This document shows, piece by piece, positions 1-59,110 of a stretch of DNA of 59,110 bases. The position numbers and the translations under genes were made by a program. The number at the start of each line of letters is the position of its first letter. The first letter of the stretch is position 1. This DNA is from Sphaerochaeta sp. Phil3 (GTDB taxonomy: Bacteria > Spirochaetota > Spirochaetia > Sphaerochaetales > Sphaerochaetaceae), in assembly GCA_001940825.1 (NCBI GenBank), contig MSGT01000060.1, forward strand, positions 1-59,110, written 5' to 3'. Below the pieces are notes generated by a model, which searched no databases, was not told the DNA's origin, and saw only the letters and a program-made list of their open reading frames with translations.

Positions 1-1
1 A

Positions 2-15
2 TTCCTTCGAAGGAA
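2..15. repeat. Perfect 14-bp palindrome
   Basis: The sequence TTCCTTCGAAGGAA is a perfect palindrome about 60 bases upstream of the lipoprotein promoter. It could be an operator or the stem of a hairpin belonging to a gene outside the window. Nothing else identifies it. Confidence 0.35.
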
Positions 16-76
16 CCTTCTTGGTCGTTGCGTGCATTGCTTCATCGGTTCATGCAGCCGTACAGACAGCACTGGG

Positions 77-104
77 TTGACAATGTGCTGGGGGGGGGTA
101 GACT
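77..104 (+). promoter_or_regulatory. Promoter with a G9 tract in the spacer, for the lipoprotein gene
   Basis: TTGACA at 77-82 is a perfect -35 box and TAGACT at 99-104 a fair -10 box. The 16-bp spacer ends in nine consecutive G residues (90-98). Gain or loss of one G would move the spacer to 17 or 15 bp, so the promoter has the layout of a slipped-strand, phase-variable promoter. It lies 53 bases upstream of the lipoprotein start codon. Confidence 0.75.
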
Positions 105-117
105 GACGTCGTCAGTC
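101..117. promoter_or_regulatory. Inverted repeat overlapping the -10 box and start point
   Basis: GACTGAC and GTCAGTC flank a 3-base centre and overlap the -10 box and the expected transcription start of the lipoprotein promoter. The position suits a repressor site. It could equally form a small hairpin at the 5' end of the message. Confidence 0.45.
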
Positions 118-156
118 GGGGAGAATCATCATGCCCCACTGTCAAAGGGGTAAAGA

Positions 157-1275
157 ATGAAGAAGAGTTTCTTTTTTGTATGCCTATGCGTGCTTGCTCT
201 TGCATTGGTCGTATCCTGTGCGGAGCCTGAAGCAGAGGTCAAGTCGTATACCGTTGCGTTCGATTCCAATGGTGGAAGCGAAGTTTCTGCCGTTGTCGTA
301 AAGGATGGCGAGAAGGTTGCAAAGCCAGAGAATCCGACTAGAGATGGTTATGTATTCGGCGCTTGGCAGTTGGAAGGAAAGGATTTTGATTTCTCATCAG
401 CAATCACAGCGGACACCAAGCTTGTCGCAAGCTGGATTGAGATTAAGCACGTTGCAGATCTTTCTGAAATCAAGACTGTCGATGAAAAGACCGCCTCGTT
501 TGGTTATGGTTCTTCATCCAGCGAAGCAGTTGTCATAGATGGCAAAGGTCTCTATGTCGTAGACGAGTGGCAGGATTTGTGGTTCAGCCATGATGTTACG
601 GTCAAGGGCGTAGCGTTCGCAAAGGGTGTCAGTTTCAATGCAGAAGGTACAGAAGAACGTACCATTTCCATTGAAGACTGTGTCATAAGACATTGCGACC
701 AGAAGAACGACTTGCTTCCAAAGGTCGATGCCAATAACAATTTCAGAATCGACAACTCTGGAAACGGCCTTTGCCTGAGCATTGATGGAAAGGAAAAACA
801 GACTGTCAACATAGTAGTCAGAAACTGCCTTTTGATTGGAGACAATGACGCTGCTCAGGGAAGAAAGGATTCCTGGCCAACTACCAATGATTACATATCC
901 AACAAAGACAACGCCTCTTATAGAAACTTCAAGGGTCGTGGAAACGGCGTTGGACTTGGAACAGCAAGTGGAAACGGTGGATTCGTGAAGGAAGTTGCAA
1001 TAGAGAATTGCACGTTCTCAGGTTTGAGGAATGCTGCAATTCAGCTTTATACATTCGATGCACCAATAAGTGTGGCTGGCTGTACTTTCGAGAGTTGGGG
1101 AATCAACAGCAGCGAACCTACATCAGAGGGTAAGTATGAGTCATATGCAATCAGAGGTGATGTTTCAGCTTCTTCCCATGGCGATGCAAGTCTTACAATC
1201 ACTGGTTGTATATTCGATTCTGCAAAGGAAGATTATAGGTGTAAGATTGACAATCTAACTCCGACTATTAATTGA
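157..1275 (+). CDS. Surface lipoprotein with one InlB-type B-repeat and a beta-helix-like body
   Basis: The N-terminus is a lipoprotein signal: a hydrophobic stretch to about residue 20 and a lipobox ending in Cys 21 (VVSC). Residues about 30-95 form one Listeria-Bacteroides (Flg_new/InlB B) repeat, with FDSNGG and a closing W-x-x-G/A-F pattern. The rest carries recurring motifs such as IEDCVIRHC, VRNCLLIG, IENCTFSG and ITGCIFDS, spaced like rungs of a right-handed parallel beta-helix. The protein is therefore probably an exposed lipid-anchored adhesin or carbohydrate-interacting protein; no catalytic function can be assigned. AAAGGGG precedes the ATG. The gene stands alone and is followed by its own terminator. 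Its promoter has a G9 spacer, so expression may vary between cells. Confidence 0.8.
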   Translation: MKKSFFFVCLCVLALALVVSCAEPEAEVKSYTVAFDSNGGSEVSAVVVKDGEKVAKPENPTRDGYVFGAWQLEGKDFDFSSAITADTKLVASWIEIKHVADLSEIKTVDEKTASFGYGSSSSEAVVIDGKGLYVVDEWQDLWFSHDVTVKGVAFAKGVSFNAEGTEERTISIEDCVIRHCDQKNDLLPKVDANNNFRIDNSGNGLCLSIDGKEKQTVNIVVRNCLLIGDNDAAQGRKDSWPTTNDYISNKDNASYRNFKGRGNGVGLGTASGNGGFVKEVAIENCTFSGLRNAAIQLYTFDAPISVAGCTFESWGINSSEPTSEGKYESYAIRGDVSASSHGDASLTITGCIFDSAKEDYRCKIDNLTPTIN

Positions 1276-1295
1276 ACTTCGTTTTGAGAATTCTC

Positions 1296-1320
1296 GGCCG
1301 GGCTTTTGTCCGGCCTTTTT
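1296..1320 (+). terminator. Intrinsic terminator of the lipoprotein gene
   Basis: GGCCGG and CCGGCC form a GC-rich stem followed by TTTTT. The hairpin ends exactly where the stop codon of the convergent minus-strand gene begins. Confidence 0.85.
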
Positions 1321-2135
1321 CATTTGAAATTGGCTTCGATGATTTGGTCGACAAGTCTGGTGCTTAGCGGATACTCGGAGCTTTCATGCGTGACTATCAT
1401 GTTCACTCCTTGGATGAAGCCTGCGTTGGCGTACTGCTCAAGCTTCCAAAGGTTGTTGGAGCAGTAGTCTGGGTCGTCCATACGTCCTAGATGCTCCCAT
1501 ACATAGTTCTTTCTTGTCTTTACGTTCAGAATTAGGAAGTCAGGACTTAGCTGTGCATGTTCCTCCGTTGGATCGAAGACCGGTTCGTAGTGGTATGGAA
1601 CGCCTTTTGCATAAAGCCTGTCGGCTATGAGGATTTCGCTTTTGGACCTTACATGTTCTCCCTTTTGGGTGTAGTTTCCGGTTTTGTTCTTCATTGTGTT
1701 GTGTCCAACGTTCTTGGACATCCAATGCTGTACGAATGCCTCATTATCGTCCATGTGCGGTTTCACCAAGGCTTTTAGCTCTGGTTGCAGGTCCTTGTAG
1801 ATGTGGGGCAGGTCATCCAGATCCTTGAGCTTTTCAAGTTCCTTGATGAAACCATCGACCAGCTGCTTCCTCTCTGTTGCGGTTTTCAGAACCTGTTTGT
1901 CATAGCGTTTCTGGGCAAGTGGAGCGAGTAATGCCGTATTGGATGGGCTTATGTACTGCAGGGGTGCTTCTTTGCCAGTGTAGCGGTAATACATGTTTCT
2001 TTCTTTTGTTTTTCTGAAAACCAGATTTCCTTCGATATATGTTTTTGAGGTCTGTTTTACGTCTGACCTCACATACCAAAGTAGGATTTCAAGTTGCTTT
2101 GACATGTGTTGTAGTTCTTCGAGCAGTTTCTTCAT
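1320..2135 (-). CDS. Hypothetical protein with a C-terminal PD-(D/E)XK nuclease-like domain
   Basis: The start is placed at the ATG giving MKKLLEELQHM, because the upstream in-frame stretch is low-quality sequence without coding character. The protein is about 271 residues. The N-terminal half is helical and charged and starts with a coiled-coil-like segment. The C-terminal third carries RSKSE, then SPDFLI, then WEHLGRMD and a final hydrophobic strand. That order (Glu, Asp, then Glu/His) is what PD-(D/E)XK nuclease-like domains show in hypothetical proteins of clostridial and host-associated genomes. Whether it cuts DNA is unknown. It is a single gene between a terminator on each side. Confidence 0.6.
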   Translation of the reverse strand: MKKLLEELQHMSKQLEILLWYVRSDVKQTSKTYIEGNLVFRKTKERNMYYRYTGKEAPLQYISPSNTALLAPLAQKRYDKQVLKTATERKQLVDGFIKELEKLKDLDDLPHIYKDLQPELKALVKPHMDDNEAFVQHWMSKNVGHNTMKNKTGNYTQKGEHVRSKSEILIADRLYAKGVPYHYEPVFDPTEEHAQLSPDFLILNVKTRKNYVWEHLGRMDDPDYCSNNLWKLEQYANAGFIQGVNMIVTHESSEYPLSTRLVDQIIEANFK

Positions 2136-2297
2136 AAGTTTATTTTCAACAATAAAATGCGAAAAAGCAAGTTTTGTTGCAAATTTGCAACAAAGGTGTG
2201 CGTTTTTTGAGTTTTTGTTGCATGGGAGTGCGTGATGGAAGCTTGACGTTGGCTGAATATACCTCAAGGACATCGGTCTAAAGAGAGGGAAGGGCAT

Positions 2298-2331
2298 GAA
2301 AAAAGCCCCTGGCTTGGGAACCTAGGGGCTT
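2298..2331 (-). terminator. Intrinsic terminator of the molybdenum-transport operon
   Basis: Read on the minus strand, AAGCCCCT and AGGGGCTT form a stem followed by a T-run (2299-2304 on this strand are A). It lies just past the last gene of the minus-strand ABC operon. Confidence 0.85.
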
Positions 2332-2349
2332 GCGGGTGGAAAGCTGTCG

Positions 2350-3429
2350 TCAGTCCATGTAGAGGATTGCTTTGGCTTGCTCCTGCGTGAGTTCGTAGTG
2401 ATAGAAGAGCGAGTAGAACTCGATGGTCTTGGATACGATGTCTACACTGCGCTCTGGATAGAAGACGTTTGTGAGCCAGAAGAGGCCTAAGATGCGGTTC
2501 GTGCATGGTGGTCCCGTGACGAAGCCGTGCGGAATGTTTGGAACTTTGTAGACGTTGCCGTTCTTCACTGCATCGATTGACTGCCATTCTGCAGAGTTCA
2601 TGATTGTGTCGTATGCGCTTGGTTCCACACACAGGATGTATTCAGGGTTTATGGTGTAGAGAGTTTCAAGGGATACCATGCCGTTGCTTTGGGTAAGGTC
2701 TGATGTGATGACGTTCTTGACTCCTGCCTTTTCAACTGCCTGGCTGTGGCTTGAGCCTGCTGTGTAGGTGCTAAGCCCGTCTGCGGACACTGCAAGGTAG
2801 ACCGTCTTGCCTTCGACAGGGTTGGTCGTTGCATACTGGAGGGCCTCCTCTGCGTACTTGCCAAGCTGCTGGCCCCTTTCTGTATATCCAAGGAGATTTC
2901 CAAGTGTGGTGAAGACTTCATTGTAGTTGTCGAGGTTGGCTTCGAGGAATATGACGGGAACTCCGATATCTTTCTGTATTTTGTCCAGGTCCTCTGCCAT
3001 AGCCTCTGCCGAGCCTTTCTTTATATCGCCTACATCTATGAATACATCAGGGGCTGCCATGATGACAGTCTCCTTGTTGAGGTTGGCTTTCTTGCCGTAG
3101 AGGGTTCCTAATACGGGGAGGTCTGCCATGGCATCAAGGTATATCTCCTTTGTCATTCCTGTAAGGCTGGAGGCAAGTCCGCAGAGCTTTTCTGGAGCTA
3201 TCTGATAGACGATGACCTGTGCCATTGTTCCAGATGGTGCGACTTTCTGGATGTCCACGGGAAGTTCTACTTCCCTTCCAAGAGAGTCTACGAACACCTG
3301 TGTCGTTGGTGTCTGTGCGGTCTGCTGCGCTTTTTCCTGCGCTTTTTCCTGTGCTGTTTCCTGGACAGGCTGTGCCATGACTGAGAATGCAACGATGAGG
3401 ATCGCTGCAACTGACAGTAGTTTCTTCAT
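2350..3429 (-). CDS. Periplasmic binding protein of a FecCD-type ABC transporter (probably molybdate/tungstate)
   Basis: Start chosen at MKKLLSV, preceded by GAGGAAAGAA. A signal peptide (to about MAQ, residue 20) is followed by a short Gln/Lys/Glu-rich linker with EKAQ repeats. Then comes a TroA/BtuF-type (helical-backbone) fold: VFVDSLGREVELP at the start, GTMAQVIVYQIAP, and APDVFIDVG. This fold binds iron chelates, cobalamin, haem or, in the MolA branch, molybdate. The substrate is inferred from the operon: a ModE-like regulator is the first gene, and molybdenum-hydroxylase accessory genes lie divergently next door. No lipobox is seen, so the protein is probably periplasmic. It is the last gene of the operon and has its own good ribosome site after a 58-base gap. 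Confidence 0.75.
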   Translation of the reverse strand: MKKLLSVAAILIVAFSVMAQPVQETAQEKAQEKAQQTAQTPTTQVFVDSLGREVELPVDIQKVAPSGTMAQVIVYQIAPEKLCGLASSLTGMTKEIYLDAMADLPVLGTLYGKKANLNKETVIMAAPDVFIDVGDIKKGSAEAMAEDLDKIQKDIGVPVIFLEANLDNYNEVFTTLGNLLGYTERGQQLGKYAEEALQYATTNPVEGKTVYLAVSADGLSTYTAGSSHSQAVEKAGVKNVITSDLTQSNGMVSLETLYTINPEYILCVEPSAYDTIMNSAEWQSIDAVKNGNVYKVPNIPHGFVTGPPCTNRILGLFWLTNVFYPERSVDIVSKTIEFYSLFYHYELTQEQAKAILYMD

Positions 3430-3487
3430 TTCTTTCCTCCTCAAAATTAGGTATAGAATTTCAAATAGATTTCGAATCAACTGCGAA

Positions 3488-4249
3488 TCAATTTCGAACC
3501 TCGATGTCGAACAAGGACATCTTCTTTTCGTTCTCGAACACATAAGGGTATTGATCCTTTCCTGCTCCTTCGTTTTTCTTCACTGGAAGATTCCCGTCGC
3601 CATGCTGGAGTTCCAAAAACCTTGTAGCCTCCTCCAGTGATTCGAACGGCTGGTCGAAGTGCATCGTAAGCTCCTTGAGTGTGAAACGATAGCCGTTTTC
3701 CTTAAGGTATGCGCATATTCCAGCAGTTCTGTCATGTCGTAGACTGTTGGATTTGTGCTGCGATACTATGTATACGACCCTTTCGTTTGCAAGTCTCTCG
3801 AAAGCTCCAAGGCCTTCTTCGTCTATACGGCCGCAGAATACTGCTAGAACCACGTCGGCCCTGCGGTGGCTTGTCCTGTAGTCTTCTAGTGCAAACAGCC
3901 CCTTTGAGCCTGATTGCCTTGGAAGTCCTTCATGGAGCTCATGCGCTCTCTTTATGGCCTTTTCGTCGTTGTCTATTCCACATACATCGTAGCCCATTTT
4001 GGCCAGCTGGGCTGTAATGTAACCAAGGCCGCATCCTACTTCCAAAACCGATTTTTCACGGGGCACCATGCCTGCAATCTCGCAGGCAATTTTTTCATGG
4101 AAATCGCTGCATTTGGAGGCTCTGACGTACCAGTCGATCTTTTGGGGTGTCCACCAGTAACCAGCTTGCCAGACAGGCGTCACTGGACTCGTTGGACTCA
4201 CTGGGCGCACTGGACTCACTGGGCGCACTGGACTCACTGTGGCACACAT
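3488..4249 (-). CDS. Class I SAM-dependent methyltransferase in the molybdenum operon, with a repeat-derived N-terminus
   Basis: From residue about 60 the protein has the standard class I methyltransferase start: VLEVGCGLGYITAQL (motif I) and CGIDNDEKAI (acidic end of strand 2). Later sequence fits DUF/type-11 methyltransferases often found inside molybdate-transport operons. A conserved WWTPQKIDWY motif begins at about residue 31. Before it, residues about 5-26 are Ser-Pro-Val / Arg-Pro-Val tripeptides encoded by 9-bp DNA repeats, so that stretch is probably repeat expansion captured into the reading frame. The ATG has a good AGGGAGG site and overlaps the end of the ATPase gene by 16 bases. 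The methyl acceptor is unknown; a role in metal or cofactor handling is inferred from position only. Confidence 0.75.
   Translation of the reverse strand: MCATVSPVRPVSPVRPVSPTSPVTPVWQAGYWWTPQKIDWYVRASKCSDFHEKIACEIAGMVPREKSVLEVGCGLGYITAQLAKMGYDVCGIDNDEKAIKRAHELHEGLPRQSGSKGLFALEDYRTSHRRADVVLAVFCGRIDEEGLGAFERLANERVVYIVSQHKSNSLRHDRTAGICAYLKENGYRFTLKELTMHFDQPFESLEEATRFLELQHGDGNLPVKKNEGAGKDQYPYVFENEKKMSLFDIEVRN
4178..4242. repeat. 9-bp phased repeat array within the 5' end of the methyltransferase gene
   Basis: About seven degenerate 9-bp units of the form ACTCACTGG / GCGCACTGG run without interruption. Because 9 is a multiple of three, each unit adds a tripeptide (S/R/T-P-V) to the methyltransferase without breaking its frame. 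The same style of repeat occurs at other operon boundaries in this window. Confidence 0.8.
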
Positions 4250-5061
4250 ATGAGCCTCCCTGCTTGCGTTCTCTCGACAATAAGCGACCTTTTGTAGATT
4301 GATGACAATGCATCGCTGCCTTCAAGCTCTTCTGGCTTCATTGAGAACGCAATTTTGCCCTTGTCCATGGCAAGGACCCTTGTGGAATATGCAAGTGCAA
4401 GGTCTGGGTTGTGCGTGGAGTAGAGGCAGGCGTAGCCTTTTTTGACAAGTTCGTAGGTTTTTTCCAACACCAACAGCTGGTTTGAGTAGTCAAGAAACGA
4501 TGTCGGCTCATCAAGTATGAGAAGCTTCGCATCCTGCATGAGGGCGCGGGCTATGAGTACAAGTTGCCGTTCGCCCCCGGATATTTCGTTTGTAGGTCTG
4601 CCTGCCAAGTCTAGGATTCCAAGTTCGTCCAATATCTCAAATGCACGTTTTTCGTCCTGCATGGAGGGTCTGCTGAACATTGATATATATGGAGACCTTC
4701 CCATGAGTACGGATTCCTTCACGGTATATGCGAAGGCCGTCTGGGAGAACTGTGGTATGTAGGCAATGGCTTTTGCTTTGTCGTGCAGCGACATGCTTCG
4801 CACGGACACTTCGTCTACAAGGATGTCTCCACTAAGCGGGGTAAGGAACGATGGTATGATTCTTAGCAACGTCGTCTTTCCTGCCCCGTTCTTTCCAAGA
4901 AAGGCCACCATTTCACCTGACGAGATGGTGAATGATACATCTTTGAGCACAAGGGTATCGGTCTTGTATATGCGGGTTTGGAAGTCGTGTGGGTTGTGTA
5001 GTCCCATTGGCTTGCGGTCGTGTTCGTATGTGTAGGAGACGTTTTGGACTTCAAGCTTCAT
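4234..5061 (-). CDS. ATP-binding protein of the molybdate-type (FecCD-class) ABC transporter
   Basis: Start chosen at MKLEVQNVSYTY, with AAGGAG nine bases upstream. Walker A is GKNGAGKTT, the signature is ISGGERQLVLIARAL, and Walker B is LLILDEPTS with a following D-loop and the switch His in STHNP. The protein is about 275 residues, the normal size for FepC/BtuD/MolC-type subunits. An insertion of about 15 residues between strands 1 and 2 (around PMGLHNPHDFQ) is unusual. It would energise the permease encoded just upstream; the genes overlap or nearly touch (permease stop at 5051). Confidence 0.85.
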   Translation of the reverse strand: MKLEVQNVSYTYEHDRKPMGLHNPHDFQTRIYKTDTLVLKDVSFTISSGEMVAFLGKNGAGKTTLLRIIPSFLTPLSGDILVDEVSVRSMSLHDKAKAIAYIPQFSQTAFAYTVKESVLMGRSPYISMFSRPSMQDEKRAFEILDELGILDLAGRPTNEISGGERQLVLIARALMQDAKLLILDEPTSFLDYSNQLLVLEKTYELVKKGYACLYSTHNPDLALAYSTRVLAMDKGKIAFSMKPEELEGSDALSSIYKRSLIVERTQAGRLICVPQ

Positions 5062-6034
5062 GGCGGTTCTCCTTGAGTATGAGATATAGGAAGAACGGTG
5101 CGCCAATGAAGGCCGTGAGGATTCCTATTGGGATTTCAGCTGTCGTGGCAGTGCGTGAGACGTTGTCAACGATGATGAGGAACGTGGCCCCAAAGAGCAT
5201 GGAAGCGGGTAGGGAATAGGTGGCGTTGCTGCCTGTGATCCTGCGTGCCATGTGCGGGACTATGAGGCCTACCCAGCCTATCTGCCCCGATACCGCAACC
5301 GCACTTGCAGTCATGAGTGTGCTTGCCCCTATGGCCACAGACCTGAGAAGCCTTGTATTCACTCCTAGGCTCCTTGCTTCGTCCTCAGATAGGGACAGGA
5401 TGTTCAGTTTCCAGGAGACCAATAGCAACGTTGCAAAGGAGATGGCCATTGGTATTGCAATGACTTGTAGATCCTGGAAGCTGCATCCAGCCAATGAACC
5501 CATGAGAAAATAGGTTATAGCGGGAAGAATGTTGTTTGGGTCGGCTATGAGCTTTATGAAGCTCGTGCCAGCAGAGAAAAGGGATGATACGACCATTCCA
5601 ATGAGGATGAGTCCCATCGTTTGCTCGCCTTTGATGCGTGCGCCAATCGCCCATACAAGGACTACGGAGGCCACTCCAAAGATGAATGCGTTCACTGTGA
5701 CGGCCAATGTGGACATCCCAAGCAGTAGGGATATGGAGGCTCCAAAGCCGGCTGCGGTGCTCGTTCCAAGTACGTCCGGAGATACGAGGGGGTTGCGGAA
5801 TATCATCTGCATGGTCTGGCCCGCAAGGGCAAGTCCGGCTCCAATGAGCGTGGCGGCTATTATCCTTGGCAGCCTTATCTTGAGCACGACGGCCTTCTCC
5901 TGTGCGTTTCCGCCGCCAAGGAGCGTCTGCACGACCCTGATGGGCGAAATGGGGTACCTCCCAATGCCAAGGGACACGACCGCCACCACCACGAAAACAA
6001 TGGCCAGAACTAGGATTCGCAACCGTCTATTCAT
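5051..6034 (-). CDS. FecCD-family permease of the molybdate-type ABC transporter
   Basis: Start chosen at MNRRLRILV, because GGGGCAAG precedes it and the upstream residues are not membrane-like. The start overlaps the ModE-like gene by 8 bases. The protein has the FecCD hallmarks: IRLPRIIAATLIGAGLALAG in the second helix, RNPLVSPDVLG, and IGWVGLIVPHMARRITG near the C-terminus. About nine to ten membrane helices are expected and the length (about 327 residues) is typical. The family imports siderophores, B12, haem and, in MolB, molybdate. Confidence 0.85.
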   Translation of the reverse strand: MNRRLRILVLAIVFVVVAVVSLGIGRYPISPIRVVQTLLGGGNAQEKAVVLKIRLPRIIAATLIGAGLALAGQTMQMIFRNPLVSPDVLGTSTAAGFGASISLLLGMSTLAVTVNAFIFGVASVVLVWAIGARIKGEQTMGLILIGMVVSSLFSAGTSFIKLIADPNNILPAITYFLMGSLAGCSFQDLQVIAIPMAISFATLLLVSWKLNILSLSEDEARSLGVNTRLLRSVAIGASTLMTASAVAVSGQIGWVGLIVPHMARRITGSNATYSLPASMLFGATFLIIVDNVSRTATTAEIPIGILTAFIGAPFFLYLILKENRHEA

Positions 6035-6446
6035 GGTCTTGCCCCATGTTGTGCGCTTCGTCATGCACTGCAAAATGCCTTTCGAATATGGCCTTCGCTT
6101 GTGCTGTGGCTTCGTCAACGAACGCCGTATACGTCTCACACAGCCATTTGCCGGTTGGCGTCAGCATGGCCTGCCCGCCGCCTTTCCCTCCTTGGACACG
6201 CACCACAACCTCGCATCCAAGGGTCTCCTGCGCCTCACGTATCTTCTTCCAAGCCTTGGAATAGCTCATGCCCATCTCTTCACAGGCCGATTTCACTGAG
6301 CCTGTCTTTTCAATGAGCTCGAACAGGGCCTTCGAACCAGGTCCAAACAGGAACTGTCCGTTGTCCACTAGGCTGAACTTGCATTCAACGCCAAAGTCAC
6401 TTGTGTTTGGTGTTTCATGGTTCTTCGTGTCTTCCATACTCTCCAT
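6027..6446 (-). CDS. ModE-like winged-helix regulator lacking the molybdate-binding (MOP) domains
   Basis: Residues about 25-110 match the N-terminal DNA-binding domain of ModE: ALFELIEKTGSVKSACEEMGMSYSKAWKKI, then VVVRVQGGKGGGQAMLTPTG. The protein is about 139 residues and stops before the paired TOBE/MOP domains that sense molybdate in E. coli ModE. Short ModE-like proteins of this kind are common in strict anaerobes; how they sense metal is unclear. It is the first gene of the transporter operon and faces yqeC across a 142-base intergenic region, so control of both directions is a reasonable inference. A second ATG at 6437 is a possible start. Confidence 0.8.
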   Translation of the reverse strand: MESMEDTKNHETPNTSDFGVECKFSLVDNGQFLFGPGSKALFELIEKTGSVKSACEEMGMSYSKAWKKIREAQETLGCEVVVRVQGGKGGGQAMLTPTGKWLCETYTAFVDEATAQAKAIFERHFAVHDEAHNMGQDHE

Positions 6447-6574
6447 GCTTTTGGGACGCTCCTTGGGTGGTCTGTTCTTTGGGTTTTCGAATTGTTTTTG
6501 TTTGCAACTCGGTTTCCATTGTACTTTTATTTGAATAAAGGGGCAAGCGGTATGTTTCTTTTGCTTGATTTGAA

Positions 6575-6611
6575 GTATCCTGTTACATATGCAGTGTAGT
6601 ATGCAGGATAC
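6575..6611. promoter_or_regulatory. Inverted repeat spanning the yqeC start codon
   Basis: GTATCCTG (6575-6582) and CAGGATAC (6604-6611) are perfect 8-base arms separated by 21 bases. The arms enclose the ATG at 6589 and flank the alternative ATG at 6601. It could be the ModE-like operator or an RNA stem that hides the translation start; no good ribosome site is visible for either ATG. Confidence 0.45.
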
Positions 6612-7368
6612 GTTGCACCGTACAAATCCAAATCTCTACGATGTGTTCTATGATGATTATTGTGATCCCAAGGATGGTCCAAAGCCGTTCGTTTCCATAA
6701 CAGGAGGCGGAGGCAAGACGACTCTCATGATTGAGTCCGCTCGCTATTTCAAGAAAAAAGGGCTTTCAGTGCTTGTCACGACCACAACCAAGGTCATATC
6801 ACCGTATCTTTTGGACTACGGACAGGACGGAGTGTTCAACGATGAAGGCGTGTTGTCGCATGACCCAAAGGAAGGGGAGATCGTGTTCTACGCCCATGTG
6901 TCTGATGATGGAAACAAGTGGTGCTCTCCAGGGTTCGAGAACCTTTCACAACTGTATGGCAGGTACGATGTAGTTCTGTGCGAGGCCGATGGCTCCAAGC
7001 GCCTTCCTGTGAAGGTCCATACTGCACGGGATCCTCAGATACACCCATTGACCAATATGTCCATAGGTGTCTTTGGAATGTGGGCCCTTGGGGGCAAGGT
7101 CAAGGATGTCGTGTTTGGACCATGTCCTGAAAAGTTCGCAGACGGTGTGGTGGACATTGCTTTCTTGGATTGGTATTTCTCCAATCCGGAGGGGGTGCTG
7201 AAAGGCTTGGCTCCAAACCGTTTTGGACGCAGAATCGTCGTCTTCAATGGTGGAGACGTTGGTTTCGATGAAAAATCTGGTGCTATGCTTGCCGGTGTTT
7301 CGAAGCCAGACGACGTGGACATATACGTTGCATCTGCAAGGGAGGGAACCCTATATGGAAGGTTCTAG
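6589..7368 (+). CDS. yqeC: YqeC-family accessory protein for selenium-dependent molybdenum hydroxylase
   Basis: Residues about 35-60 give SITGGGGKTTLMIESAR, a P-loop variant characteristic of YqeC, followed by VLVTTTTKV. Later, LCEADGSKRLPVKVHTARDPQIH is the family's conserved central block. Length (about 260 residues) is normal. YqeC proteins occur with YqeB and XdhC in genomes encoding hydroxylases that carry a labile selenium cofactor (xanthine dehydrogenase type); their exact reaction is not established. The gene overlaps the XdhC-YqeB fusion by 14 bases. The start at 6589 or 6601 is undecided because no Shine-Dalgarno sequence is visible. Confidence 0.85.
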   Translation: MQCSMQDTLHRTNPNLYDVFYDDYCDPKDGPKPFVSITGGGGKTTLMIESARYFKKKGLSVLVTTTTKVISPYLLDYGQDGVFNDEGVLSHDPKEGEIVFYAHVSDDGNKWCSPGFENLSQLYGRYDVVLCEADGSKRLPVKVHTARDPQIHPLTNMSIGVFGMWALGGKVKDVVFGPCPEKFADGVVDIAFLDWYFSNPEGVLKGLAPNRFGRRIVVFNGGDVGFDEKSGAMLAGVSKPDDVDIYVASAREGTLYGRF

Positions 7369-8965
7369 TGTTTCTAGTGGTTCTAGCATTGGGTTGTTCG
7401 AAGCTGCATCAGTTGCGGAGTCGAGGAACCAACCATTTGCCGTAGTCACTCTCATTGGAACTCAAGGGACGGTGCCAAGGAAGGATGGCAGAATGGTCGT
7501 CCTTAGAGATGGCTCATCCTATGGTACCATTGGAGGCGGAGTCGCAGAAAGGCAGGCCGTTTCAATGGCCTTGTTATGCATTGAAAAAGGAAAGGGAGGC
7601 AAGGAGATGATAAAAGTGAAGGAGTCCGGCACTGCCGAGGTTTTCATAGATGTTCCAATTGCAAGACGCAAGGTCGTAGTCTTTGGAACAGGTCATGTTG
7701 CAATGGCTCTTGCCCAGGTGTTCCACAATCTTTCATTTGAGGTCGTCTTCGTTGACAATGACAGAGATGGCTTGGCAAACGATATTCCAAAATGGGCTTC
7801 ACTTGTGGAAAAAGAAGCTTTTTGCGAGGTTCTAAGACATGAAAGCCCATCCAATGGAAATACAATTGTAGACGACAGGACCGCCGTTCTGTTCTCCAAT
7901 CCTGACGAAGTGGACTCATTTTTGGATGCTGTCCTCGAGACACGCACTCCGTACATAGGAGTTCTGGCTTCTCGGAAGAGAAAGATGCAAGGACGGTATG
8001 GAGGCCGCCGCATACACATGCCAATGGGTCTTGATGTAGGTGCTCAGACTCCTAACGAGATAGCCACTGCCGTTGCAGCCGAGGTCATGGCTGTTTTCAA
8101 TGGAAAAAGTGCCCAGCCTTCATCCTTGTGGAAAAATCGCCTTGTTGTGGTGCGTGGGGCAGGGGATTTGGCCACGGCTGTTGGCATAAGGCTTCACAAT
8201 GCAGGGTTCGATGTCATCCACCTTGAGGCCGAGAAGCCAACGGTTATAAGAAGGACCGTTTCATTTGCCAGTGCATTGTTCGATGGTTCCGCAGAGGTGG
8301 AAGGTGTAGTTGCGAGGAAGTGCAACGCCAAGGATGTCCTTCATGTTCTAGACGACGGAGATGTGCCTGTAGTTGTGGACCCTTCATGTTCCATACTGGA
8401 TACTCTCTCACCTGTCGCCCTCGTCGATGCCATAATTGCAAAGAAGAACCTAGGCACCAGCCGCAGCATGGCTCCATTCACGGTTGCTCTAGGCCCAGGC
8501 TTTGAAGCTGGAAAAGATGTTGATGCCGTCATAGAGACCCAAAGGGGGCATAGGCTTGGGGTGATAATCAAACATGGATGCGCCGCTGCGAACACTGGGG
8601 TTCCCGGCATTATAGGCGGCTTTGGCAAGGAACGTGTCATGCATTCGCCGGCGGCTGGGGTGTTCAGGCCCGTTGCCTCGATTGGAGATATCGTGGAAGC
8701 CGGCCAAACAATTGCGTTTGTGGAAAGTATTGAAGAAGGAGCGAATGGGGACGGTGCTTTGGAGAGGATTCCTGTCGTCACTCCAATATCTGGCAAAGTC
8801 AGGGGAATGCTCCATGAAGGTCTTGAGGTCCCTGTTGGTTTCAAAGTCGCTGACGTGGATCCTAGAGGAGAATCCACAGACCATCTCACCTGCTCAGACA
8901 AAGCCCGTGCAATCTCAGGCTCCGTGTTGGAGGTCATAATGGGTTATTTGTCGAACAGGTTTTAG
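7355..8965 (+). CDS. xdhC-yqeB: XdhC-YqeB fusion, maturation factor for selenium-dependent molybdenum hydroxylase
   Basis: Start chosen at MEGSSVSSGS, with GGAGGG nine bases upstream inside yqeC. Residues about 1-250 are XdhC/CoxI-like: VVTLIGTQGTVPR, then GTIGGGVAE, a Rossmann segment VVVFGTGHVAMALAQVF, and IGVLASRKRK with GLDVGAQTPNEIA. Residues about 265-535 match YqeB: VVVRGAGDLATAVGIRLHNAGFDV, then FEAGKDVDAVIETQRGH, GVPGIIGGFGKERV and the C-terminal VTPISGKVRGM. XdhC inserts or modifies the molybdenum cofactor (for example sulfuration); YqeB is tied genetically to the selenium form. Fusing both suggests the two steps act together. No hydroxylase or selD gene is present here. Confidence 0.85.
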   Translation: MEGSSVSSGSSIGLFEAASVAESRNQPFAVVTLIGTQGTVPRKDGRMVVLRDGSSYGTIGGGVAERQAVSMALLCIEKGKGGKEMIKVKESGTAEVFIDVPIARRKVVVFGTGHVAMALAQVFHNLSFEVVFVDNDRDGLANDIPKWASLVEKEAFCEVLRHESPSNGNTIVDDRTAVLFSNPDEVDSFLDAVLETRTPYIGVLASRKRKMQGRYGGRRIHMPMGLDVGAQTPNEIATAVAAEVMAVFNGKSAQPSSLWKNRLVVVRGAGDLATAVGIRLHNAGFDVIHLEAEKPTVIRRTVSFASALFDGSAEVEGVVARKCNAKDVLHVLDDGDVPVVVDPSCSILDTLSPVALVDAIIAKKNLGTSRSMAPFTVALGPGFEAGKDVDAVIETQRGHRLGVIIKHGCAAANTGVPGIIGGFGKERVMHSPAAGVFRPVASIGDIVEAGQTIAFVESIEEGANGDGALERIPVVTPISGKVRGMLHEGLEVPVGFKVADVDPRGESTDHLTCSDKARAISGSVLEVIMGYLSNRF

Positions 8966-9134
8966 GCCGGTCTCTCATATGCTTCGCTCGCCAGACCTAT
9001 TACCCTCACTACTCCCACTAAACCCACTACGCGCACTAATATGCTTTAATTCTCTTATACATAAAAGGATTAAACCGTTGTAGTGGGTTTAATGGGTGTA
9101 GTGGATGTAGTAAGTGTAGTGAGACATGAATAAA
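8966..9134. terminator. Large phased-repeat hairpin between convergent genes
   Basis: The left arm at about 9005-9030 (runs of CCCACTA) pairs with the right arm at about 9079-9123 (runs of GTAGTGG), giving at least 16 near-continuous pairs; an inner TTTAAT/ATTAAA pair lies inside. Both arms are built from 9-bp phased units. The position between two convergent genes suits a bidirectional terminator, although no long T-run follows. Confidence 0.5.
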
Positions 9135-10547
9135 TCAAACGAACACTCGGCACAGCTTCCCAATGATTTCGTCCAACCTAGATACATCAAGCGTGGCGTA
9201 GTTCATGACGAATGTGTTGCTGTCCGTTGCATGAGCTCCCGTCTCGGAATTTTTGCGAGGGAAACTTGAAAGAGAACAAAGGCCAATGCCTTCAAGATCC
9301 GCAGCCCTCATAACGTCCTCCTCTTTCTTTTGGGTATGAACCTTCATCAGGAAATGAAGTCCCGCCTTTTCACCGGAGATTTCAACATGAGCACCAAGTT
9401 GGCTTTTCTTCAACGCATCAATGAATGCGTCGCGCTTTCTCCTGTAGTATGTCCTAAGCCTGTTGATATGCGTCCCAATCCTGCCGCTTTCCATGAATTC
9501 AAGCAGGGTGTACTGCTCAAATGTGGAGACCGTGCAGGAATAGAAGGAGAGCCTTTCATTGAAAAGCCTCACAAGCCTTGGTGGCAACACCATGTAGCTT
9601 ATTCGCACAGTCGAGCACAATGTCTTTGAGAACGTGTTCAGGTATATCACGCAGCCTTCGCGGTCTATGGATTTGAACGAAGGGATAGGCTTGCCGTCAA
9701 GACGCAGCTCGCTGTCGTAGTCGTCCTCTATTATGTACCTGCCTTGTTTTTCGGCTGCCCACGCAAGCAGTTCGTATCTTCTTGAGATTGGCATCACTAT
9801 ACCCGTGGGGTATTGGTGCGATGGCGTTATATGCACAACCCCGATGTCTTTGTCTTCAAGCTCCTCCGCCTGCACTCCTTTGTCGTCTATACGTAGATGT
9901 TCAACCTGTACACCTTGGGCCTTGTACGTCAATTCCTGCTTGCGATAGCCTGGATTCTCTATGCCGTAGACGACATCCCTTCCAATGAGTTGGACAATGA
10001 GGCCGTACAGGAATTCGCTTCCGGCACCTACGACTATTGTGCTTTCGTCTACTTCAAGGCCTCTGTATTCCTTGAGATATTCGGCTATGCTGCGCCTTAG
10101 CTGCAATACTCCGCAGGATGGAGAGTTTTCAAGAAGCTCTTCGTGTTTCCTTGAAAGGACGCTCCTTGTCGCCTTTGACCAATCGTCGAAAGGAAAGAGG
10201 TCCGTTGGTGTCTGATTGTTTGAAAAATCAGCTATATGTTTTGATTGTATGGCATCGTTTTTGGAGGGCTCAAAGATATCGGTCTTTGGAATTTCGTGCT
10301 CAAGGCCCTTGATGTCGCACACGTAGAAGCCGCTTTTGGGTTTTGATTGGATATAGCCTTCAGAGAGAAGACGGCCGTATGCGTTTTCCACGGTGATGAC
10401 GCTTATGCCGTTGTTGGATGCCATGCGGCGTTTGGACGGCAACTTCTCGTTTGGTTCTAGAACGCCCGTGAGGATGTCCGTCTTGATGGCATTGTACAGG
10501 GTTTCGTAGAGAGGGCCTTCCGTTTTCTGTAGATCGTATGTAAGCAC
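9135..10547 (-). CDS. pdxR: MocR-family PLP-dependent transcriptional regulator (PdxR)
   Basis: The protein starts with a GTG codon after AAAGGAGG. Residues about 10-75 are a GntR winged helix ([36 protein letters not shown]). The rest is an aminotransferase class I fold, with EDDYDSELR and [12 protein letters not shown] (the PLP-binding Lys lies in FSKTL). Regulators of this type bind pyridoxal phosphate and control pdxST; the gene lies directly divergent to them, with matching operator repeats between. Length (470 residues) is normal. Confidence 0.92.
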
Positions 10548-10587
10548 AGGCAGCCTCCTTTGGTATTTCTTTAGGCATTCTTTGTCT

Positions 10588-10676
10588 CTGACCTTCTTCC
10601 TCGTGGTCGAGCAAGTGTCTGACCTTGAAACTGACCTTATTATAAAAGTTGTTTTTGATTATTTCAATAAGGTCAA
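10588..10676. promoter_or_regulatory. PdxR operator repeats in the pdxR-pdxS intergenic region
   Basis: CTGACCTT occurs three times in the same direction (10588-10595, 10619-10626, 10631-10638), and its complement AAGGTCA(A) once inverted (10669-10676). The last direct copy abuts the -10 box of the pdxR promoter and the inverted copy lies just behind its -35 box. Direct plus inverted repeats of this sort are typical MocR/PdxR binding sites, suggesting autoregulation and control of pdxS from one cluster. Confidence 0.75.
10639..10667 (-). promoter_or_regulatory. pdxR promoter
   Basis: On the minus strand TTGAAA (10667-10662) and TATAAT (10644-10639) are separated by exactly 17 bp. Operator repeats flank it on both sides. 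Confidence 0.75.
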
Positions 10677-10743
10677 TTTAGAACTATTCTATCCATGTGC
10701 CTTGGAGACTCTCAAACGGCTCCACAGGCAACGGGAGGAAACG

Positions 10744-11625
10744 ATGACAAGCAAATCAGAAAGATACGAACTCAACAAAAACCTGGCCCAGATGCTCAAG
10801 GGTGGCGTCATAATGGACGTAACGACGCCGGAACAGGCTGTCATTGCACAGGAGGCAGGTGCGTGTGCAGTCATGGCGTTGGAGCGCATCCCGGCCGATA
10901 TAAGGGCTGCAGGCGGCGTGTCCAGAATGAGCGACCCCAAGATGATAAAGGGTATTCAGAAAGCCGTGACCATCCCAGTCATGGCAAAGTGCAGGATAGG
11001 CCATTTCGTAGAGGCCCAGATCCTTGAAGCCATAGAGATAGACTATATAGATGAAAGCGAAGTCCTCTCTCCTGCAGATGATGTCTACCATATCAACAAG
11101 TGGGACTTCAAGGTTCCGTTCGTCTGTGGTTCAAGGGATCTTGGCGAAGCCCTCAGGCGAATTAACGAAGGCGCCTCCATGATAAGGACCAAGGGGGAGC
11201 CGGGAACAGGCGACGTCGTCCAGGCCGTGCGCCACATGAGGATGATGAATGCAGAGATAAGAAGGCTTGTCTCCATGCGTGAGGATGAACTCTTCGAGGC
11301 TGCAAAGGTCCTTCAGGTGCCGTTCGAGCTCGTGAAGTACGTCCACGAAAACGGAAAGCTTCCAGTGGTCAACTTTGCAGCAGGCGGCGTAGCGACCCCA
11401 GCCGATGCAGCTCTTATGATGCAGCTTGGTGCAGAAGGCGTCTTCGTGGGCTCCGGCATCTTCAAGTCCGGCAATCCTCAGAAGCGTGCCAACGCAATCG
11501 TCAAGGCCGTCACCAACTACAAGGACGCCTCTTTGATCGCCCAGCTCTCCGAGGACCTTGGAGAGGCCATGGTTGGCATAAACGAAAACGAGATAAGCCT
11601 TCTCATGGCAGAGAGGGGCAAATGA
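10744..11625 (+). CDS. pdxS: Pyridoxal 5'-phosphate synthase, PdxS subunit
   Basis: The start is the ATG giving [13 protein letters not shown], after GGGAGGAA; the longer upstream frame is not coding. The sequence is highly characteristic: [45 protein letters not shown], the phosphate-binding lysine region in [13 protein letters not shown], and [30 protein letters not shown]. About 293 residues, the standard length. PdxS condenses a pentose phosphate, a triose phosphate and ammonia into PLP; ammonia comes from PdxT, whose gene overlaps by four bases (ATGA). Confidence 0.97.
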
Positions 11626-12203
11626 CGAACCCTTCCAAACGTCCAATGCGCATAGGAGTCCTCGCTCTACAGGGCGCCTTCATAGAACACATGGATAGGC
11701 TGCATTCATTGAAGGCCGATGCCATTGAGCTCCGCTGTGCAGCTGACCTCTCCGCTCCCCTTGACGGCCTTGTCCTTCCAGGGGGAGAGAGCTCAGTCCA
11801 GATGAAGCTCTTACGTGAGCTTGGCATGTACGATGGCCTAAAAGCCTTCATTGATTCAGGAAAACCCGTGCTTGGAACCTGTGCAGGCCTCATTCTGCTT
11901 GCTTCCTCCGTGGAGGGGCAGTCCGCACTTGGCTTTGGGACCATGCCTGTCACTGTCAGGCGCAACGCCTACGGCAGGCAGCTTGGCAGCTTCCACACCT
12001 GTGCGCCTTTCCAAGGCGTTGGAGACGTTCCAATGACCTTCATAAGAGCTCCATACGTCACAGAGGTTGGTTCTGATGTGGAAGTGCTTTCAAAGGTCGA
12101 TGGCAACATAGTCGCCGTGAAATACGGCAACCAGTATGGACTGTCGTTCCATCCGGAGTTGGATGAGGGTACTTGGGTTTACAAACTTGTTTTCAACCTG
12201 TAG
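11622..12203 (+). CDS. pdxT: Pyridoxal 5'-phosphate synthase glutaminase subunit PdxT
   Basis: Class I glutamine amidotransferase of about 193 residues. [13 protein letters not shown] opens the fold, LVLPGGESS forms the oxyanion strand, and [13 protein letters not shown] holds the nucleophilic Cys. The closing His-Glu pair is in SFHPELDEG. It releases ammonia from glutamine for PdxS. The first eight residues before MRIGVL may be an extension; the ATG at 11646 is an alternative start, but the ATGA overlap with pdxS favours 11622. Confidence 0.95.
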
Positions 12204-12311
12204 CCGCAGGCTTTGCACTCATTGCCTCACGTTTCCCTTTAGGAATGCCCCTTCTTAATGGTGGCTCTGAAAGGGACAACTCATGCGGGCGAAGCGAATG
12301 AATCCGTAAGC

Positions 12312-12480
12312 TTTCCATGCGTCCCGTGCGCCCCATTCGTCCCGTGGAACAGATACCATAGACCCTACAGATGCCACAACCGCTACAGATGCAACACATG
12401 CTACACTTGCCACAACCGCTACAGACTCTACAGATGCGCCACAGATTCGACCTCGCCCACCATACCCACTATGCTCACCA
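12312..12480. repeat. 9-bp phased degenerate repeat array
   Basis: Units such as GCTACAGAT, GCAACACAT, GCTACACTT and GCCACAACC follow each other in 9-base register, preceded by CGTCCCGTG-type units. No unit is exactly conserved, but the phase holds over more than 100 bases. Confidence 0.75.
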
Positions 12481-12558
12481 CCATCACGAAACGCTGACAT
12501 TCCAGCGTCTGTGGCCTGCGGGGTCGTTGAGGTGCTTGAATACCGTTGAATTGTCACC

Positions 12559-12656
12559 ACACCACAGCGTCCTACAACGCCCATCAACGCCATACTCCGC
12601 CATACAACGCCCATCAACGCCATACTCCGCCATACAACGCCCATCAAAACTGCCAG
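12559..12656. repeat. 30-bp tandem repeat made of three 10-bp subunits
   Basis: The blocks CAACGCCCAT, CAACGCCATA and CTCCGCCATA follow in order and the trio is repeated exactly, ending in a partial third copy. The clean copies show recent duplication, unlike the decayed neighbouring 9-bp array. Confidence 0.85.
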
Positions 12657-12893
12657 TGGACAATATGAAGAGACCTCCTAGGTCTGCAAAGACGTGGATT
12701 CGGCTTCATGTCAAAGTGCACCTAGCGCACCTCAGTGTACCGGATGATGTCTGAGCGCACCAAAGCGTCCAGATTGGAAATGTCAATGCCTCCCCTTTTT
12801 CCAATCCCCGACTTTCCCGTGAAAAACCAAAAAACAAACTTTTTGTTGCAAACCAGTGGGTGGTGGCTAGGCAATGAACGATATTTTGATTTT

Positions 12894-12936
12894 ACGATTT
12901 CGAAAACTTTCCATTGGTTGCTTTCGAAAACGAAAA
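12894..12936. promoter_or_regulatory. CGAAAA repeats upstream of the tctC promoter (candidate DeoR operator)
   Basis: TTTCGAAA occurs twice (12898-12905 and 12922-12929). CGAAAA occurs as a close direct repeat (12925-12930, 12931-12936) plus one more copy at 12901-12906. DeoR-family sites are commonly direct repeats of TTTCG/CGAAA, and a DeoR-family gene ends this cluster. Confidence 0.45.
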
Positions 12937-12943
12937 TTTTTTG

Positions 12944-12972
12944 TTGCGTTTTGCAAGAAGTGCTTCTATACT
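12944..12972 (+). promoter_or_regulatory. Promoter of the tct cluster
   Basis: TTGCGT (12944-12949) and TATACT (12967-12972) are spaced by 17 bp, about 100 bases before the tctC start and just downstream of the CGAAAA repeats. Confidence 0.6.
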
Positions 12973-13069
12973 GATTACGTATTATCAAACAACGTCTGCT
13001 GTGTGCCTTCAAGTTTCCACTTTTGGTGCAGGCAGAGCTGTAGTTTCAATGTTGAATAGGAGGTTTACA

Positions 13070-14044
13070 GTGAAACGTGCTTTGATCATCATGTTGGTGG
13101 CACTTGTTGCCACGACGACAGTTTTCGCACAGGGTCTTGAAGAGACCTCTGCATCGTTCCCGGATCCAGAAAGAACAATAACAATCATAGTTCCACAGGG
13201 TGCTGGTGGAGGAACGGACACTTTTGCAAGGACTCTTGCAGCAAAGATGACGGAGATTTCCGGCCAGAACTTCATTGTTGAGAACATCACGGGAAACTCA
13301 ACCGGTACAGGTACAAACGAAGTCATCAAATCCGAGCCTGATGGCTACAAGATGCTCATGTACGGAACATACACAATCGTTGGAACATCCGTTGGAGCAA
13401 CAGACGGTGCCTCTGGACTCGACTTCATCTCTGGACTTACTCTTGAGCCGTTTGTCATTGGTGTCAAGGCTGACTCCCAGTGGACCACACTTCAGGAGCT
13501 CATCGACTATGCAAAGGCCAATCCTGGTCAGGTCACGATTGGAAACGCTGGCGCAACAGGAACGACGGCTGTCGTAGCATGCGGACTCAACGTTGCATGT
13601 GGCAACTGCTTCAACGTCATCCCTGCAAACGGTGGTGCAGAGCTTCAGGCATGGGTCATGGGAGGACACTGTCAGGTTGGAATCTTCTCACAGACAGAGA
13701 TCGTTTCCGGAATCAAGCCTCTCGCATTCCTTGGCGAGACAAGGTCCCTCAATGAGAACCTTGGCGATGTTCCTACAATCGTGGAAGCCGGCTATGGTGA
13801 CCTCACAATCCCTTACGGATGCTTCCGAGGCCTTGCTGTTCCAAAAGGAACTCCAGATGAAGCAAAGAATTGGCTTGCAGACACCGTCAAGAAGGCTTTC
13901 TACTCAGACGAGTTCCAGTCATTCATGGCAAAGAAGGGATACCTTCAGACATTCTCAACGCTTGCAGATACAGATGCCTATAATGCACAGCTTATGGCTG
14001 ACCTTCAGCCAGCTCTTAAGGCAGCAGGTCTCGTAAAGAAATGA
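13070..14044 (+). CDS. tctC: Tripartite tricarboxylate transporter receptor (TctC/Bug family)
   Basis: The start is a GTG at 13070 after AGGAGG; the longer upstream frame crosses the promoter and is not coding. A signal peptide (KRALIIMLVALVATTTVFA) is followed by ITIIVPQGAGGGTDTFAR, the family's ligand-loop signature. FIVENITGNSTGTGTNEV and the later YGDLTIPYGCFRGLAVPKGTP also fit Bug receptors. It captures a carboxylate or sugar-acid-like solute in the periplasm and delivers it to TctAB, encoded downstream after a gap with three hairpins. About 324 residues, as usual. Confidence 0.92.
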   Translation: MKRALIIMLVALVATTTVFAQGLEETSASFPDPERTITIIVPQGAGGGTDTFARTLAAKMTEISGQNFIVENITGNSTGTGTNEVIKSEPDGYKMLMYGTYTIVGTSVGATDGASGLDFISGLTLEPFVIGVKADSQWTTLQELIDYAKANPGQVTIGNAGATGTTAVVACGLNVACGNCFNVIPANGGAELQAWVMGGHCQVGIFSQTEIVSGIKPLAFLGETRSLNENLGDVPTIVEAGYGDLTIPYGCFRGLAVPKGTPDEAKNWLADTVKKAFYSDEFQSFMAKKGYLQTFSTLADTDAYNAQLMADLQPALKAAGLVKK

Positions 14045-14050
14045 GAGTTC

Positions 14051-14174
14051 AAGACATCATTGGTCTAAAAGCCAATGATGTCTTTTCCCGGGGATAGTGG
14101 AGTCTTTCGACCGGTACAGCAGCCGGTCGAATATTGCACAGAGGGTTTGTGTCCAAGCCAACGAGTCCTCTGTG
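14051..14174 (+). terminator. Three successive hairpins between tctC and tctB
   Basis: The first has 13-base perfect arms (14051-14063 and 14072-14084) followed by TTTCCC, like an intrinsic terminator. The second has arms TTCGACCGG/CCGGTCGAA (14106-14114, 14123-14131). The third pairs CACAGAGG with CCTCTGTG (14137-14144, 14167-14174). Such structures after a binding-protein gene usually protect its mRNA or reduce read-through, raising receptor levels over permease levels. Confidence 0.8.
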
Positions 14175-14211
14175 GGGTAACCACTTCTAATTGTCAGGAG
14201 TCAAGAGTTAT

Positions 14212-14910
14212 ATGAAGAAAATCAAACTTTTTCCTCTTGTTATGACGGTTCTGTCTGCGCTCTACACGATCAGTACTGTGCTTTCAGAAGATTTCAAGTA
14301 TCAGGTCGATACCGTTGGTGGAGATCCGGGCGGAAAGATTCTTCCACTCATAATGGGAGGATTCCTTTTTCTTGGTTTCCTGTTCATAACCATTAAGGAG
14401 CGTCCGGAAGGAAAGAAGATGGACAAAGAGACCATTGTACTCTTTCTTGTTACTCTTTTCCTTTCCATTGCATACGTAGCCTTGATCAGACAGATTGGAT
14501 TTGTCCTCGTTACATCCGTCCTTGTATACAGTCTGCTCTATCTATACACCACGATAGGAGAGAAGAGGAGCATAGCTCAGGCTTCAATTGGAGGTGTGGC
14601 GACCCTTGCTGGAACAGTTGGCTTCTATACCCTAATGAGACTCATCTCCAAATCCGTTATAAGGATGGGGAGGTCTGGAGCCCTTCCTTCCTTCTTTGGA
14701 AAATCTACAGGAGGCGCATGCATTGCACTCCTATTCGTTGTAATAGTTACTGTCGTGCTTACTTTTACACTGGTGAAGATTCTGAGCAAGAAGGGTTTCA
14801 ACCGTCCAGCGGTTGCCGGAATCATAACCTTTGCAACAGTGCTTTTCCTGTATGTCGTGTTCAAGCAGTTCTTCCAGGTCAATCTTGCTCCTGGTCTCAT
14901 CAAATACTGA
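14212..14910 (+). CDS. tctB: Tripartite tricarboxylate transporter small membrane subunit (TctB)
   Basis: The ATG giving MKKIKLFP is preferred over the in-frame TTG at 14191 because AGGAG lies 11 bases before it. The sequence has four to six hydrophobic segments, starting at LVMTVLSALYTIST, with LFLVTLFLSIAYVALIRQIGFVLVTSVLV in the middle. At about 232 residues it is longer than many TctB proteins (about 150), mainly in an extended C-terminal half carrying two further helices. It is assigned from its place between tctC and tctA and its membrane pattern. Confidence 0.8.
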   Translation: MKKIKLFPLVMTVLSALYTISTVLSEDFKYQVDTVGGDPGGKILPLIMGGFLFLGFLFITIKERPEGKKMDKETIVLFLVTLFLSIAYVALIRQIGFVLVTSVLVYSLLYLYTTIGEKRSIAQASIGGVATLAGTVGFYTLMRLISKSVIRMGRSGALPSFFGKSTGGACIALLFVVIVTVVLTFTLVKILSKKGFNRPAVAGIITFATVLFLYVVFKQFFQVNLAPGLIKY

Positions 14911-14924
14911 CAGGAGGTTGATCC

Positions 14925-16457
14925 ATGGGTGATTTTGCACAGGGCTTCCAGATGGTGGCCAACATTTCTACTCTACTCTGGTGTGCGTTCGGTACCGTAC
15001 TTGGAATCATTCTGGGTGCACTTCCTGGCCTTACGGCCACGATGGGAATTGCTCTTGTAATTCCTATTTCATACAGCATATCCAACACAGCTACAGGAAT
15101 AGGGCTTCTTATTTCCGTATACTGCGGTGCAGTTTGCGGTGCCTCGATTCCCGCAATCCTGTTAGGCATTCCTGGCAACCCAAACGCCATAGCCACAGTC
15201 ACTGACGGTCAGCTCATGACCAAGAAAGGCCTTGCCGGGCAGGCTCTTGGCGGAGCAGTCATAGCCTCCATGATTGGTGGTCTTGGCTCGGAAATCCTTC
15301 TCGTGTTCTTTAGTCCATTGATTGCAAAGGCCACGCTTGCCTTTGGGCCTGCAGAGAAGACTACGCTGGCGCTTGTTGGACTTGTCATAATAGCATCGGT
15401 CTCTGGAAAGGACATCCTGAAAGGCCTTCTCATGGGTGCGTTGGGCTTTGTGTTCGCCTTCCTTGGCACGGATCCTATTTCCGGTGCATGCAGGATGCCG
15501 TTTGCCAATGCCCTCAAGAAGACCGTCCTTGCCGGTGGCTTTGACATGACTTCAACGCTAATTGGCCTTTATGGTGTAAGCCAGGTCTTTGCAGAACTTG
15601 CCAACCTGTCCAAACCTCAGAACACTGATGTTGCAACCAACATAGGAAAGGTGTTCCCTCCATTCAAGAAGGTCCTTTCTATGTGGCAGATAATACTCGC
15701 ATCCTTGGGTATTGGTACGATTATTGGAGCAATTCCCGGAACTGGGGCATCTATTGCCGTTTTCATGGCGCATGACTCGGCCTCCAAGATCTGCGATGCA
15801 TCCAACGGCAAGCTAGACAAGCCTGGTACGGGATGCCTTGAGGGTGTCTTCGCTCCTGAGGTTGCAAACAACGCAGTCACAGGAGGTGCTCTAATACCCG
15901 CCCTTTCCCTTGGAATCCCAGGAGACAGTGCAACGGCGGTTCTCATTGGAGCACTTATGATAAACGGTGTCACACCTGGTTTCCAGCTGTTCAGCACCAA
16001 CATGCCGCTTGTGTACTCAATCTTCATCACTCTGTTCATAGCAAACGTGTTCATGGGAGTCTTCCAGCTTGCAGGAATCCGCCTCTATCCAAAGGTTCTT
16101 CTCATAAGCCAGCGCATCCTTATGCCAATAGTGCTCATACTTTCGTTCATTGGTTCTTACGCTCTTGCCGGAGCTTCAATACCAAAGGGAGTCTTCAATG
16201 TTGGAACGGCTCTCTTCATGGGTCTTGTAGGATATTCAATGAAGAAGAACGGCTACCCGCTGGCTCCTGTCGTCCTTGGCTTCATCCTTGGCGGAATGTT
16301 CGAAGAGAACTTCAGAAAGGCTGTGAAGCTTGGTGCTGGAACAATGGAGAGGTTCGTGACATCACCAATCTGCTGGGTGTTTACGCTCCTTGCTGTAGTC
16401 ATAGTCGTTTCGTCCGTACTCAAGAACAGAAAAGAGGCAAAGGCGAATAATGCTTAA
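14925..16457 (+). CDS. tctA: Tripartite tricarboxylate transporter large permease (TctA)
   Basis: About 510 residues with 11-12 hydrophobic segments. Diagnostic stretches include ALPGLTATMGIALVIPI near the N-terminus, AVCGASIPAILLGIPG, and GTIIGAIPGTGASIAVFMAHDSA in the centre. The loop LEGVFAPEVANNAVTGGALIPALSLGIPGDSATAVLIGAL is a TctA hallmark. It is the ion-coupled transport channel for the solute bound by TctC. GGAGG precedes the ATG. Its last codons overlap the next gene by 8 bases, indicating translational coupling. Confidence 0.95.
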   Translation: MGDFAQGFQMVANISTLLWCAFGTVLGIILGALPGLTATMGIALVIPISYSISNTATGIGLLISVYCGAVCGASIPAILLGIPGNPNAIATVTDGQLMTKKGLAGQALGGAVIASMIGGLGSEILLVFFSPLIAKATLAFGPAEKTTLALVGLVIIASVSGKDILKGLLMGALGFVFAFLGTDPISGACRMPFANALKKTVLAGGFDMTSTLIGLYGVSQVFAELANLSKPQNTDVATNIGKVFPPFKKVLSMWQIILASLGIGTIIGAIPGTGASIAVFMAHDSASKICDASNGKLDKPGTGCLEGVFAPEVANNAVTGGALIPALSLGIPGDSATAVLIGALMINGVTPGFQLFSTNMPLVYSIFITLFIANVFMGVFQLAGIRLYPKVLLISQRILMPIVLILSFIGSYALAGASIPKGVFNVGTALFMGLVGYSMKKNGYPLAPVVLGFILGGMFEENFRKAVKLGAGTMERFVTSPICWVFTLLAVVIVVSSVLKNRKEAKANNA

Positions 16458-17196
16458 GTTTGTTTTCCTTGGTGCAAACGGATCCCTTCAGGAGAGGGGG
16501 AATGGGAACACCTCCCTCCTGTTTTCTAACGGCACTTCATCCTTCCTTGTGGATGTGTCCGTAAACATCCATGCCGCTGTAGAGGCCAATGTAGATGCCG
16601 TGGTCATAACGCACGAGCATATTGACCACATGTATGCACTCCCGAGCCTGCTGCACCAGTTGTGGCTTTCAAAGCGCACGAAGCCGCTTACCATAATGTG
16701 TCCTGATGGTGTGCGAAGCATGGTGAACGGACTCATAGACAATTTTGCCATACGTTCCAAAAACGGAATATTTGACATAGTGTTCGAAACTGCAGGTCAC
16801 AATAGTGTTGGAAGCATGGAGCTTGAGTTTTTCAAGACCGTGCATACTCCAAACTCTGTAGGCCTGGTCGTAAGCGAGGGTTCCTGTGAGGCTTCAAAGA
16901 GGATTGTCTACACTTGCGACACAGCACCTATGGAGAACCCAAGGGAGGTTCTTCCCCAATACGTCTTTGGCGCTGATGTCCTTATACATGAGACGAATTC
17001 CGTCTGCAATGTTCGCAAACCCGATCACAGCTGCGGACTTGATGCGGCAAAGCTTGCCAATGAACTTGGCGCCAAACGCCTTGTAATATGCCATCTTCCA
17101 AAGGGAGACGACGCAAAGCATGCGATTTTGAAGGAAGCATGCAGTCTGTACCCAAATGCAGAGCTTCCAGAGGTACTGAAAGAGGAGACTGTTTGA
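16450..17196 (+). CDS. Metallo-beta-lactamase-fold hydrolase (RNase Z-like shape)
   Basis: VVITHEHIDHMYALPSL at residues about 52-68 is the H-x-H-x-D-H metal site. Further ligands are expected at GHNSVGSMELEFFKTVH and at DHSCG near the C-terminus, and RIVYTCDTAP provides the bridging Asp. About 248 residues. RNase Z-like members act on phosphodiesters or cyclic phosphates; others are lactonases. In a cluster with a solute transporter and a phosphohexomutase, opening of a cyclic or ester-linked sugar compound is possible, but the substrate is unknown. The start overlaps tctA. Confidence 0.75.
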   Translation: MLKFVFLGANGSLQERGNGNTSLLFSNGTSSFLVDVSVNIHAAVEANVDAVVITHEHIDHMYALPSLLHQLWLSKRTKPLTIMCPDGVRSMVNGLIDNFAIRSKNGIFDIVFETAGHNSVGSMELEFFKTVHTPNSVGLVVSEGSCEASKRIVYTCDTAPMENPREVLPQYVFGADVLIHETNSVCNVRKPDHSCGLDAAKLANELGAKRLVICHLPKGDDAKHAILKEACSLYPNAELPEVLKEETV

Positions 17197-17197
17197 A

Positions 17198-18766
17198 ATG
17201 GATGACCTTCTACTTGGAATGTTCAAACTCTACGATATAAGGACGAAGGAGCACAACCTGACGCCACAGCTCAAGGACAGGCTGTACAACGCACTGGCTG
17301 TGTATTATAAGGACAGCGTCAAGGCTGGTTCAATAGTGATATGCCGTGATGCCCGCCTGTATGTTCCAGAACTTGTGGAAGGTCTTGTCCAGGCATTCTG
17401 CCTTGCAGGGATCGATGTCCTTGTGAATCCTCTTCCAATATCCACTTGTCAGTTCTACTACACCTGCATGAAATACAGGGACAGCGCCGGCATAATGGTC
17501 ACAGCTTCCCACAATCCTGGCGAATACGTGGGCATGAAGCTCCTGGCTCCCCAGCTGCTTCCAATTGCATATGGCAACGGACCTGAAGGTGGAGTTGAGA
17601 AAATCAAGCAGTTGTATATAGACAATGTGCATATTCAGCCAAGTTCGGAATCAAATCAACACAAAGCCTGCGGGTCCCAAGGAAAGGGAACCGTAACCGT
17701 CATAAACGAACTTGAAGGTTACATTGACTATTCAATGAAACTTGCAGGTGTAAAGGAAGGTTCTCTCAAGGGGCTCAATGTTCTGTTTGAGTTCCTGAAC
17801 GGTTCAGCTGGAACTGAAGAGGCCCTTGCATTCCAGAAGGCGGGAGCAACCGTTTCATACAGACATCTTCTTCCAAACGGCTTCTTCCCGGCAGGCGATC
17901 CAAACCCAATCATTGAATCGTCCATAGCCCCTGCAAGGGCCGCGATGAAGGAAGGCTCCTATGACATTGGTTTCTGCTTCGACGGTGACGGTGATAGGCT
18001 TGACCTTATGGACAGCAACGGCGAGCAGATAGTACCAGGCCTCAACATGGCAATCATCATACCTGAGATAATGAAGGTCTATGGTGGGTCGAAGAAGCAT
18101 TTCTATGCCGATGTCAAAGCCCTCCCAATATCCTTGTACGAGATTGCAAAGTCTGGTGCGGACGTCCACATAATCCGCAATGGGCACTCGTTCATAAAGG
18201 CAAAGCTCAGGGACAACTGCAACGATGGCTACTTCGCTTCAGAGGAGGAGTCCGCGCATTACTACATGAACTTCCCATACGATGTGGAAGACCCGTCAAA
18301 GGGCTATGCCGCAGTCGAATCAACTATGTTCTTCGCCCTCCTCACAGCAAGATGCTATCTTGAGAACCCACAGGCCTACAAACGGGCTGCAGAGCTTCAA
18401 AAATCGGTCTATAGGGAGAGGGAGTGGCCGTTGTATTGCGAGGCGGCCCCGGAGAAGATGCCACAGATCCTTGATGACGTGGAGAAGAGAATGAAGGAAA
18501 TGGGTGCCGTCGTGATAGACCGCATGGATGATGGCAGCGACCTTGATGCAACTCTCATGCGCTTCAACCTGCCTGAGAGGATAGATGGTGGGACTGACCT
18601 TTCCAAAACAAAATGGGCACAGGTTGCGCAGCGCATTTCAAGAAGCGAGGATGCCATGGTTCGCTGGGAAGTAGTCTCCAACGACAAGACTGAGTGCGAA
18701 AGGCTCAATTCCATCATTAGGGAGATTGCGGACGGATACGTGGAGAAGGGCTTTGCCAGATACTGA
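17198..18766 (+). CDS. Phosphohexomutase (phosphomannomutase/phosphoglucomutase family)
   Basis: The four conserved blocks are visible: FKLYDIR at the N-terminus, VTASHNPGEYVGMK with the catalytic Ser, CFDGDGDRLDL binding the metal, and FASEEESAHYY for sugar recognition. The C-terminal phosphate loop reads RISRSED rather than the usual R-x-S-x-T-E-P. Length (about 522 residues) fits. It interconverts hexose 1- and 6-phosphates. It follows the hydrolase gene by one base and precedes a DeoR regulator, whose family senses phosphorylated sugars. Confidence 0.85.
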   Translation: MDDLLLGMFKLYDIRTKEHNLTPQLKDRLYNALAVYYKDSVKAGSIVICRDARLYVPELVEGLVQAFCLAGIDVLVNPLPISTCQFYYTCMKYRDSAGIMVTASHNPGEYVGMKLLAPQLLPIAYGNGPEGGVEKIKQLYIDNVHIQPSSESNQHKACGSQGKGTVTVINELEGYIDYSMKLAGVKEGSLKGLNVLFEFLNGSAGTEEALAFQKAGATVSYRHLLPNGFFPAGDPNPIIESSIAPARAAMKEGSYDIGFCFDGDGDRLDLMDSNGEQIVPGLNMAIIIPEIMKVYGGSKKHFYADVKALPISLYEIAKSGADVHIIRNGHSFIKAKLRDNCNDGYFASEEESAHYYMNFPYDVEDPSKGYAAVESTMFFALLTARCYLENPQAYKRAAELQKSVYREREWPLYCEAAPEKMPQILDDVEKRMKEMGAVVIDRMDDGSDLDATLMRFNLPERIDGGTDLSKTKWAQVAQRISRSEDAMVRWEVVSNDKTECERLNSIIREIADGYVEKGFARY

Positions 18767-18801
18767 TGGTGAAGCTATAATCGACAGGGTTGGAGGGTTT
18801 T

Positions 18802-19554
18802 ATGTCCATGAACGAAAGGCAGAACGAAATCATCAAGCTTCTATCGGGATCCGACTATGTCACGGTCGAGGAGTTCTCAAGAAGCCTAGGGGTTTCCAAG
18901 GTCACGATAAGGTCGGACTTGAACATCCTTGAGCAGAAGGGCCTTCTCATGCGCACGCACGGCGGGGCCATGATTCCGGATCGCCAGAACCCTTCGAGAA
19001 GCATCTCCAAGACCATAAGCGAATACGACGACGAGAAGGACCGCATAGCAAAGGCGGCGGCCCTTCTTGTGCCTGATAGGGGCACAATCCTTGTGGACAG
19101 CGGCTCGACGAGCCTTCATTTGTCCAAATACCTTCATGGTAGGAAGCTCACCCTTGTGACGAACTCCCTGCTTCTGATTGACTCGTTCAGAAACGACGAT
19201 TCCATGGATGTCGTGGCATTGGGAGGGACTCTCAAACGCAACGTCATGGGCATGGTTGGTCCTATGGCGATTTCAGATGTCGCAAGGGTCTATGCCGACA
19301 TCCTCTTTCTTGGCTGCACAGGCTACACCAACGCCGGCGTGTTCTCGTCCAACCTAATCGAAGCCGAGCTCAAGCAGGCCATGACCAAATCGTCAGACAA
19401 GGTCTGCCTCATTGCGGACTCCAGCAAATACGGCACCAAAGCCATGGCCTTCATCTCATCCTGGGACGACATAGATGTTTTCATAACCGATTCCATTGAG
19501 CCCTCCCTACGAGAAAAACTCGAAAGCCGAGGCGTAGAGGTCATAATTGCCTAG
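18802..19554 (+). CDS. DeoR-family sugar-phosphate-responsive regulator
   Basis: The N-terminus has the DeoR helix-turn-helix: NERQNEIIKLLSGSDYVTVEEFSRSLGVSKVTIRSDLNILEQ, followed by RTHGGAM. The C-terminal domain is the ribose-isomerase-like sensor with ILVDSGSTSLHLSKYL and the closing FITDS. About 250 residues. GGAGGG lies upstream; either ATG 18802 or 18808 could start it. As the last gene of the tct cluster it probably represses the upstream promoter, where CGAAAA repeats are present. Confidence 0.88.
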   Translation: MSMNERQNEIIKLLSGSDYVTVEEFSRSLGVSKVTIRSDLNILEQKGLLMRTHGGAMIPDRQNPSRSISKTISEYDDEKDRIAKAAALLVPDRGTILVDSGSTSLHLSKYLHGRKLTLVTNSLLLIDSFRNDDSMDVVALGGTLKRNVMGMVGPMAISDVARVYADILFLGCTGYTNAGVFSSNLIEAELKQAMTKSSDKVCLIADSSKYGTKAMAFISSWDDIDVFITDSIEPSLREKLESRGVEVIIA

Positions 19555-19557
19555 AAG

Positions 19558-20922
19558 CTATTTCGTTGCGGTTTGGTTTTCTAACTGTTTCTCAAAGACG
19601 AAAGGAGCAAGATAGAAAGGGAAAAGGTTCAGTTGCTTCTCTTTTCCGATATCTTTTTGGCTGATTAGACAAGGCGTTGCTACGATGCTTGCGTACTTCT
19701 CTGTGAATGCATCGATTGATTCATGTTTTCCCAGTCCTGAACTCTTTACTTCGATTGGTACGGTCTTTGCACCTTTGGAGGAGATGAAATCGACTTCATA
19801 GGCATGCGTACTGTTCGGTTTTGGCCATGTCATATAGTAGAGTTCCAATCCACATGATGTCATTATTTGCGCAATTGAATTCTCATATAGGTATCCTAAA
19901 TTTGCTGGAAGCTTGTCTGACAGCATTTTTGAATAGAGGGTCGCTGCAGTTTCCTTTCCTGTTTTGAGCAGGAGTGTGACGAACAATCCGGTATCGGCAA
20001 GGTATAGCTTAAATTTTTCCAAATCCTTTCCTTGTGAAAGGGCAATCGTTGGATCCGTGCAGTTGAAGCATGGCAGAACAGTTCTTGAGTTTATAAGCTC
20101 CGAAAGAGATTCATAGTGCCAGTTTCTTGCCTTCTTGTTCAAAGCAAGACTCATTGAGAACTGTTTTGAGCCCCTTGCAAGTTGTGATGGAATTGACTCG
20201 AAAAGCATTGAAATCTTTCCTGATGGATCTATCTTGAAGAAGTCCTCTTCGTAGAGGTCTATTATTCTCCGTTTCACGAAATCCACATCGTTGAAGTTCT
20301 TTTCCTCTATGTAGGCTTCCACGGACTGAGGCATTCCTCCCACCGCCATATAGATTCTGAAATCCCTCATAAGAGCCCTGTTTGTCTGTTGTCCTACAGG
20401 TTTTCCATTCTTGAATACATCTCTGAGTATGGGGTATGTATCCTTTCCTATAGCAAACAGGAACTCCTCGTAGTCCATTGGATACACTGGAATCCTGTAT
20501 TCCTCGGAAGGAATCACTATGCCCTTTGTGTTCTTCTTTATGGAGAGGAGAGAACCCGTTTCTATATAATCGTACCTTCCATCCTTCACAAGGTATTTTA
20601 TCGCTTGTCTTACTTTTGGCTGCAATTGTATTTCATCAAATATGACTACCGATTCCCTTTCATGCAAACGAACCCCAGTATAGGCTTGCAGGCGAAGGAA
20701 GAACATGTCAATGTTCGATATATCCGCTATCATCGAGAGGACTTCATCCGTTGTATCTGCAAAGTCTATCTTTATGTAGCTCTTGTATTCGTTCTTTGCA
20801 AACTCCTCGGCTATTGTGGATTTCCCAACCCGTCTTGGTCCTTCCAACAGTGCGGCGTATGAGCCGGAGAATCTCTGTTTCCATTCCTTCAACTGGAGTG
20901 TCACCTTTCTTTTGAAGATCAT
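19558..20922 (-). CDS. AAA ATPase with C-terminal DUF4143 (AAA_14 family)
   Basis: LLEGPRRVGKSTIAEEF at residues about 27-43 is the P-loop, and VVIFDEIQLQPKVRQAIKYLV is Walker B with the family's typical continuation. ETGSLLSIKK is the sensor region and PMDYEEFLFAIG is very characteristic. The second half ends in VDFISSKGAKTVPIEVKSSG, an Asp...Glu-x-Lys nuclease-like pattern found in DUF4143. The family's role is poorly defined; proteins of this type behave as mobile accessory genes. It converges on the DeoR gene with a 3-base gap. Three 33-bp repeats sit immediately upstream. Confidence 0.88.
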   Translation of the reverse strand: MIFKRKVTLQLKEWKQRFSGSYAALLEGPRRVGKSTIAEEFAKNEYKSYIKIDFADTTDEVLSMIADISNIDMFFLRLQAYTGVRLHERESVVIFDEIQLQPKVRQAIKYLVKDGRYDYIETGSLLSIKKNTKGIVIPSEEYRIPVYPMDYEEFLFAIGKDTYPILRDVFKNGKPVGQQTNRALMRDFRIYMAVGGMPQSVEAYIEEKNFNDVDFVKRRIIDLYEEDFFKIDPSGKISMLFESIPSQLARGSKQFSMSLALNKKARNWHYESLSELINSRTVLPCFNCTDPTIALSQGKDLEKFKLYLADTGLFVTLLLKTGKETAATLYSKMLSDKLPANLGYLYENSIAQIMTSCGLELYYMTWPKPNSTHAYEVDFISSKGAKTVPIEVKSSGLGKHESIDAFTEKYASIVATPCLISQKDIGKEKQLNLFPFYLAPFVFEKQLENQTATK

Positions 20923-20923
20923 A

Positions 20924-21008
20924 CCTGCCCATCCTTCAATGAAATTTTACAAGAAACCTGTCCATTCTTCAATAAAATTTTCTTGAAAACCTGTCCATTC
21001 TTCAATGT
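20924..21008. repeat. Three tandem 33-bp repeats directly upstream of the ATPase gene
   Basis: Copies begin at 20924, 20957 and 20990; the first two are full length, the third partial. Each contains CCTG(T/C)CCATTCTTCAAT followed by an A/T-rich stretch. On the minus strand the copy nearest the gene supplies the sequence where the ribosome site should be (GGATGGGCAGGT before the ATG). Copy-number change could alter expression. Confidence 0.85.
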
Positions 21009-21109
21009 TTTGCATGTGGGCTGTGGAATGAGGCATACTATACATGTTCGCAGTTGTGGTTGCTTTCTTTGTTGTGATGCCGCAGCTGCAATGCCTTAGG
21101 AGGGGATTG

Positions 21110-22212
21110 ATGAACAATACGGTGAAAAAGACCTTGATCTATGCACTTTTGGCTCTGCTTCTGATAATACTTATGGCTGTCGTGGCTTTCCTGTGCGTAT
21201 ACAGGAAAGGCTCAAGACAATGTCCACAGTAGAGAAGCTGTCTAACTATGAGGACTACAACCTCTACCGCATGGACGTAAAGTACGACTACAGCCTGCAG
21301 AAGATACTGGACAACGGAATCGTTGACAACCAAAGCTTCACCAACTCAATCCTCAAGGAAGTCCTTCCTCTTCTTCCAATACACATGGAAGCCAAGAGCT
21401 TTGGCTGCACAGCCTTCACAATGGAGGCGACAGGTGGAAAGACCCTCATGGGCCACAACTACGACTTCAAGTTGGATACATCCTCAATACTTGTCTGCTG
21501 CGAGCCAAAGGACGGCTACAAGTCCATGGCCTTCGCCTCTTTGGACAACCTTGGAATCAAGGATGCAACAAAGGGCTTCTCCTCAAAGATGGTGTGCCTT
21601 GCGGCGCCGTTTGCATGTCTTGACGGAATAAACGAGAAGGGCGTTTCCATTGCAATCCTAACGCTCGACAGCGAGCCTACCAATCAGGTGGGCATGGACG
21701 ATACCAAGCAGACGACTGGAACATCCCTTGTCGTAAGGCTTGTCCTTGACTACGCTGCAACGACGCGGGAAGCCGTAGACCTCATTGCAAAGTACAACAT
21801 GTTCGCAACCGCCGGACGCGACTACCACTTCTATATAACCGATGCCTCTGGCGATGGCAGAGTGGTGGAGTTCGACTGCGACAGTCCAACAAGGCAAATG
21901 ACCGTAACTCCAACCACCGCCGTTACAAACTTCTTCATCATGTACGGTGACAAGGTCCTTCCAAACCAGAAGAACGAGCAGTACGGCCACGGAAAGGAGC
22001 ACTACGACAGCGTTCTTGAGGTCATGGCCAATAACAAAGGCCATGAAACCATAGACACCGCTTGGGAGGCCCTTGTTGCTTCATCACAGGAACCTAATCC
22101 AGAAGACGTCACAAGCAACACCCAGTGGTCCATCGTCTACAACAACACGGACCTCACCGCAACGATAAGCCTCCGCAGAAACTGGGAGGACAAGTTCCTT
22201 GTGATGTTCTAG
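21110..22212 (+). pseudogene. Linear amide C-N hydrolase (choloylglycine hydrolase family) with a frameshift after its membrane anchor
   Basis: An excellent ribosome site (AGGAGGGGATTG) precedes the ATG at 21110, which opens a membrane-anchor frame (MNNTVKKTLIYALLALLLII...) that stops at 21232. The body is in another frame from about 21196 and runs to 22212. It begins QERLKTMSTVEKL, then FGCTAFTMEATGGKTLMGHNYDF with the likely nucleophilic Cys, and CLDGINEKGVSIAIL. The two frames join naturally near 21203-21212 (AGGAAAGG) if one base, or a four-base GGAA unit, has been lost. The family includes bile-salt hydrolases and penicillin V acylases; the anchored subgroup has unknown substrates. A GTG at 21193 could start a cytoplasmic form. 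Sequencing error is possible. Confidence 0.7.
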
Positions 22213-22376
22213 AGGAGAGCTTCCAAACTTGGTAGGTTAAGGTTTCTTGTTTGATAAGCAGAAAACCAAGACGTACTGAGATAGCAAGAGATAGTTTAAG
22301 GATGCTGCGGGACGTAAACCTACAGGAAGAACCTAGAAAAATGGAGAATAGCATGGCTTCAAGGTTTATTACAAAT

Positions 22377-22460
22377 GATAGTATATTTTGCCGTGATTTT
22401 GCATTGTTTTATACTAAAAATAGTTAAAAACAATGCAAAGAACAGTGGAATTATACTATC
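22377..22460. repeat. 84-bp palindromic element, copy A
   Basis: The element begins GATAGTATATTTTG and ends with its inverse TATACTATC. Two 40-bp arms, about 75 percent alike, flank a 4-base centre; the inner arms contain TTTGCATTGTTTT and AAAACAATGCAAA. A second copy of exactly the same length lies at 42178-42261. Both are just downstream of plus-strand genes. Confidence 0.8.
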
Positions 22461-22516
22461 CTCCAATTAGGACGGCTCGAAAAAAGTCACGCAATGCAAC
22501 TACACCCAATAAGCGG

Positions 22517-22980
22517 TTATACAAACACCTCCACATTCATCCTGCCTGCATTTGGCTTCACTGCCACCACGTTGCCTTCCAGTGCTTTTCCATCCACGAC
22601 AAGGCCTTTTGCATGGTGTTCCTCGTCTGCATTGAAGACCCTCTTGACCTCTATATCCAGCATTGTCCCTCTGAAAAACCTGTGCACAGTGTAGCCGTCT
22701 ATGCAGTCAGGCAGGCATGGCTCGATTCTAAGTCCATCGTAGTCAGGCTTGATGCCAAGGATCGCCTGGCTTATGGAAAGGAACGTCCAGGCCGATGTCC
22801 CAGTAAGCCAACTGTTCTTGGCTTCTCCAAACCTTGGCGAATCCACACCTGCAATCATCTGGGAGTAGACATACGGCTCTGTTCTGTGTATGTCAGAGAT
22901 GTCCTCCAAGTACGCAGGGCATATCTTCCTGTACAGCTCCCATGCCTCGTTTCCGTGGCCGTGACGTCCACATTGTGGTG
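22517..22980 (-). pseudogene. C-terminal remnant of a GH94-type glycoside phosphorylase
   Basis: The minus strand encodes GHGNEAWELYRKICPAY, HRTEPYVYSQMIAG, GEAKNSWLTGTSAW, and LGIKPDYDGLRIEPCLP. These are the C-terminal landmarks of cellobiose/chitobiose-phosphorylase-like (GH94) enzymes. Only about 150 residues of an enzyme normally near 800 remain. The frame degenerates beyond about 22980 and no start codon belongs to it. It is a relic. Confidence 0.8.
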
Positions 22981-23091
22981 AAGAACCCTCTTCATCTTGA
23001 GAAAGGAAAGCCTGTCTTCATCCCACTTCCAAGCATTGAAAAAGGCTCTTCAAACGGTAGGTTCGAGATCGCTGTCACCATGGAGTTGTAG
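22960..23091 (+). pseudogene. Unassigned plus-strand C-terminal fragment
   Basis: A short frame reads HIVVKNPLHLEKGKPVF then IPLPSIEKGSSNGRFE and ends VTMEL-stop. It looks like protein sequence rather than shadow, but has no start of its own and cannot be assigned. It begins where the GH94 remnant ends on the other strand, so a deletion junction is likely near 22960-22985. Confidence 0.35.
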
Positions 23092-23092
23092 T

Positions 23093-23446
23093 TTAGACAA
23101 AGGCTTCGAACCCATTTGCATCATGCTGCAGCCGCTTCAGAAAACGGCTTACATTCCAGCCATCGGTTGCAGCGTGGTGACAGGTTATGGAAAGGGGCAT
23201 CATAAGAAGGGGTTTCCCGGAATCATCGGTCTTGGTGAAGAGCCGTCCAGCCTCAAGTGAGGGGAAATAGTAGGGCTTGTTGTCGTAGCTGTGCGTTGCA
23301 AAATGCTTGAAAGACACCCATGGCAGGCATGAAACGGTGTAGGCGTTTGGTGGTGGAACCATGCCTTTCTGTGACAGGATTCCATGATTTGCACCATGTT
23401 CCCACTTGTTTATGTCCAAAGGTGTGAACTGCGTTTTTATCATCAT
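23093..23446 (-). pseudogene. Chloramphenicol acetyltransferase-like gene with a large internal deletion
   Basis: The start is intact (GGAGG before ATG; TPLDINKWE is the normal CAT N-terminus), and so is the C-terminal half: SCLPWVSFKHFATH, KPYYFPSLEAGRLF and CHHAATDGWNVSRF with the catalytic His and Asp-Gly. Only about 117 residues remain of the usual 210-220. The sequence jumps from residue about 16 straight to HGANHGILSQKG, removing roughly 95 residues in frame. The acceptor-binding N-terminal part is lost, so activity is unlikely. It diverges from the SDR gene. Confidence 0.78.
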
Positions 23447-23588
23447 TTGGAACCTCCGTGCGGCTGTCAAGCAAACCCACGTTTGGAAGGCTACATCCAT
23501 AGTCGAGCGCTTTCAATGAACGCTCCGTAGAGTCTTTTGACTGTTGAAATGGCCTACCAAATTGAAAATGCTGCAATATTCACATAGA

Positions 23589-24419
23589 ATGTCCGCAATG
23601 AATACACCTAGCGCAAGTTCACCACGATACATCCTCGTCACCGGTGCATACGGCGGAATGGGCCGCGCCACCATCACGGCACTTGCAAAGCGAGGCTACA
23701 AGGTGTTCGCACTCGACTTGAAAGCCCCCTGCGAAGCACAGCAAGGCATCATTCCCATTGAGGCCGATGTCACCAACGAAGCCAGCTTGGCAATGGCTTT
23801 GGGAAAAGTCATGGAAACGACTGACGAGCTTTTTGCAATAGTCCATTTTGCTGGCCGATACGTTATGGACTCGCTCATAGAAGTGCCTGCAAAGGAGCTT
23901 GAAGCGGTATTCAGGATAAACGTCCTTGGGGCTTTTCTTGTAAATAGGACATTCCAACCTCTTCTGAAAACAGGTAGCAGAATTGTCATGACCACAAGCG
24001 AGCTTGCACCTCTTGATCCTTTGCCGTTTACAGGGATATATGCCGTGACCAAAAGCACGCTGGACAAGTATGCGTACTCCCTTGCAATGGAGCTTCAGCT
24101 TCTAGGTGTAAAGGTTTCTGTCATAAGGGCAGGTGCCGTCTCCACGAACATGCTGGGAGCTTCGACAAGTGCATTGGATCGTTTTTGTTCGAACACCAGA
24201 CTCTATACATGCAATGCAGACAGGTTCAAGCACGTAGTTGACAGCATCGAAGCCAAGAGCGTTCCGCCTGAAAGGATTGCTTCCAAGGTTCTTCGCATTC
24301 TTGGGAAGAGAAGTCCTGCATTCGCCTACAGCGTAAACCGCAATCCATTGTTGCTTCTTCTCAATGCTCTTCCAAAACGTCTTCAGCTTTTTGCCATACG
24401 CCAGATCTTGAAAACATGA
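23589..24419 (+). CDS. Short-chain dehydrogenase/reductase
   Basis: ILVTGAYGGMGRATI gives the T-G-x3-G-x-G cofactor loop, DVTNEAS follows, and TTSELAPLDP plus YAVTKSTLDKYA give the catalytic Ser and the Tyr-x3-Lys. About 277 residues. The C-terminal part is extended and basic with a hydrophobic stretch (NPLLLLLNALPKRL), as in SDRs acting near membranes. The substrate is unknown. No strong ribosome site is seen; ATG 23589 and 23598 are both possible. It borders the decayed region, but its own frame is intact. Confidence 0.82.
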   Translation: MSAMNTPSASSPRYILVTGAYGGMGRATITALAKRGYKVFALDLKAPCEAQQGIIPIEADVTNEASLAMALGKVMETTDELFAIVHFAGRYVMDSLIEVPAKELEAVFRINVLGAFLVNRTFQPLLKTGSRIVMTTSELAPLDPLPFTGIYAVTKSTLDKYAYSLAMELQLLGVKVSVIRAGAVSTNMLGASTSALDRFCSNTRLYTCNADRFKHVVDSIEAKSVPPERIASKVLRILGKRSPAFAYSVNRNPLLLLLNALPKRLQLFAIRQILKT

Positions 24420-24543
24420 CACAGTAGCCGTTTCAAGCGGCAAGTCCTGCACGTTCTCGCACATGGTCCTGAAGCGGTAGGATGCGGTATGAGATATATT
24501 GATGGATGAGGATATAGATGAAGACAATAGATGAAGACAAAAC

Positions 24544-24572
24544 TTGACAGTTGGAGTTTCTTTTGCGATACT
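24544..24572 (+). promoter_or_regulatory. Promoter of the antitoxin RNA
   Basis: TTGACA (24544-24549) and GATACT (24567-24572) are separated by 17 bp; transcription should begin near 24579. Confidence 0.75.
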
Positions 24573-24578
24573 TCAAAC

Positions 24579-24670
24579 GAAGAGAGGCACCGCCAGTGGA
24601 CGGAAACGACCTCCTTCACGGTTTACGGAAACCGCTCAGCATGGTTAGAGAGTCGCTGGGCGGTTATTTT
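24579..24670 (+). ncRNA. Antisense antitoxin RNA of a type I toxin-antitoxin system
   Basis: The predicted RNA of about 92 bases runs from a strong promoter to a terminator. The terminator stem is ACCGCTCAGC (24631-24640) paired with GCTGGGCGGT (24655-24664), followed by TATTTT. A second small stem, CGGTTT/AAACCG, precedes it. The RNA is convergent with, and complementary to, the 3' part of the toxin message, reaching into the toxin stop codon. This matches the layout of known antisense antitoxins for holin-like small toxins. Confidence 0.72.
24631..24670 (+). terminator. Terminator of the antitoxin RNA
   Basis: A ten-pair stem (one G-T pair) with a 14-base loop is followed by TATTTT. The downstream arm overlaps the toxin stop codon on the other strand. 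Confidence 0.78.
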
Positions 24671-24741
24671 CTACCATTGTAAGCCATAATCAACAGGCTG
24701 AGGACTGTGAATACAATCATCAGCAATTCGAAATCGCTCAT
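24664..24741 (-). CDS. Small holin-like toxin (type I toxin-antitoxin)
   Basis: A 25-residue peptide begins MSDFELLMIVFTVLSLL and ends AYNGRK: a single membrane segment with a short charged tail. This is the pattern of the putative holin-like toxin family (Hol_Tox) and of Fst/TxpA-type peptides. AAGGAGGTG sits at ideal distance from the ATG. A promoter with 17-bp spacing lies 110 bases upstream, and the leader carries a perfect GGGAGG/CCTCCC hairpin. An antisense RNA converges on its 3' end. Overproduction would be expected to depolarise the membrane. Confidence 0.8.
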   Translation of the reverse strand: MSDFELLMIVFTVLSLLIMAYNGRK

Positions 24742-24769
24742 AGGCAGCACCTCCTTCTCCATCTTTCGA

Positions 24770-24796
24770 AGAATCGGGAGGCAACCCCTCCCGATA
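24770..24796 (-). promoter_or_regulatory. Leader hairpin of the toxin message
   Basis: ATCGGGAGG and CCTCCCGAT form a perfect 9-pair stem with a 5-base loop in the 5' leader of the toxin message, about 30 bases before the ribosome site. It probably affects translation or message stability. Confidence 0.65.
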
Positions 24797-24853
24797 TCCG
24801 ACTACGAATACGAGAGGTCGAACCGTCCACCGTTTCACGGCAGTGCCACCTTT

Positions 24854-24882
24854 ATTATGGCATAGGATGTATTGCTTATCAA
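24854..24882 (-). promoter_or_regulatory. Promoter of the holin-like toxin gene
   Basis: On the minus strand TTGATA (24882-24877) and CATAAT (24859-24854) are spaced by 17 bp. The resulting leader is about 105 bases. Confidence 0.72.
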
Positions 24883-25035
24883 TAGTTTAGATTTATTTTT
24901 GATTTCTTTTGCTTCGTCACTCTCTTCTACAGGCACAGTTTTGCTACGGATTCAATCTGGCTCTAGCATTGCATTGAAATAATGATTGAAGGTTTCAAAA
25001 GTAGAGTTATTTGGATCTCTGAGACGATGCCTGCT

Positions 25036-25797
25036 TTACAGCAAATGCTTCACAAGCGGGCCGTATTTCTCTTCCAAAGCCTTGTTGAACTCGTCTCCAC
25101 CTGGGAGGTTTGCACTCTTGAACACCGGTGGAGTGAAACCTTTGGAGGCAAGGGCCTTTGCAACCTCCATCTCTATGCAGTTCATGACAAAACAGTTGCA
25201 GAATGTTGAGGTGGAGCCCATTGTGGCCTCGCAACCTTCGACTTCAGTGATTGCATCGCCGTAGGGGAGGTGGTTGTTTATGTAGATGTCCGCCTCTTCG
25301 AAGAGATTCCTGTTGCTTGGATGCCTTGACCTTGCGCCTGCAGGCACTTTAGCGCAGTAGCTGTCGGATGTCACGGCAATGGTCGTCACTCCACGCTTTC
25401 TACATTCAAGGACGGCGTCTATGGTCATGGAGTTTATGCCATAGGCATTGACGATTATCATGACCTCCCCCGGTTTGAAACCAACCCTGTAGGCATCCAG
25501 TACACCAATGGCATAGCCTGGAGTCCTTTCAATGATGTTGGAGCGCTTTGCTCCATGGATGAGGTTCGTGCCTGGGTCAAGGATGGGATTCCATGCCGCA
25601 AGGCCTCCGGCTCTCCAAAGGACCTCTTCCGCTCCCATGTTTGAGTGGCCACCTGTTCCAAGGATGTGGACCATGTGGTCTCCAATGATTGCATTGGCTA
25701 TGATGTCCGCAGCCTTCCTTATGGTTGGCTCTTCCTTTGCTATTCCTTCAATGATTCCTTCTATGGTCTTTGCATATCTTTTGATTTCGTCTGACAT
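25036..25797 (-). CDS. SIS-domain protein (UPF0309-like), copy 1
   Basis: About 253 residues with one SIS (sugar isomerase) fold. VHILGTGGHSNMGAEEV is the phosphosugar loop, VMIIVNAYGINSMTIDAVLECRKRGVTTIAVTSD is the core, and RSRHPSNRNLFEEAD is conserved. It is related to the second SIS gene at 27526-28275 but clearly divergent from it. SIS proteins bind or isomerise phosphosugars; the UPF0309 reaction is not established. It is the last gene of the amino-sugar operon. GGAGG precedes the ATG. Confidence 0.85.
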   Translation of the reverse strand: MSDEIKRYAKTIEGIIEGIAKEEPTIRKAADIIANAIIGDHMVHILGTGGHSNMGAEEVLWRAGGLAAWNPILDPGTNLIHGAKRSNIIERTPGYAIGVLDAYRVGFKPGEVMIIVNAYGINSMTIDAVLECRKRGVTTIAVTSDSYCAKVPAGARSRHPSNRNLFEEADIYINNHLPYGDAITEVEGCEATMGSTSTFCNCFVMNCIEMEVAKALASKGFTPPVFKSANLPGGDEFNKALEEKYGPLVKHLL

Positions 25798-25826
25798 ATC
25801 GAACCTCCAAAACCGAACTTCAAGAA

Positions 25827-26681
25827 CTAAAATCTAATACACTGCAAGTAAGAGCGGGTTTCTCCGCTTTCCAATGCCCTGACAGCGAACTTTTCCTCGA
25901 TTTTTCCGGAAGAAATGCCAAGATCGGCCATTCCATCCCAGAATTCTATGCATACAAAAGGATTCCCTCCTCCAACAGGGGCCCAAACGAGAACATACCT
26001 GAACCCTTCTCCTGACACCTTCGTAAAGGGTCCTTCCAAACCTCCAACCCCTATCCACGAAGCGTCCATCTGCTTCAGGTCTAGGATGAGGGAGGAGTCG
26101 TCTATGAGCCCTTCAAGAGGTACGACGAAGCGGCCTTCAAGGATATCGGCCTTTATGGTGCCGTCTGCAAGGTCCAAGCATCCTGCGTGCTGGGAAGTAG
26201 GGAAGTGCAGGTAGCATTCCTCCTGGATTCGCGGCAGCTGGTATGCATAGTGCGAGCCAATGGAGTAGTACATGGTGCAAGGACCTTCGTTCGAGACGTG
26301 GTACTTCACGACCAGCGAGGAATCTTCAAGCAGGTACTCTATCTGCAGGCGGTATTCGAACGGGTATATTCCAAGCGTGGTCGAATCAAAGCTGTCCTGC
26401 AGGACAAGACGGTCATTGCTGTGTGATACGACTGCGAACTCACGCTCTCGTGCAAATCCGTGGCTTGGAATCTCGTATGGAACTTCGTTGTAGGTGTACC
26501 TGCCATCCTTGCATTTGCCGCAGAACGGAAAGCACAATGCCGTGCGCCTTGGCCAGCGAGAGGCATCGTACTCCCATGCGTGGTCAAGACCTGTGTGTTT
26601 GTCGATGATGGACTCTATGAGGCCTCCAAACGTGTTCAATGAGGCTTTGATGCAGTCGTTTTCAAGAACCAGAACGGACAT
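25827..26681 (-). CDS. Aldose 1-epimerase-like (galactose mutarotase fold) protein
   Basis: Start chosen at MSVLVLENDCIKAS, 19 bases after nagB. IPSHGFARER carries the conserved His region of YihR/LacX-like epimerases, and SIGSHYAYQLP holds the second. FCGKCKDGRY replaces the usual PFPGRIKDGRY, keeping the pattern. About 284 residues. It would speed anomer interconversion of a hexose or hexosamine, useful before or after phosphorylation in the same pathway. No signal peptide, so it is cytoplasmic. Confidence 0.8.
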   Translation of the reverse strand: MSVLVLENDCIKASLNTFGGLIESIIDKHTGLDHAWEYDASRWPRRTALCFPFCGKCKDGRYTYNEVPYEIPSHGFAREREFAVVSHSNDRLVLQDSFDSTTLGIYPFEYRLQIEYLLEDSSLVVKYHVSNEGPCTMYYSIGSHYAYQLPRIQEECYLHFPTSQHAGCLDLADGTIKADILEGRFVVPLEGLIDDSSLILDLKQMDASWIGVGGLEGPFTKVSGEGFRYVLVWAPVGGGNPFVCIEFWDGMADLGISSGKIEEKFAVRALESGETRSYLQCIRF

Positions 26682-26700
26682 ATTCAACCAATCCAACAGC

Positions 26701-27471
26701 CTACAGAATCTTCGCCGCCGAATCCTTGTCAAGGTAAAGACGTGCATCGGGCTGGTTGCGAAGCGCTGTTGCCGGGCACTGCTTTCCAATCTCGTCGTTT
26801 AGCATGTGGTACACCGCATTCGCCTTTGTTGGTGCGGGTACGCTGCAGAACATGTGCTTTGCTCTAAGAAGGGCTGGAATCGTTACTGTGAAAGCGTTCT
26901 TTGGAACTTCATCGAATGTGTCGAAGCATCCGTCATGCACCTGCTGCATACGACAGATATCTTCAAGCTCAACGATCTTCACTCCCTTTGGATCATTGAA
27001 ATCCGCTACGCTTGGGTCGTTGAATGCAATGTGGCCGTTTTCGCCAATGCCAAGAAGACATACATCCAAAGGATGCTTTTCAAGAAGCTGCGAATACCTT
27101 CTTGCTTCCTCTTCGCAGTCTTTTGCGTTTCCATTGATGAGGTTCACGCTCTTGAACGGCTTTAGGTCGAAGATGGCCTTTCTCAGAAAGTTCCTGAAGC
27201 TTGCCCTGTGGTTTGGATCTATGCCAACGTATTCGTCCATGTGGAAAGCGTTTATGCGTGACCAGTCTATGCCGTCTGCTTCAAGAAGGGCGGCCAATGT
27301 CTCGTTCTGGGATGGAGCCGCTGCGAACATGACGTTGATCTCCTCCTTGAATGACAAAAGCTCTCTTATCACCACTGCGGCTTCCCTTCCTGCACAGTCG
27401 CCCATTTCCTTTCTTGTATCGAATGCTTTCACAACAAGATTGTCCTTGCCGAATTCCTTCAACAATGCCAT
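26701..27471 (-). CDS. nagB: Glucosamine-6-phosphate deaminase (NagB family)
   Basis: Start chosen at MALLKEF, preceded by AAGGGGG; an upstream ATG at 27516 lacks such a site. NVMFAAAPSQNETLAALL is the substrate loop, AFHMDEYVG the catalytic strand, and GIGENGHIAFNDP the active-site His loop. The Glu of the classical FNEP is Asp here, as in a known subgroup of NagB-like proteins. It converts glucosamine 6-phosphate to fructose 6-phosphate and ammonia. It sits between two SIS genes and downstream of murQ, so it closes the amino-sugar route. No nagA is in the window. Confidence 0.85.
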   Translation of the reverse strand: MALLKEFGKDNLVVKAFDTRKEMGDCAGREAAVVIRELLSFKEEINVMFAAAPSQNETLAALLEADGIDWSRINAFHMDEYVGIDPNHRASFRNFLRKAIFDLKPFKSVNLINGNAKDCEEEARRYSQLLEKHPLDVCLLGIGENGHIAFNDPSVADFNDPKGVKIVELEDICRMQQVHDGCFDTFDEVPKNAFTVTIPALLRAKHMFCSVPAPTKANAVYHMLNDEIGKQCPATALRNQPDARLYLDKDSAAKIL

Positions 27472-27525
27472 ATCAACCCCCTTGTATTTTTCTTTTAGAC
27501 CGATGTCTCTGAGCATAACAATGGC

Positions 27526-28275
27526 TCAAAGATGACGAAGTATGCCAAAATACTTGTCCATACCTGCCTGATTGGACTCCGTTCCTCCTGGAATGTTGCC
27601 GCTTATCCAAACAGGTGGCTTGACGCCGCGGTTTGCCAGTATCTCGCAGGCCTTTGCGTTTATCGCATTCACTATGAATATGTTGGCGATGGTGGATGTA
27701 GGTGAGACCTTGAATTCGTAGCCTTCAAGACCAACCACAGCCTCTCCAAACGGTGTGTAGCTGTCGATCACAACGTCTGCCAAGTCGCACAGGTTCTGGC
27801 GGCTTGGATGTCTTCCTGCAAAGTCCTCAGGTATGGAGTGACTGAGCTTTGGAGAAGTGATTGCAACCACTGTGACTCCAAGTCTCTTGCATTCGAGCAC
27901 TGTATCTATGGAGCATGTGTTGATTCCGTATGCGTTGAACTGGAGCATCACATCGCCTTTCTTGACCCTGTAGTACCTAAGGACGTTCTGTGCATATCCC
28001 TGTACCTTTTCGCACCATCTCGTTGCACCATGTTCGCAGCTCAAACCTGGGTCAAGTATCACGTTGCAGGGAATCAGGTTCCCCGCCCTGTGGCACATCT
28101 CGGTTGCAACCATATTGGAGTGCCCTCCGGATCCAAAGACATGGAATACGTTTCCGCTTTGCACGGCGTCTGCGACGAGTGCGGCAGCCTTCTTTATAGG
28201 CTCCTGCTGCTCTTTCATTATATTGTCGAGAAGTCCAACTACGGACTCATAGTATTGCTTTACAGCTTCTTCCAT
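27526..28275 (-). CDS. SIS-domain protein (UPF0309-like), copy 2
   Basis: About 249 residues. VFHVFGSGGHSNMVATEM is the phosphosugar loop, VMLQFNAYGINTCSIDTVLECKRLGVTVVAITSP the core, and GRHPSRQNLCDLADVVID the conserved downstream block. It is the first gene behind an internal promoter with a palindromic operator, and heads the SIS-nagB-epimerase-SIS unit. AAAAGGAG precedes the ATG. It may process a phosphosugar intermediate distinct from that of the other SIS copy. Confidence 0.85.
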   Translation of the reverse strand: MEEAVKQYYESVVGLLDNIMKEQQEPIKKAAALVADAVQSGNVFHVFGSGGHSNMVATEMCHRAGNLIPCNVILDPGLSCEHGATRWCEKVQGYAQNVLRYYRVKKGDVMLQFNAYGINTCSIDTVLECKRLGVTVVAITSPKLSHSIPEDFAGRHPSRQNLCDLADVVIDSYTPFGEAVVGLEGYEFKVSPTSTIANIFIVNAINAKACEILANRGVKPPVWISGNIPGGTESNQAGMDKYFGILRHL

Positions 28276-28313
28276 GTCTTCTCCTTTTTCTTGGAACTTT
28301 TTACCCTTCGGAA

Positions 28314-28342
28314 ATACTAAAACTCGCGGGCGACCATGTCAA
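28314..28342 (-). promoter_or_regulatory. Internal promoter of the SIS-nagB unit
   Basis: TTGACA (28342-28337) and TAGTAT (28319-28314) with 17-bp spacing on the minus strand. The palindromic operator lies directly behind the -35 box. Confidence 0.75.
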
Positions 28343-28346
28343 TTAA

Positions 28347-28363
28347 TTTGTTTACTAAACATG
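28347..28363. promoter_or_regulatory. Palindromic operator, amino-sugar regulon, site 1
   Basis: TTTGTTTACTAAACATG: the inner 13 bases form a perfect palindrome identical to the core of the site at 37694-37710. The A/T-rich TTTGTTTA...TAAACAAA form resembles sites of ROK-family (XylR/NagC-like) repressors; no such regulator gene is in the window. Confidence 0.7.
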
Positions 28364-28381
28364 TAAATTCTGTAGCTGCAG

Positions 28382-29599
28382 TCAGTTCTGTAGGTCTTTT
28401 TCTTTTACAAGCAGGCTTGTAAGGAAAAAACCCGCCATGCATGCAACAGCAAGGCCAAGAAGATAGTTGACTATGCTCGCAACTGGCGACCCTGCGCCTT
28501 CAGTCATAAGGGGCAATGCAAGAAGCCCAGATGGTCCCCATCCTGCGCAGCCAACCTTTGCAGCCACGATGAAGGCTCCTCCAAAACCTGCGCCAAGGCA
28601 TGTCGTGAGAAACACCTTGGAGTGAGGTACCGTAACACCGTAGAGCAGGGCGGATCCTATTCCCATCATTCCTGGGAGGATTCCACCTGCGGCTGCGGCC
28701 CTCAGGTCGTCGTCTCCATAGCGCTTGGCTTTGAACATCACGGAGATTCCAGCACCAACCTGGCTGGCTCCCGCCATTGCAAGTACAGGATAGAGCGTTA
28801 TGCTTCCAGTGGATTCAAGCTGTATGGCATAGAGGGCTATGAATGCGAACTGCAGGCCAAAGAGGTTTGCCGGCAGGAACAACGCTGCGCATATATAGCC
28901 ACTTACAAGTCTAACTGCAAGGCTTTCGTTTGTGGTCAGAAACTCCAAGACTCCACACAGCACGTTGGATATGAATCCAAAGATTGGCATGAAGACGAAT
29001 ATGCAAGGAAGAAGACACACTAGAAAGGCTATGAAGGGTGTAACGACGACATCAAGTGTTTTGTTCATTTTCTTGTGGAGAAAACCTTCGACGGCACTTA
29101 GAAGCCATACCCCAAATATGACGGTCATGACACCGCCGCTGCCTGTTCTAAGTATGGACGTAAGAGGGCTGGCTTCATTGTATAGTCCAACTATAGACGA
29201 CAGCTTGTTTATGCCGTCGAGGCATGTCGTCATTCCAAGCATTCCGCCGCATATTTGACTGCAGCCAAAGCATTTGGCGGCGGAGAACCCTATCCATGCA
29301 GACAGATATGTCGTGAACGAGGTGTTCACTAGGTTCAAAACGGTGTGGACAGCGTTCCAGAAGGGGATGGTCCCATAGTCCGGCATGAACTGCGCAAGAA
29401 GCGATGCAAAACCTGCACACAGGCCTGCAATGACGAATCCTGGAAGCAGAGGGATGAAGATATCCCCCAGTTTCTTGAAAGGGCTTGTGTTGGATGTCGA
29501 TGTCCCGCTCGAACCTATGCCAGCCACGCTTGAACTCATATTGCTTGAACTCGTATTGCTTGAACCCATATTGCTTGAACCTGAATCCAAACTCTTCAT
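28382..29599 (-). CDS. PTS glucose-family EIIC permease lacking EIIB, with a Ser-rich N-terminus
   Basis: Residues about 45-400 form the EIIC membrane domain: IPLLPGFVIAGLCAGFASLL, GCSQICGGMLGM, and LLYGVTVPHSKVFLTTCLGAGFGGAFI, then GWGPSGLLALPLM. The closest family style is MurP/sucrose-type EIIC. No EIIB domain (C-x-x-x-x-R phosphorylation site) is present; instead the first 40 residues are Ser/Asn/Gly tandem units encoded by 15-bp repeats. The usual substrate-binding G-I-T/G-E-P-x-Y-G-V reads GIGSALLYGV, without Glu-Pro. It may therefore pass sugar without phosphorylating it, leaving phosphorylation to the kinase whose gene overlaps by four bases. Confidence 0.8.
   Translation of the reverse strand: MKSLDSGSSNMGSSNTSSSNMSSSVAGIGSSGTSTSNTSPFKKLGDIFIPLLPGFVIAGLCAGFASLLAQFMPDYGTIPFWNAVHTVLNLVNTSFTTYLSAWIGFSAAKCFGCSQICGGMLGMTTCLDGINKLSSIVGLYNEASPLTSILRTGSGGVMTVIFGVWLLSAVEGFLHKKMNKTLDVVVTPFIAFLVCLLPCIFVFMPIFGFISNVLCGVLEFLTTNESLAVRLVSGYICAALFLPANLFGLQFAFIALYAIQLESTGSITLYPVLAMAGASQVGAGISVMFKAKRYGDDDLRAAAAGGILPGMMGIGSALLYGVTVPHSKVFLTTCLGAGFGGAFIVAAKVGCAGWGPSGLLALPLMTEGAGSPVASIVNYLLGLAVACMAGFFLTSLLVKEKDLQN
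29530..29585. repeat. 15-bp tandem repeats within the EIIC N-terminal coding region
   Basis: TTGAACTCATATTGC, TTGAACTCGTATTGC and TTGAACCCATATTGC follow in register; on the coding strand they give Ser-Ser-Asn-Met/Thr-Gly/Ser units. The repeat preserves frame. Confidence 0.85.
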
Positions 29600-30510
29600 C
29601 TGAGCATTTCCAAAGCCATCATTGCGGCCCCTGTTGCGGCATCATGTATCGGATCCATGCATATCTTGTTTTTATCGACTTCACCAAGTTCTGCAACGAA
29701 CGCCGCCCTTAGGTTCGTTTTGTGTGAGAGAAGTCCTCCAAGCATTGCAACGCACACTTTCTCGACTCCAAGCTTGCAAGAGACCGCCTCCACAAGCTGC
29801 ACTAATGAAAAAGCGTTCTTCCTGACTATGCATTGGGCCACCTTGTCCCCTTGGGAACATGCCTTTTCCACGATTGGAGCTATAGCCGCCACTGCGCTCT
29901 TGTCCTTGGTATAGACGTATGAGATTATTTCGGCACGGGAGGCCAGGTTCATGTCCTGAGCCAAAAGCTCTTGTATAAGTGTAGGCTCTCCGTAGCCGTC
30001 ATACGCCCTTGCAACCGCAGCCACGGCATCCCGTCCAAGACCATAGCCGCTGCCTTCGTCTCCAATGAGGTGTCCCCATCCTCCTGCACGTTCGAACAGT
30101 CCCGTGGCGCTCTTTCCAAAGCAAATCGAACCGGTTCCAGCTATGAGGCCAATGCCTCCCTTGCCGTCCAATGCCCCGCAAAGGGCGATTTCGTGGTCTC
30201 CCACAAGACGCCAGTTGTGTATTCCAAACTGCTTCATGTGGACGGCTATGAGCTTCTCCATCTTCTTGTTGCTTATCCCCGCAGCTCCTATGCAAAGGGC
30301 CTTGCAGGTTCCAACGGATGTGATGTAAAGACAAATCCTGTCAAGAAGCGATTCAAAAGCCTTGTCTCCAATGCTGTTCAGATTGAATGCTCCAAACTGC
30401 TTGGATGACAGCTTTTTCCCATTGAGGTTCCAACATAGAACCCTCGTTTTGGTTCCGCCACCATCTATGCCGGCGACAAACTCAACGTCGTTTCCGTTCA
30501 TGTCGTTCAT
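29596..30510 (-). CDS. BadF/BcrAD-type amino-sugar kinase (N-acetylglucosamine / N-acetylmuramic acid kinase-like)
   Basis: An ASKHA-fold kinase of about 304 residues. VAGIDGGGTKTRVLCW is phosphate loop 1, LIAGTGSICFG phosphate loop 2, and GGWGHLIGDEGSGYGLGRDAV is the strongly conserved block of GlcNAc kinases and of MurK. VAMLGGLLSH is the adenosine motif. It would phosphorylate GlcNAc or MurNAc after uptake, feeding MurQ, whose gene lies just upstream (four-base overlap). The choice between the two sugars cannot be made from sequence. Confidence 0.88.
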   Translation of the reverse strand: MNDMNGNDVEFVAGIDGGGTKTRVLCWNLNGKKLSSKQFGAFNLNSIGDKAFESLLDRICLYITSVGTCKALCIGAAGISNKKMEKLIAVHMKQFGIHNWRLVGDHEIALCGALDGKGGIGLIAGTGSICFGKSATGLFERAGGWGHLIGDEGSGYGLGRDAVAAVARAYDGYGEPTLIQELLAQDMNLASRAEIISYVYTKDKSAVAAIAPIVEKACSQGDKVAQCIVRKNAFSLVQLVEAVSCKLGVEKVCVAMLGGLLSHKTNLRAAFVAELGEVDKNKICMDPIHDAATGAAMMALEMLR

Positions 30511-31412
30511 TTCAAGGCTTCCCTTACATGACCCTTGGAGGCTTCAAGCTTGGCCTCCGCTTCTTCTCTGGAGCAGTTCGCCATTATCATGACGATTGCC
30601 TTCTTCACGCTTCCACCAGCCTTCTCCAAAGTGGCTTTTGCCTCATCTCTGGAAACGCCTGTGACCTCCATAACGATGTTCTGCGCTCTTACATGGAGCT
30701 TTTCGTTGGATTGCATCACATCAACCATGAGGTTCTTGTAGCACTTTCCAACGCCAACCATGCTTGCAGTCGATATCATGTTGAGCACGAGCTTTTGTGC
30801 TGTGCCGGACTTTAGTCTTGTCGAACCGGTAAGCACCTCAGGTCCAACGACGACCTCTATGGCAAGCTTGGCTACCTTTCCTATGGCACAACCCTCATTG
30901 CAGGATATCGCAACGGTCCTGCATCCAAGTTCGTTTGCGTACTCAAGGCCTCCAATCACATAGGGGGTCCTCCCGCTTGCGGCAAGTCCCACCACCGTGT
31001 CCTTCTTTCCAAGGCCGATGTCCTTGAGGTCGTTCATTCCAAGTTCCTTGCTGTCCTCGGCGCCTTCCACTGCCTTTATGAACGCACTAGGGCCTCCTGC
31101 AATGAGACCTACCACCATATCCGCAGGGACACCAAAGGTGGGCGGGCACTCTGAAGCGTCCACGACGCCAAGCCTTCCGCTTGTACCTGCTCCCATATAT
31201 ATGATGCGCCCGCCCTGTTCAAGCGATTCTATGCACCACTGTACGGCTTGGGCTATCTCTCCAAGGTGCGGCTTTATTGCAAGTGGGACCTTTGCGTCCT
31301 CCTCGTTCATGAGAGTGACGACTTCAAGCGGCGTCATCCTATCAAGCTCAAGCGAGGCTTGGTTTCGAGTCTCCGTCGTCATTCTGCTTAGGTCTATCTT
31401 GGTGTCGTTCAT
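30507..31412 (-). CDS. murQ: N-acetylmuramic acid 6-phosphate etherase
   Basis: Start chosen at MNDTKIDLSRMTTETRN with GGAGAA upstream. IYMGAGTSGRLGVVDASECPPTFG is the MurQ signature; GLIAGGPSAFIKAVEGAEDS contains the catalytic Glu region, and VVGLAASGRTPYV is the second SIS loop. The C-terminal helices (VLEKAGGSVKKAIVMI) form the UBA-like end typical of the family. About 301 residues. It splits MurNAc 6-phosphate into GlcNAc 6-phosphate and D-lactate, the key step in peptidoglycan sugar salvage. Confidence 0.96.
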   Translation of the reverse strand: MNDTKIDLSRMTTETRNQASLELDRMTPLEVVTLMNEEDAKVPLAIKPHLGEIAQAVQWCIESLEQGGRIIYMGAGTSGRLGVVDASECPPTFGVPADMVVGLIAGGPSAFIKAVEGAEDSKELGMNDLKDIGLGKKDTVVGLAASGRTPYVIGGLEYANELGCRTVAISCNEGCAIGKVAKLAIEVVVGPEVLTGSTRLKSGTAQKLVLNMISTASMVGVGKCYKNLMVDVMQSNEKLHVRAQNIVMEVTGVSRDEAKATLEKAGGSVKKAIVMIMANCSREEAEAKLEASKGHVREALK

Positions 31413-31455
31413 ATAGTTCTCCGTTTCGGTGGTTTTGATATGGTTCTCCTGAAAG

Positions 31456-32226
31456 TCAGTTTCCTTTCTTCTCTTCGAAGAAAAATGCAAAGGCCTTTTC
31501 TACAGCTGGATCCCAGAAATCCCAGTTGTGGACTCCGTCCCAGCTTTCGAATGTGCAGTCAAGCCCTGCACTTGAAAGCTCTGATGCAAACCTCTCGTTC
31601 TGAGCCAAAAGTTCGTCCTGTCTTCCGCAGGACATATAGAACTGCGGCATCTCTGATGCAGGTGCACTCGAATGCTTGAAGGATTCCAACATTGCAAAGA
31701 GGTTGCAGTTCTGCGCTACGGTTCGTCCTTTTCCAAAGATGGCCTCGTATTCAAGCGCCCTTTGGCCCTGCATGGTGGCGACGCTGTCCGCCATGTCCGT
31801 CACAGCCGAGAACGTGGCGCACCCTTCATAGCGGCCAGGAAAATTGAATACGTTCTTGAGGGAACCGTAGCCTCCCATTGAAAGACCCATTATGTAGTTG
31901 AGCTTCCTTTCCTGGGAAAGCCCAAACATGTTGGAGCATATCCTTGGAAGCTCAGTTGAAACGAACGAGAAGTAGGGGAGCCCCTGCTTCATGTCTGCAT
32001 AGAAGCTCCTTTGCACCTCCGGGATTATTACAGCCACATTGTAGCGTCGAGCATAGCGCTCCACGCTCGTGTAGCGGGCCCAGCCTGTGCAGTTGTCAGC
32101 AAGGCCGTGCAGAAGGTACACAACCCTTGCCTTGGAACAGTCAATGCCCTCGGGGAGGAACGCCGTCATGGAAGTTCCCATGTCAAGCGTCTCAGAACGG
32201 AAATCACAGCGGATATGCGCCATCAT
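31456..32226 (-). CDS. Alpha/beta-hydrolase of the putative esterase (S-formylglutathione hydrolase-like) family
   Basis: VVYLLHGLADNCTGW gives the oxyanion region, IMGLSMGGYGSLKNVF the nucleophile elbow (G-x-S-x-G), CGRQDELL the acid, and GVHNWDFW the His. About 256 residues, no signal peptide. The family removes acyl groups from sugars and other small molecules. Within an operon for murein sugars and peptides, removal of an O-acetyl or ester decoration is plausible but unproven. AAGGAGG precedes the paired ATG codons. Confidence 0.82.
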   Translation of the reverse strand: MMAHIRCDFRSETLDMGTSMTAFLPEGIDCSKARVVYLLHGLADNCTGWARYTSVERYARRYNVAVIIPEVQRSFYADMKQGLPYFSFVSTELPRICSNMFGLSQERKLNYIMGLSMGGYGSLKNVFNFPGRYEGCATFSAVTDMADSVATMQGQRALEYEAIFGKGRTVAQNCNLFAMLESFKHSSAPASEMPQFYMSCGRQDELLAQNERFASELSSAGLDCTFESWDGVHNWDFWDPAVEKAFAFFFEEKKGN

Positions 32227-32248
32227 GCTCCTCCTTGGAAAGCCCTTT

Positions 32249-33208
32249 TCAATTGCCTTCCGTACATGATACGAAGTGGCCTGGCTTCACTTCCTTCAGA
32301 CAATGCCCTTCCTTGCACTTTTCGCTTGCATACGGGCAACGTGGAGCAAAGCGGCATCCAGGTGCCGGGTTGATTGGGCTAGAGACCTCTCCTGATATGG
32401 TCACACGCTCTCTGTTGCGTCTTGAAAGGTCTATCGTAGGAATCGAGTTCAAAAGCGCCTTTGTATATGGGTGGATTGGGTTTGCAAAGAGCTCGCTTGA
32501 GCTTGTGTACTCAACGACCTGTCCCATGTACATGACCATGATGTCGTCGCTTATGTGCTTTACGACTGCAAGGTCGTGCGTTATGAACATATAGCTTAGT
32601 TTGTGGCTGTCCTGAAGGTCCATGAGGAGGTTCAGAATCTGGGCCTGTATGGAAACGTCAAGCGCCGATACCGGCTCGTCGCACACTATGAACTTTGGGT
32701 CCAGTATCATGGATCTGGCAAGTCCAACCCTTTGCCTCATTCCTCCGTCAAGCTCATGTGGATAGAGGTTGGAGTAGTGGGATGGAAGTCCGCACATGTC
32801 CATTATGTGGTCAACCCTCTCCTTGAGCTGTGCAGAGGAAAGCTCGTTCTTCTTGTTGAGCACTTCAAGAGGCTCTGAGATGAGGGCCCTGATGGACATT
32901 CTGGGATCAAGCGAGCTGTATGGATCCTGGAAGATCATCTGCATGTTCCTCTGGACCTTGTGCATATCGCGCTTGGAGTATTTGAGGATGTCCTCGCCCT
33001 CGTAGAGCACCTGTCCGCTCGTGGCCTGATGAAGCCTGAGCACGGTCCTTCCAAGGGTGGACTTTCCGCATCCGGATTCGCCTACGACCCCAAGGGTCTT
33101 TCCTTCGTATATCTTGAAGTTCACATCCTCAACGGCATGGAGCTGCCCCTTTGGGGTCTTGAAGTATTTGCAAAGGTTTACGGCTTCTACCAATGGTCTA
33201 TCCATCAT
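32249..33208 (-). CDS. Oligopeptide ABC transporter ATP-binding protein (OppF/DppF type)
   Basis: GVVGESGCGKSTLGRTVLRL is Walker A, the signature region reads LDGGMRQRVGLARSMIL (the first Ser of LSGGQ is Asp-Gly), and FIVCDEPVSALD is Walker B. The C-terminal Cys-rich tail (CRFAPRCPYASEKCKEGHC) is the oligopeptide-family extension, which may hold an iron-sulfur cluster. About 319 residues. Its start overlaps oppD by four bases. Confidence 0.9.
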   Translation of the reverse strand: MMDRPLVEAVNLCKYFKTPKGQLHAVEDVNFKIYEGKTLGVVGESGCGKSTLGRTVLRLHQATSGQVLYEGEDILKYSKRDMHKVQRNMQMIFQDPYSSLDPRMSIRALISEPLEVLNKKNELSSAQLKERVDHIMDMCGLPSHYSNLYPHELDGGMRQRVGLARSMILDPKFIVCDEPVSALDVSIQAQILNLLMDLQDSHKLSYMFITHDLAVVKHISDDIMVMYMGQVVEYTSSSELFANPIHPYTKALLNSIPTIDLSRRNRERVTISGEVSSPINPAPGCRFAPRCPYASEKCKEGHCLKEVKPGHFVSCTEGN

Positions 33209-34206
33209 TCGGCCTCCTTGGTGGTGTCATAGAGATGGCACAGGATGAGATGTCCATCCTTCTCGTGCATTGCAGGAGGAGTTGTTCTGCACTTCTCCAT
33301 GCAGTGCGGGCAGCGGTCTGCGAAGCAGCATCCAGTTGTAATGTGCCTTGGATCGGCCATGTGGCCTGGAATGGGCTTGAGCCTCTTTTCGTCCCTTGTA
33401 AGGTCCGGGATGCAGTTTATGAGACCTGCTGTGTACGGATGCTTCTCTTCGCTTGCGAAGATCTGCTCCACCGTTCCATGCTCTACAACGCGCCCGGCAT
33501 AGATCACCGACACGTTGTCGCAGAACTCGGCCACAACTCCAAGGTCGTGGGTTATGAGGACGACGGCTGAGTTGAACTCGTCCTTGAGCCTTCTCATGAG
33601 TTCGAGTATCTGTGCCTGTATGGTGACGTCCAAAGCCGTTGTCGGCTCGTCTGCAAGCAGGAGCTCAGGCTCAGCTATGAGAGCCATTGCTATGACGATC
33701 CTCTGCTTCATTCCACCTGAGAACTGGTGAGGGTATTCCCCCTTCCTTGATGCAGGGATTCCAACAAGCTGGAGCATCCTGTCAACCTTCTCCTGCTTCT
33801 GCTCCTTGGAAAGGTTGGGGAAGTGGAGATGGAGCACTTCGTAGACCTGCTCTCCAACCGTCTTGGTTGGGTTCAGGCTTGTCATTGGGTCCTGGAATAT
33901 CATGGATATCCTTCTACCTCTGAGACCCAGCATGTAGCTGTCAGGCTTGCCCAAGAGCTCTTCGCCGTCATACATGATCGAACCGCTTGCTATTTGACCC
34001 ACCTTCTTTGGAAGAAGCTGGAGAATCGACAGCGCAAGGGTGGTCTTTCCGGCTCCTGTCTCGCCTACAAGCCCAAGCTTCTCGCCCTTCTTGAGGGAGA
34101 GGTTGAGGCCGTTTACGGCGTAGACCACAGCGTCATCGGTATTGTACTGGACGTGCAGGTCCTTGATTTCAAGGAGGTTGTCGTCTTTGTGTGTTTCGTT
34201 TGGCAT
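33205..34206 (-). CDS. Oligopeptide ABC transporter ATP-binding protein (OppD/DppD type)
   Basis: GLVGETGAGKTTLALSILQLLP is Walker A, FSGGMKQRIVIAMALI the signature, and LLLADEPTTALDVTIQAQIL Walker B. The C-terminal extension GCCFADRCPHCMEKCRTTPP is the family's Cys-rich motif. About 333 residues. It pairs with the OppF-type gene to power uptake. Good ribosome site (AAGGAG). Confidence 0.92.
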   Translation of the reverse strand: MPNETHKDDNLLEIKDLHVQYNTDDAVVYAVNGLNLSLKKGEKLGLVGETGAGKTTLALSILQLLPKKVGQIASGSIMYDGEELLGKPDSYMLGLRGRRISMIFQDPMTSLNPTKTVGEQVYEVLHLHFPNLSKEQKQEKVDRMLQLVGIPASRKGEYPHQFSGGMKQRIVIAMALIAEPELLLADEPTTALDVTIQAQILELMRRLKDEFNSAVVLITHDLGVVAEFCDNVSVIYAGRVVEHGTVEQIFASEEKHPYTAGLINCIPDLTRDEKRLKPIPGHMADPRHITTGCCFADRCPHCMEKCRTTPPAMHEKDGHLILCHLYDTTKEAE

Positions 34207-34219
34207 TGTCGTCTCCTTG

Positions 34220-35104
34220 TCAGTTCTTCGATTTTGGGTCGAATGCGTCCCTCAGGCCGTCGCCAATGAAGTTGACGGACATGACGGTGAGCATGATGCA
34301 GATTCCAGGGATGATTCCAAGGTACGGATAGTACTGGATGTTGACCTTGTTCTCGGATATGATCGTGCCCCATTCAGGTGTAGGGGAGGCGACTCCAAGG
34401 CCAAGGTATCCCATGGATGAGATGCTGAGGATCACGGAGCCCAGCGTGAGGGTTGCCGATACGACGATTGGTCCTATTCCGTTTGGCAGTATGTGCTTGA
34501 GGATTATCCTTGGAGAGCTCGCCCCAAAGCACTTTGCAGCCTCGACGTACTCCATGTTCCTAAGTGTGAGCACGCTTGAACGCACCATTCTTGCAAAACG
34601 CGGTATCTGTCCAATCGAGAGTGCCAGTACGAGCTTCCACACGCCGTTTCCAAGGGCCGTGATGATGGCCATTGCAAGAAGGGCGGACGGCACGCTCATT
34701 AGCATGTCCACGACTCTCATGAGGATGGTATCGACCTTGCCTCCAAAGAAGCCGGCCGTGCCACCTATTATGGCGCCTATTACAAACGCTATACCGATGA
34801 TGGCGAGGCTGCAGAACAGCGAAATCCTTCCACCATATAGGATTCTGGCAAGAAGGTCCCTTCCAAGCTCATCGGTTCCAAAGATGTGCTCTGCACTTGG
34901 ACCCTGGAGCTTGTTTGCTATGTCCTGCTTTATGACCATGCTGTATGGCCTGATGAGAGGTGCTATGAGGATGAAAAGGGTTACGAAAGCGAACATGGCT
35001 ACGCCTATCATGGCAAGCTTGTTCTTCCTGAACCTGAAGAGTATGAGCTCTCCAGTGCTGTATTCGGATAGCGGTTTCTTCTTCTTTTTGCTGAAAATGC
35101 CCAT
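34220..35104 (-). CDS. Oligopeptide ABC transporter permease (OppC/DppC type)
   Basis: About 294 residues. IFGTDELGRDLLARILYGGRISL is the conserved DppC opening after the first helix. EYVEAAKCFGASSPRIILKHILPN is the EAA loop that contacts the ATPases. Five to six helices follow the usual order. The N-terminus (SKKKKKPLSEYSTGELI) is basic and cytoplasmic. Confidence 0.92.
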   Translation of the reverse strand: MGIFSKKKKKPLSEYSTGELILFRFRKNKLAMIGVAMFAFVTLFILIAPLIRPYSMVIKQDIANKLQGPSAEHIFGTDELGRDLLARILYGGRISLFCSLAIIGIAFVIGAIIGGTAGFFGGKVDTILMRVVDMLMSVPSALLAMAIITALGNGVWKLVLALSIGQIPRFARMVRSSVLTLRNMEYVEAAKCFGASSPRIILKHILPNGIGPIVVSATLTLGSVILSISSMGYLGLGVASPTPEWGTIISENKVNIQYYPYLGIIPGICIMLTVMSVNFIGDGLRDAFDPKSKN

Positions 35105-35115
35105 TTGCCGCCTCC

Positions 35116-36045
35116 TTACGATGCAAGGTCTATACGTGGGTCCACTATGGCGCAGATGAGGTCTACGACAAGGTTTATGACTCCAACGATTATGGTGATG
35201 AAGATGACCGTTCCCATGACTACGGGAACGTCCCTTCCCTTGACTGCGTTGATCAGCATGCTTCCAATGCCTGGGATTGCGAAGATGTTCTCTGTTACGA
35301 CAGCACCTCCAATGGTTCCGGCAAAGCTTATTCCTATCTGCGTCACGACAGGGATGAGGCTGTTTCTTATGGCATGGTGGAGAATCACGTCATGGTTGGA
35401 TGCACCTTTGGCCCTTGCTGTCCTTATATAGTCCATCTTTATGACGTCAAGCATGCTTGTACGGCTCATCCTTATCATTGATGCAAGCGTGTTCGCACCA
35501 AGGATCATAGGCGGCAGTATGAAGCACTTCCAGGTACGTATGCCTGAAACCGGCAGCCAGTGCAGGGTAAGGCAGAAAAGTATCTGGCACATCGTTCCAA
35601 GCCAGAACGCAGGCATTGAGAACAGCAGCATGACCACGAACGTGCATCCATAGTCCAAAAGGCTGTACTGCTTTATGGCGCTTGCTATTCCAAGTGGGAT
35701 TCCTATCCCCGTTGCGAATAGAAGTGCCAGAACCGACACTAGAAGCGTATATGGTAGTCTGTGGGCGAACTCGGGCAGAACCTCGAAACCGCTTATCCAA
35801 GAGGTTCCAAAGTCAAGCTTGAGTGCGTCTATCATGTAGTTTACATATCTTACGAGAAGAGGCTTGTCCAAGCCCATTTCATGGTTGAGCTGAGCGACCT
35901 GTTCCGGTGTTGCGTCCTGTCCTAGGACGAGTCGTGCAACATCTCCAGGAGCCAGGGAGAGAATAACAAACAGAATGAACGTCACGGAAAGTATGACGGG
36001 AATCAGCATCAGCAGTCTTTTGAGTGCATATTTCAACCAACTCAC
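35116..36045 (-). CDS. Oligopeptide ABC transporter permease (OppB/DppB type), GTG start
   Basis: GTG start after AAGGAGG. LKRLLMLIPVILSVTFILFVILSLAPGD is the first helix with the typical P-G-D end; NHEMGLDKPLLVRYVNY and FGTSWISG are conserved DppB blocks. DYIRTARAKGASNHDVILHHAIRNSLIPVVTQIG is the EAA loop. About 309 residues. It forms the channel with the OppC-type subunit. Confidence 0.92.
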   Translation of the reverse strand: MSWLKYALKRLLMLIPVILSVTFILFVILSLAPGDVARLVLGQDATPEQVAQLNHEMGLDKPLLVRYVNYMIDALKLDFGTSWISGFEVLPEFAHRLPYTLLVSVLALLFATGIGIPLGIASAIKQYSLLDYGCTFVVMLLFSMPAFWLGTMCQILFCLTLHWLPVSGIRTWKCFILPPMILGANTLASMIRMSRTSMLDVIKMDYIRTARAKGASNHDVILHHAIRNSLIPVVTQIGISFAGTIGGAVVTENIFAIPGIGSMLINAVKGRDVPVVMGTVIFITIIVGVINLVVDLICAIVDPRIDLAS

Positions 36046-36085
36046 TTCTGTTCCTCCTTGTTTAATCGAATGTCTTATAAAAGCA

Positions 36086-36109
36086 GGGCAGGTGCAAACG
36101 CATCTGCCC
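36086..36109 (-). terminator. Hairpin between the binding-protein gene and oppB
   Basis: A ten-pair stem (GGGCAG-GTGC with GCAT-CTGCCC) around AAAC, followed on the minus strand by TGCTTTTAT. It may partly stop transcription or shield the upstream binding-protein message. Confidence 0.65.
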
Positions 36110-36174
36110 CACTATGCGAATCTTCGCGAACTGTCAGTATGAAACGCCTGCTGCTATGCAAGGCCTTTCAGGGA

Positions 36175-37683
36175 CTACTTCCATGACCAGTATCTGAACA
36201 GGTAGTAGCCAAGGCAGTGTGCCTGGACGCCTTCAAGGCTGTCGTTGTAGGCAACTGTCGTGATTCCGTTGTAGAGAGGAACCGTGTAGGCTTCGTCAAG
36301 GAGGATCTGTGCGATCTGTCCATAGACCTGCTTGCGTGCATCTCCCTGGAGGCTGCGGCCGCTCTGCGCCATTGCGTAGATTTCAGCTGCACGTGGATAC
36401 CATACTGATTCGTCGAATCTGCTTGGTGTGAACTGCGTTGCAATGGAGTCTGCATCTATGAGGGAGGATGCTTCATCGACAAGCCTTGAATCGAAGTTTC
36501 TCTTCTTTCCCTTCTCTTCGTATGTCGTGTTGTCGACGGCTTCTACCTTTGCATTGATTCCAACCTCAAGAAGCTGAGCCTGGATGACCTTTGCAACTGT
36601 CTCGAAAGTCGATCCTGCGACACAGGTTATGGAGAAATCCTCTCCCTTGTAGCTTGACTGTGCAAGGTATGCCTTTGCTGCTTCCACGTCGTAGTCGACT
36701 CCCTTGATCTGGTCTGGATAACCGCCGTACATAGGACAGATATCGACAGTAAGGATCGTTGCAGCTCCGCTGTTGACAGCCTTGTTGATGTCGTCCTTGT
36801 TGATTGCAGCCTGAACAGCCTTTCTGAAGTTGAGGTCCGTTCCAATTCCTGACCATGCATTGAGGTTGAGGGTGATTCTTGATGTCGAGTCGCCAACGCT
36901 TGTCGAAATGCCGTTCATCTTGTCAAAACGTCCGCACTGCTCGATTGATGGAGCTCTCATGACGTCGTAGTCGCCGTTCTGGAGTCCAAGGATCTGTGTG
37001 TTGGTGTCTGCAACAAGAGCGATCGTGACGTGCTTGATTGCCGGAGCGCCTCTCCAGTGGTCTTCGAAAGCCTCGAGTGTGACGTGGTCGCCTGTGACGT
37101 ATTCGACGAACTTGTATGCACCGGTTCCAATTGGAGCTGCCATGTATCCGTCGTCACCAACCTCTTCGTAGTATGCCTTGGAGCAGATTCCGCCAAGACG
37201 TGATGCAACGCCGTATGGGAATGCTGCGAATGGGGAAGAGAGGACGATCTCCACTGTGTAGTCGTCAATGATGTTGCAGTGGTCGAAGTTGATGAAAAGT
37301 GCCTTTCCAAGAGGACCTGCAGCGCCCTTGTCGAATGTGAACTTGACGTCTTCTGCTGTCATCTCAGCTCCGTTCTGGAACTTGACGCCCTTTCTGAGGT
37401 AGAAGGTGTAGGTAAGTCCGTCTTCGGAAACTGTGTATCTCTCGGCAAGTGCTGGTGAGAGGGATCCATCTGCTTCAAGAGCAAGAAGGCAGTCGTAGAC
37501 GTTTGCGAGTACGAGGTTGTCGTCTCCGCCGCATCCCTTTGAGGAAAGTGCGTAGAAGCGATAAGGGTTTCCTGTAACGACGAGTGTTACGGAGTCCTTA
37601 GCCGTGGTTGCCTCCTGTCCGCCCTGGGCGAATGCTGGAAGAACCATCATGAGTGTGAGCAAAACCAAAACGATTTTCTTCAT
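36175..37683 (-). CDS. Family 5 extracellular solute-binding protein (oligopeptide/dipeptide type)
   Basis: A signal peptide (KKIVLVLLTLMMVLPAFA) ends before QGGQEATTAKD. LEADGSLSPALAERYTVSEDGLTYTFYLRKGVKFQNGAEMTAEDVKFTFDK is the family 5 signature region. DLNFRKAVQAAINKDDI and YPRAAEIY fit the second lobe. About 502 residues, normal. As the first gene of an operon leading into MurQ and the sugar kinase, it may bind murein peptides or a muropeptide. The ligand is an inference. The promoter and operator lie just upstream. Confidence 0.92.
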   Translation of the reverse strand: MKKIVLVLLTLMMVLPAFAQGGQEATTAKDSVTLVVTGNPYRFYALSSKGCGGDDNLVLANVYDCLLALEADGSLSPALAERYTVSEDGLTYTFYLRKGVKFQNGAEMTAEDVKFTFDKGAAGPLGKALFINFDHCNIIDDYTVEIVLSSPFAAFPYGVASRLGGICSKAYYEEVGDDGYMAAPIGTGAYKFVEYVTGDHVTLEAFEDHWRGAPAIKHVTIALVADTNTQILGLQNGDYDVMRAPSIEQCGRFDKMNGISTSVGDSTSRITLNLNAWSGIGTDLNFRKAVQAAINKDDINKAVNSGAATILTVDICPMYGGYPDQIKGVDYDVEAAKAYLAQSSYKGEDFSITCVAGSTFETVAKVIQAQLLEVGINAKVEAVDNTTYEEKGKKRNFDSRLVDEASSLIDADSIATQFTPSRFDESVWYPRAAEIYAMAQSGRSLQGDARKQVYGQIAQILLDEAYTVPLYNGITTVAYNDSLEGVQAHCLGYYLFRYWSWK

Positions 37684-37693
37684 GTTGTCTCCT

Positions 37694-37727
37694 TTTGTTT
37701 ACTAAACAAATCGTTTGCAAAGCAAAT
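37694..37727. promoter_or_regulatory. Palindromic operator, amino-sugar regulon, site 2
   Basis: TTTGTTTACTAAACAAA (37694-37710) is a perfect 8-1-8 palindrome. It is followed by a second imperfect repeat, GTTTGC-AAA-GCAAAT. It lies between the -10 box and the start codon, a roadblock or repression position. Its core matches the site at 28349-28361. Confidence 0.78.
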
Positions 37728-37735
37728 CAAACTAT

Positions 37736-37763
37736 ATCATACACCTGTTTTCTGTGCGGTCAA
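37736..37763 (-). promoter_or_regulatory. Promoter of the opp-murQ operon
   Basis: TTGACC (37763-37758) and TATGAT (37741-37736) with 16-bp spacing on the minus strand, about 50 bases before the binding-protein start. Confidence 0.65.
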
Positions 37764-37828
37764 GCAAAAACCTCATGTTTTTTGTTGCGTTTTGTTGCAC
37801 TGCCTAACATTCCTGCCGCTGCAAATAC

Positions 37829-37968
37829 AATCCGTGCGTAATCCGTGCGCCCCATGAGGCCCATGAGGCCCGTGAGACCCGTGAGACCCGTACAACCCGT
37901 AAGCCCCATGCGTCCCAAAAGCCACATAAGCCCCATGCGTCCCATAAGCCCCATAGGCAACACAACCT
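37829..37968. repeat. 9-bp phased degenerate repeat array
   Basis: CCCATGAGG, CCCATGAGG, CCCGTGAGA, CCCGTGAGA, CCCGTACAA, CCCGTAAGC, CCCATGCGT and further units keep strict 9-base register for about 125 bases. It fills the gap between the nnr stop codon and the promoter region of the next operon. Confidence 0.9.
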
Positions 37969-37969
37969 C

Positions 37970-39514
37970 TCAATCGTTGAAGTATTCGCTTATCGCATCC
38001 TTTATGGAATCTGCCGTGTCGCCTGCGGTCATGCTTATTGGATTGGATTTCGTCTGCGCGATCTCTCCGGCCCTTCCATTTATATATGAACCGGCTGCGA
38101 CTGCAAGAAGCAGGGTGTCTTCCTTTCCATGTTCGTTTCCAAGGTTCACAAGGGTAGGAGCCCACGAGCATATAGCCGCAAGTATCCCTGAAAGAACGTC
38201 TCCGCTTCCTGCCGTTGCCATGCCAGGGCATCCGCTGTCTGTAAGGTACACGGTTTTCCCGTTCGTAATGATTGTAGTCGGTCCTTTGAGAAGGACAATG
38301 GCATTGTTCTGCCTTGCGTAGAGTTTGGCCTCTTCTATTGGATTTTCCATATAGTCGTCTATGCTTTTCCCAAGGAGTCTTGAAAACTCCTTGGCATGAG
38401 GGGTAAGCACTATGGAGCAGTTGGCATCCTGCAATACCGCAGGGTTCTGTTTTGTTAGGCTTGAGAGAATGTTGAGTCCATCTGCATCTATTATGAGAGT
38501 GCCCCTATAGTTTTCCATCATATACAAGAGCATCCTCGTCGTCTGATCCGTGACTCCAATGCCCATGCCAAAGGCAATCGTCCTCACGCCTCTCATAAGC
38601 TCGTCAAGCTCCTCCTTGCAGAACACAACCTCACCGTTGTCGTCGGAAAGGGGGAAGAGGGTGCTTTCAAGTATGTATGGAGCAATGGCTTGTGTTAATG
38701 AGTTTGGAGCTGCAACCTTCACGACTCCGACTCCAGAGCGCATTGCAGCATTCGCCATAGCTGCAAGCTTTATGGCCCCACTGTATCTTGCAGAACCTCC
38801 AATAAGGGCTATATAGCCAAAACTTCCCTTATTGGAATAATTGCTTCTTGGTGTGAACAAACCATTGAAGTCTTCATGCTGCAATAGCCAGTATGGTTCA
38901 TCTACAGGCTCTATTCCAATGCCGCAGTTTATGCGCTTTGCCATGACATCCTTTGCCATGTTCAGAAAATGTCCCGGCTTGTAGTCTCCAATGGAGACCG
39001 TAAGGTCCGAGTGCACGCACAGCTTCGAAAGGCCGTTGTCTCCATCAAGGCCGCTGTTGATGTCAACGGACACCTTGTAGGCACTGCTTTCGTTGATGGC
39101 CTGTATCACCTGTGCAGTCAGGCCTTTCACATTACCTTTGAAGCCTGTTCCAAAGACGCAGTCAAGGATTGTGTTGAACCTCGCAAAAGGCGGAATGCCA
39201 CAGTCTTCTATATTACATATTTGTATTCCTCGTTCATTGCATCCTTCAAGATAACCTGCTCCATCCTGCGAAGTCCTGCTTGAAAGCATGAAGATAGAGC
39301 AGTCAATGCCGTTGTCATGGAGCAGCTGAGCTACCACATAGCCATCCCCAGCGTTGTTTCCACTGCCGCAGACGATGGCCACGGGAGGATTCCATGCAAC
39401 ATTATCATATATAGATTTCCCAGCTAGGAACATAAGTTTCTTACTTGGAGTAGTGGTTGCAATGGCATGTGCATCGCTCTTTCTCATGTTGTCAACTGAA
39501 AGAACTCTTATCAT
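37970..39514 (-). CDS. nnr: Bifunctional NAD(P)H-hydrate epimerase / ADP-dependent dehydratase
   Basis: The N-terminal half is the YjeF_N epimerase domain: AIVCGSGNNAGDGYVVAQLL and TILDCVFGTGFKGNVKG. The C-terminal half is the carbohydrate-kinase-like dehydratase with ALIGGSARYSGAIKLAA, TLIIDADGLNIL, VLTPHAKEFSRLLG and TDSGCPGMATAGSGDVLSG. About 514 residues, standard. Together they repair hydrated NADH and NADPH. GGAGG lies before the ATG. It is a single gene, divergent from the kinase-MATE pair. Confidence 0.95.
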   Translation of the reverse strand: MIRVLSVDNMRKSDAHAIATTTPSKKLMFLAGKSIYDNVAWNPPVAIVCGSGNNAGDGYVVAQLLHDNGIDCSIFMLSSRTSQDGAGYLEGCNERGIQICNIEDCGIPPFARFNTILDCVFGTGFKGNVKGLTAQVIQAINESSAYKVSVDINSGLDGDNGLSKLCVHSDLTVSIGDYKPGHFLNMAKDVMAKRINCGIGIEPVDEPYWLLQHEDFNGLFTPRSNYSNKGSFGYIALIGGSARYSGAIKLAAMANAAMRSGVGVVKVAAPNSLTQAIAPYILESTLFPLSDDNGEVVFCKEELDELMRGVRTIAFGMGIGVTDQTTRMLLYMMENYRGTLIIDADGLNILSSLTKQNPAVLQDANCSIVLTPHAKEFSRLLGKSIDDYMENPIEEAKLYARQNNAIVLLKGPTTIITNGKTVYLTDSGCPGMATAGSGDVLSGILAAICSWAPTLVNLGNEHGKEDTLLLAVAAGSYINGRAGEIAQTKSNPISMTAGDTADSIKDAISEYFND

Positions 39515-39622
39515 GGAAGCCTCCTTCTTGCACTAGACATCCTCAATTATGCTATAATCGCATTTGAAATTCAAACTAGGTGATTTGATGGCGCATGGCG
39601 CCTTGAAGGGGTAAGGAAGAAA

Positions 39623-40744
39623 ATGGGTTTGGAATCAGCGGAAAGCATAAGGCTTTTGGATGCAGGGCATGCCTTTGGCATAGAAGGGGAGCTTGTTTCC
39701 TACGAAGAAATATCCAACGGCAAAGTCAACCATACATTCAGGGTAGACTATGCAGGAAAGGACGAAGGCAAGGATATTGGCCTTGAGTCGTACATATTCC
39801 AAGAGGTGAACACATACGTCTTCAAGAAGCCATGGGAGGTCATGTCGAACATTGACCTAGTGACATCGCACATCAAAAATGCCTCGCAGCGTAGGGGAGT
39901 GAAGGTACGTTGCCTTGAGTTTCTGCACGATGCAGATGATGGGCGCAATTTCCACGAGACGGGTTCGACCTTCTGGCGCGTGTATAGATACATAGACTCC
40001 GTGACGTACAACTCATCCAAGAACCTTGAGGTCGTGATGAATGCTGGCCGGGCATTTGGGGAGTTCCAAAAGGATCTGTCGGATTTCGATGCCTCCAAGC
40101 TCTTCTACACTATAGAGGATTTCCATAACACACCAAAAAGGTATGAGACGCTTCTCAAGGACTATGACGCAGACCTAATGGGCCGCGCACCTCAATGCAG
40201 AGATGAGGCTGAGTACCTCTTCTCCATGCAGGACAAGGCATGCGTTCTGCACAGACTCTACGAGCAAAGGCTAATTCCGGTTAGGGTTACCCACAACGAC
40301 ACCAAGATAAACAATGTGTTGTTCGACAAGGACACCAACGAAGCCATCTGCGTGCTTGACTTGGATACTGTCATGCCTGGTTTCGTAGGCCATGATTTTG
40401 GAGATGCCGTGAGGTCAGCTGCCAACAGCATGGGCTCATCCAGCCTTGAGTTCGACAAGATCCGCATCGATATGGACATATTCGAGGCGTTTGCACAAGG
40501 GTACCTATCCCAGACGAAGGACATCCTCCTTCCTGCAGAGCTCTCGTCCCTTGCCGACAGCTGTCTTGTGATGACGCTTGAGCTCGCCACCCGCTACGTG
40601 GACGATTTCCTCACCGGCGACCTCTACTTCAAGGCCAAATACCCCACGCAGAACCTGGACCGCGCCCGCAACCTCATTGCCCTTGCCCTCGACATGGACG
40701 CCAACATGGTTGCAATGCACCAGGCCATAGACCGATTGCTTTGA
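39623..40744 (+). CDS. Aminoglycoside-phosphotransferase-fold kinase, N-acetylhexosamine 1-kinase-like
   Basis: About 373 residues. ISNGKVNHTFRV at residues about 31-42 is the nucleotide loop, VTHNDTKINNVLFD is the catalytic H-x-D loop with its Asn, and VLDLDTVMPGFVGHDFGDAVRSAAN is the metal-binding Asp block. These three together are the pattern of NahK/LnpB-type kinases, which phosphorylate GlcNAc or GalNAc at C1. Aminoglycoside resistance is unlikely given these motifs. This kinase could feed 1-phosphates to phosphorylase pathways, fitting the GH94 relic nearby. AAGGGG and AAGGAAG precede the ATG. Confidence 0.82.
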   Translation: MGLESAESIRLLDAGHAFGIEGELVSYEEISNGKVNHTFRVDYAGKDEGKDIGLESYIFQEVNTYVFKKPWEVMSNIDLVTSHIKNASQRRGVKVRCLEFLHDADDGRNFHETGSTFWRVYRYIDSVTYNSSKNLEVVMNAGRAFGEFQKDLSDFDASKLFYTIEDFHNTPKRYETLLKDYDADLMGRAPQCRDEAEYLFSMQDKACVLHRLYEQRLIPVRVTHNDTKINNVLFDKDTNEAICVLDLDTVMPGFVGHDFGDAVRSAANSMGSSSLEFDKIRIDMDIFEAFAQGYLSQTKDILLPAELSSLADSCLVMTLELATRYVDDFLTGDLYFKAKYPTQNLDRARNLIALALDMDANMVAMHQAIDRLL

Positions 40745-40754
40745 GACTTCGCAT

Positions 40755-42104
40755 ATGAACATCTCTGTTGCCCGCTCGAATGGCCTTTTCAAGGAAGTGA
40801 CGGCCCTTGCCGTGCCTGTAGCTCTGCAGTCAATGTTGCAGTCGTCGTTCAGCATCGTTGACCAGATCATGATAGGTCAGCTTGGAAGCGTTAGCATTGC
40901 AGGCGTAGGCCTTGCAGGCAAGTTCTCTTCCATATTCTCTGTGGTCGTCGCCGCAGTTGGAGCCGTTGCCGGAATCATGATATCCCAATACATTGGACAG
41001 AGAAACGACAGGGAGGTACGGCGTAGCTTCTATGTGAATCTTCTTTTAGCCGTTGTTGTCGCAGCTCTGTTCATGGCTGTATGTATCCTGTTTCCAGCCA
41101 AGGTTATGGGGCTGTATACCAAGGACACGTCCACTAGGGATGTCGCCTGTGGGTATCTTTCAATCATTGCATTGACGTTCCTTCCAATGGCTGGTGCAAC
41201 CATGCTTTCGACATATCTCAGGTGTTCAGGCAGGCCAAGGCTTCCTTTGTATGCAAGCATCGTTGCCGCCGTTCTGAACACAATCCTGAACTACATTCTC
41301 ATTTTTGGTACATTTGGGATTTCTCCTATGGGCTATAGAGGTGCCGCCATTGCAACGGTTGTGTCCCAAGTTGCTAACTTCATCATAATGATGTTTCTTT
41401 TGCCTCGTGGAAACGTTCTGGGCCGTAGGAAGGTGGATACTGAGATATCGGTCTGTAAATTCAATGTGGACCAGTACTTGGCAATGCTGCTTCCCGTGTT
41501 GGTATGCGAGTTCATGTGGAGTCTTGGCGAGAACGTGTATGCGGCGATATATGGGAACATTGGGACGGATGCCAGTGCCGCCATGACGCTGACCAATCCA
41601 ATCCAAGGTATTGTGATTGGCGCCCTGTGCGGCCTTTCTCAGGCTGCAGGTGTCCTTGTGGGAAAGCGTCTGGGCTCAGGTTCATACGATGAGGCGTACT
41701 TTGCCTCCAAGCGTCTAATGCTCTATGGTGCCGTGGGTTCAGTTGCGCTTTCTGCATTGGTTGTTGTTGCAGCTCCCTTATATGTAAAGATTTATAATGT
41801 GGATGCCTCTGTGCGTCTTTTGACTGTGCAAATCCTATTTGCGTATGCGTTGGTTGCGCCCTTCAAGGTCCTTAACATGATTTTGGGAGGAGGAATCCTT
41901 CGTAGCGGAGGCAAGACCAAGTATGTAATGGGCATAGACCTGTTTGGCACTTGGCTCCTAGGGGTTCCTTTGGGGTTGCTCTCTGCGTTCGTGCTAAGAC
42001 TCCCAATTCCATACGTCTATTTCATCCTCTCCCTTGAAGAGACCGCCCGCTTCGCAGTGTCCATGGTCGTCTTCCACCGACGCCGCTGGATGCAGAGGTT
42101 GTAG
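40755..42104 (+). CDS. MATE-family multidrug/metabolite exporter
   Basis: About 449 residues with twelve hydrophobic segments in two related halves. The first half opens LAVPVALQSMLQSSFSIVDQIMIGQLGSVSIAGVGLAGK, the MATE signature; GYRGAAIATVVSQVANFIIM is the sixth-helix motif, and GLSQAAGVLVGKRLGSGSYDEA starts the equivalent part of the second half. It exchanges protons or sodium for organic cations or a metabolite. It follows the kinase gene by 10 bases, with no clear ribosome site, so it is probably translated with it. Confidence 0.92.
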   Translation: MNISVARSNGLFKEVTALAVPVALQSMLQSSFSIVDQIMIGQLGSVSIAGVGLAGKFSSIFSVVVAAVGAVAGIMISQYIGQRNDREVRRSFYVNLLLAVVVAALFMAVCILFPAKVMGLYTKDTSTRDVACGYLSIIALTFLPMAGATMLSTYLRCSGRPRLPLYASIVAAVLNTILNYILIFGTFGISPMGYRGAAIATVVSQVANFIIMMFLLPRGNVLGRRKVDTEISVCKFNVDQYLAMLLPVLVCEFMWSLGENVYAAIYGNIGTDASAAMTLTNPIQGIVIGALCGLSQAAGVLVGKRLGSGSYDEAYFASKRLMLYGAVGSVALSALVVVAAPLYVKIYNVDASVRLLTVQILFAYALVAPFKVLNMILGGGILRSGGKTKYVMGIDLFGTWLLGVPLGLLSAFVLRLPIPYVYFILSLEETARFAVSMVVFHRRRWMQRL

Positions 42105-42177
42105 GGGTTGGTTAGTTGTGAGCTCCGTTCTAGGTTGAGTATGAAATATAGAGTAGTCCATAGCTGTATAGTCTTGA

Positions 42178-42261
42178 GATAGTATACTTTTGCTTGTTTT
42201 TGCATCGTCTTAGACTACTTATAGTATAAAACAAGTTGAAAAACAAACAAAATATACTATC
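42178..42261. repeat. 84-bp palindromic element, copy B
   Basis: Begins GATAGTATACTTTTG and ends CAAAATATACTATC. Two 40-bp arms with a shared core (TGTTTTTGCAT / TTTTATACTA) face each other around a 4-base centre. Same length and ends as copy A at 22377-22460. It follows the MATE gene and borders a decayed stretch. Confidence 0.8.
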
Positions 42262-42318
42262 AGCGAAACTTCTTTTTCTTTGAAGAGAGCGCATGTATAT
42301 GCATTGTTCTGTGAAGAC

Positions 42319-42588
42319 TTACGGAAGATAACATGTCCCTCCCCAACTTGAGGTGGATTTTTTGCACCTCAAGTTGAAATTCAACTCTTCTTTAGTCAGT
42401 CGAAACCTCATGTCTTCCGGAAACTTCTCAATGTTGTTCCTGACTTGTCGGTTGAAGTTTTTGGTCTCGTAGCCATAGATGGCAGCAAGGTCCGAATCCA
42501 GCATTACCTGCACACCACGGAGGGTGTAAATCCTGTTGCGGATATCCTCAGAGGTAATTGTCATTGGAATCGAATTCTGCTCGCTCAT
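42319..42588 (-). pseudogene. Truncated ORF6N-domain protein
   Basis: Residues about 10-75 read IRNRIYTLRGVQVMLDSDLAAIYGYETKNFNRQVRNN, then FPEDMRFRLTKEE, the ORF6N domain found in phage- and plasmid-associated DNA-binding proteins. The frame reaches TSSWGG, where the domain normally continues into R-K-L-P-Y-A-F-T-E-Q-G, but here it ends TCYLP-stop. Only 89 residues of a usual 180-300 remain. A 12-base perfect inverted repeat (42344-42355 / 42366-42377) lies inside the 3' end. Confidence 0.78.
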
Positions 42589-42751
42589 ACTGTAACAATA
42601 CCAAATAAAGTGGGTGTCTCACCCGCTTCAGGTGGACCCGGGTCTTTCGATTTTTTTTGAACAGTCAATGGAAATGTTTGATTTGAAACAATATATCGGT
42701 TTGCCGATTTTCTTTTGATGTAATCAATTGTAATTGAGATTGCAGGTGTTG

Positions 42752-43147
42752 ATGTCTTTGATAAGATCCATGAATTCCTCTGTTGCAGGACGTATGGACA
42801 AAGGTTTCTTCCTGTTCGAGGCAAGCTCGAATGTTTCTGTCATTTCCGAGATTGAGGAAGAGTTCGGTAAAACGAATTATGGCAAGGTTAAGTTTTCGGA
42901 AAACGAGATGTATTGGAGGGGGTACTTGTACCGCTATTGGGGCTACACCTATGGAAAGACAAGCAAACAGGTCTATCGTATCATAAAGCCCACGGAACTG
43001 CGTACTCTTTTCTTTCCTTACCACTCCCTTGATTGCAGTGCTACAATCGAACGAATCTTGGAGGCGAAGGAGCAAGACGAAGAGGGCTTCATCGAGAAAG
43101 GCGTTGCCATCCTCAGGAGACTGATTAACCAAAGAAAGATTTCTTGA
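42752..43147 (+). CDS. Small hypothetical protein, possibly a toxin-system partner
   Basis: About 131 residues, start chosen at MSLIRSMNSSVAGRM. GFFLFEASSNVSVISEIEEEFGKTNYGKVKF, then YWRGYLYRYWGYTYGKTSKQVYRIIKP and FFPYHSLDCSATIERILEAK, is an intact, well-composed globular sequence. I recall similar small proteins encoded beside DUF3791/DUF3990 genes in gut bacteria, but no such partner is present here. The link is uncertain. It may be an orphan survivor of a lost module, between the ORF6N and IS30 remnants. Confidence 0.5.
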   Translation: MSLIRSMNSSVAGRMDKGFFLFEASSNVSVISEIEEEFGKTNYGKVKFSENEMYWRGYLYRYWGYTYGKTSKQVYRIIKPTELRTLFFPYHSLDCSATIERILEAKEQDEEGFIEKGVAILRRLINQRKIS

Positions 43148-43430
43148 TTGTTGGTGCCAAATAAACCTCTTAAGCGAAGGATTCTTGTCTTATGATGTTG
43201 TACAGCTGTCACTATTAGGTAATTTGTTTACTCCTGATTTTGGCCTTTAGCCCCCGCAAATCTACCATCTGTCTTTCTGCGCACGTGTACAATCCAACTT
43301 TTTTTGCAAAAAAATCCAACATTTTGACACTTGAATTTACAATCCAAGTGCAACAGTTGAAGAAAAGGGAAGTGACCCCGAACTTCTGATAGAATGGTGT
43401 TTGCCAAGACATCACCAATCGGAGGTTCCA

Positions 43431-43595
43431 ATGGGTCACTACATGCATCTTTCACTGGAAGAGCGGGAAATGATAATGGCTTTGCACCATGAAGGACGCA
43501 GGGCAAGCGAGATTGCACGTGCAATCGGGAGGGACAGGAGTACAATCTCAAGGGAATTGAAGCGCAACCGCCTCTGGCGGCATGGCAGACCATAA
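43431..43595 (+). pseudogene. IS30-family transposase remnant (N-terminal HTH only)
   Basis: The frame reads HLSLEEREMIMALHHEGRRASEIARAIGRDRSTISRELKRNR, the IS30 transposase helix-turn-helix, and ends at a stop after about 54 residues; the DDE catalytic part is absent. Sequence at 43328-43350 (CACTTG...CAAGTG) just upstream may be what is left of the element's left end. No matching right end can be defined. Confidence 0.82.
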
Positions 43596-44230
43596 AGGGT
43601 TCATCTGTGGACATCGATATAGCGACTCCCAACAGGACCGTATACATAAGGCAGATCGTGAGCCGGCCGACCGCCACGTACTATACTGCGAACGGAACCG
43701 ATACGTCATCGACCACCTGTCCTTGGGGCGATGCGAAGACCGCTGGTTCGTTCAGGACCAAGACCGTGTTCCCCAACGGGATTCCAATCACTGAATCAGA
43801 ACAGAAGGACATACTCTATCAGTTGGTCAAGGCATATACGAAGCTGCCGTTCGAAGACGTGTTGGAGCAATAGCTTGCACGGACGAAGACGGGGTGTCGC
43901 CGGTTGGTTTGAATTTGTTCGCGATTCGGTTCGCGTTTGTTCGCGGTTTTTGTTCGCAATCCGACCCCAAAAAGCCTGTTTGGATTCTGTTTCATGTGTA
44001 TTGGTGGAGAACTTCTAAGCGCAAAACGCTGAAAGAGACGTTTAAAACGATGTTCAACGGTGTTTCAACCGATTTGAATTGGAGTTTCATGAAGCGACTG
44101 TAAAACGTGGTTTAAATGTTCCAATCAACGGTTTTTGCATTTCAAGTTGGATTTTTGTTTCAAATAATCTTGGATTTAACAATAACATTGTCAATAGCAT
44201 TGTCACCGAGGCGATTCGCCTGTCCGGACA
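43596..44230. other. Decayed interval downstream of the IS30 remnant
   Basis: Contains a short plus-strand frame (43607-43873) ending PNGIPITESEQKDILYQLV..., which looks like a real C-terminus but is not recognised and has no ribosome site. It is followed by TTCGCG repeats (about 43917-43955) and A/T-rich sequence with nothing assignable. Confidence 0.5.
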
Positions 44231-44270
44231 AAGAAGAACCCCATCGGGTAACTTCTTGCCCAATGGGGTT
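44231..44270 (-). terminator. Terminator of tRNA-Leu
   Basis: On the minus strand AACCCCATTGGG pairs with CCCGATGGGGTT (one G-T pair), followed by CTTCTTT. Confidence 0.75.
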
Positions 44271-44280
44271 TTATGAGATT

Positions 44281-44364
44281 GCGGACGACTGGACTTGAAC
44301 CAGCACAAGATTTCTCCCACTAGCACCTCAAGCTAGCGTGTCTACCAAATTCCACCACATCCGC
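44281..44364 (-). tRNA. tRNA-Leu (GAG)
   Basis: The minus strand folds into a class II tRNA of 84 bases. The acceptor stem is GCGGATG/CGTCCGC (one G-T pair), the D arm contains GGTAGAC, and the anticodon stem CTAGC/GCTAG surrounds TTGAGGT with anticodon GAG. A variable arm (TGGGAGAAATCTTGTG region) and a T arm with loop TTCAAGT follow. CCA is not encoded. It reads CUU and CUC, leucine codons heavily used by the surrounding genes. Confidence 0.95.
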
Positions 44365-44821
44365 ATGCAGTTCGATTTGAACAGAAGAGAACATACCTTT
44401 TATTGGAAAAATAGTCAATATGTCTGTGTTTTTTTCTGGAACACCCTTGCAACGCTGAGGCATCGGGCTGTCTAATCATGCATCTCAATTCCCACAAGGC
44501 GATTTGCCCAGCCTTCCCATGGTGTATCGTAATAGTGTCTTGAAAAGAAGTCCGAGCTTTGGGAGATCACGTTCCAAAGCGGATTCTGTTAATCGAAAGC
44601 ATCTCCATATCAATCTAAATCAGTTCGTTTTCGTGCGTGATGTGCGTGCAGTCCGTGAAGCTGTTAGAACTATCCCAGGACGGAGTTTCTTCCATAACTG
44701 TAAAAATGCAGGTTTATGAAGAAAAATTTCTTCACAAAAGTCAAAAACACAACTAAAAGTAGAAAACTTTCAACCGTTTGAATATACAGACCTACATTGC
44801 AAATATGATTTCAAACAACCC

Positions 44822-44875
44822 GCCATAGTCCGCCCCAGTGCGCCCAGGCTGCCCAGTAAGCCCAGTGAAACGGCA
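44822..44875. repeat. Short 9-bp phased degenerate repeat array
   Basis: CCGCCCCAG, TGCGCCCAG, GCTGCCCAG and TAAGCCCAG keep 9-base register. It is the shortest of the arrays in the window. Confidence 0.7.
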
Positions 44876-44959
44876 TCTCCAATTTCAAAAGGAAAATGTG
44901 TACATCATAACGAAAACTTATGATTATGGAAGCCATTTTGGTTTTGCATAATTTTTTCC

Positions 44960-44989
44960 TTGTTTTTACAAAATAACCCATGCTATCAT
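44960..44989 (+). promoter_or_regulatory. Candidate promoter of the second Dpp operon
   Basis: TTGTTT (44960-44965) and TATCAT (44984-44989) with an 18-bp spacer in A/T-rich sequence about 120 bases before the gene. Only a moderate match. Confidence 0.35.
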
Positions 44990-45110
44990 TTGCTAAATAC
45001 TAAAGAACCTAACGGAGCGCAGGGGTTCCCAACTGTACATCGAACAGCTTCCAACGAACATACGCTGGAGGAGGGGAGCCTTGGTGGTTTCCGGACATTG
45101 GGAGGAAAGA

Positions 45111-46736
45111 ATGAAGAAGACGTTGATCGTCCTGCTTGCCCTCATGGTATGTGCAAGCTTCGTATTCGCTGGTGGCGAGAAGGAAGCAGCTACGTCTGCA
45201 ACCACACCTGCTGCAGAGAGCGCTGGAACATCCACAGCCGCTGGAAACGTGAAGTCCGGCGACGTCCAGAAGGACGTAAAGTATAAGGATACAGTCACGA
45301 TTGGTATCGCAAACGATGTCAACAATCTTGACCCTCAGGGTTCCAACACCGATGCCAACATGATGGTTTTCTATCTCACACATGAGAGACTTGTGAACAT
45401 CGACCCAGACACGAACAAGGTCATCCCTGCCCTTGCAAAGAGCTGGACGGTCTCAGCTGACGGCTGCGTCTATGACTTCACCCTCTGCGACGGCGTTACG
45501 TTCACAAACGGAACACCTCTCACGGCAGAGGACGTAAAGTACACATACGACAAGGCAAAGACATCCTCGTTTGCATCACAGAAGGTCGCTGACGTCATCT
45601 CCACAGAGGCAATCGACGACACACACGTGAGAGTCACGCTTGCAAAGGCCAACCAGGACTGGCTCACGCTCATGGCACACGGTGGTATGTCCATCATGTC
45701 CAAGGCAGCCTGCGAAGCTGATCCTGTCAACGGACCAAGAATGGGCTCCGGCATGTTCTCGCTCGAAGAGTGGGTTCCTGGTTCACACTGCTCGTTCGTC
45801 CGCTACGATGGCTACCGTGATGGTGCTGCTCCTACAAGGAAGATCATCCTCAAGCTCTACAAGGAAGCTTCTACAAGGCTCATCGCCCTCCAGACCGGAG
45901 AGATAGATGTCTGTATCGATCCATCCACGACAGACCTCTCCAGAATCAAGGCCGATGCCAACCTCGAGCTCATCCAGACTCCAAACGTCGTCATGCTCTA
46001 TATGCCAATGCAGATGGAGAAGCCGGGCTTGGACAATGTGCATGTAAGAAAGGCACTTGCATACTGCATGGACAAGGATTCCATCGTATTTGCAGCCTTC
46101 GACGGCCTTGCAACGGTCCACAACAACTACATAAACCGCGGACAGTTTGGTCTCAACGAGAACATCCATGTATACGAGTACAACCTTGACAAGGCAAAGG
46201 AAGAGCTCGCTCTATCCGGTTACAAGCCAGGAGACCTCACATTCCATATCATGGTTGACAAGGAATACAAGAAGACAGCAGCTCTCATCTTCCAGGATGC
46301 CTGCAAGAAGATTGGAATCAACATCATACTCGAGGAGATGGAGACTGCGGCACTCAAGGGCAAACTCAACGATGCAGCTCTGGACTATGAGCTGTGCCTC
46401 TACCAGTTCACAGACGATCTTGGAACGGACTACACGCTTCGCAACCAGTGCGGTTCAACACTTCAGGCAGACGGTACACTAAAGAAGAACGGTTCCAACC
46501 GTCCTAACATGAAGGATCAGAAGTTCAACGAGATGATCGATGCGGCACTTGTCGAGACAGACAGCGCAAAGCGTGAGCAGATGTACCATGACATCGAGAA
46601 TTACCTTGACGAGGTATGTCCTCTTGTCCCAATCTGCACATCATATATCAATATTGGTGTCAAGAAGGGTCTTGTTGGAGCAATCTGGAAGCCAGATGCA
46701 AAGCACGACTTCAGATTCATCGCTCTTCCAGAGTGA
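45111..46736 (+). CDS. Family 5 extracellular solute-binding protein (second Dpp/Opp system)
   Basis: Start chosen at MKKTLIVLLALMVCAS after GGAGGAAAG. The signal peptide runs to FAGGEKEAA; a low-complexity Ala/Thr linker follows to about residue 60, typical of spirochaete binding proteins. DTVTIGIANDVNNLDPQG, LAKSWTVSADGCVYDFTL and GTPLTAEDVKYTYDKA are family 5 landmarks. VRKALAYCMDKDSIV marks the hinge and second lobe. About 541 residues. A Cys at the end of the hydrophobic stretch (VCASFVFAGG) is not a clear lipobox. Confidence 0.92.
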   Translation: MKKTLIVLLALMVCASFVFAGGEKEAATSATTPAAESAGTSTAAGNVKSGDVQKDVKYKDTVTIGIANDVNNLDPQGSNTDANMMVFYLTHERLVNIDPDTNKVIPALAKSWTVSADGCVYDFTLCDGVTFTNGTPLTAEDVKYTYDKAKTSSFASQKVADVISTEAIDDTHVRVTLAKANQDWLTLMAHGGMSIMSKAACEADPVNGPRMGSGMFSLEEWVPGSHCSFVRYDGYRDGAAPTRKIILKLYKEASTRLIALQTGEIDVCIDPSTTDLSRIKADANLELIQTPNVVMLYMPMQMEKPGLDNVHVRKALAYCMDKDSIVFAAFDGLATVHNNYINRGQFGLNENIHVYEYNLDKAKEELALSGYKPGDLTFHIMVDKEYKKTAALIFQDACKKIGINIILEEMETAALKGKLNDAALDYELCLYQFTDDLGTDYTLRNQCGSTLQADGTLKKNGSNRPNMKDQKFNEMIDAALVETDSAKREQMYHDIENYLDEVCPLVPICTSYINIGVKKGLVGAIWKPDAKHDFRFIALPE

Positions 46737-46766
46737 GTTCTTCGCCAGGATTTATGATTGTTGACG

Positions 46767-46888
46767 GATGCTGCCCAAAAAGCAAACCCCAAGATGGAGT
46801 CGAAGCCAGGGGCAGCATTTGAAAGCCATTCAAAACCTTTTGGATAATCCAGGGTACAGGGTGCAATAGCGCCGCTGTACCCTGTTTT
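46767..46888 (+). terminator. Two hairpins between the binding-protein gene and dppB
   Basis: ATGCTGCCC pairs with GGGCAGCAT in the first structure. The second has perfect ten-base arms CAGGGTACAG (46850-46859) and CTGTACCCTG (46875-46884) followed by TTTT. The second looks like an intrinsic terminator; partial read-through would supply the permease genes. Confidence 0.78.
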
Positions 46889-46950
46889 GAGTAGTGTGGG
46901 GGAACAATTCTATGGGTTCCCAAACAATTTAATAGGCTTATGGAGCTGTT

Positions 46951-47880
46951 ATGCATAGATACATAATCAAGCGTCTACTAATGCTCATCCCCGTCCTTTT
47001 GGGTGTGGCATTCATAATATACGCCATAATGAACGTTGCTGAAGGCGACCCCGTATACCAGGTCGCAGGTCCTGACGCAACGGAGGAACAGCTTGACGCC
47101 CTCCGCGAGGAAATGGGCCTCAACGGTTCCCTTTTGGAACGTTATTTCAGGTATATCTTCAAATTGCTAAGAGGTGACCTAGGAACCTCATACGTAAGCA
47201 AAATGGACGTCATGCAGCTTTACCTGCAGCGTCTTCCAAATACACTCAAACTGGCGTCGGTTGCAATGATCGTTGCGGTGGTGATATCGGTGCCGCTTGG
47301 AATAGTCGCAGCCGTGAACCAGAACTCCATCAAGGACACCGTTTCCATGATTCTGGCACTTCTGGGACTTTCAATGCCAAACTTCTGGCTTGGACTTCTT
47401 CTCATGCTTCTGTTCTCACTCAAGTTGGGTTGGTTCCCAAGCGGTGGAGCGGAGGGGCTCAGAAGCGTAGTCCTTCCAGCGGTCACCGTTGGTGTAGGAC
47501 TTGCAGCCCTCCTTACAAGGACCACAAGATCCTCCATGCTGGACGTCCTCAGACAGGACTACCTCAGAACTGCAAGGGCCAAGGGTGTTTCGGAGAAGAG
47601 AGTCGTGTTCCACCATGCACTCAGGAACGCGCTCATCCCTATAATCACGATATTCGGTGTGCAGTTCTCCAACGTCCTTGGCGGATCGGTCCTTGCGGAG
47701 ACTGTCTTCGCATGGCCTGGAGTGGGACGCCTCGTCGTCGATGCAATCGACCAAAGGGACATCCCTACAGTAACAGGTGCACTCATAATGACGACCATGC
47801 TCGTCACGATAGTCAACCTCATCGTCGATATCGTCTATGCCTATGTCGATCCTCGAATCAAGGCACAATACACGAAGTAA
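46951..47880 (+). CDS. Dipeptide/oligopeptide ABC transporter permease (DppB type)
   Basis: About 309 residues. YIIKRLLMLIPVLLGVAFIIYAIMNVAEGDP is the first helix region, LREEMGLNGSLLERYF and DLGTSYVSK are conserved blocks, and DYLRTARAKGVSEKRVVFHHALRNALIPIITIFG is the EAA loop. It begins about 215 bases after the binding-protein gene. It is related to but distinct from the minus-strand OppB at 35.1-36.0 kb. Confidence 0.93.
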   Translation: MHRYIIKRLLMLIPVLLGVAFIIYAIMNVAEGDPVYQVAGPDATEEQLDALREEMGLNGSLLERYFRYIFKLLRGDLGTSYVSKMDVMQLYLQRLPNTLKLASVAMIVAVVISVPLGIVAAVNQNSIKDTVSMILALLGLSMPNFWLGLLLMLLFSLKLGWFPSGGAEGLRSVVLPAVTVGVGLAALLTRTTRSSMLDVLRQDYLRTARAKGVSEKRVVFHHALRNALIPIITIFGVQFSNVLGGSVLAETVFAWPGVGRLVVDAIDQRDIPTVTGALIMTTMLVTIVNLIVDIVYAYVDPRIKAQYTK

Positions 47881-47890
47881 GGAGGCATAC

Positions 47891-48787
47891 ATGGCGGATT
47901 CAAAGGAAATGCAGCTTAGAGCCTCCAAGCTCTACAAGAAGAGAAGCTCCTTCGAAATGGTCTGGAGACAGCTCAGAAGGAACAAGGGCGCCCTGCTTGG
48001 ACTGGCCCTCCTCATAATCATCATCATTGGCGCACTCATAGCCCCAATCGTCTACGACTACGATACCGATGTCATTGGCATGAACGTCCGCGAGAGGATG
48101 CAATGGCCATCTGCAAGGCATATATGCGGGACCGATGACCTTGGTCGTGACATATTCGCAAGAATCGTCTACGGTGCCAGGTATTCGCTTGCCGTAGGTT
48201 TCGTGGCGGTCATAATCGCACTCATAATTGGAACCGCACTAGGTGCGGCCGCTGGATACATAGGCGGTGTGTTCGAGAACATCGTCATGAGGGTGTGCGA
48301 CATCTTCTCCTCTATACCAAGTGTCTTGATGGCCATAGCTGTGGTATCAGCCTTGGGGAAGAGCACTGCCAACCTCATGCTGGCCGTGGGAATCGCAAGC
48401 ACAGCTCCGTTCGTCCGCGTCGCGAGGGCCGCAGTCCTCGTCGTGAGGGGTGAGGAGTACGTGGAGGCTGCACGTGCCATTGGACAGCCTGACTGGAAGA
48501 TAGTCATCGTGCACATCCTTCCAAACTGTTTGTCCCAGATCATCGTCCAGGCAACGCTCAGGGTTGGTTCTGCAATCATTTCAGCAGCACAGCTTTCGTT
48601 CCTTGGCCTTGGTGTCCCTGCACCGGCTCCGGAGTGGGGAAGTATGCTTTCGTCTGGCCGTCTCTACATAAGGGACTACAGCTATATGACGCTTTTTCCC
48701 GGCATTGCAATCATGATTACGGTCCTGTCTCTCAACCTGTTGGGCGATGGTCTTCGCGATGCCTTGGATCCAAAGCTCAAGCGTTAA
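47891..48787 (+). CDS. Dipeptide/oligopeptide ABC transporter permease (DppC type)
   Basis: Start chosen at MADSKEMQLRA after GGAGG. ICGTDDLGRDIFARIVYGARYSL, GEEYVEAARAIGQPDWKIVIVHILPN (EAA loop) and GLGVPAPAPEWGSMLSSGR are DppC signatures. About 298 residues. The N-terminal basic cytoplasmic tail is followed by five to six helices. Confidence 0.93.
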   Translation: MADSKEMQLRASKLYKKRSSFEMVWRQLRRNKGALLGLALLIIIIIGALIAPIVYDYDTDVIGMNVRERMQWPSARHICGTDDLGRDIFARIVYGARYSLAVGFVAVIIALIIGTALGAAAGYIGGVFENIVMRVCDIFSSIPSVLMAIAVVSALGKSTANLMLAVGIASTAPFVRVARAAVLVVRGEEYVEAARAIGQPDWKIVIVHILPNCLSQIIVQATLRVGSAIISAAQLSFLGLGVPAPAPEWGSMLSSGRLYIRDYSYMTLFPGIAIMITVLSLNLLGDGLRDALDPKLKR

Positions 48788-48797
48788 GGAGATCGAC

Positions 48798-49814
48798 ATG
48801 GACAAGAACGAAGAAAGAGATATTCTAAGAATAGAGAACCTCAATGTCCGTTTTGAGACGGAGGACGGAGTAGTCCATGCTGTCAATGGAATTGACATGA
48901 AGCTTGGCTACAGGAAGACCCTTGGTCTCGTTGGAGAGACCGGAGCTGGAAAGACCACAACGGCCCTTGCAATGCTCAGGCTTGTTCCAAATCCACCAGG
49001 AGTCGTGGAATGCGATCGCCTTGAGATTGATGGTCAGGACGTGCGTGGAATGTCCGCATCCAAGCTCGAACAGGTTAGGGGAAAGGAGATCTCCATGATC
49101 TTCCAGGATCCAATGACGGCCCTCAACCCTGTATTCACCGTTGGCGAGCAGATTGCAGAATCCATCGAGATCCACGAACACCTGAGCAAGGAGAAGGCCC
49201 TTGAGAAGGCCGGGGACATGCTTGAGTTGGTTGGAATCCCAAGACAGCGGGCGAACGAGTACCCACACCAGTTCTCAGGTGGAATGAAGCAGCGTGTGGT
49301 CATTGCAATAGCCTTGGCCTGCAATCCAAAGCTCCTCATTGCAGACGAGCCTACAACCGCCCTTGATGTGACCATACAGGCACAGGTGCTCGAGCTCATG
49401 AACGAGCTTAAGGAGAAGTACGACACCTCCATGATCATGATAACCCATGACCTTGGAATCGTTGCAGAGGTCTGCGACGATGTAGCCGTCATGTACGCTG
49501 GAAGGATCGTGGAGCAGGGTTCCTTGGAAGAGGTCTATGGAAAGACGATGCATCCGTACACGGAGGGTCTTTTCAACTCCCTTCCAAACATCAAGAACCG
49601 CCAGGCTATGCTCAAGCCAATCCACGGCCTCATGCCCGATCCCACGAACCTTCCTGAAGGCTGTGCGTTCGCTCCAAGATGCAACTATGCAACCGAGGAG
49701 TGCAAGAAGGCCTGTCCTGCCCTCAGGAACGTGGGAGGTACGCACATGGTCGCATGTGTCCGCTATGAGAAGGACCCCAACTTCATGATCGACAGGAGGA
49801 AGCAGAATGGCTGA
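48798..49814 (+). CDS. Dipeptide/oligopeptide ABC transporter ATP-binding protein (DppD type)
   Basis: Start chosen at MDKNEERDILRIENL after AAGGAGA. GLVGETGAGKTTTALAMLRLVPNPPG is Walker A, FSGGMKQRVVIAIALACNPKLLIADEPTTALD gives signature and Walker B, and the C-terminal CAFAPRCNYATEECKKACP is the Cys-rich family tail. About 338 residues. It overlaps dppF by eight bases. Confidence 0.93.
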   Translation: MDKNEERDILRIENLNVRFETEDGVVHAVNGIDMKLGYRKTLGLVGETGAGKTTTALAMLRLVPNPPGVVECDRLEIDGQDVRGMSASKLEQVRGKEISMIFQDPMTALNPVFTVGEQIAESIEIHEHLSKEKALEKAGDMLELVGIPRQRANEYPHQFSGGMKQRVVIAIALACNPKLLIADEPTTALDVTIQAQVLELMNELKEKYDTSMIMITHDLGIVAEVCDDVAVMYAGRIVEQGSLEEVYGKTMHPYTEGLFNSLPNIKNRQAMLKPIHGLMPDPTNLPEGCAFAPRCNYATEECKKACPALRNVGGTHMVACVRYEKDPNFMIDRRKQNG

Positions 49815-50781
49815 CAACATCCTGGAAGTAAAGCACCTGAAGAAATACTTCAAGACATCCCGTGGAATGCTCCATGCCGTGGATGACATAAACTTCACAC
49901 TTGAAAGAGGAAAGACCCTTGGTCTTGTAGGCGAGTCCGGATGCGGAAAGTCCACGACCGGACGCGTAATCCTTAGGCTTCTTGAGCCCACAGATGGTGA
50001 GATAATCTTCGAGGGCAAGGATATAAGCAAGCTATCAAAGTCCGAGATGCGCCACATGCGCAAGGATATGCAGATCATCTTCCAGGATCCTTTCTCGTCA
50101 TTGGATCCAAAGAAGACCGTAAGCCAGATCATTGCAGAGCCCATCATAGAGAACAAGATAATCAAGGGCAAGCTTGCAAGGGAGGAACGTGTTCTTGAAC
50201 TCATGGACACCGTAGGTCTTGCCGAGCGCTACATAAACACGTATCCGCACGAGCTCGATGGAGGTAGAAGGCAAAGGATTGGAATAGCCCGCGCGCTTGC
50301 AATGGAGCCAAAGCTCATAATCTGCGACGAGCCTGTATCGGCATTGGACGTATCAATCCAGGCACAGATCCTGAACCTTCTCAAGGACCTTCAGAAGAAG
50401 CTTGGGCTTACGTACATCTTCATCACGCATGACCTGAGCGTCGTGAACCACTTCTCCGACGACATAGCGGTCATGTACCTTGGCCAGATCGTCGAGAAGG
50501 CCCCGGCAGAGGAGCTTTTCGACAATCCTGTGCATCCGTACACGCAGGCGCTTTTGTCCGCAATCCCAATTCCAGAACTTGGACACCAGAGGCAAAGGGT
50601 TCAGCTCAAGGGTGAGATTACAAGCCCAATCGAGCCTCCTGCAGAGTGCCGTTTTGCAAAACGATGTCTTATGTGCAACGAAGAGGTCTGCAAAAAGACG
50701 GTTCCTCAGCTTATTGAGATATCGCCAAACCATTTCGTGGCATGTCCTCTCAAGCAGAAGGAGCTTGGCTTCAACGTTTGA
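49807..50781 (+). CDS. Dipeptide/oligopeptide ABC transporter ATP-binding protein (DppF type)
   Basis: GLVGESGCGKSTTGRVILRLLEPT is Walker A; LDGGRRQRIGIARALAMEPKLIICDEPVSALD gives signature and Walker B. The signature again reads D-G-G instead of S-G-G, as in the other DppF-type gene of this window. CRFAKRCLMCNEEVCKK is the Cys-rich tail. About 324 residues. Last gene of the second transporter operon. Confidence 0.92.
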   Translation: MADNILEVKHLKKYFKTSRGMLHAVDDINFTLERGKTLGLVGESGCGKSTTGRVILRLLEPTDGEIIFEGKDISKLSKSEMRHMRKDMQIIFQDPFSSLDPKKTVSQIIAEPIIENKIIKGKLAREERVLELMDTVGLAERYINTYPHELDGGRRQRIGIARALAMEPKLIICDEPVSALDVSIQAQILNLLKDLQKKLGLTYIFITHDLSVVNHFSDDIAVMYLGQIVEKAPAEELFDNPVHPYTQALLSAIPIPELGHQRQRVQLKGEITSPIEPPAECRFAKRCLMCNEEVCKKTVPQLIEISPNHFVACPLKQKELGFNV

Positions 50782-50813
50782 TTCGAACGTTTGATAGCCA
50801 GGTTTAGAAACCT

Positions 50814-52010
50814 ATGAAGACCAAAACCGGTTTCCTGTTGCTGACAAGACACTCGGACGAAGAGATCACCGACTACCTTCAGAGAAACGCTGAAGATGGT
50901 TGGTGGCTTCGCCGTGCCAAGGGAAACCGGTTCGTCTTCGAAAGAAGACCATACGCAGGAAAACGTATATGCGCCTATACGTTCCTCTCCCGCGACCCTG
51001 ACAGTCCAACAGAGGTCCAACTGCGCCATGAGCTTCCCATCCTTAGAAAACAGGGATGGGACACCATTTGCATAGGTGGCCCTGAGAACATTGCGGATAC
51101 CAAACGCCACGCCTTCCTCTATGAGGAACACCCTTGTTCTCAACATGGCAACGGCACCTGTGGCACAACTACACACGCATCCCAATGCACCCAAATCCCC
51201 AAGGCCGATCCCTCTGTGTCCTCAAAAAGCCGTGGACGTGGTTTCAGAAAAGCCCTGTCAAACCTGGTTCTGTGCCTGCTGTATGTCTCATGCCTTGCCT
51301 TCGTACTTGGAAACGACCTTCTAAGGGTGATAAGCAACAACCTTTATCTTACGTTCACATGCCTGCTTGCCCTTGCCCTTGCGGGGTGTTTGGTGCTGTC
51401 AGTACTTGCGTTCGTGTCCCGTTGCAAGGTCATTGCAAAGAAGGATGACAGCGGAGAGATTGCGAACAAGGGGTATAGATTCCTTGACCATGCCGCCCGC
51501 GCTACGGCTGCAATGCTTGTCTTCATGGTGGCGTTCCTTGTGTTCGACTCCATTTGGGGGAATACCTCAAGTGTTGGAACAAGGACCCAGATAGGAAACG
51601 AGAAGGTAGTTCTATACAACGATCAAGTGCCTGTGACGTTGGAGGACCTTGGAGCCGACACAACCGGAGCCTATCGTTCCACTAGGCACGTTTCAAGCAG
51701 AGGAGCGCTTGCCACATATGACTACTGCTATGACCAGAACCTAGGGAACGAAAGCGGGACGCTTAGTTTTGTAAGCTACACTGCCTTTGATGTACCAAGT
51801 GCTTTCCTAAGACGTATAGTGACGCACCAGAGCATGTCCTACGATGGAAGGATAGATTCGACAATGGCCCAGGAGCTTGATATCGATATGGTTTTCGTTT
51901 CAAGATCCGGAAAACAGGCCCTTGTTACAAAAGGAACCAAGACCATCGCCATAAGAAGCGGCTTTGACCTTGGCTCCAATGAAATTGCACAGTTCGCAGC
52001 TTTGCTGTAG
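50814..52010 (+). CDS. Membrane protein with an N-terminal DUF2812-like domain
   Basis: Residues about 14-60 (EEITDYLQRNAEDGWWLRRAKGNRFVFER) match the start of DUF2812, small modules that recur in membrane proteins of Firmicutes and other gut bacteria. A second part of the domain follows (YTFLSRD..., ELPILRKQGWDTICIGGPENI). Three membrane helices occur at about residues 147-170, 177-202 and 225-247; the C-terminal 140 residues are outside the membrane. About 398 residues. The function of the family is not established. It lies 32 bases after the transporter operon. Confidence 0.7.
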   Translation: MKTKTGFLLLTRHSDEEITDYLQRNAEDGWWLRRAKGNRFVFERRPYAGKRICAYTFLSRDPDSPTEVQLRHELPILRKQGWDTICIGGPENIADTKRHAFLYEEHPCSQHGNGTCGTTTHASQCTQIPKADPSVSSKSRGRGFRKALSNLVLCLLYVSCLAFVLGNDLLRVISNNLYLTFTCLLALALAGCLVLSVLAFVSRCKVIAKKDDSGEIANKGYRFLDHAARATAAMLVFMVAFLVFDSIWGNTSSVGTRTQIGNEKVVLYNDQVPVTLEDLGADTTGAYRSTRHVSSRGALATYDYCYDQNLGNESGTLSFVSYTAFDVPSAFLRRIVTHQSMSYDGRIDSTMAQELDIDMVFVSRSGKQALVTKGTKTIAIRSGFDLGSNEIAQFAALL

Positions 52011-52012
52011 GG

Positions 52013-52759
52013 CTACACCCTTGCAAGTCCATCAACTCTAAGCACCACTCCCGTTATGTACGAAGCCTCGTCCGATGCCAGGAACACGAATGCATTTGCA
52101 ATGTCCTGTGGCTGTCCAAGCCTTCTAAGGGGGATTTGGGCAATAAGAGGTTCTATGACCTCTTTTGGAACGGCTTTCATCATATCCGTCTCCGTGATTC
52201 CTGGAGCCACTGCGTTCACGCGTATGCCATAAGGCCCAAGCTCCCGTGCAAGCGATAAGGTAAGGCCGTTGAGTGCGAACTTGGAGGTAGGGTAGGCACA
52301 GCCTGAAGGCTGTCCGTAGATGCTCACGACTGACGAGGTGTTGAGTATGACTCCGCCTGAGTACTCCTTCATGTACTTTGAAGCAACCTTCGATGCATTG
52401 AAGACCCCTTTCACGTTTAGGTCCATGACCTTCTCGAAGCCTTCCTCCGTATACGCTTCAAGCGGGGTGCTGTCTGACATCCCTGCATTGTTCACAAGTA
52501 TGTCTATGCTTCCAAACCTTTCGATCGCTTTGGTGAACTCGAACTCCACAGACTCAAGCGAGGCAAGGTTTGGTGCTATCCCCATCACCGGTGCTTGAGG
52601 GCTCCTTTCAAGAATCTTGACTACCGCCCTGTCCGCCGATTCCTGCGAGCTTGCTGCAAGAACCACTTTTGCACCTTCCTTTAGGAAAGCCTCTACCGTT
52701 GCAAGTCCAATTCCTCTGCTTCCACCGGTTATGATGGCGACTTTGTCCTTAAGTCTCAT
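52013..52759 (-). CDS. SDR-family oxidoreductase (FabG-like 3-oxoacyl-ACP reductase)
   Basis: VAIITGGSRGIGLATVEAFLKEGAKVV binds NAD(P); NNAGMSDSTPLEAYTEEGFEKVMDLNVKGVF, the catalytic Ser in LNTSSVVSIYGQ, and YPTSKFALNGLTLSLA with Tyr-x3-Lys follow. GIRVNAVAPGITETDM and the closing SYITGVVLRVDG are classic. About 248 residues. Outside a fatty-acid operon, so the substrate may be any hydroxy/oxo compound. It converges on the DUF2812 gene with a 2-base gap. Confidence 0.88.
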   Translation of the reverse strand: MRLKDKVAIITGGSRGIGLATVEAFLKEGAKVVLAASSQESADRAVVKILERSPQAPVMGIAPNLASLESVEFEFTKAIERFGSIDILVNNAGMSDSTPLEAYTEEGFEKVMDLNVKGVFNASKVASKYMKEYSGGVILNTSSVVSIYGQPSGCAYPTSKFALNGLTLSLARELGPYGIRVNAVAPGITETDMMKAVPKEVIEPLIAQIPLRRLGQPQDIANAFVFLASDEASYITGVVLRVDGLARV

Positions 52760-52802
52760 GCCTCTGTCCTCCTTGTCGTTCGATTGGTACGTAGATATAC
52801 GA

Positions 52803-52832
52803 AAAGGACCTACCCTTTTGAGTAGGTCCTAA
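52803..52832 (-). terminator. Intrinsic terminator of pepF
   Basis: AGGACCTAC and GTAGGTCCT form a perfect nine-pair stem; on the minus strand it is followed by TTTTC. It separates pepF from the SDR gene. Confidence 0.85.
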
Positions 52833-52837
52833 TTCCA

Positions 52838-54619
52838 TTAGCCTATGCTTTTCTCAAGCTGCGTAAGAAGGTCTTCGAACTTCCTTACAGCCGCCTCCAC
52901 AGGAGCCTGTGTTGACATGTCAACACCCGCACCCTTGAGGGTTTGGATTGGGAACTTGGATCCACCGGACTTGAGGAATCCAAGGTAATCCTCAAGTTCC
53001 TGTTTTCCACCGTTCAGAACCCTCTCTGACAGCGCAATGGCCGCAGAGATTCCAGTCGCATACTTGTATACGTAGTATGCGTTGTAGAAGTGAGGGATTC
53101 TAAGCCCTTCCATGTCCGAGTTGTCCTCGAAGTGCATGTCAGGTCCAAAGTAGGCTTCAAGAAGACCTCTGTATGTCTTTCTGAGCGAATCCACTGTAAG
53201 AGGCTCTCCGCTTTCCTGCTGCGTATGGCAAAGAAGCTCGAACTCTGCGAACATGGTCTGGCGGAACAGCGTTGCAATGATGTCATCCACCTGCTTTGCT
53301 ATGATGTAGGTCTTCATCTCTTCGCTCTCTGCATTGTCCATGAAGTACTTTGCAATGAGCTGCTCGTTGAACGTGGATGCAACCTCGGCCTCGAAGATGG
53401 TGTACTCATAGCATGGGAACGGATTGTTCCTCTTGGAGTAGTAGCTGTGCATGCTATGGCCGCCTTCATGGGCCAATGTGAAGACGTCTCCAAGTACATC
53501 CTCCTTGTAGTTCATGAGGATGTACGGTTCTCCAATGAATCCGCCGCTTGAGAAGGCTCCGCTTCTCTTTCCCTTGTTCTCGTAACGGTCAACCCAGCGG
53601 TCCTTCGTAAGGCCTGCATAGATTACATCGGTATAGTCCTTTCCAAGTGGTTTGAGGGCTTCCTTGACTATCTTGGCAGCCTCTTCGTATGTCTTGTGCG
53701 TCTTTATGGAGCCTACGAGAGGAACATATACGTCATAGTGCCTAAGCTCATCGACCTTGAGGACCTTCTTCCTAAGGGCATAGTACCTGTGAAGGATAGG
53801 GAAGGCCTTGTGCACGGCCTCTATGAGTCCTGTGTAGACGCTTCTTGGTACATCGTCTCTGTAGAGGGCCTTGTCCAACGCCGTCTCGAATCCTCTTATG
53901 CGGGCATTGAAGATGTCCTGTTTGACTGATCCTGCATACAGCGTCGCGAGTGTCTGTTCGTGGCTTTCGTATGTCTTGTAGAACTGCTCGTAGGCTCTTT
54001 TTCTCACATCTCTGTCCGGGTTTATCATGAACTGAGACCATGTGCTTTGGGAAAGTGGGGTTCCGTCTATCTCTCCAAAGTTCATGTCAACGTTCGTGAG
54101 CATTCCAAATGCCTGGTTTGGCGTGTCCTGAAGCTCTGACTGCTTTGCAAGAAGCTCCTCCTCCTTGTGGGAAAGTGTGTGGTCCTTTTGCCTGAGTATC
54201 TTCTTGAGCATTACGCGGTAATCGTCGAACTCCTTGGACTTCATCCACTCTTCAAGGGCGTCGATTGCAATGATTTCAGGTGTCATGAAGCTGGTGGCCG
54301 CAGCGTAATCGGTATAGACCTGGGTGATGATTCCAATCATCTTCTGGTTCTCTGGGTCGCTTGCGTCTCCGGAGTAGTGCAGCGATGCATAGACGTAGGC
54401 CTTTTCGACTATGATTGAGATTTCCGTGTCCCATTTGAGGGCTTCAAGCAGCTTCTCTGGGCCTTCTCCAAGCTTGCCGCTGAAGGAAGAGGCCTTCTTT
54501 ATGCTTTCCTGAAGGAACTTGATGTCCTTCTCCCAATCCTGTTTTGTTGCATAGAGTTTCGAAAGGTCCCATTTGTCGGATTCCTTGACTTCGCTTCTCA
54601 ATGGAATGTTGTTTGCCAT
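52838..54619 (-). CDS. pepF: Oligoendopeptidase F (M3B peptidase)
   Basis: Start chosen at MANNIPLRSEV, because GGAG lies six bases upstream and the longer frame is not conserved in style. WDLSKLYATKQDWEKDI is the typical PepF opening. FTLAHEGGHSMHSYYS holds the H-E-x-x-H zinc site, and FEAEVASTFNE supplies the third ligand Glu. About 593 residues, the standard length. It is a cytoplasmic zinc peptidase that trims imported oligopeptides, fitting a genome segment with two peptide transporters. Confidence 0.95.
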   Translation of the reverse strand: MANNIPLRSEVKESDKWDLSKLYATKQDWEKDIKFLQESIKKASSFSGKLGEGPEKLLEALKWDTEISIIVEKAYVYASLHYSGDASDPENQKMIGIITQVYTDYAAATSFMTPEIIAIDALEEWMKSKEFDDYRVMLKKILRQKDHTLSHKEEELLAKQSELQDTPNQAFGMLTNVDMNFGEIDGTPLSQSTWSQFMINPDRDVRKRAYEQFYKTYESHEQTLATLYAGSVKQDIFNARIRGFETALDKALYRDDVPRSVYTGLIEAVHKAFPILHRYYALRKKVLKVDELRHYDVYVPLVGSIKTHKTYEEAAKIVKEALKPLGKDYTDVIYAGLTKDRWVDRYENKGKRSGAFSSGGFIGEPYILMNYKEDVLGDVFTLAHEGGHSMHSYYSKRNNPFPCYEYTIFEAEVASTFNEQLIAKYFMDNAESEEMKTYIIAKQVDDIIATLFRQTMFAEFELLCHTQQESGEPLTVDSLRKTYRGLLEAYFGPDMHFEDNSDMEGLRIPHFYNAYYVYKYATGISAAIALSERVLNGGKQELEDYLGFLKSGGSKFPIQTLKGAGVDMSTQAPVEAAVRKFEDLLTQLEKSIG

Positions 54620-54830
54620 TTTCATCTCCTTGTGAGGAACTTTCAAAACTCCTTCATGCGTCCTGGCCATGCCCTGCACGGCTGAAACCACGCCTTCAGC
54701 ATCTTCATAATACACAAAGTATTACCTCAGTTGCTTCAGGCGGCTTCCATCTCGGCAATCCATGTCCAATCCACACAAAGCATAGTTTTGAAAGTTCCTC
54801 TTGTATTCAATATATAAAAATAAAACCAAA

Positions 54831-55436
54831 TCACGAAATCAGTTTGAGCATCGCCCTCGAAGCCTTTCCTCTGTGGCTGTAGAGGTTTTTGCCTCCTTCT
54901 GGCAGCAGTGCCATTGGGCTTTGGGCCTCGTTGCAAAAGAATACCGGGTCATAGCCAAAGCCGTGTTCGCCCTGTGGTAGTTCCAATATGCGCCCTTCTG
55001 CGGATTCCTGTACGCAGTAGGCCGTCCATTCGTTCTTGAGAAGGACCATTGCACATATAAAACGGGCACCTCTTTGGTTCTTGGACAGTCCTTCCAGCTT
55101 TGAAAGGAGTAGGGCGTTCTTTTCCTTTGCACTTAGGATTGTCTTTCCATCCGGGCTTCCGAATCTTGCCGTCTTGATTCCAAGCTGCCCTGGTAGCGCA
55201 TCCACTATAAGTCCCGAGTCATCCGCCAAAACTGGAATCCCGTATGCCTTCGTTCCTCTTGTGGCGTCAAGAAGTGCCTTTGCCTTTATCATGGCGTTTT
55301 CCAGAAAAGTTGCACCGTTTTCCTCACAGTCGAACGAAACGCCAACGTCCTTTGGAAGAAGTATCTCGTGGCCTGTGAAGAGTTGCTCGATTTCCTTTTT
55401 CTTATGCTCGTTTGAGCTTGCAAGAATTATTTCCAT
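54831..55436 (-). CDS. rdgB: Non-canonical purine NTP pyrophosphatase (RdgB/HAM1)
   Basis: Start chosen at MEIILASSNEHKKKEI, the normal N-terminus of the family; ATG 55454 is an alternative. IPVLADDSGLIVDALPGQLGIKTAR and GEHGFGYDPVFF are diagnostic, followed by SHRGKASRAM at the C-terminus. About 201 residues. It hydrolyses ITP, XTP and dITP to monophosphates. The gene starts inside or next to the 3' end of the sigma-like gene and is probably translated with it. Confidence 0.94.
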   Translation of the reverse strand: MEIILASSNEHKKKEIEQLFTGHEILLPKDVGVSFDCEENGATFLENAMIKAKALLDATRGTKAYGIPVLADDSGLIVDALPGQLGIKTARFGSPDGKTILSAKEKNALLLSKLEGLSKNQRGARFICAMVLLKNEWTAYCVQESAEGRILELPQGEHGFGYDPVFFCNEAQSPMALLPEGGKNLYSHRGKASRAMLKLIS

Positions 55437-55467
55437 GGCTTGAGGATAATTCATTTGCCTAACGCTT

Positions 55468-56568
55468 TCAATCCATGTTCCAATCCATGCCGCATACTGC
55501 ATCGCACTTTATGTCGAACACTTCGAAGGGCCTGAATTCTGCAAGTCCTGTAATCTCATGCCGTTTGGATCTCTCAATCATCGAGAACAGTCCACCAGTG
55601 GCTTTGGGGCCAAGGTCCTCTTCCTTTTCATCCAACAGAATGGCCTCTATCAGGTTCTTCACCGTAAAGACCGATGATGATATGGTCCCTTCTGGAATCC
55701 CAAGGATCCTGCTTATCACTTGGTATCCCACTTTTATCCGTTTCTTACCCAATCGGTTGTTCGCCATGTCCCTTCTTTCTTTGTAAAGCTCTATCTTTTC
55801 CCTGATGAGCTGTTTTTCGTATTCATCCGGAGCATTGCAGCCTTCTGTAACGGTCTGGTTCTGATAGTACATAAGCCAGGCCCAGTTCCTGTTTCTTTTG
55901 CTGACATACAGATTCCTGTCCTGTATCTTGCCGGAGTTCTCCAATTCTTCATGGATGAACTCGTTTATGATAAGCGTTTGCGTGAAGTCGAATCCAAAGC
56001 TGCTGCAAAGCTTTTCCAGCATTATGGACGGAATGGATGCAAGTACGGTACATACGAAGATGAACAGCCTTTTTTGGAAGTTTGGCCTTTCGCTGCACAT
56101 ATACCTCAATGCATGGATTGCCCGTTGATCTCCTATGCCGAACAGCTTGTCGTCCTGTAGCAGATTCTCCCAGTCCGGCTCCCACCTGTCTTCGTATGTC
56201 TCCGTCATGTGGTTCTTGAGCGCGACCGCTTCCAAACGGTCCCTTTTCGCCTTCGCCGTAAGGTAGTTGAAGGCTTTGAACTCAGCCGCCTTTCTGAGAT
56301 ATATATCAAAATCCAGCTTCCTAGAGTCGTACTTCAACAGAATGGGTTTCAATGCAGCATCCATTTCAAGTATGAAGCCGGACATTTCGTCTTCTGAAAT
56401 CAGTTTTCTAATGGAGGGTTGTGTATAGACTCTGACAAGGCACAGATCCCTTATGGACCTGTACAGCCTTCTCATGTGTCGTGTTTCGGTAGGGTTCTTC
56501 CCGTTCAGCGCTAGAAACCTTTGAACCAAGTCAGCCAACCGCTCCTTTCTGGAACAGTTTCTCTTCAT
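55468..56568 (-). CDS. Divergent sigma-70-like protein (hypothetical)
   Basis: About 366 residues. Residues about 65-115 (FILEMDAALKPILLKYDS..LDFDIYLRKAAEFKAFNYLTAKAKRD) resemble sigma region 2: acidic start, Tyr-Asp before a stretch equivalent to F-x-T/S-Y-L/A, then a basic recognition helix. Near residues 285-318, VGYQVISRILGIPEGTISSSVFTVKNLIEAIL looks like a region 4 helix-turn-helix. The middle part is unusually long. No standard family can be named with confidence; sigma-like proteins of this build occur in spirochaetes. It precedes rdgB in the same transcription unit. Confidence 0.5.
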   Translation of the reverse strand: MKRNCSRKERLADLVQRFLALNGKNPTETRHMRRLYRSIRDLCLVRVYTQPSIRKLISEDEMSGFILEMDAALKPILLKYDSRKLDFDIYLRKAAEFKAFNYLTAKAKRDRLEAVALKNHMTETYEDRWEPDWENLLQDDKLFGIGDQRAIHALRYMCSERPNFQKRLFIFVCTVLASIPSIMLEKLCSSFGFDFTQTLIINEFIHEELENSGKIQDRNLYVSKRNRNWAWLMYYQNQTVTEGCNAPDEYEKQLIREKIELYKERRDMANNRLGKKRIKVGYQVISRILGIPEGTISSSVFTVKNLIEAILLDEKEEDLGPKATGGLFSMIERSKRHEITGLAEFRPFEVFDIKCDAVCGMDWNMD

Positions 56569-57204
56569 GGACGCTCCCTAACCACTCTCCCTAATTCAAG
56601 GCTAAAACAGTAATTGCGATTTGCAAAGTTTTTTCGGAGCTTTTTTGGGTTCTTCTCGGAAAGTTGGGGGATTGGGAGACGGAAATCGAAGGAGGGCATC
56701 CATCCTTGGGGCCGTTGGGGCTCTTCGGGCGTTTGGGGCCTACTGGGCCGTTGGGACTGTTGAAGACCGTTGAAACAATGGAGGGTGTCCGTGGCTCTTG
56801 AGGCGGTTGTGGCGATTGCGACTGTTGTGGCGCTTGAGACGCTTGTGGACGGTTGGACCAATATTGAAGCAGAGCGTTTCAGAGGGTATCTGAGCGTACC
56901 TGAGTGCACCTGATGGTGCCTGAGCGTACCTGAGTGTGCCGCATTCGTGGAACTGGACCGCTTTTGATAGGCTGGAGTGTTCAGAAATACAGTGGCAGCG
57001 CATGATGGCATGAAAGACCTTTTTCCCGCTGTTTGTGTGCATGTTTTTGCCTAGAAAAGCGCCTTTTCGATGTTTTCATGTCATTTCGGCCATGAAGCGG
57101 ATGTCTGGACGGCCGCCTAGAAGAGAACCCACTTCGCTTCCAAGAGACATCCCTAGGCCATCCGTCAGAGGACCATCCCCGAGAAAAACGTGAAGAGCCA
57201 ACAA
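56569..57204. other. Gene-free interval with phased repeats
   Basis: No supported gene. It holds a G/T-rich phased array at about 56716-56945 and, further right, unique sequence up to the terminator of the zapB-like gene. The promoter of the sigma-like gene should lie within its left edge, but no clear boxes are visible. Confidence 0.55.
56716..56945. repeat. 9- and 10-bp phased degenerate repeat array
   Basis: GGCGGTTGT, GGCGATTGC, GACTGTTGT, GGCGCTTGA and GACGCTTGT keep 9-base register. Further right CTGAGCGTAC, CTGAGTGCAC, CTGATGGTGC and CTGAGCGTAC keep 10-base register. Both periods occur side by side, as in the 12.3-12.65 kb region. Confidence 0.82.
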
Positions 57205-57232
57205 AAAAGACCACCGCATATTGCAGTGGTCT
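57205..57232 (-). terminator. Terminator of the zapB-like gene
   Basis: AGACCAC and GTGGTCT form the stem (57208-57232); on the minus strand a T6 run follows. Confidence 0.85.
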
Positions 57233-57253
57233 CTTCCAATAGGGTATTGGAAC

Positions 57254-57634
57254 TCAAAGGTCAATGTCAGGCGTCTGGATCTCGTCAGTGGACAGATCAT
57301 CCAAACCTGAGATGTCCCCAAGATCCAAAGCCGCGTCAACAGCGTCTCCGCCAAGAGCAGAGAACGCTTCAGCCGTCTCAAGGTCATCGATGCTGAGATC
57401 GAGGTTGTCGAGACCAACTTCGTTGAGGCTTTCAAGGGATGCCTCAATGCTCTTGTTGATGCGCTCTGTGTCTTCCTTGTAGTTGTCTACATAGGCCTGA
57501 AGTTCCTGGTTATGACTGGTTATGAGCTTTATATCCCTCTTAAGACCTTCGTTGTCGGTCCTGAGCCTGGTGATATATGCAACTGCCTTCTTAACCCTTT
57601 CCTCAAGCAACAGCATGTTTTCATAAACCGTCAT
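57254..57634 (-). CDS. ZapB-like coiled-coil cell-division protein
   Basis: Start chosen at MTVYENMLLLEERVKKA after GGAGGCAGGAA. Residues 1-65 are an uninterrupted heptad-rich helix (LLLEERVKKAVAYITRLRTDNEGLKRDI), and the tail to residue 126 is acidic (DLDLSIDDLETAE..., DLGDISGLDDLSTDE). Short coiled-coil proteins downstream of rplT in spirochaetes are annotated as ZapB-like; the assignment here rests on build and position. The acidic tail is longer than in E. coli ZapB. Confidence 0.6.
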   Translation of the reverse strand: MTVYENMLLLEERVKKAVAYITRLRTDNEGLKRDIKLITSHNQELQAYVDNYKEDTERINKSIEASLESLNEVGLDNLDLSIDDLETAEAFSALGGDAVDAALDLGDISGLDDLSTDEIQTPDIDL

Positions 57635-57662
57635 TTCCTGCCTCCATATCCCTTGTGTTTTC

Positions 57663-57691
57663 AAAAAAAGCCTGCATGGTTGGTGCAGGCT
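57663..57691 (-). terminator. Intrinsic terminator after rplT
   Basis: AGCCTGCA and TGCAGGCT form a perfect stem, followed on the minus strand by T7. It ends the infC-rpmI-rplT unit; the zapB-like gene must rely on read-through or its own promoter. Confidence 0.9.
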
Positions 57692-57699
57692 CTTGTCCG

Positions 57700-58059
57700 T
57701 CAGACGTTGATTGCCTTCTTGGCCGTTGCAACCAAGGCGCTGAATGTTGCCTTGTCTTCAATTGCCATGTTGGAAAGGACCTTTCTGTTGATTTCGATGT
57801 TCGAAACCTTCAGAGCATGCATGAACTGAGAGTAGGTGAGACCCTCAGCTCTTACAGCGGCGGAGATTCTTGCGATCCAGAGCTTTCTGAAATCTCTCTT
57901 CTTCTCCTTTCTGCCGCGGTATGCGTACTGTCCAGCCTTTGCAACTGCATCCTTTGCAATGCGGTTGTTGGTGCTTCTGCGACCATAGTAACCCTTTGCA
58001 AGGTTCATGATCTTCTTACGTCTGTCCTTGTGTTTGGTTCCGTCAACTGCTCTTGGCAT
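57700..58059 (-). CDS. rplT: 50S ribosomal protein L20
   Basis: [28 protein letters not shown], then [26 protein letters not shown] and [26 protein letters not shown] are standard L20 sequence. 119 residues. It binds 23S rRNA early in 50S assembly and in many bacteria represses its own operon by binding the leader. Confidence 0.98.
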
Positions 58060-58076
58060 AATTCACACCCTCCCAA

Positions 58077-58277
58077 TCATGCGTAAGGAAGCATTTTTCT
58101 AACGTTCTTTGCTTCCGATTCGGCGAGAATACCAGATGCGCGGAGATTTCTCTTGCGCTTGGTGCTCTTCTTGGTGAGAATATGGCGAAGACCCTGCTTC
58201 TTGAACTTGATCTTGCCAGTTCCGGTGACCTTGTACCGCTTTGCAGCGGACTTTCTTGTTTTCATCTTGCTAGACAT
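58077..58277 (-). CDS. rpmI: 50S ribosomal protein L35
   Basis: [43 protein letters not shown] is full-length L35 (66 residues). The ATG giving MSSKMKT is used; a short leader with a GCTGGGG/CCCCAGC hairpin separates it from infC. Confidence 0.98.
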
Positions 58278-58291
58278 AAACTGCCCCTTCT

Positions 58292-58325
58292 AAGCGCCGC
58301 TGGGGAACAAGAACCCCCAGCAACT
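58292..58325 (-). promoter_or_regulatory. Hairpin between infC and rpmI
   Basis: GCTGGGG and CCCCAGC close a stem around an 8-9-base loop, 30 bases before the rpmI start. It may be part of an L20-responsive control structure, which in other bacteria lies either here or upstream of infC. The evidence is only positional. Confidence 0.4.
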
Positions 58326-58349
58326 GCTGATTCAACCTCCATACGGAGA

Positions 58350-58895
58350 TCATTTTGCCGGTTTCTTAGCATTCTGCTTCGAAGGGCTCAGAAGCATTGA
58401 CATGTTCCTTCCCTCCATAGCAGGCTGCGAATCCACATTGTATAGTACTTCTTTTTCAGAAAGCATTTCAAGTATCTTGTCCAGAACTTCCTTTCCAAGT
58501 TCCGTATGGGCGAGCTCCCTGCCCCTGAAACGGATCGTGACCTTGCATTTGTCTCCCTCTGCAAGGAACTCTCCAATGGCCTTGGATTTGACCTCAAGGT
58601 CGTGCTTGTCGATCTTGGGCTGCATCCTTATCTCCCTCATCTTGATGATGGTCTGGTTCTTCTTGGCTTCCTTGAGCTTCTTCTGCTGCTCGTATCTGAA
58701 CTTGCCATAGTCGATTATCTTGCATACCGGTGGATTCGCATTTGGTGAAATCTCAACCAAATCCAATCCTGCATCTTCGGCCAAAGCCAAAGCATCGAAG
58801 AAGTTCATAACACCTTTTTTCTGATTCTCGTCATCAATCAGGAATACTTCCTTTGCACGTATCTGCCTGTTGATCCTAAGTTCCTTTGTAGCCAA
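58350..58895 (-). CDS. infC: Translation initiation factor IF-3, TTG start
   Basis: KELRINRQIRAKEVFLIDDENQKKGVMNFFDAL is the N-domain, KIIDYGKFRYEQQKKLKEAKKNQ the linker, and EIRMQPKIDKHDLEVKSKAIGEFL the C-domain. 181 residues, full length. The first codon is TTG (58895-58893), with GAGAGG upstream. IF-3 rejects non-AUG starts, so a rare start on its own gene is the classical autoregulation device. Confidence 0.97.
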   Translation of the reverse strand: MATKELRINRQIRAKEVFLIDDENQKKGVMNFFDALALAEDAGLDLVEISPNANPPVCKIIDYGKFRYEQQKKLKEAKKNQTIIKMREIRMQPKIDKHDLEVKSKAIGEFLAEGDKCKVTIRFRGRELAHTELGKEVLDKILEMLSEKEVLYNVDSQPAMEGRNMSMLLSPSKQNAKKPAK

Positions 58896-58973
58896 GCTTA
58901 CCTCTCTGTCTCAAAACCAAAATAAAGTTTACACGGGCATAGACATACAGTCCTTCCTATCCCAACGAAGAAG

Positions 58974-59002
58974 AATATACCATGAACGCATGCCGCTGTC
59001 AA
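58974..59002 (-). promoter_or_regulatory. infC operon promoter
   Basis: TTGACA (59002-58997) and TATATT (58979-58974) with exactly 17 bp between on the minus strand. The leader to the TTG start is about 75 bases. Confidence 0.82.
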
Positions 59003-59071
59003 AGAGCAAATGCACTCCAAACAGCAAATTATGGGCACAAATTATGTACGAAAGGCGCACGTTTGGTTGCT

Positions 59072-59090
59072 CCCCCCCCCCAAAAAAAAA
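59072..59090. repeat. C10-A9 homopolymer tract
   Basis: Ten C residues (59072-59081) are directly followed by nine A residues (59082-59090), about 70 bases upstream of the infC -35 box and at the window edge. It is a prime site for slipped-strand length change, or for assembly error. Confidence 0.85.
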
Positions 59091-59110
59091 GGTTCTTCAC
59101 GTTTTCCTCG

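Follow-up and report, generated by a model that had tools for sequence, protein, structure and literature searches.

Introduction

The switching of promoters by changes in spacer length is an already known mechanism. In Neisseria meningitidis, a poly-G tract lies in the −35/−10 spacer of the porA promoter, and transcription changes with the spacing (PMC7864442). In the spirochaete Treponema pallidum, a poly-G tract is located between the −35 and −10 boxes of tp0126, which encodes an OmpW homolog, and transcription is best at a spacing of 17 nt (PMC7864442). Poly-G length also affects the promoter activity of the T. pallidum genes tprE, tprG, tprJ and tprL. The tprL tract is made of 7–11 G, mostly 9, and varies within isolates; transcription of tprL begins four bases downstream of it (PMC7864442). 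In spirochaetes, switching by a tract inside the spacer has so far been documented for a few outer-membrane genes of T. pallidum. Among open-licence papers, we found none combining “Sphaerochaeta” with “phase variation”, and no account of poly-G promoters in spirochaetes of the gut or rumen.

The locus described here is located near the start of a stretch of 59,110 nucleotides from Sphaerochaeta sp. Phil3; this whole stretch is called the window below. The original prediction placed at this locus a phase-variable-type promoter in front of a lipoprotein gene, with a spacer that the gain of one G would bring to an optimal 17 bp.

Results

Re-reading of the sequence confirmed the predicted anatomy of the promoter at positions 77–104 (plus strand, as for all features below unless stated). 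The −35 box TTGACA (77–82), which is the same in all paralogs, is followed by a 16-bp spacer (83–98) consisting of ATGTGCT and of nine G (GGGGGGGGG, 90–98). This G9 tract, the proposed slippage switch, abuts the −10 box TAGACT (99–104). TAGACT is the −10 box in six of the nine pattern-matching promoters of the Phil3 genome, and the spacers measure 15, 16 or 17 bp in the paralogs and in the family of this genome as a whole. A scan for promoter boxes revealed four promoter-like sites, compared to 4.1 expected in shuffled sequences. A chance promoter was considered and rejected: the boxes alone are at chance level, yet the G tract and the promoter family exceed it. An inverted repeat, GACTGAC-GTC-GTCAGTC (101–117), overlaps the −10 box and the probable start. 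It is largely kept across six paralogs and, judged from the sequence, is a possible candidate for an operator.

The gene behind the promoter (157–1275) encodes a lipoprotein of 372 amino acids with a lipobox ending in VVSC. As predicted, the protein contains a B-repeat domain (PF09479, E 5.9e-15 in Pfam), with one Listeria-Bacteroides repeat (Flg_new). The B-repeat was the only domain that the Pfam search found in the passenger of this lipoprotein. The Beta_helix domain PF13229 was significant in one paralog (5.9e-15 in Pfam), and the passenger in the window is probably beta-helix-like. An intrinsic terminator-like hairpin followed by a T run is present downstream of the gene (1296–1315). The conserved 5′UTR (118–150) comprises GGGG (118–121), CCCC (134–137) and the Shine-Dalgarno-like AAAGGGG (144–150). 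Two mutually exclusive pairings are available to the CCCC, with the upstream GGGG or with the GGGG of the Shine-Dalgarno sequence, and this arrangement is largely kept in the paralogs. The fold energy of segment 118–150 was not better than that of shuffled sequences. An RNA switch in the 5′UTR was rejected, as the exclusive pairings exist but the fold energies match those of shuffles or are worse.

The distribution of G/C runs in the window was discontinuous. Runs of lengths 1–5 numbered 16260, 4953, 802, 147 and 22, respectively, lengths 6–8 were absent, and one G9 and one G10 were then observed. The exact counts in the 2.36 Mb Phil3 genome were 11 for G7, 8 for G8, 15 for G9, 9 for G10 and zero for longer runs, with a possible error of one in homopolymer lengths taken from assemblies. 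These lengths form a hump at 9, where a decay would predict about one G9. The tract is long enough to slip, and the hump, together with the absence of matches to the reversed promoter pattern, indicates an enrichment over chance. The G10 run of the window (59072–59090, minus strand) is preceded by T9, 29 bp from the contig end, and is located approximately 70 bp upstream of a good infC promoter.

The pattern TTGACA-N-Gn-TANNNT occurred nine times in the Phil3 genome and its reversed form zero times. A tenth promoter, on contig C4, has a shorter and interrupted tract. The 90 bp from window position 77 to 166 have five further copies in this genome with 84–89% identity, and the other promoters of the design are on contigs C27 (two), C61 and C34. 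Every copy examined, except the one on C34, is followed by a lipoprotein leader. The six close copies have a common promoter, 5′UTR and leader, after which the passenger domains differ. An identical G9 is present in four of these six paralogs; in the two others the tract is broken by an A, and slippage would be damped there. Poly-G was also observed inside coding sequences at two loci of the genome (L053 and L055, at C18:7486 and C25:9420), in the form of a G9 lying in frame within a signal peptide and of a G8 at the frame shift between ORFs of 118 and 272 amino acids. This suggests that these coding tracts, too, are switches, acting at the translational level.

An IS end (AACTTAAATAAATAACTTAC), adjoining an IS30-type transposase remnant on contig C32, is present in six copies in the Phil3 genome (L050, L055, L056, L059, L072 and L074). 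Five of them are located 41–42 bp upstream of a G7–G10 run and the sixth at 57 bp; in the latter, what looks like a tandem duplication of 16 bp lies in between, and its subtraction would restore a distance of 41. This arrangement suggests an insertion sequence with poly-G tracts as its target. The window itself contains an HTH_38 (IS30-type) transposase remnant (43440–43568, an 86-aa frame). A search for HTH_38 in 15 other genomes gave one match above the cut-off, and one more only when in-frame neighbours were included. The sequence CTTTTGTTACAGCCCC, common to the ends of several contigs (L017, L052, L071 and L073), is probably the end of another mobile element.

The promoter design recurs well outside this genome. 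A scan of the family detected the pattern in 24 of 101 genomes and the reversed pattern in none, and the G run abutted the TA in 99 of the 104 matches. At the level of the class, 45 of 297 genomes, distributed over 20 genera, contained the design, with zero for the reversed control; a genome from family f24 had the highest copy number, 11. The homopolymer lies inside the −35/−10 spacer in the window, in the Phil3 family and in the class scan alike. Ten sampled genomes of the same genus, most of them incomplete assemblies, gave no detectable copies. In JAGCPA010000054.1, a yak-reticulum MAG of the Spirochaetia, the G-rich spacer between the same boxes is interrupted and measures 18 bp, and a lipoprotein follows. 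This lipoprotein is 66% identical to the one behind a G9 promoter in G209, a genome that belongs to the window's class. The assignment of the window to Spirochaetia was based on this relationship. A simple lipobox rule (regex) classified at least 47 of the 76 downstream ORFs as lipoproteins, and 18 further ones had signal-like N-termini, several of these being lipoproteins missed by the rule. By comparison, a similar rule recognized one lipoprotein among the 61 gene-like ORFs of the window. Lipoprotein leaders are thus present both in the Phil3 family and among the class-wide downstream ORFs. The downstream proteins, when compared between genomes, were mostly distant relatives.

The promoter design in the window is not due to chance. 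The window does start where its contig starts, and homopolymers are prone to errors, which could point to a chance or artefactual origin; the independent assemblies of the 45 genomes, all sharing a design whose reversed pattern was never found, refute this origin for the design as a whole and leave it a negligible probability, while the tract length at the window site could be off by one. The other genera keep TTGACA-Gn-TA but without the 5′UTR of the Phil3 genome. This observation argues against a transcription start located elsewhere, with a tract that is neutral or acts at the RNA level and with a control exerted through the 5′UTR or the inverted repeat. Such an organization would fit the conservation of both elements across the six paralogs and the two exclusive pairings of the CCCC around the ribosome site; given also folds no better than those of shuffles, we consider it very improbable.

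Differences in tract length were observed between closely similar copies. In genome G114, loci L121, L124 and L125 share the same 60 bp upstream of the tract and the same 42 bp downstream of it, yet have G9, G10 and G10, respectively. In genome G106, L131 and L134 have G9 and G10, and L133 and L135 have G9 and G11, the flanks being 95–100% identical within the pairs. Orthologs in two species of family f24 (L186 and L187, in G253 and G227) show a G13 in a 17-bp spacer versus a G9 in a 13-bp spacer. All these cases come from the relatives. Because near-identical copies and orthologs differ in this way, the sequence around the tract changes more slowly than the tract itself.

Spacers covered a range of 12–21 bp overall. 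The commonest spacer was 16 bp in the Phil3 genome and in genus g11, 19 bp in genus g32 and 15–16 bp in family f24, and the commonest tract was nine G in all four. The part of the spacer outside the G tract measures 7 bp in the Phil3 promoter and mostly 10 bp in g32. Since the nine-G tract is found regardless of the spacer, the assumption that 17 bp is the ON state may not hold everywhere, and a universal 17-bp rule appears doubtful on these sequences. The phase-variable-type reading of the original prediction was thus strengthened by the promoter family, the recurrence in the class and the tract differences, but its choice of 17 bp as the optimal length is weakened by spacer modes of 16 and 19 bp. 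With the same G9 in differing spacers, slippage appears to determine the length of the tract, and the default state may depend on the spacer bases outside it. The DNA of G tracts is closer to the A-form, and an A-form-like tract may shift the best spacing.

It is possible, but unlikely, that the tract has a fixed structural role in the promoter, either as stiff A-form-like DNA or as an activator site, and is maintained for this role instead of for switching. The almost constant contact of the tract with the −10 box, the predominance of nine G whatever the remaining spacer and the identical G9 in four of the six close paralogs are consistent with a fixed part. The near-identical copies that differ in tract length alone are difficult to reconcile with it, as are the wide range of spacers and the tolerated interruptions of the tract. 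Moreover, the tprL tract, which is variable, likewise has nine G as its predominant length (PMC7864442).

Discussion

Spacer-length phase variation, as in T. pallidum tp0126 and Neisseria porA, appears to us to be the best explanation for these observations. The locus is, with good confidence, a slippage-prone lipoprotein promoter. It belongs to a family with nine or ten members in this genome, and to a set that extends across the spirochaete class. We propose that the tract next to the −10 box gains and loses G's by slippage during replication. Each such change would alter the length and the twist of the DNA that separates the −35 box from the −10 box and, by this, the strength of transcription. 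Differing tract states would then produce a population whose cells display different lipoproteins. In the window promoter, one additional G would give a spacer of 17 bp, probably the stronger form, and the loss of one G a spacer of 15 bp. As the same design is repeated within genomes and in many spirochaetes, sets of lipoproteins are probably switched by single G's. We infer a high frequency of slippage within strains and a dependence of expression on tract length, the within-strain change of the tract being suggested by the T. pallidum tprL data.

A wider proposal would be a lipoprotein phasome extending across the spirochaete class. Its standard part would be a tract of some nine G next to the −10 box, held near this length by slippage in every lineage. 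The number of spacer bases outside the tract would be an inherited setting, on which it depends whether the nine-G state is mostly ON or mostly OFF. We put it forward tentatively, as an idea that may well turn out to be wrong.

Multigene and class-wide use of this mechanism for lipoproteins appears to be undescribed in the open-licence papers that were searched. Here, the tract in the spacer is a recurrent lipoprotein device in many spirochaete genera, most of which are represented here by draft assemblies, and a single genome contains up to 11 copies. The design makes candidate surface lipoproteins easy to recognize, and the promoters that carry it predict a variety of surfaces from cell to cell. 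They also offer many natural examples in which the effects of spacer length and of G-tract geometry on transcription can be dissected.

Among the known systems, the window promoter resembles tp0126 in having poly-G between the boxes, in a tract length that sets the spacing and in its spirochaete host. The gene tp0126 is a single outer-membrane protein gene, whereas a multigene set of lipoproteins is concerned here, six of them with a common promoter, 5′UTR and leader. With porA, the promoter shares the position of the poly-G in the −35/−10 spacer; porA is, in contrast, one porin gene in an unrelated phylum. The poly-G at the promoter is also a likeness to tprE, tprG, tprJ and tprL, and the tprL tract similarly has mostly 9 G; however, these genes are porin-like, and the tract of tprL is placed differently relative to the boxes.
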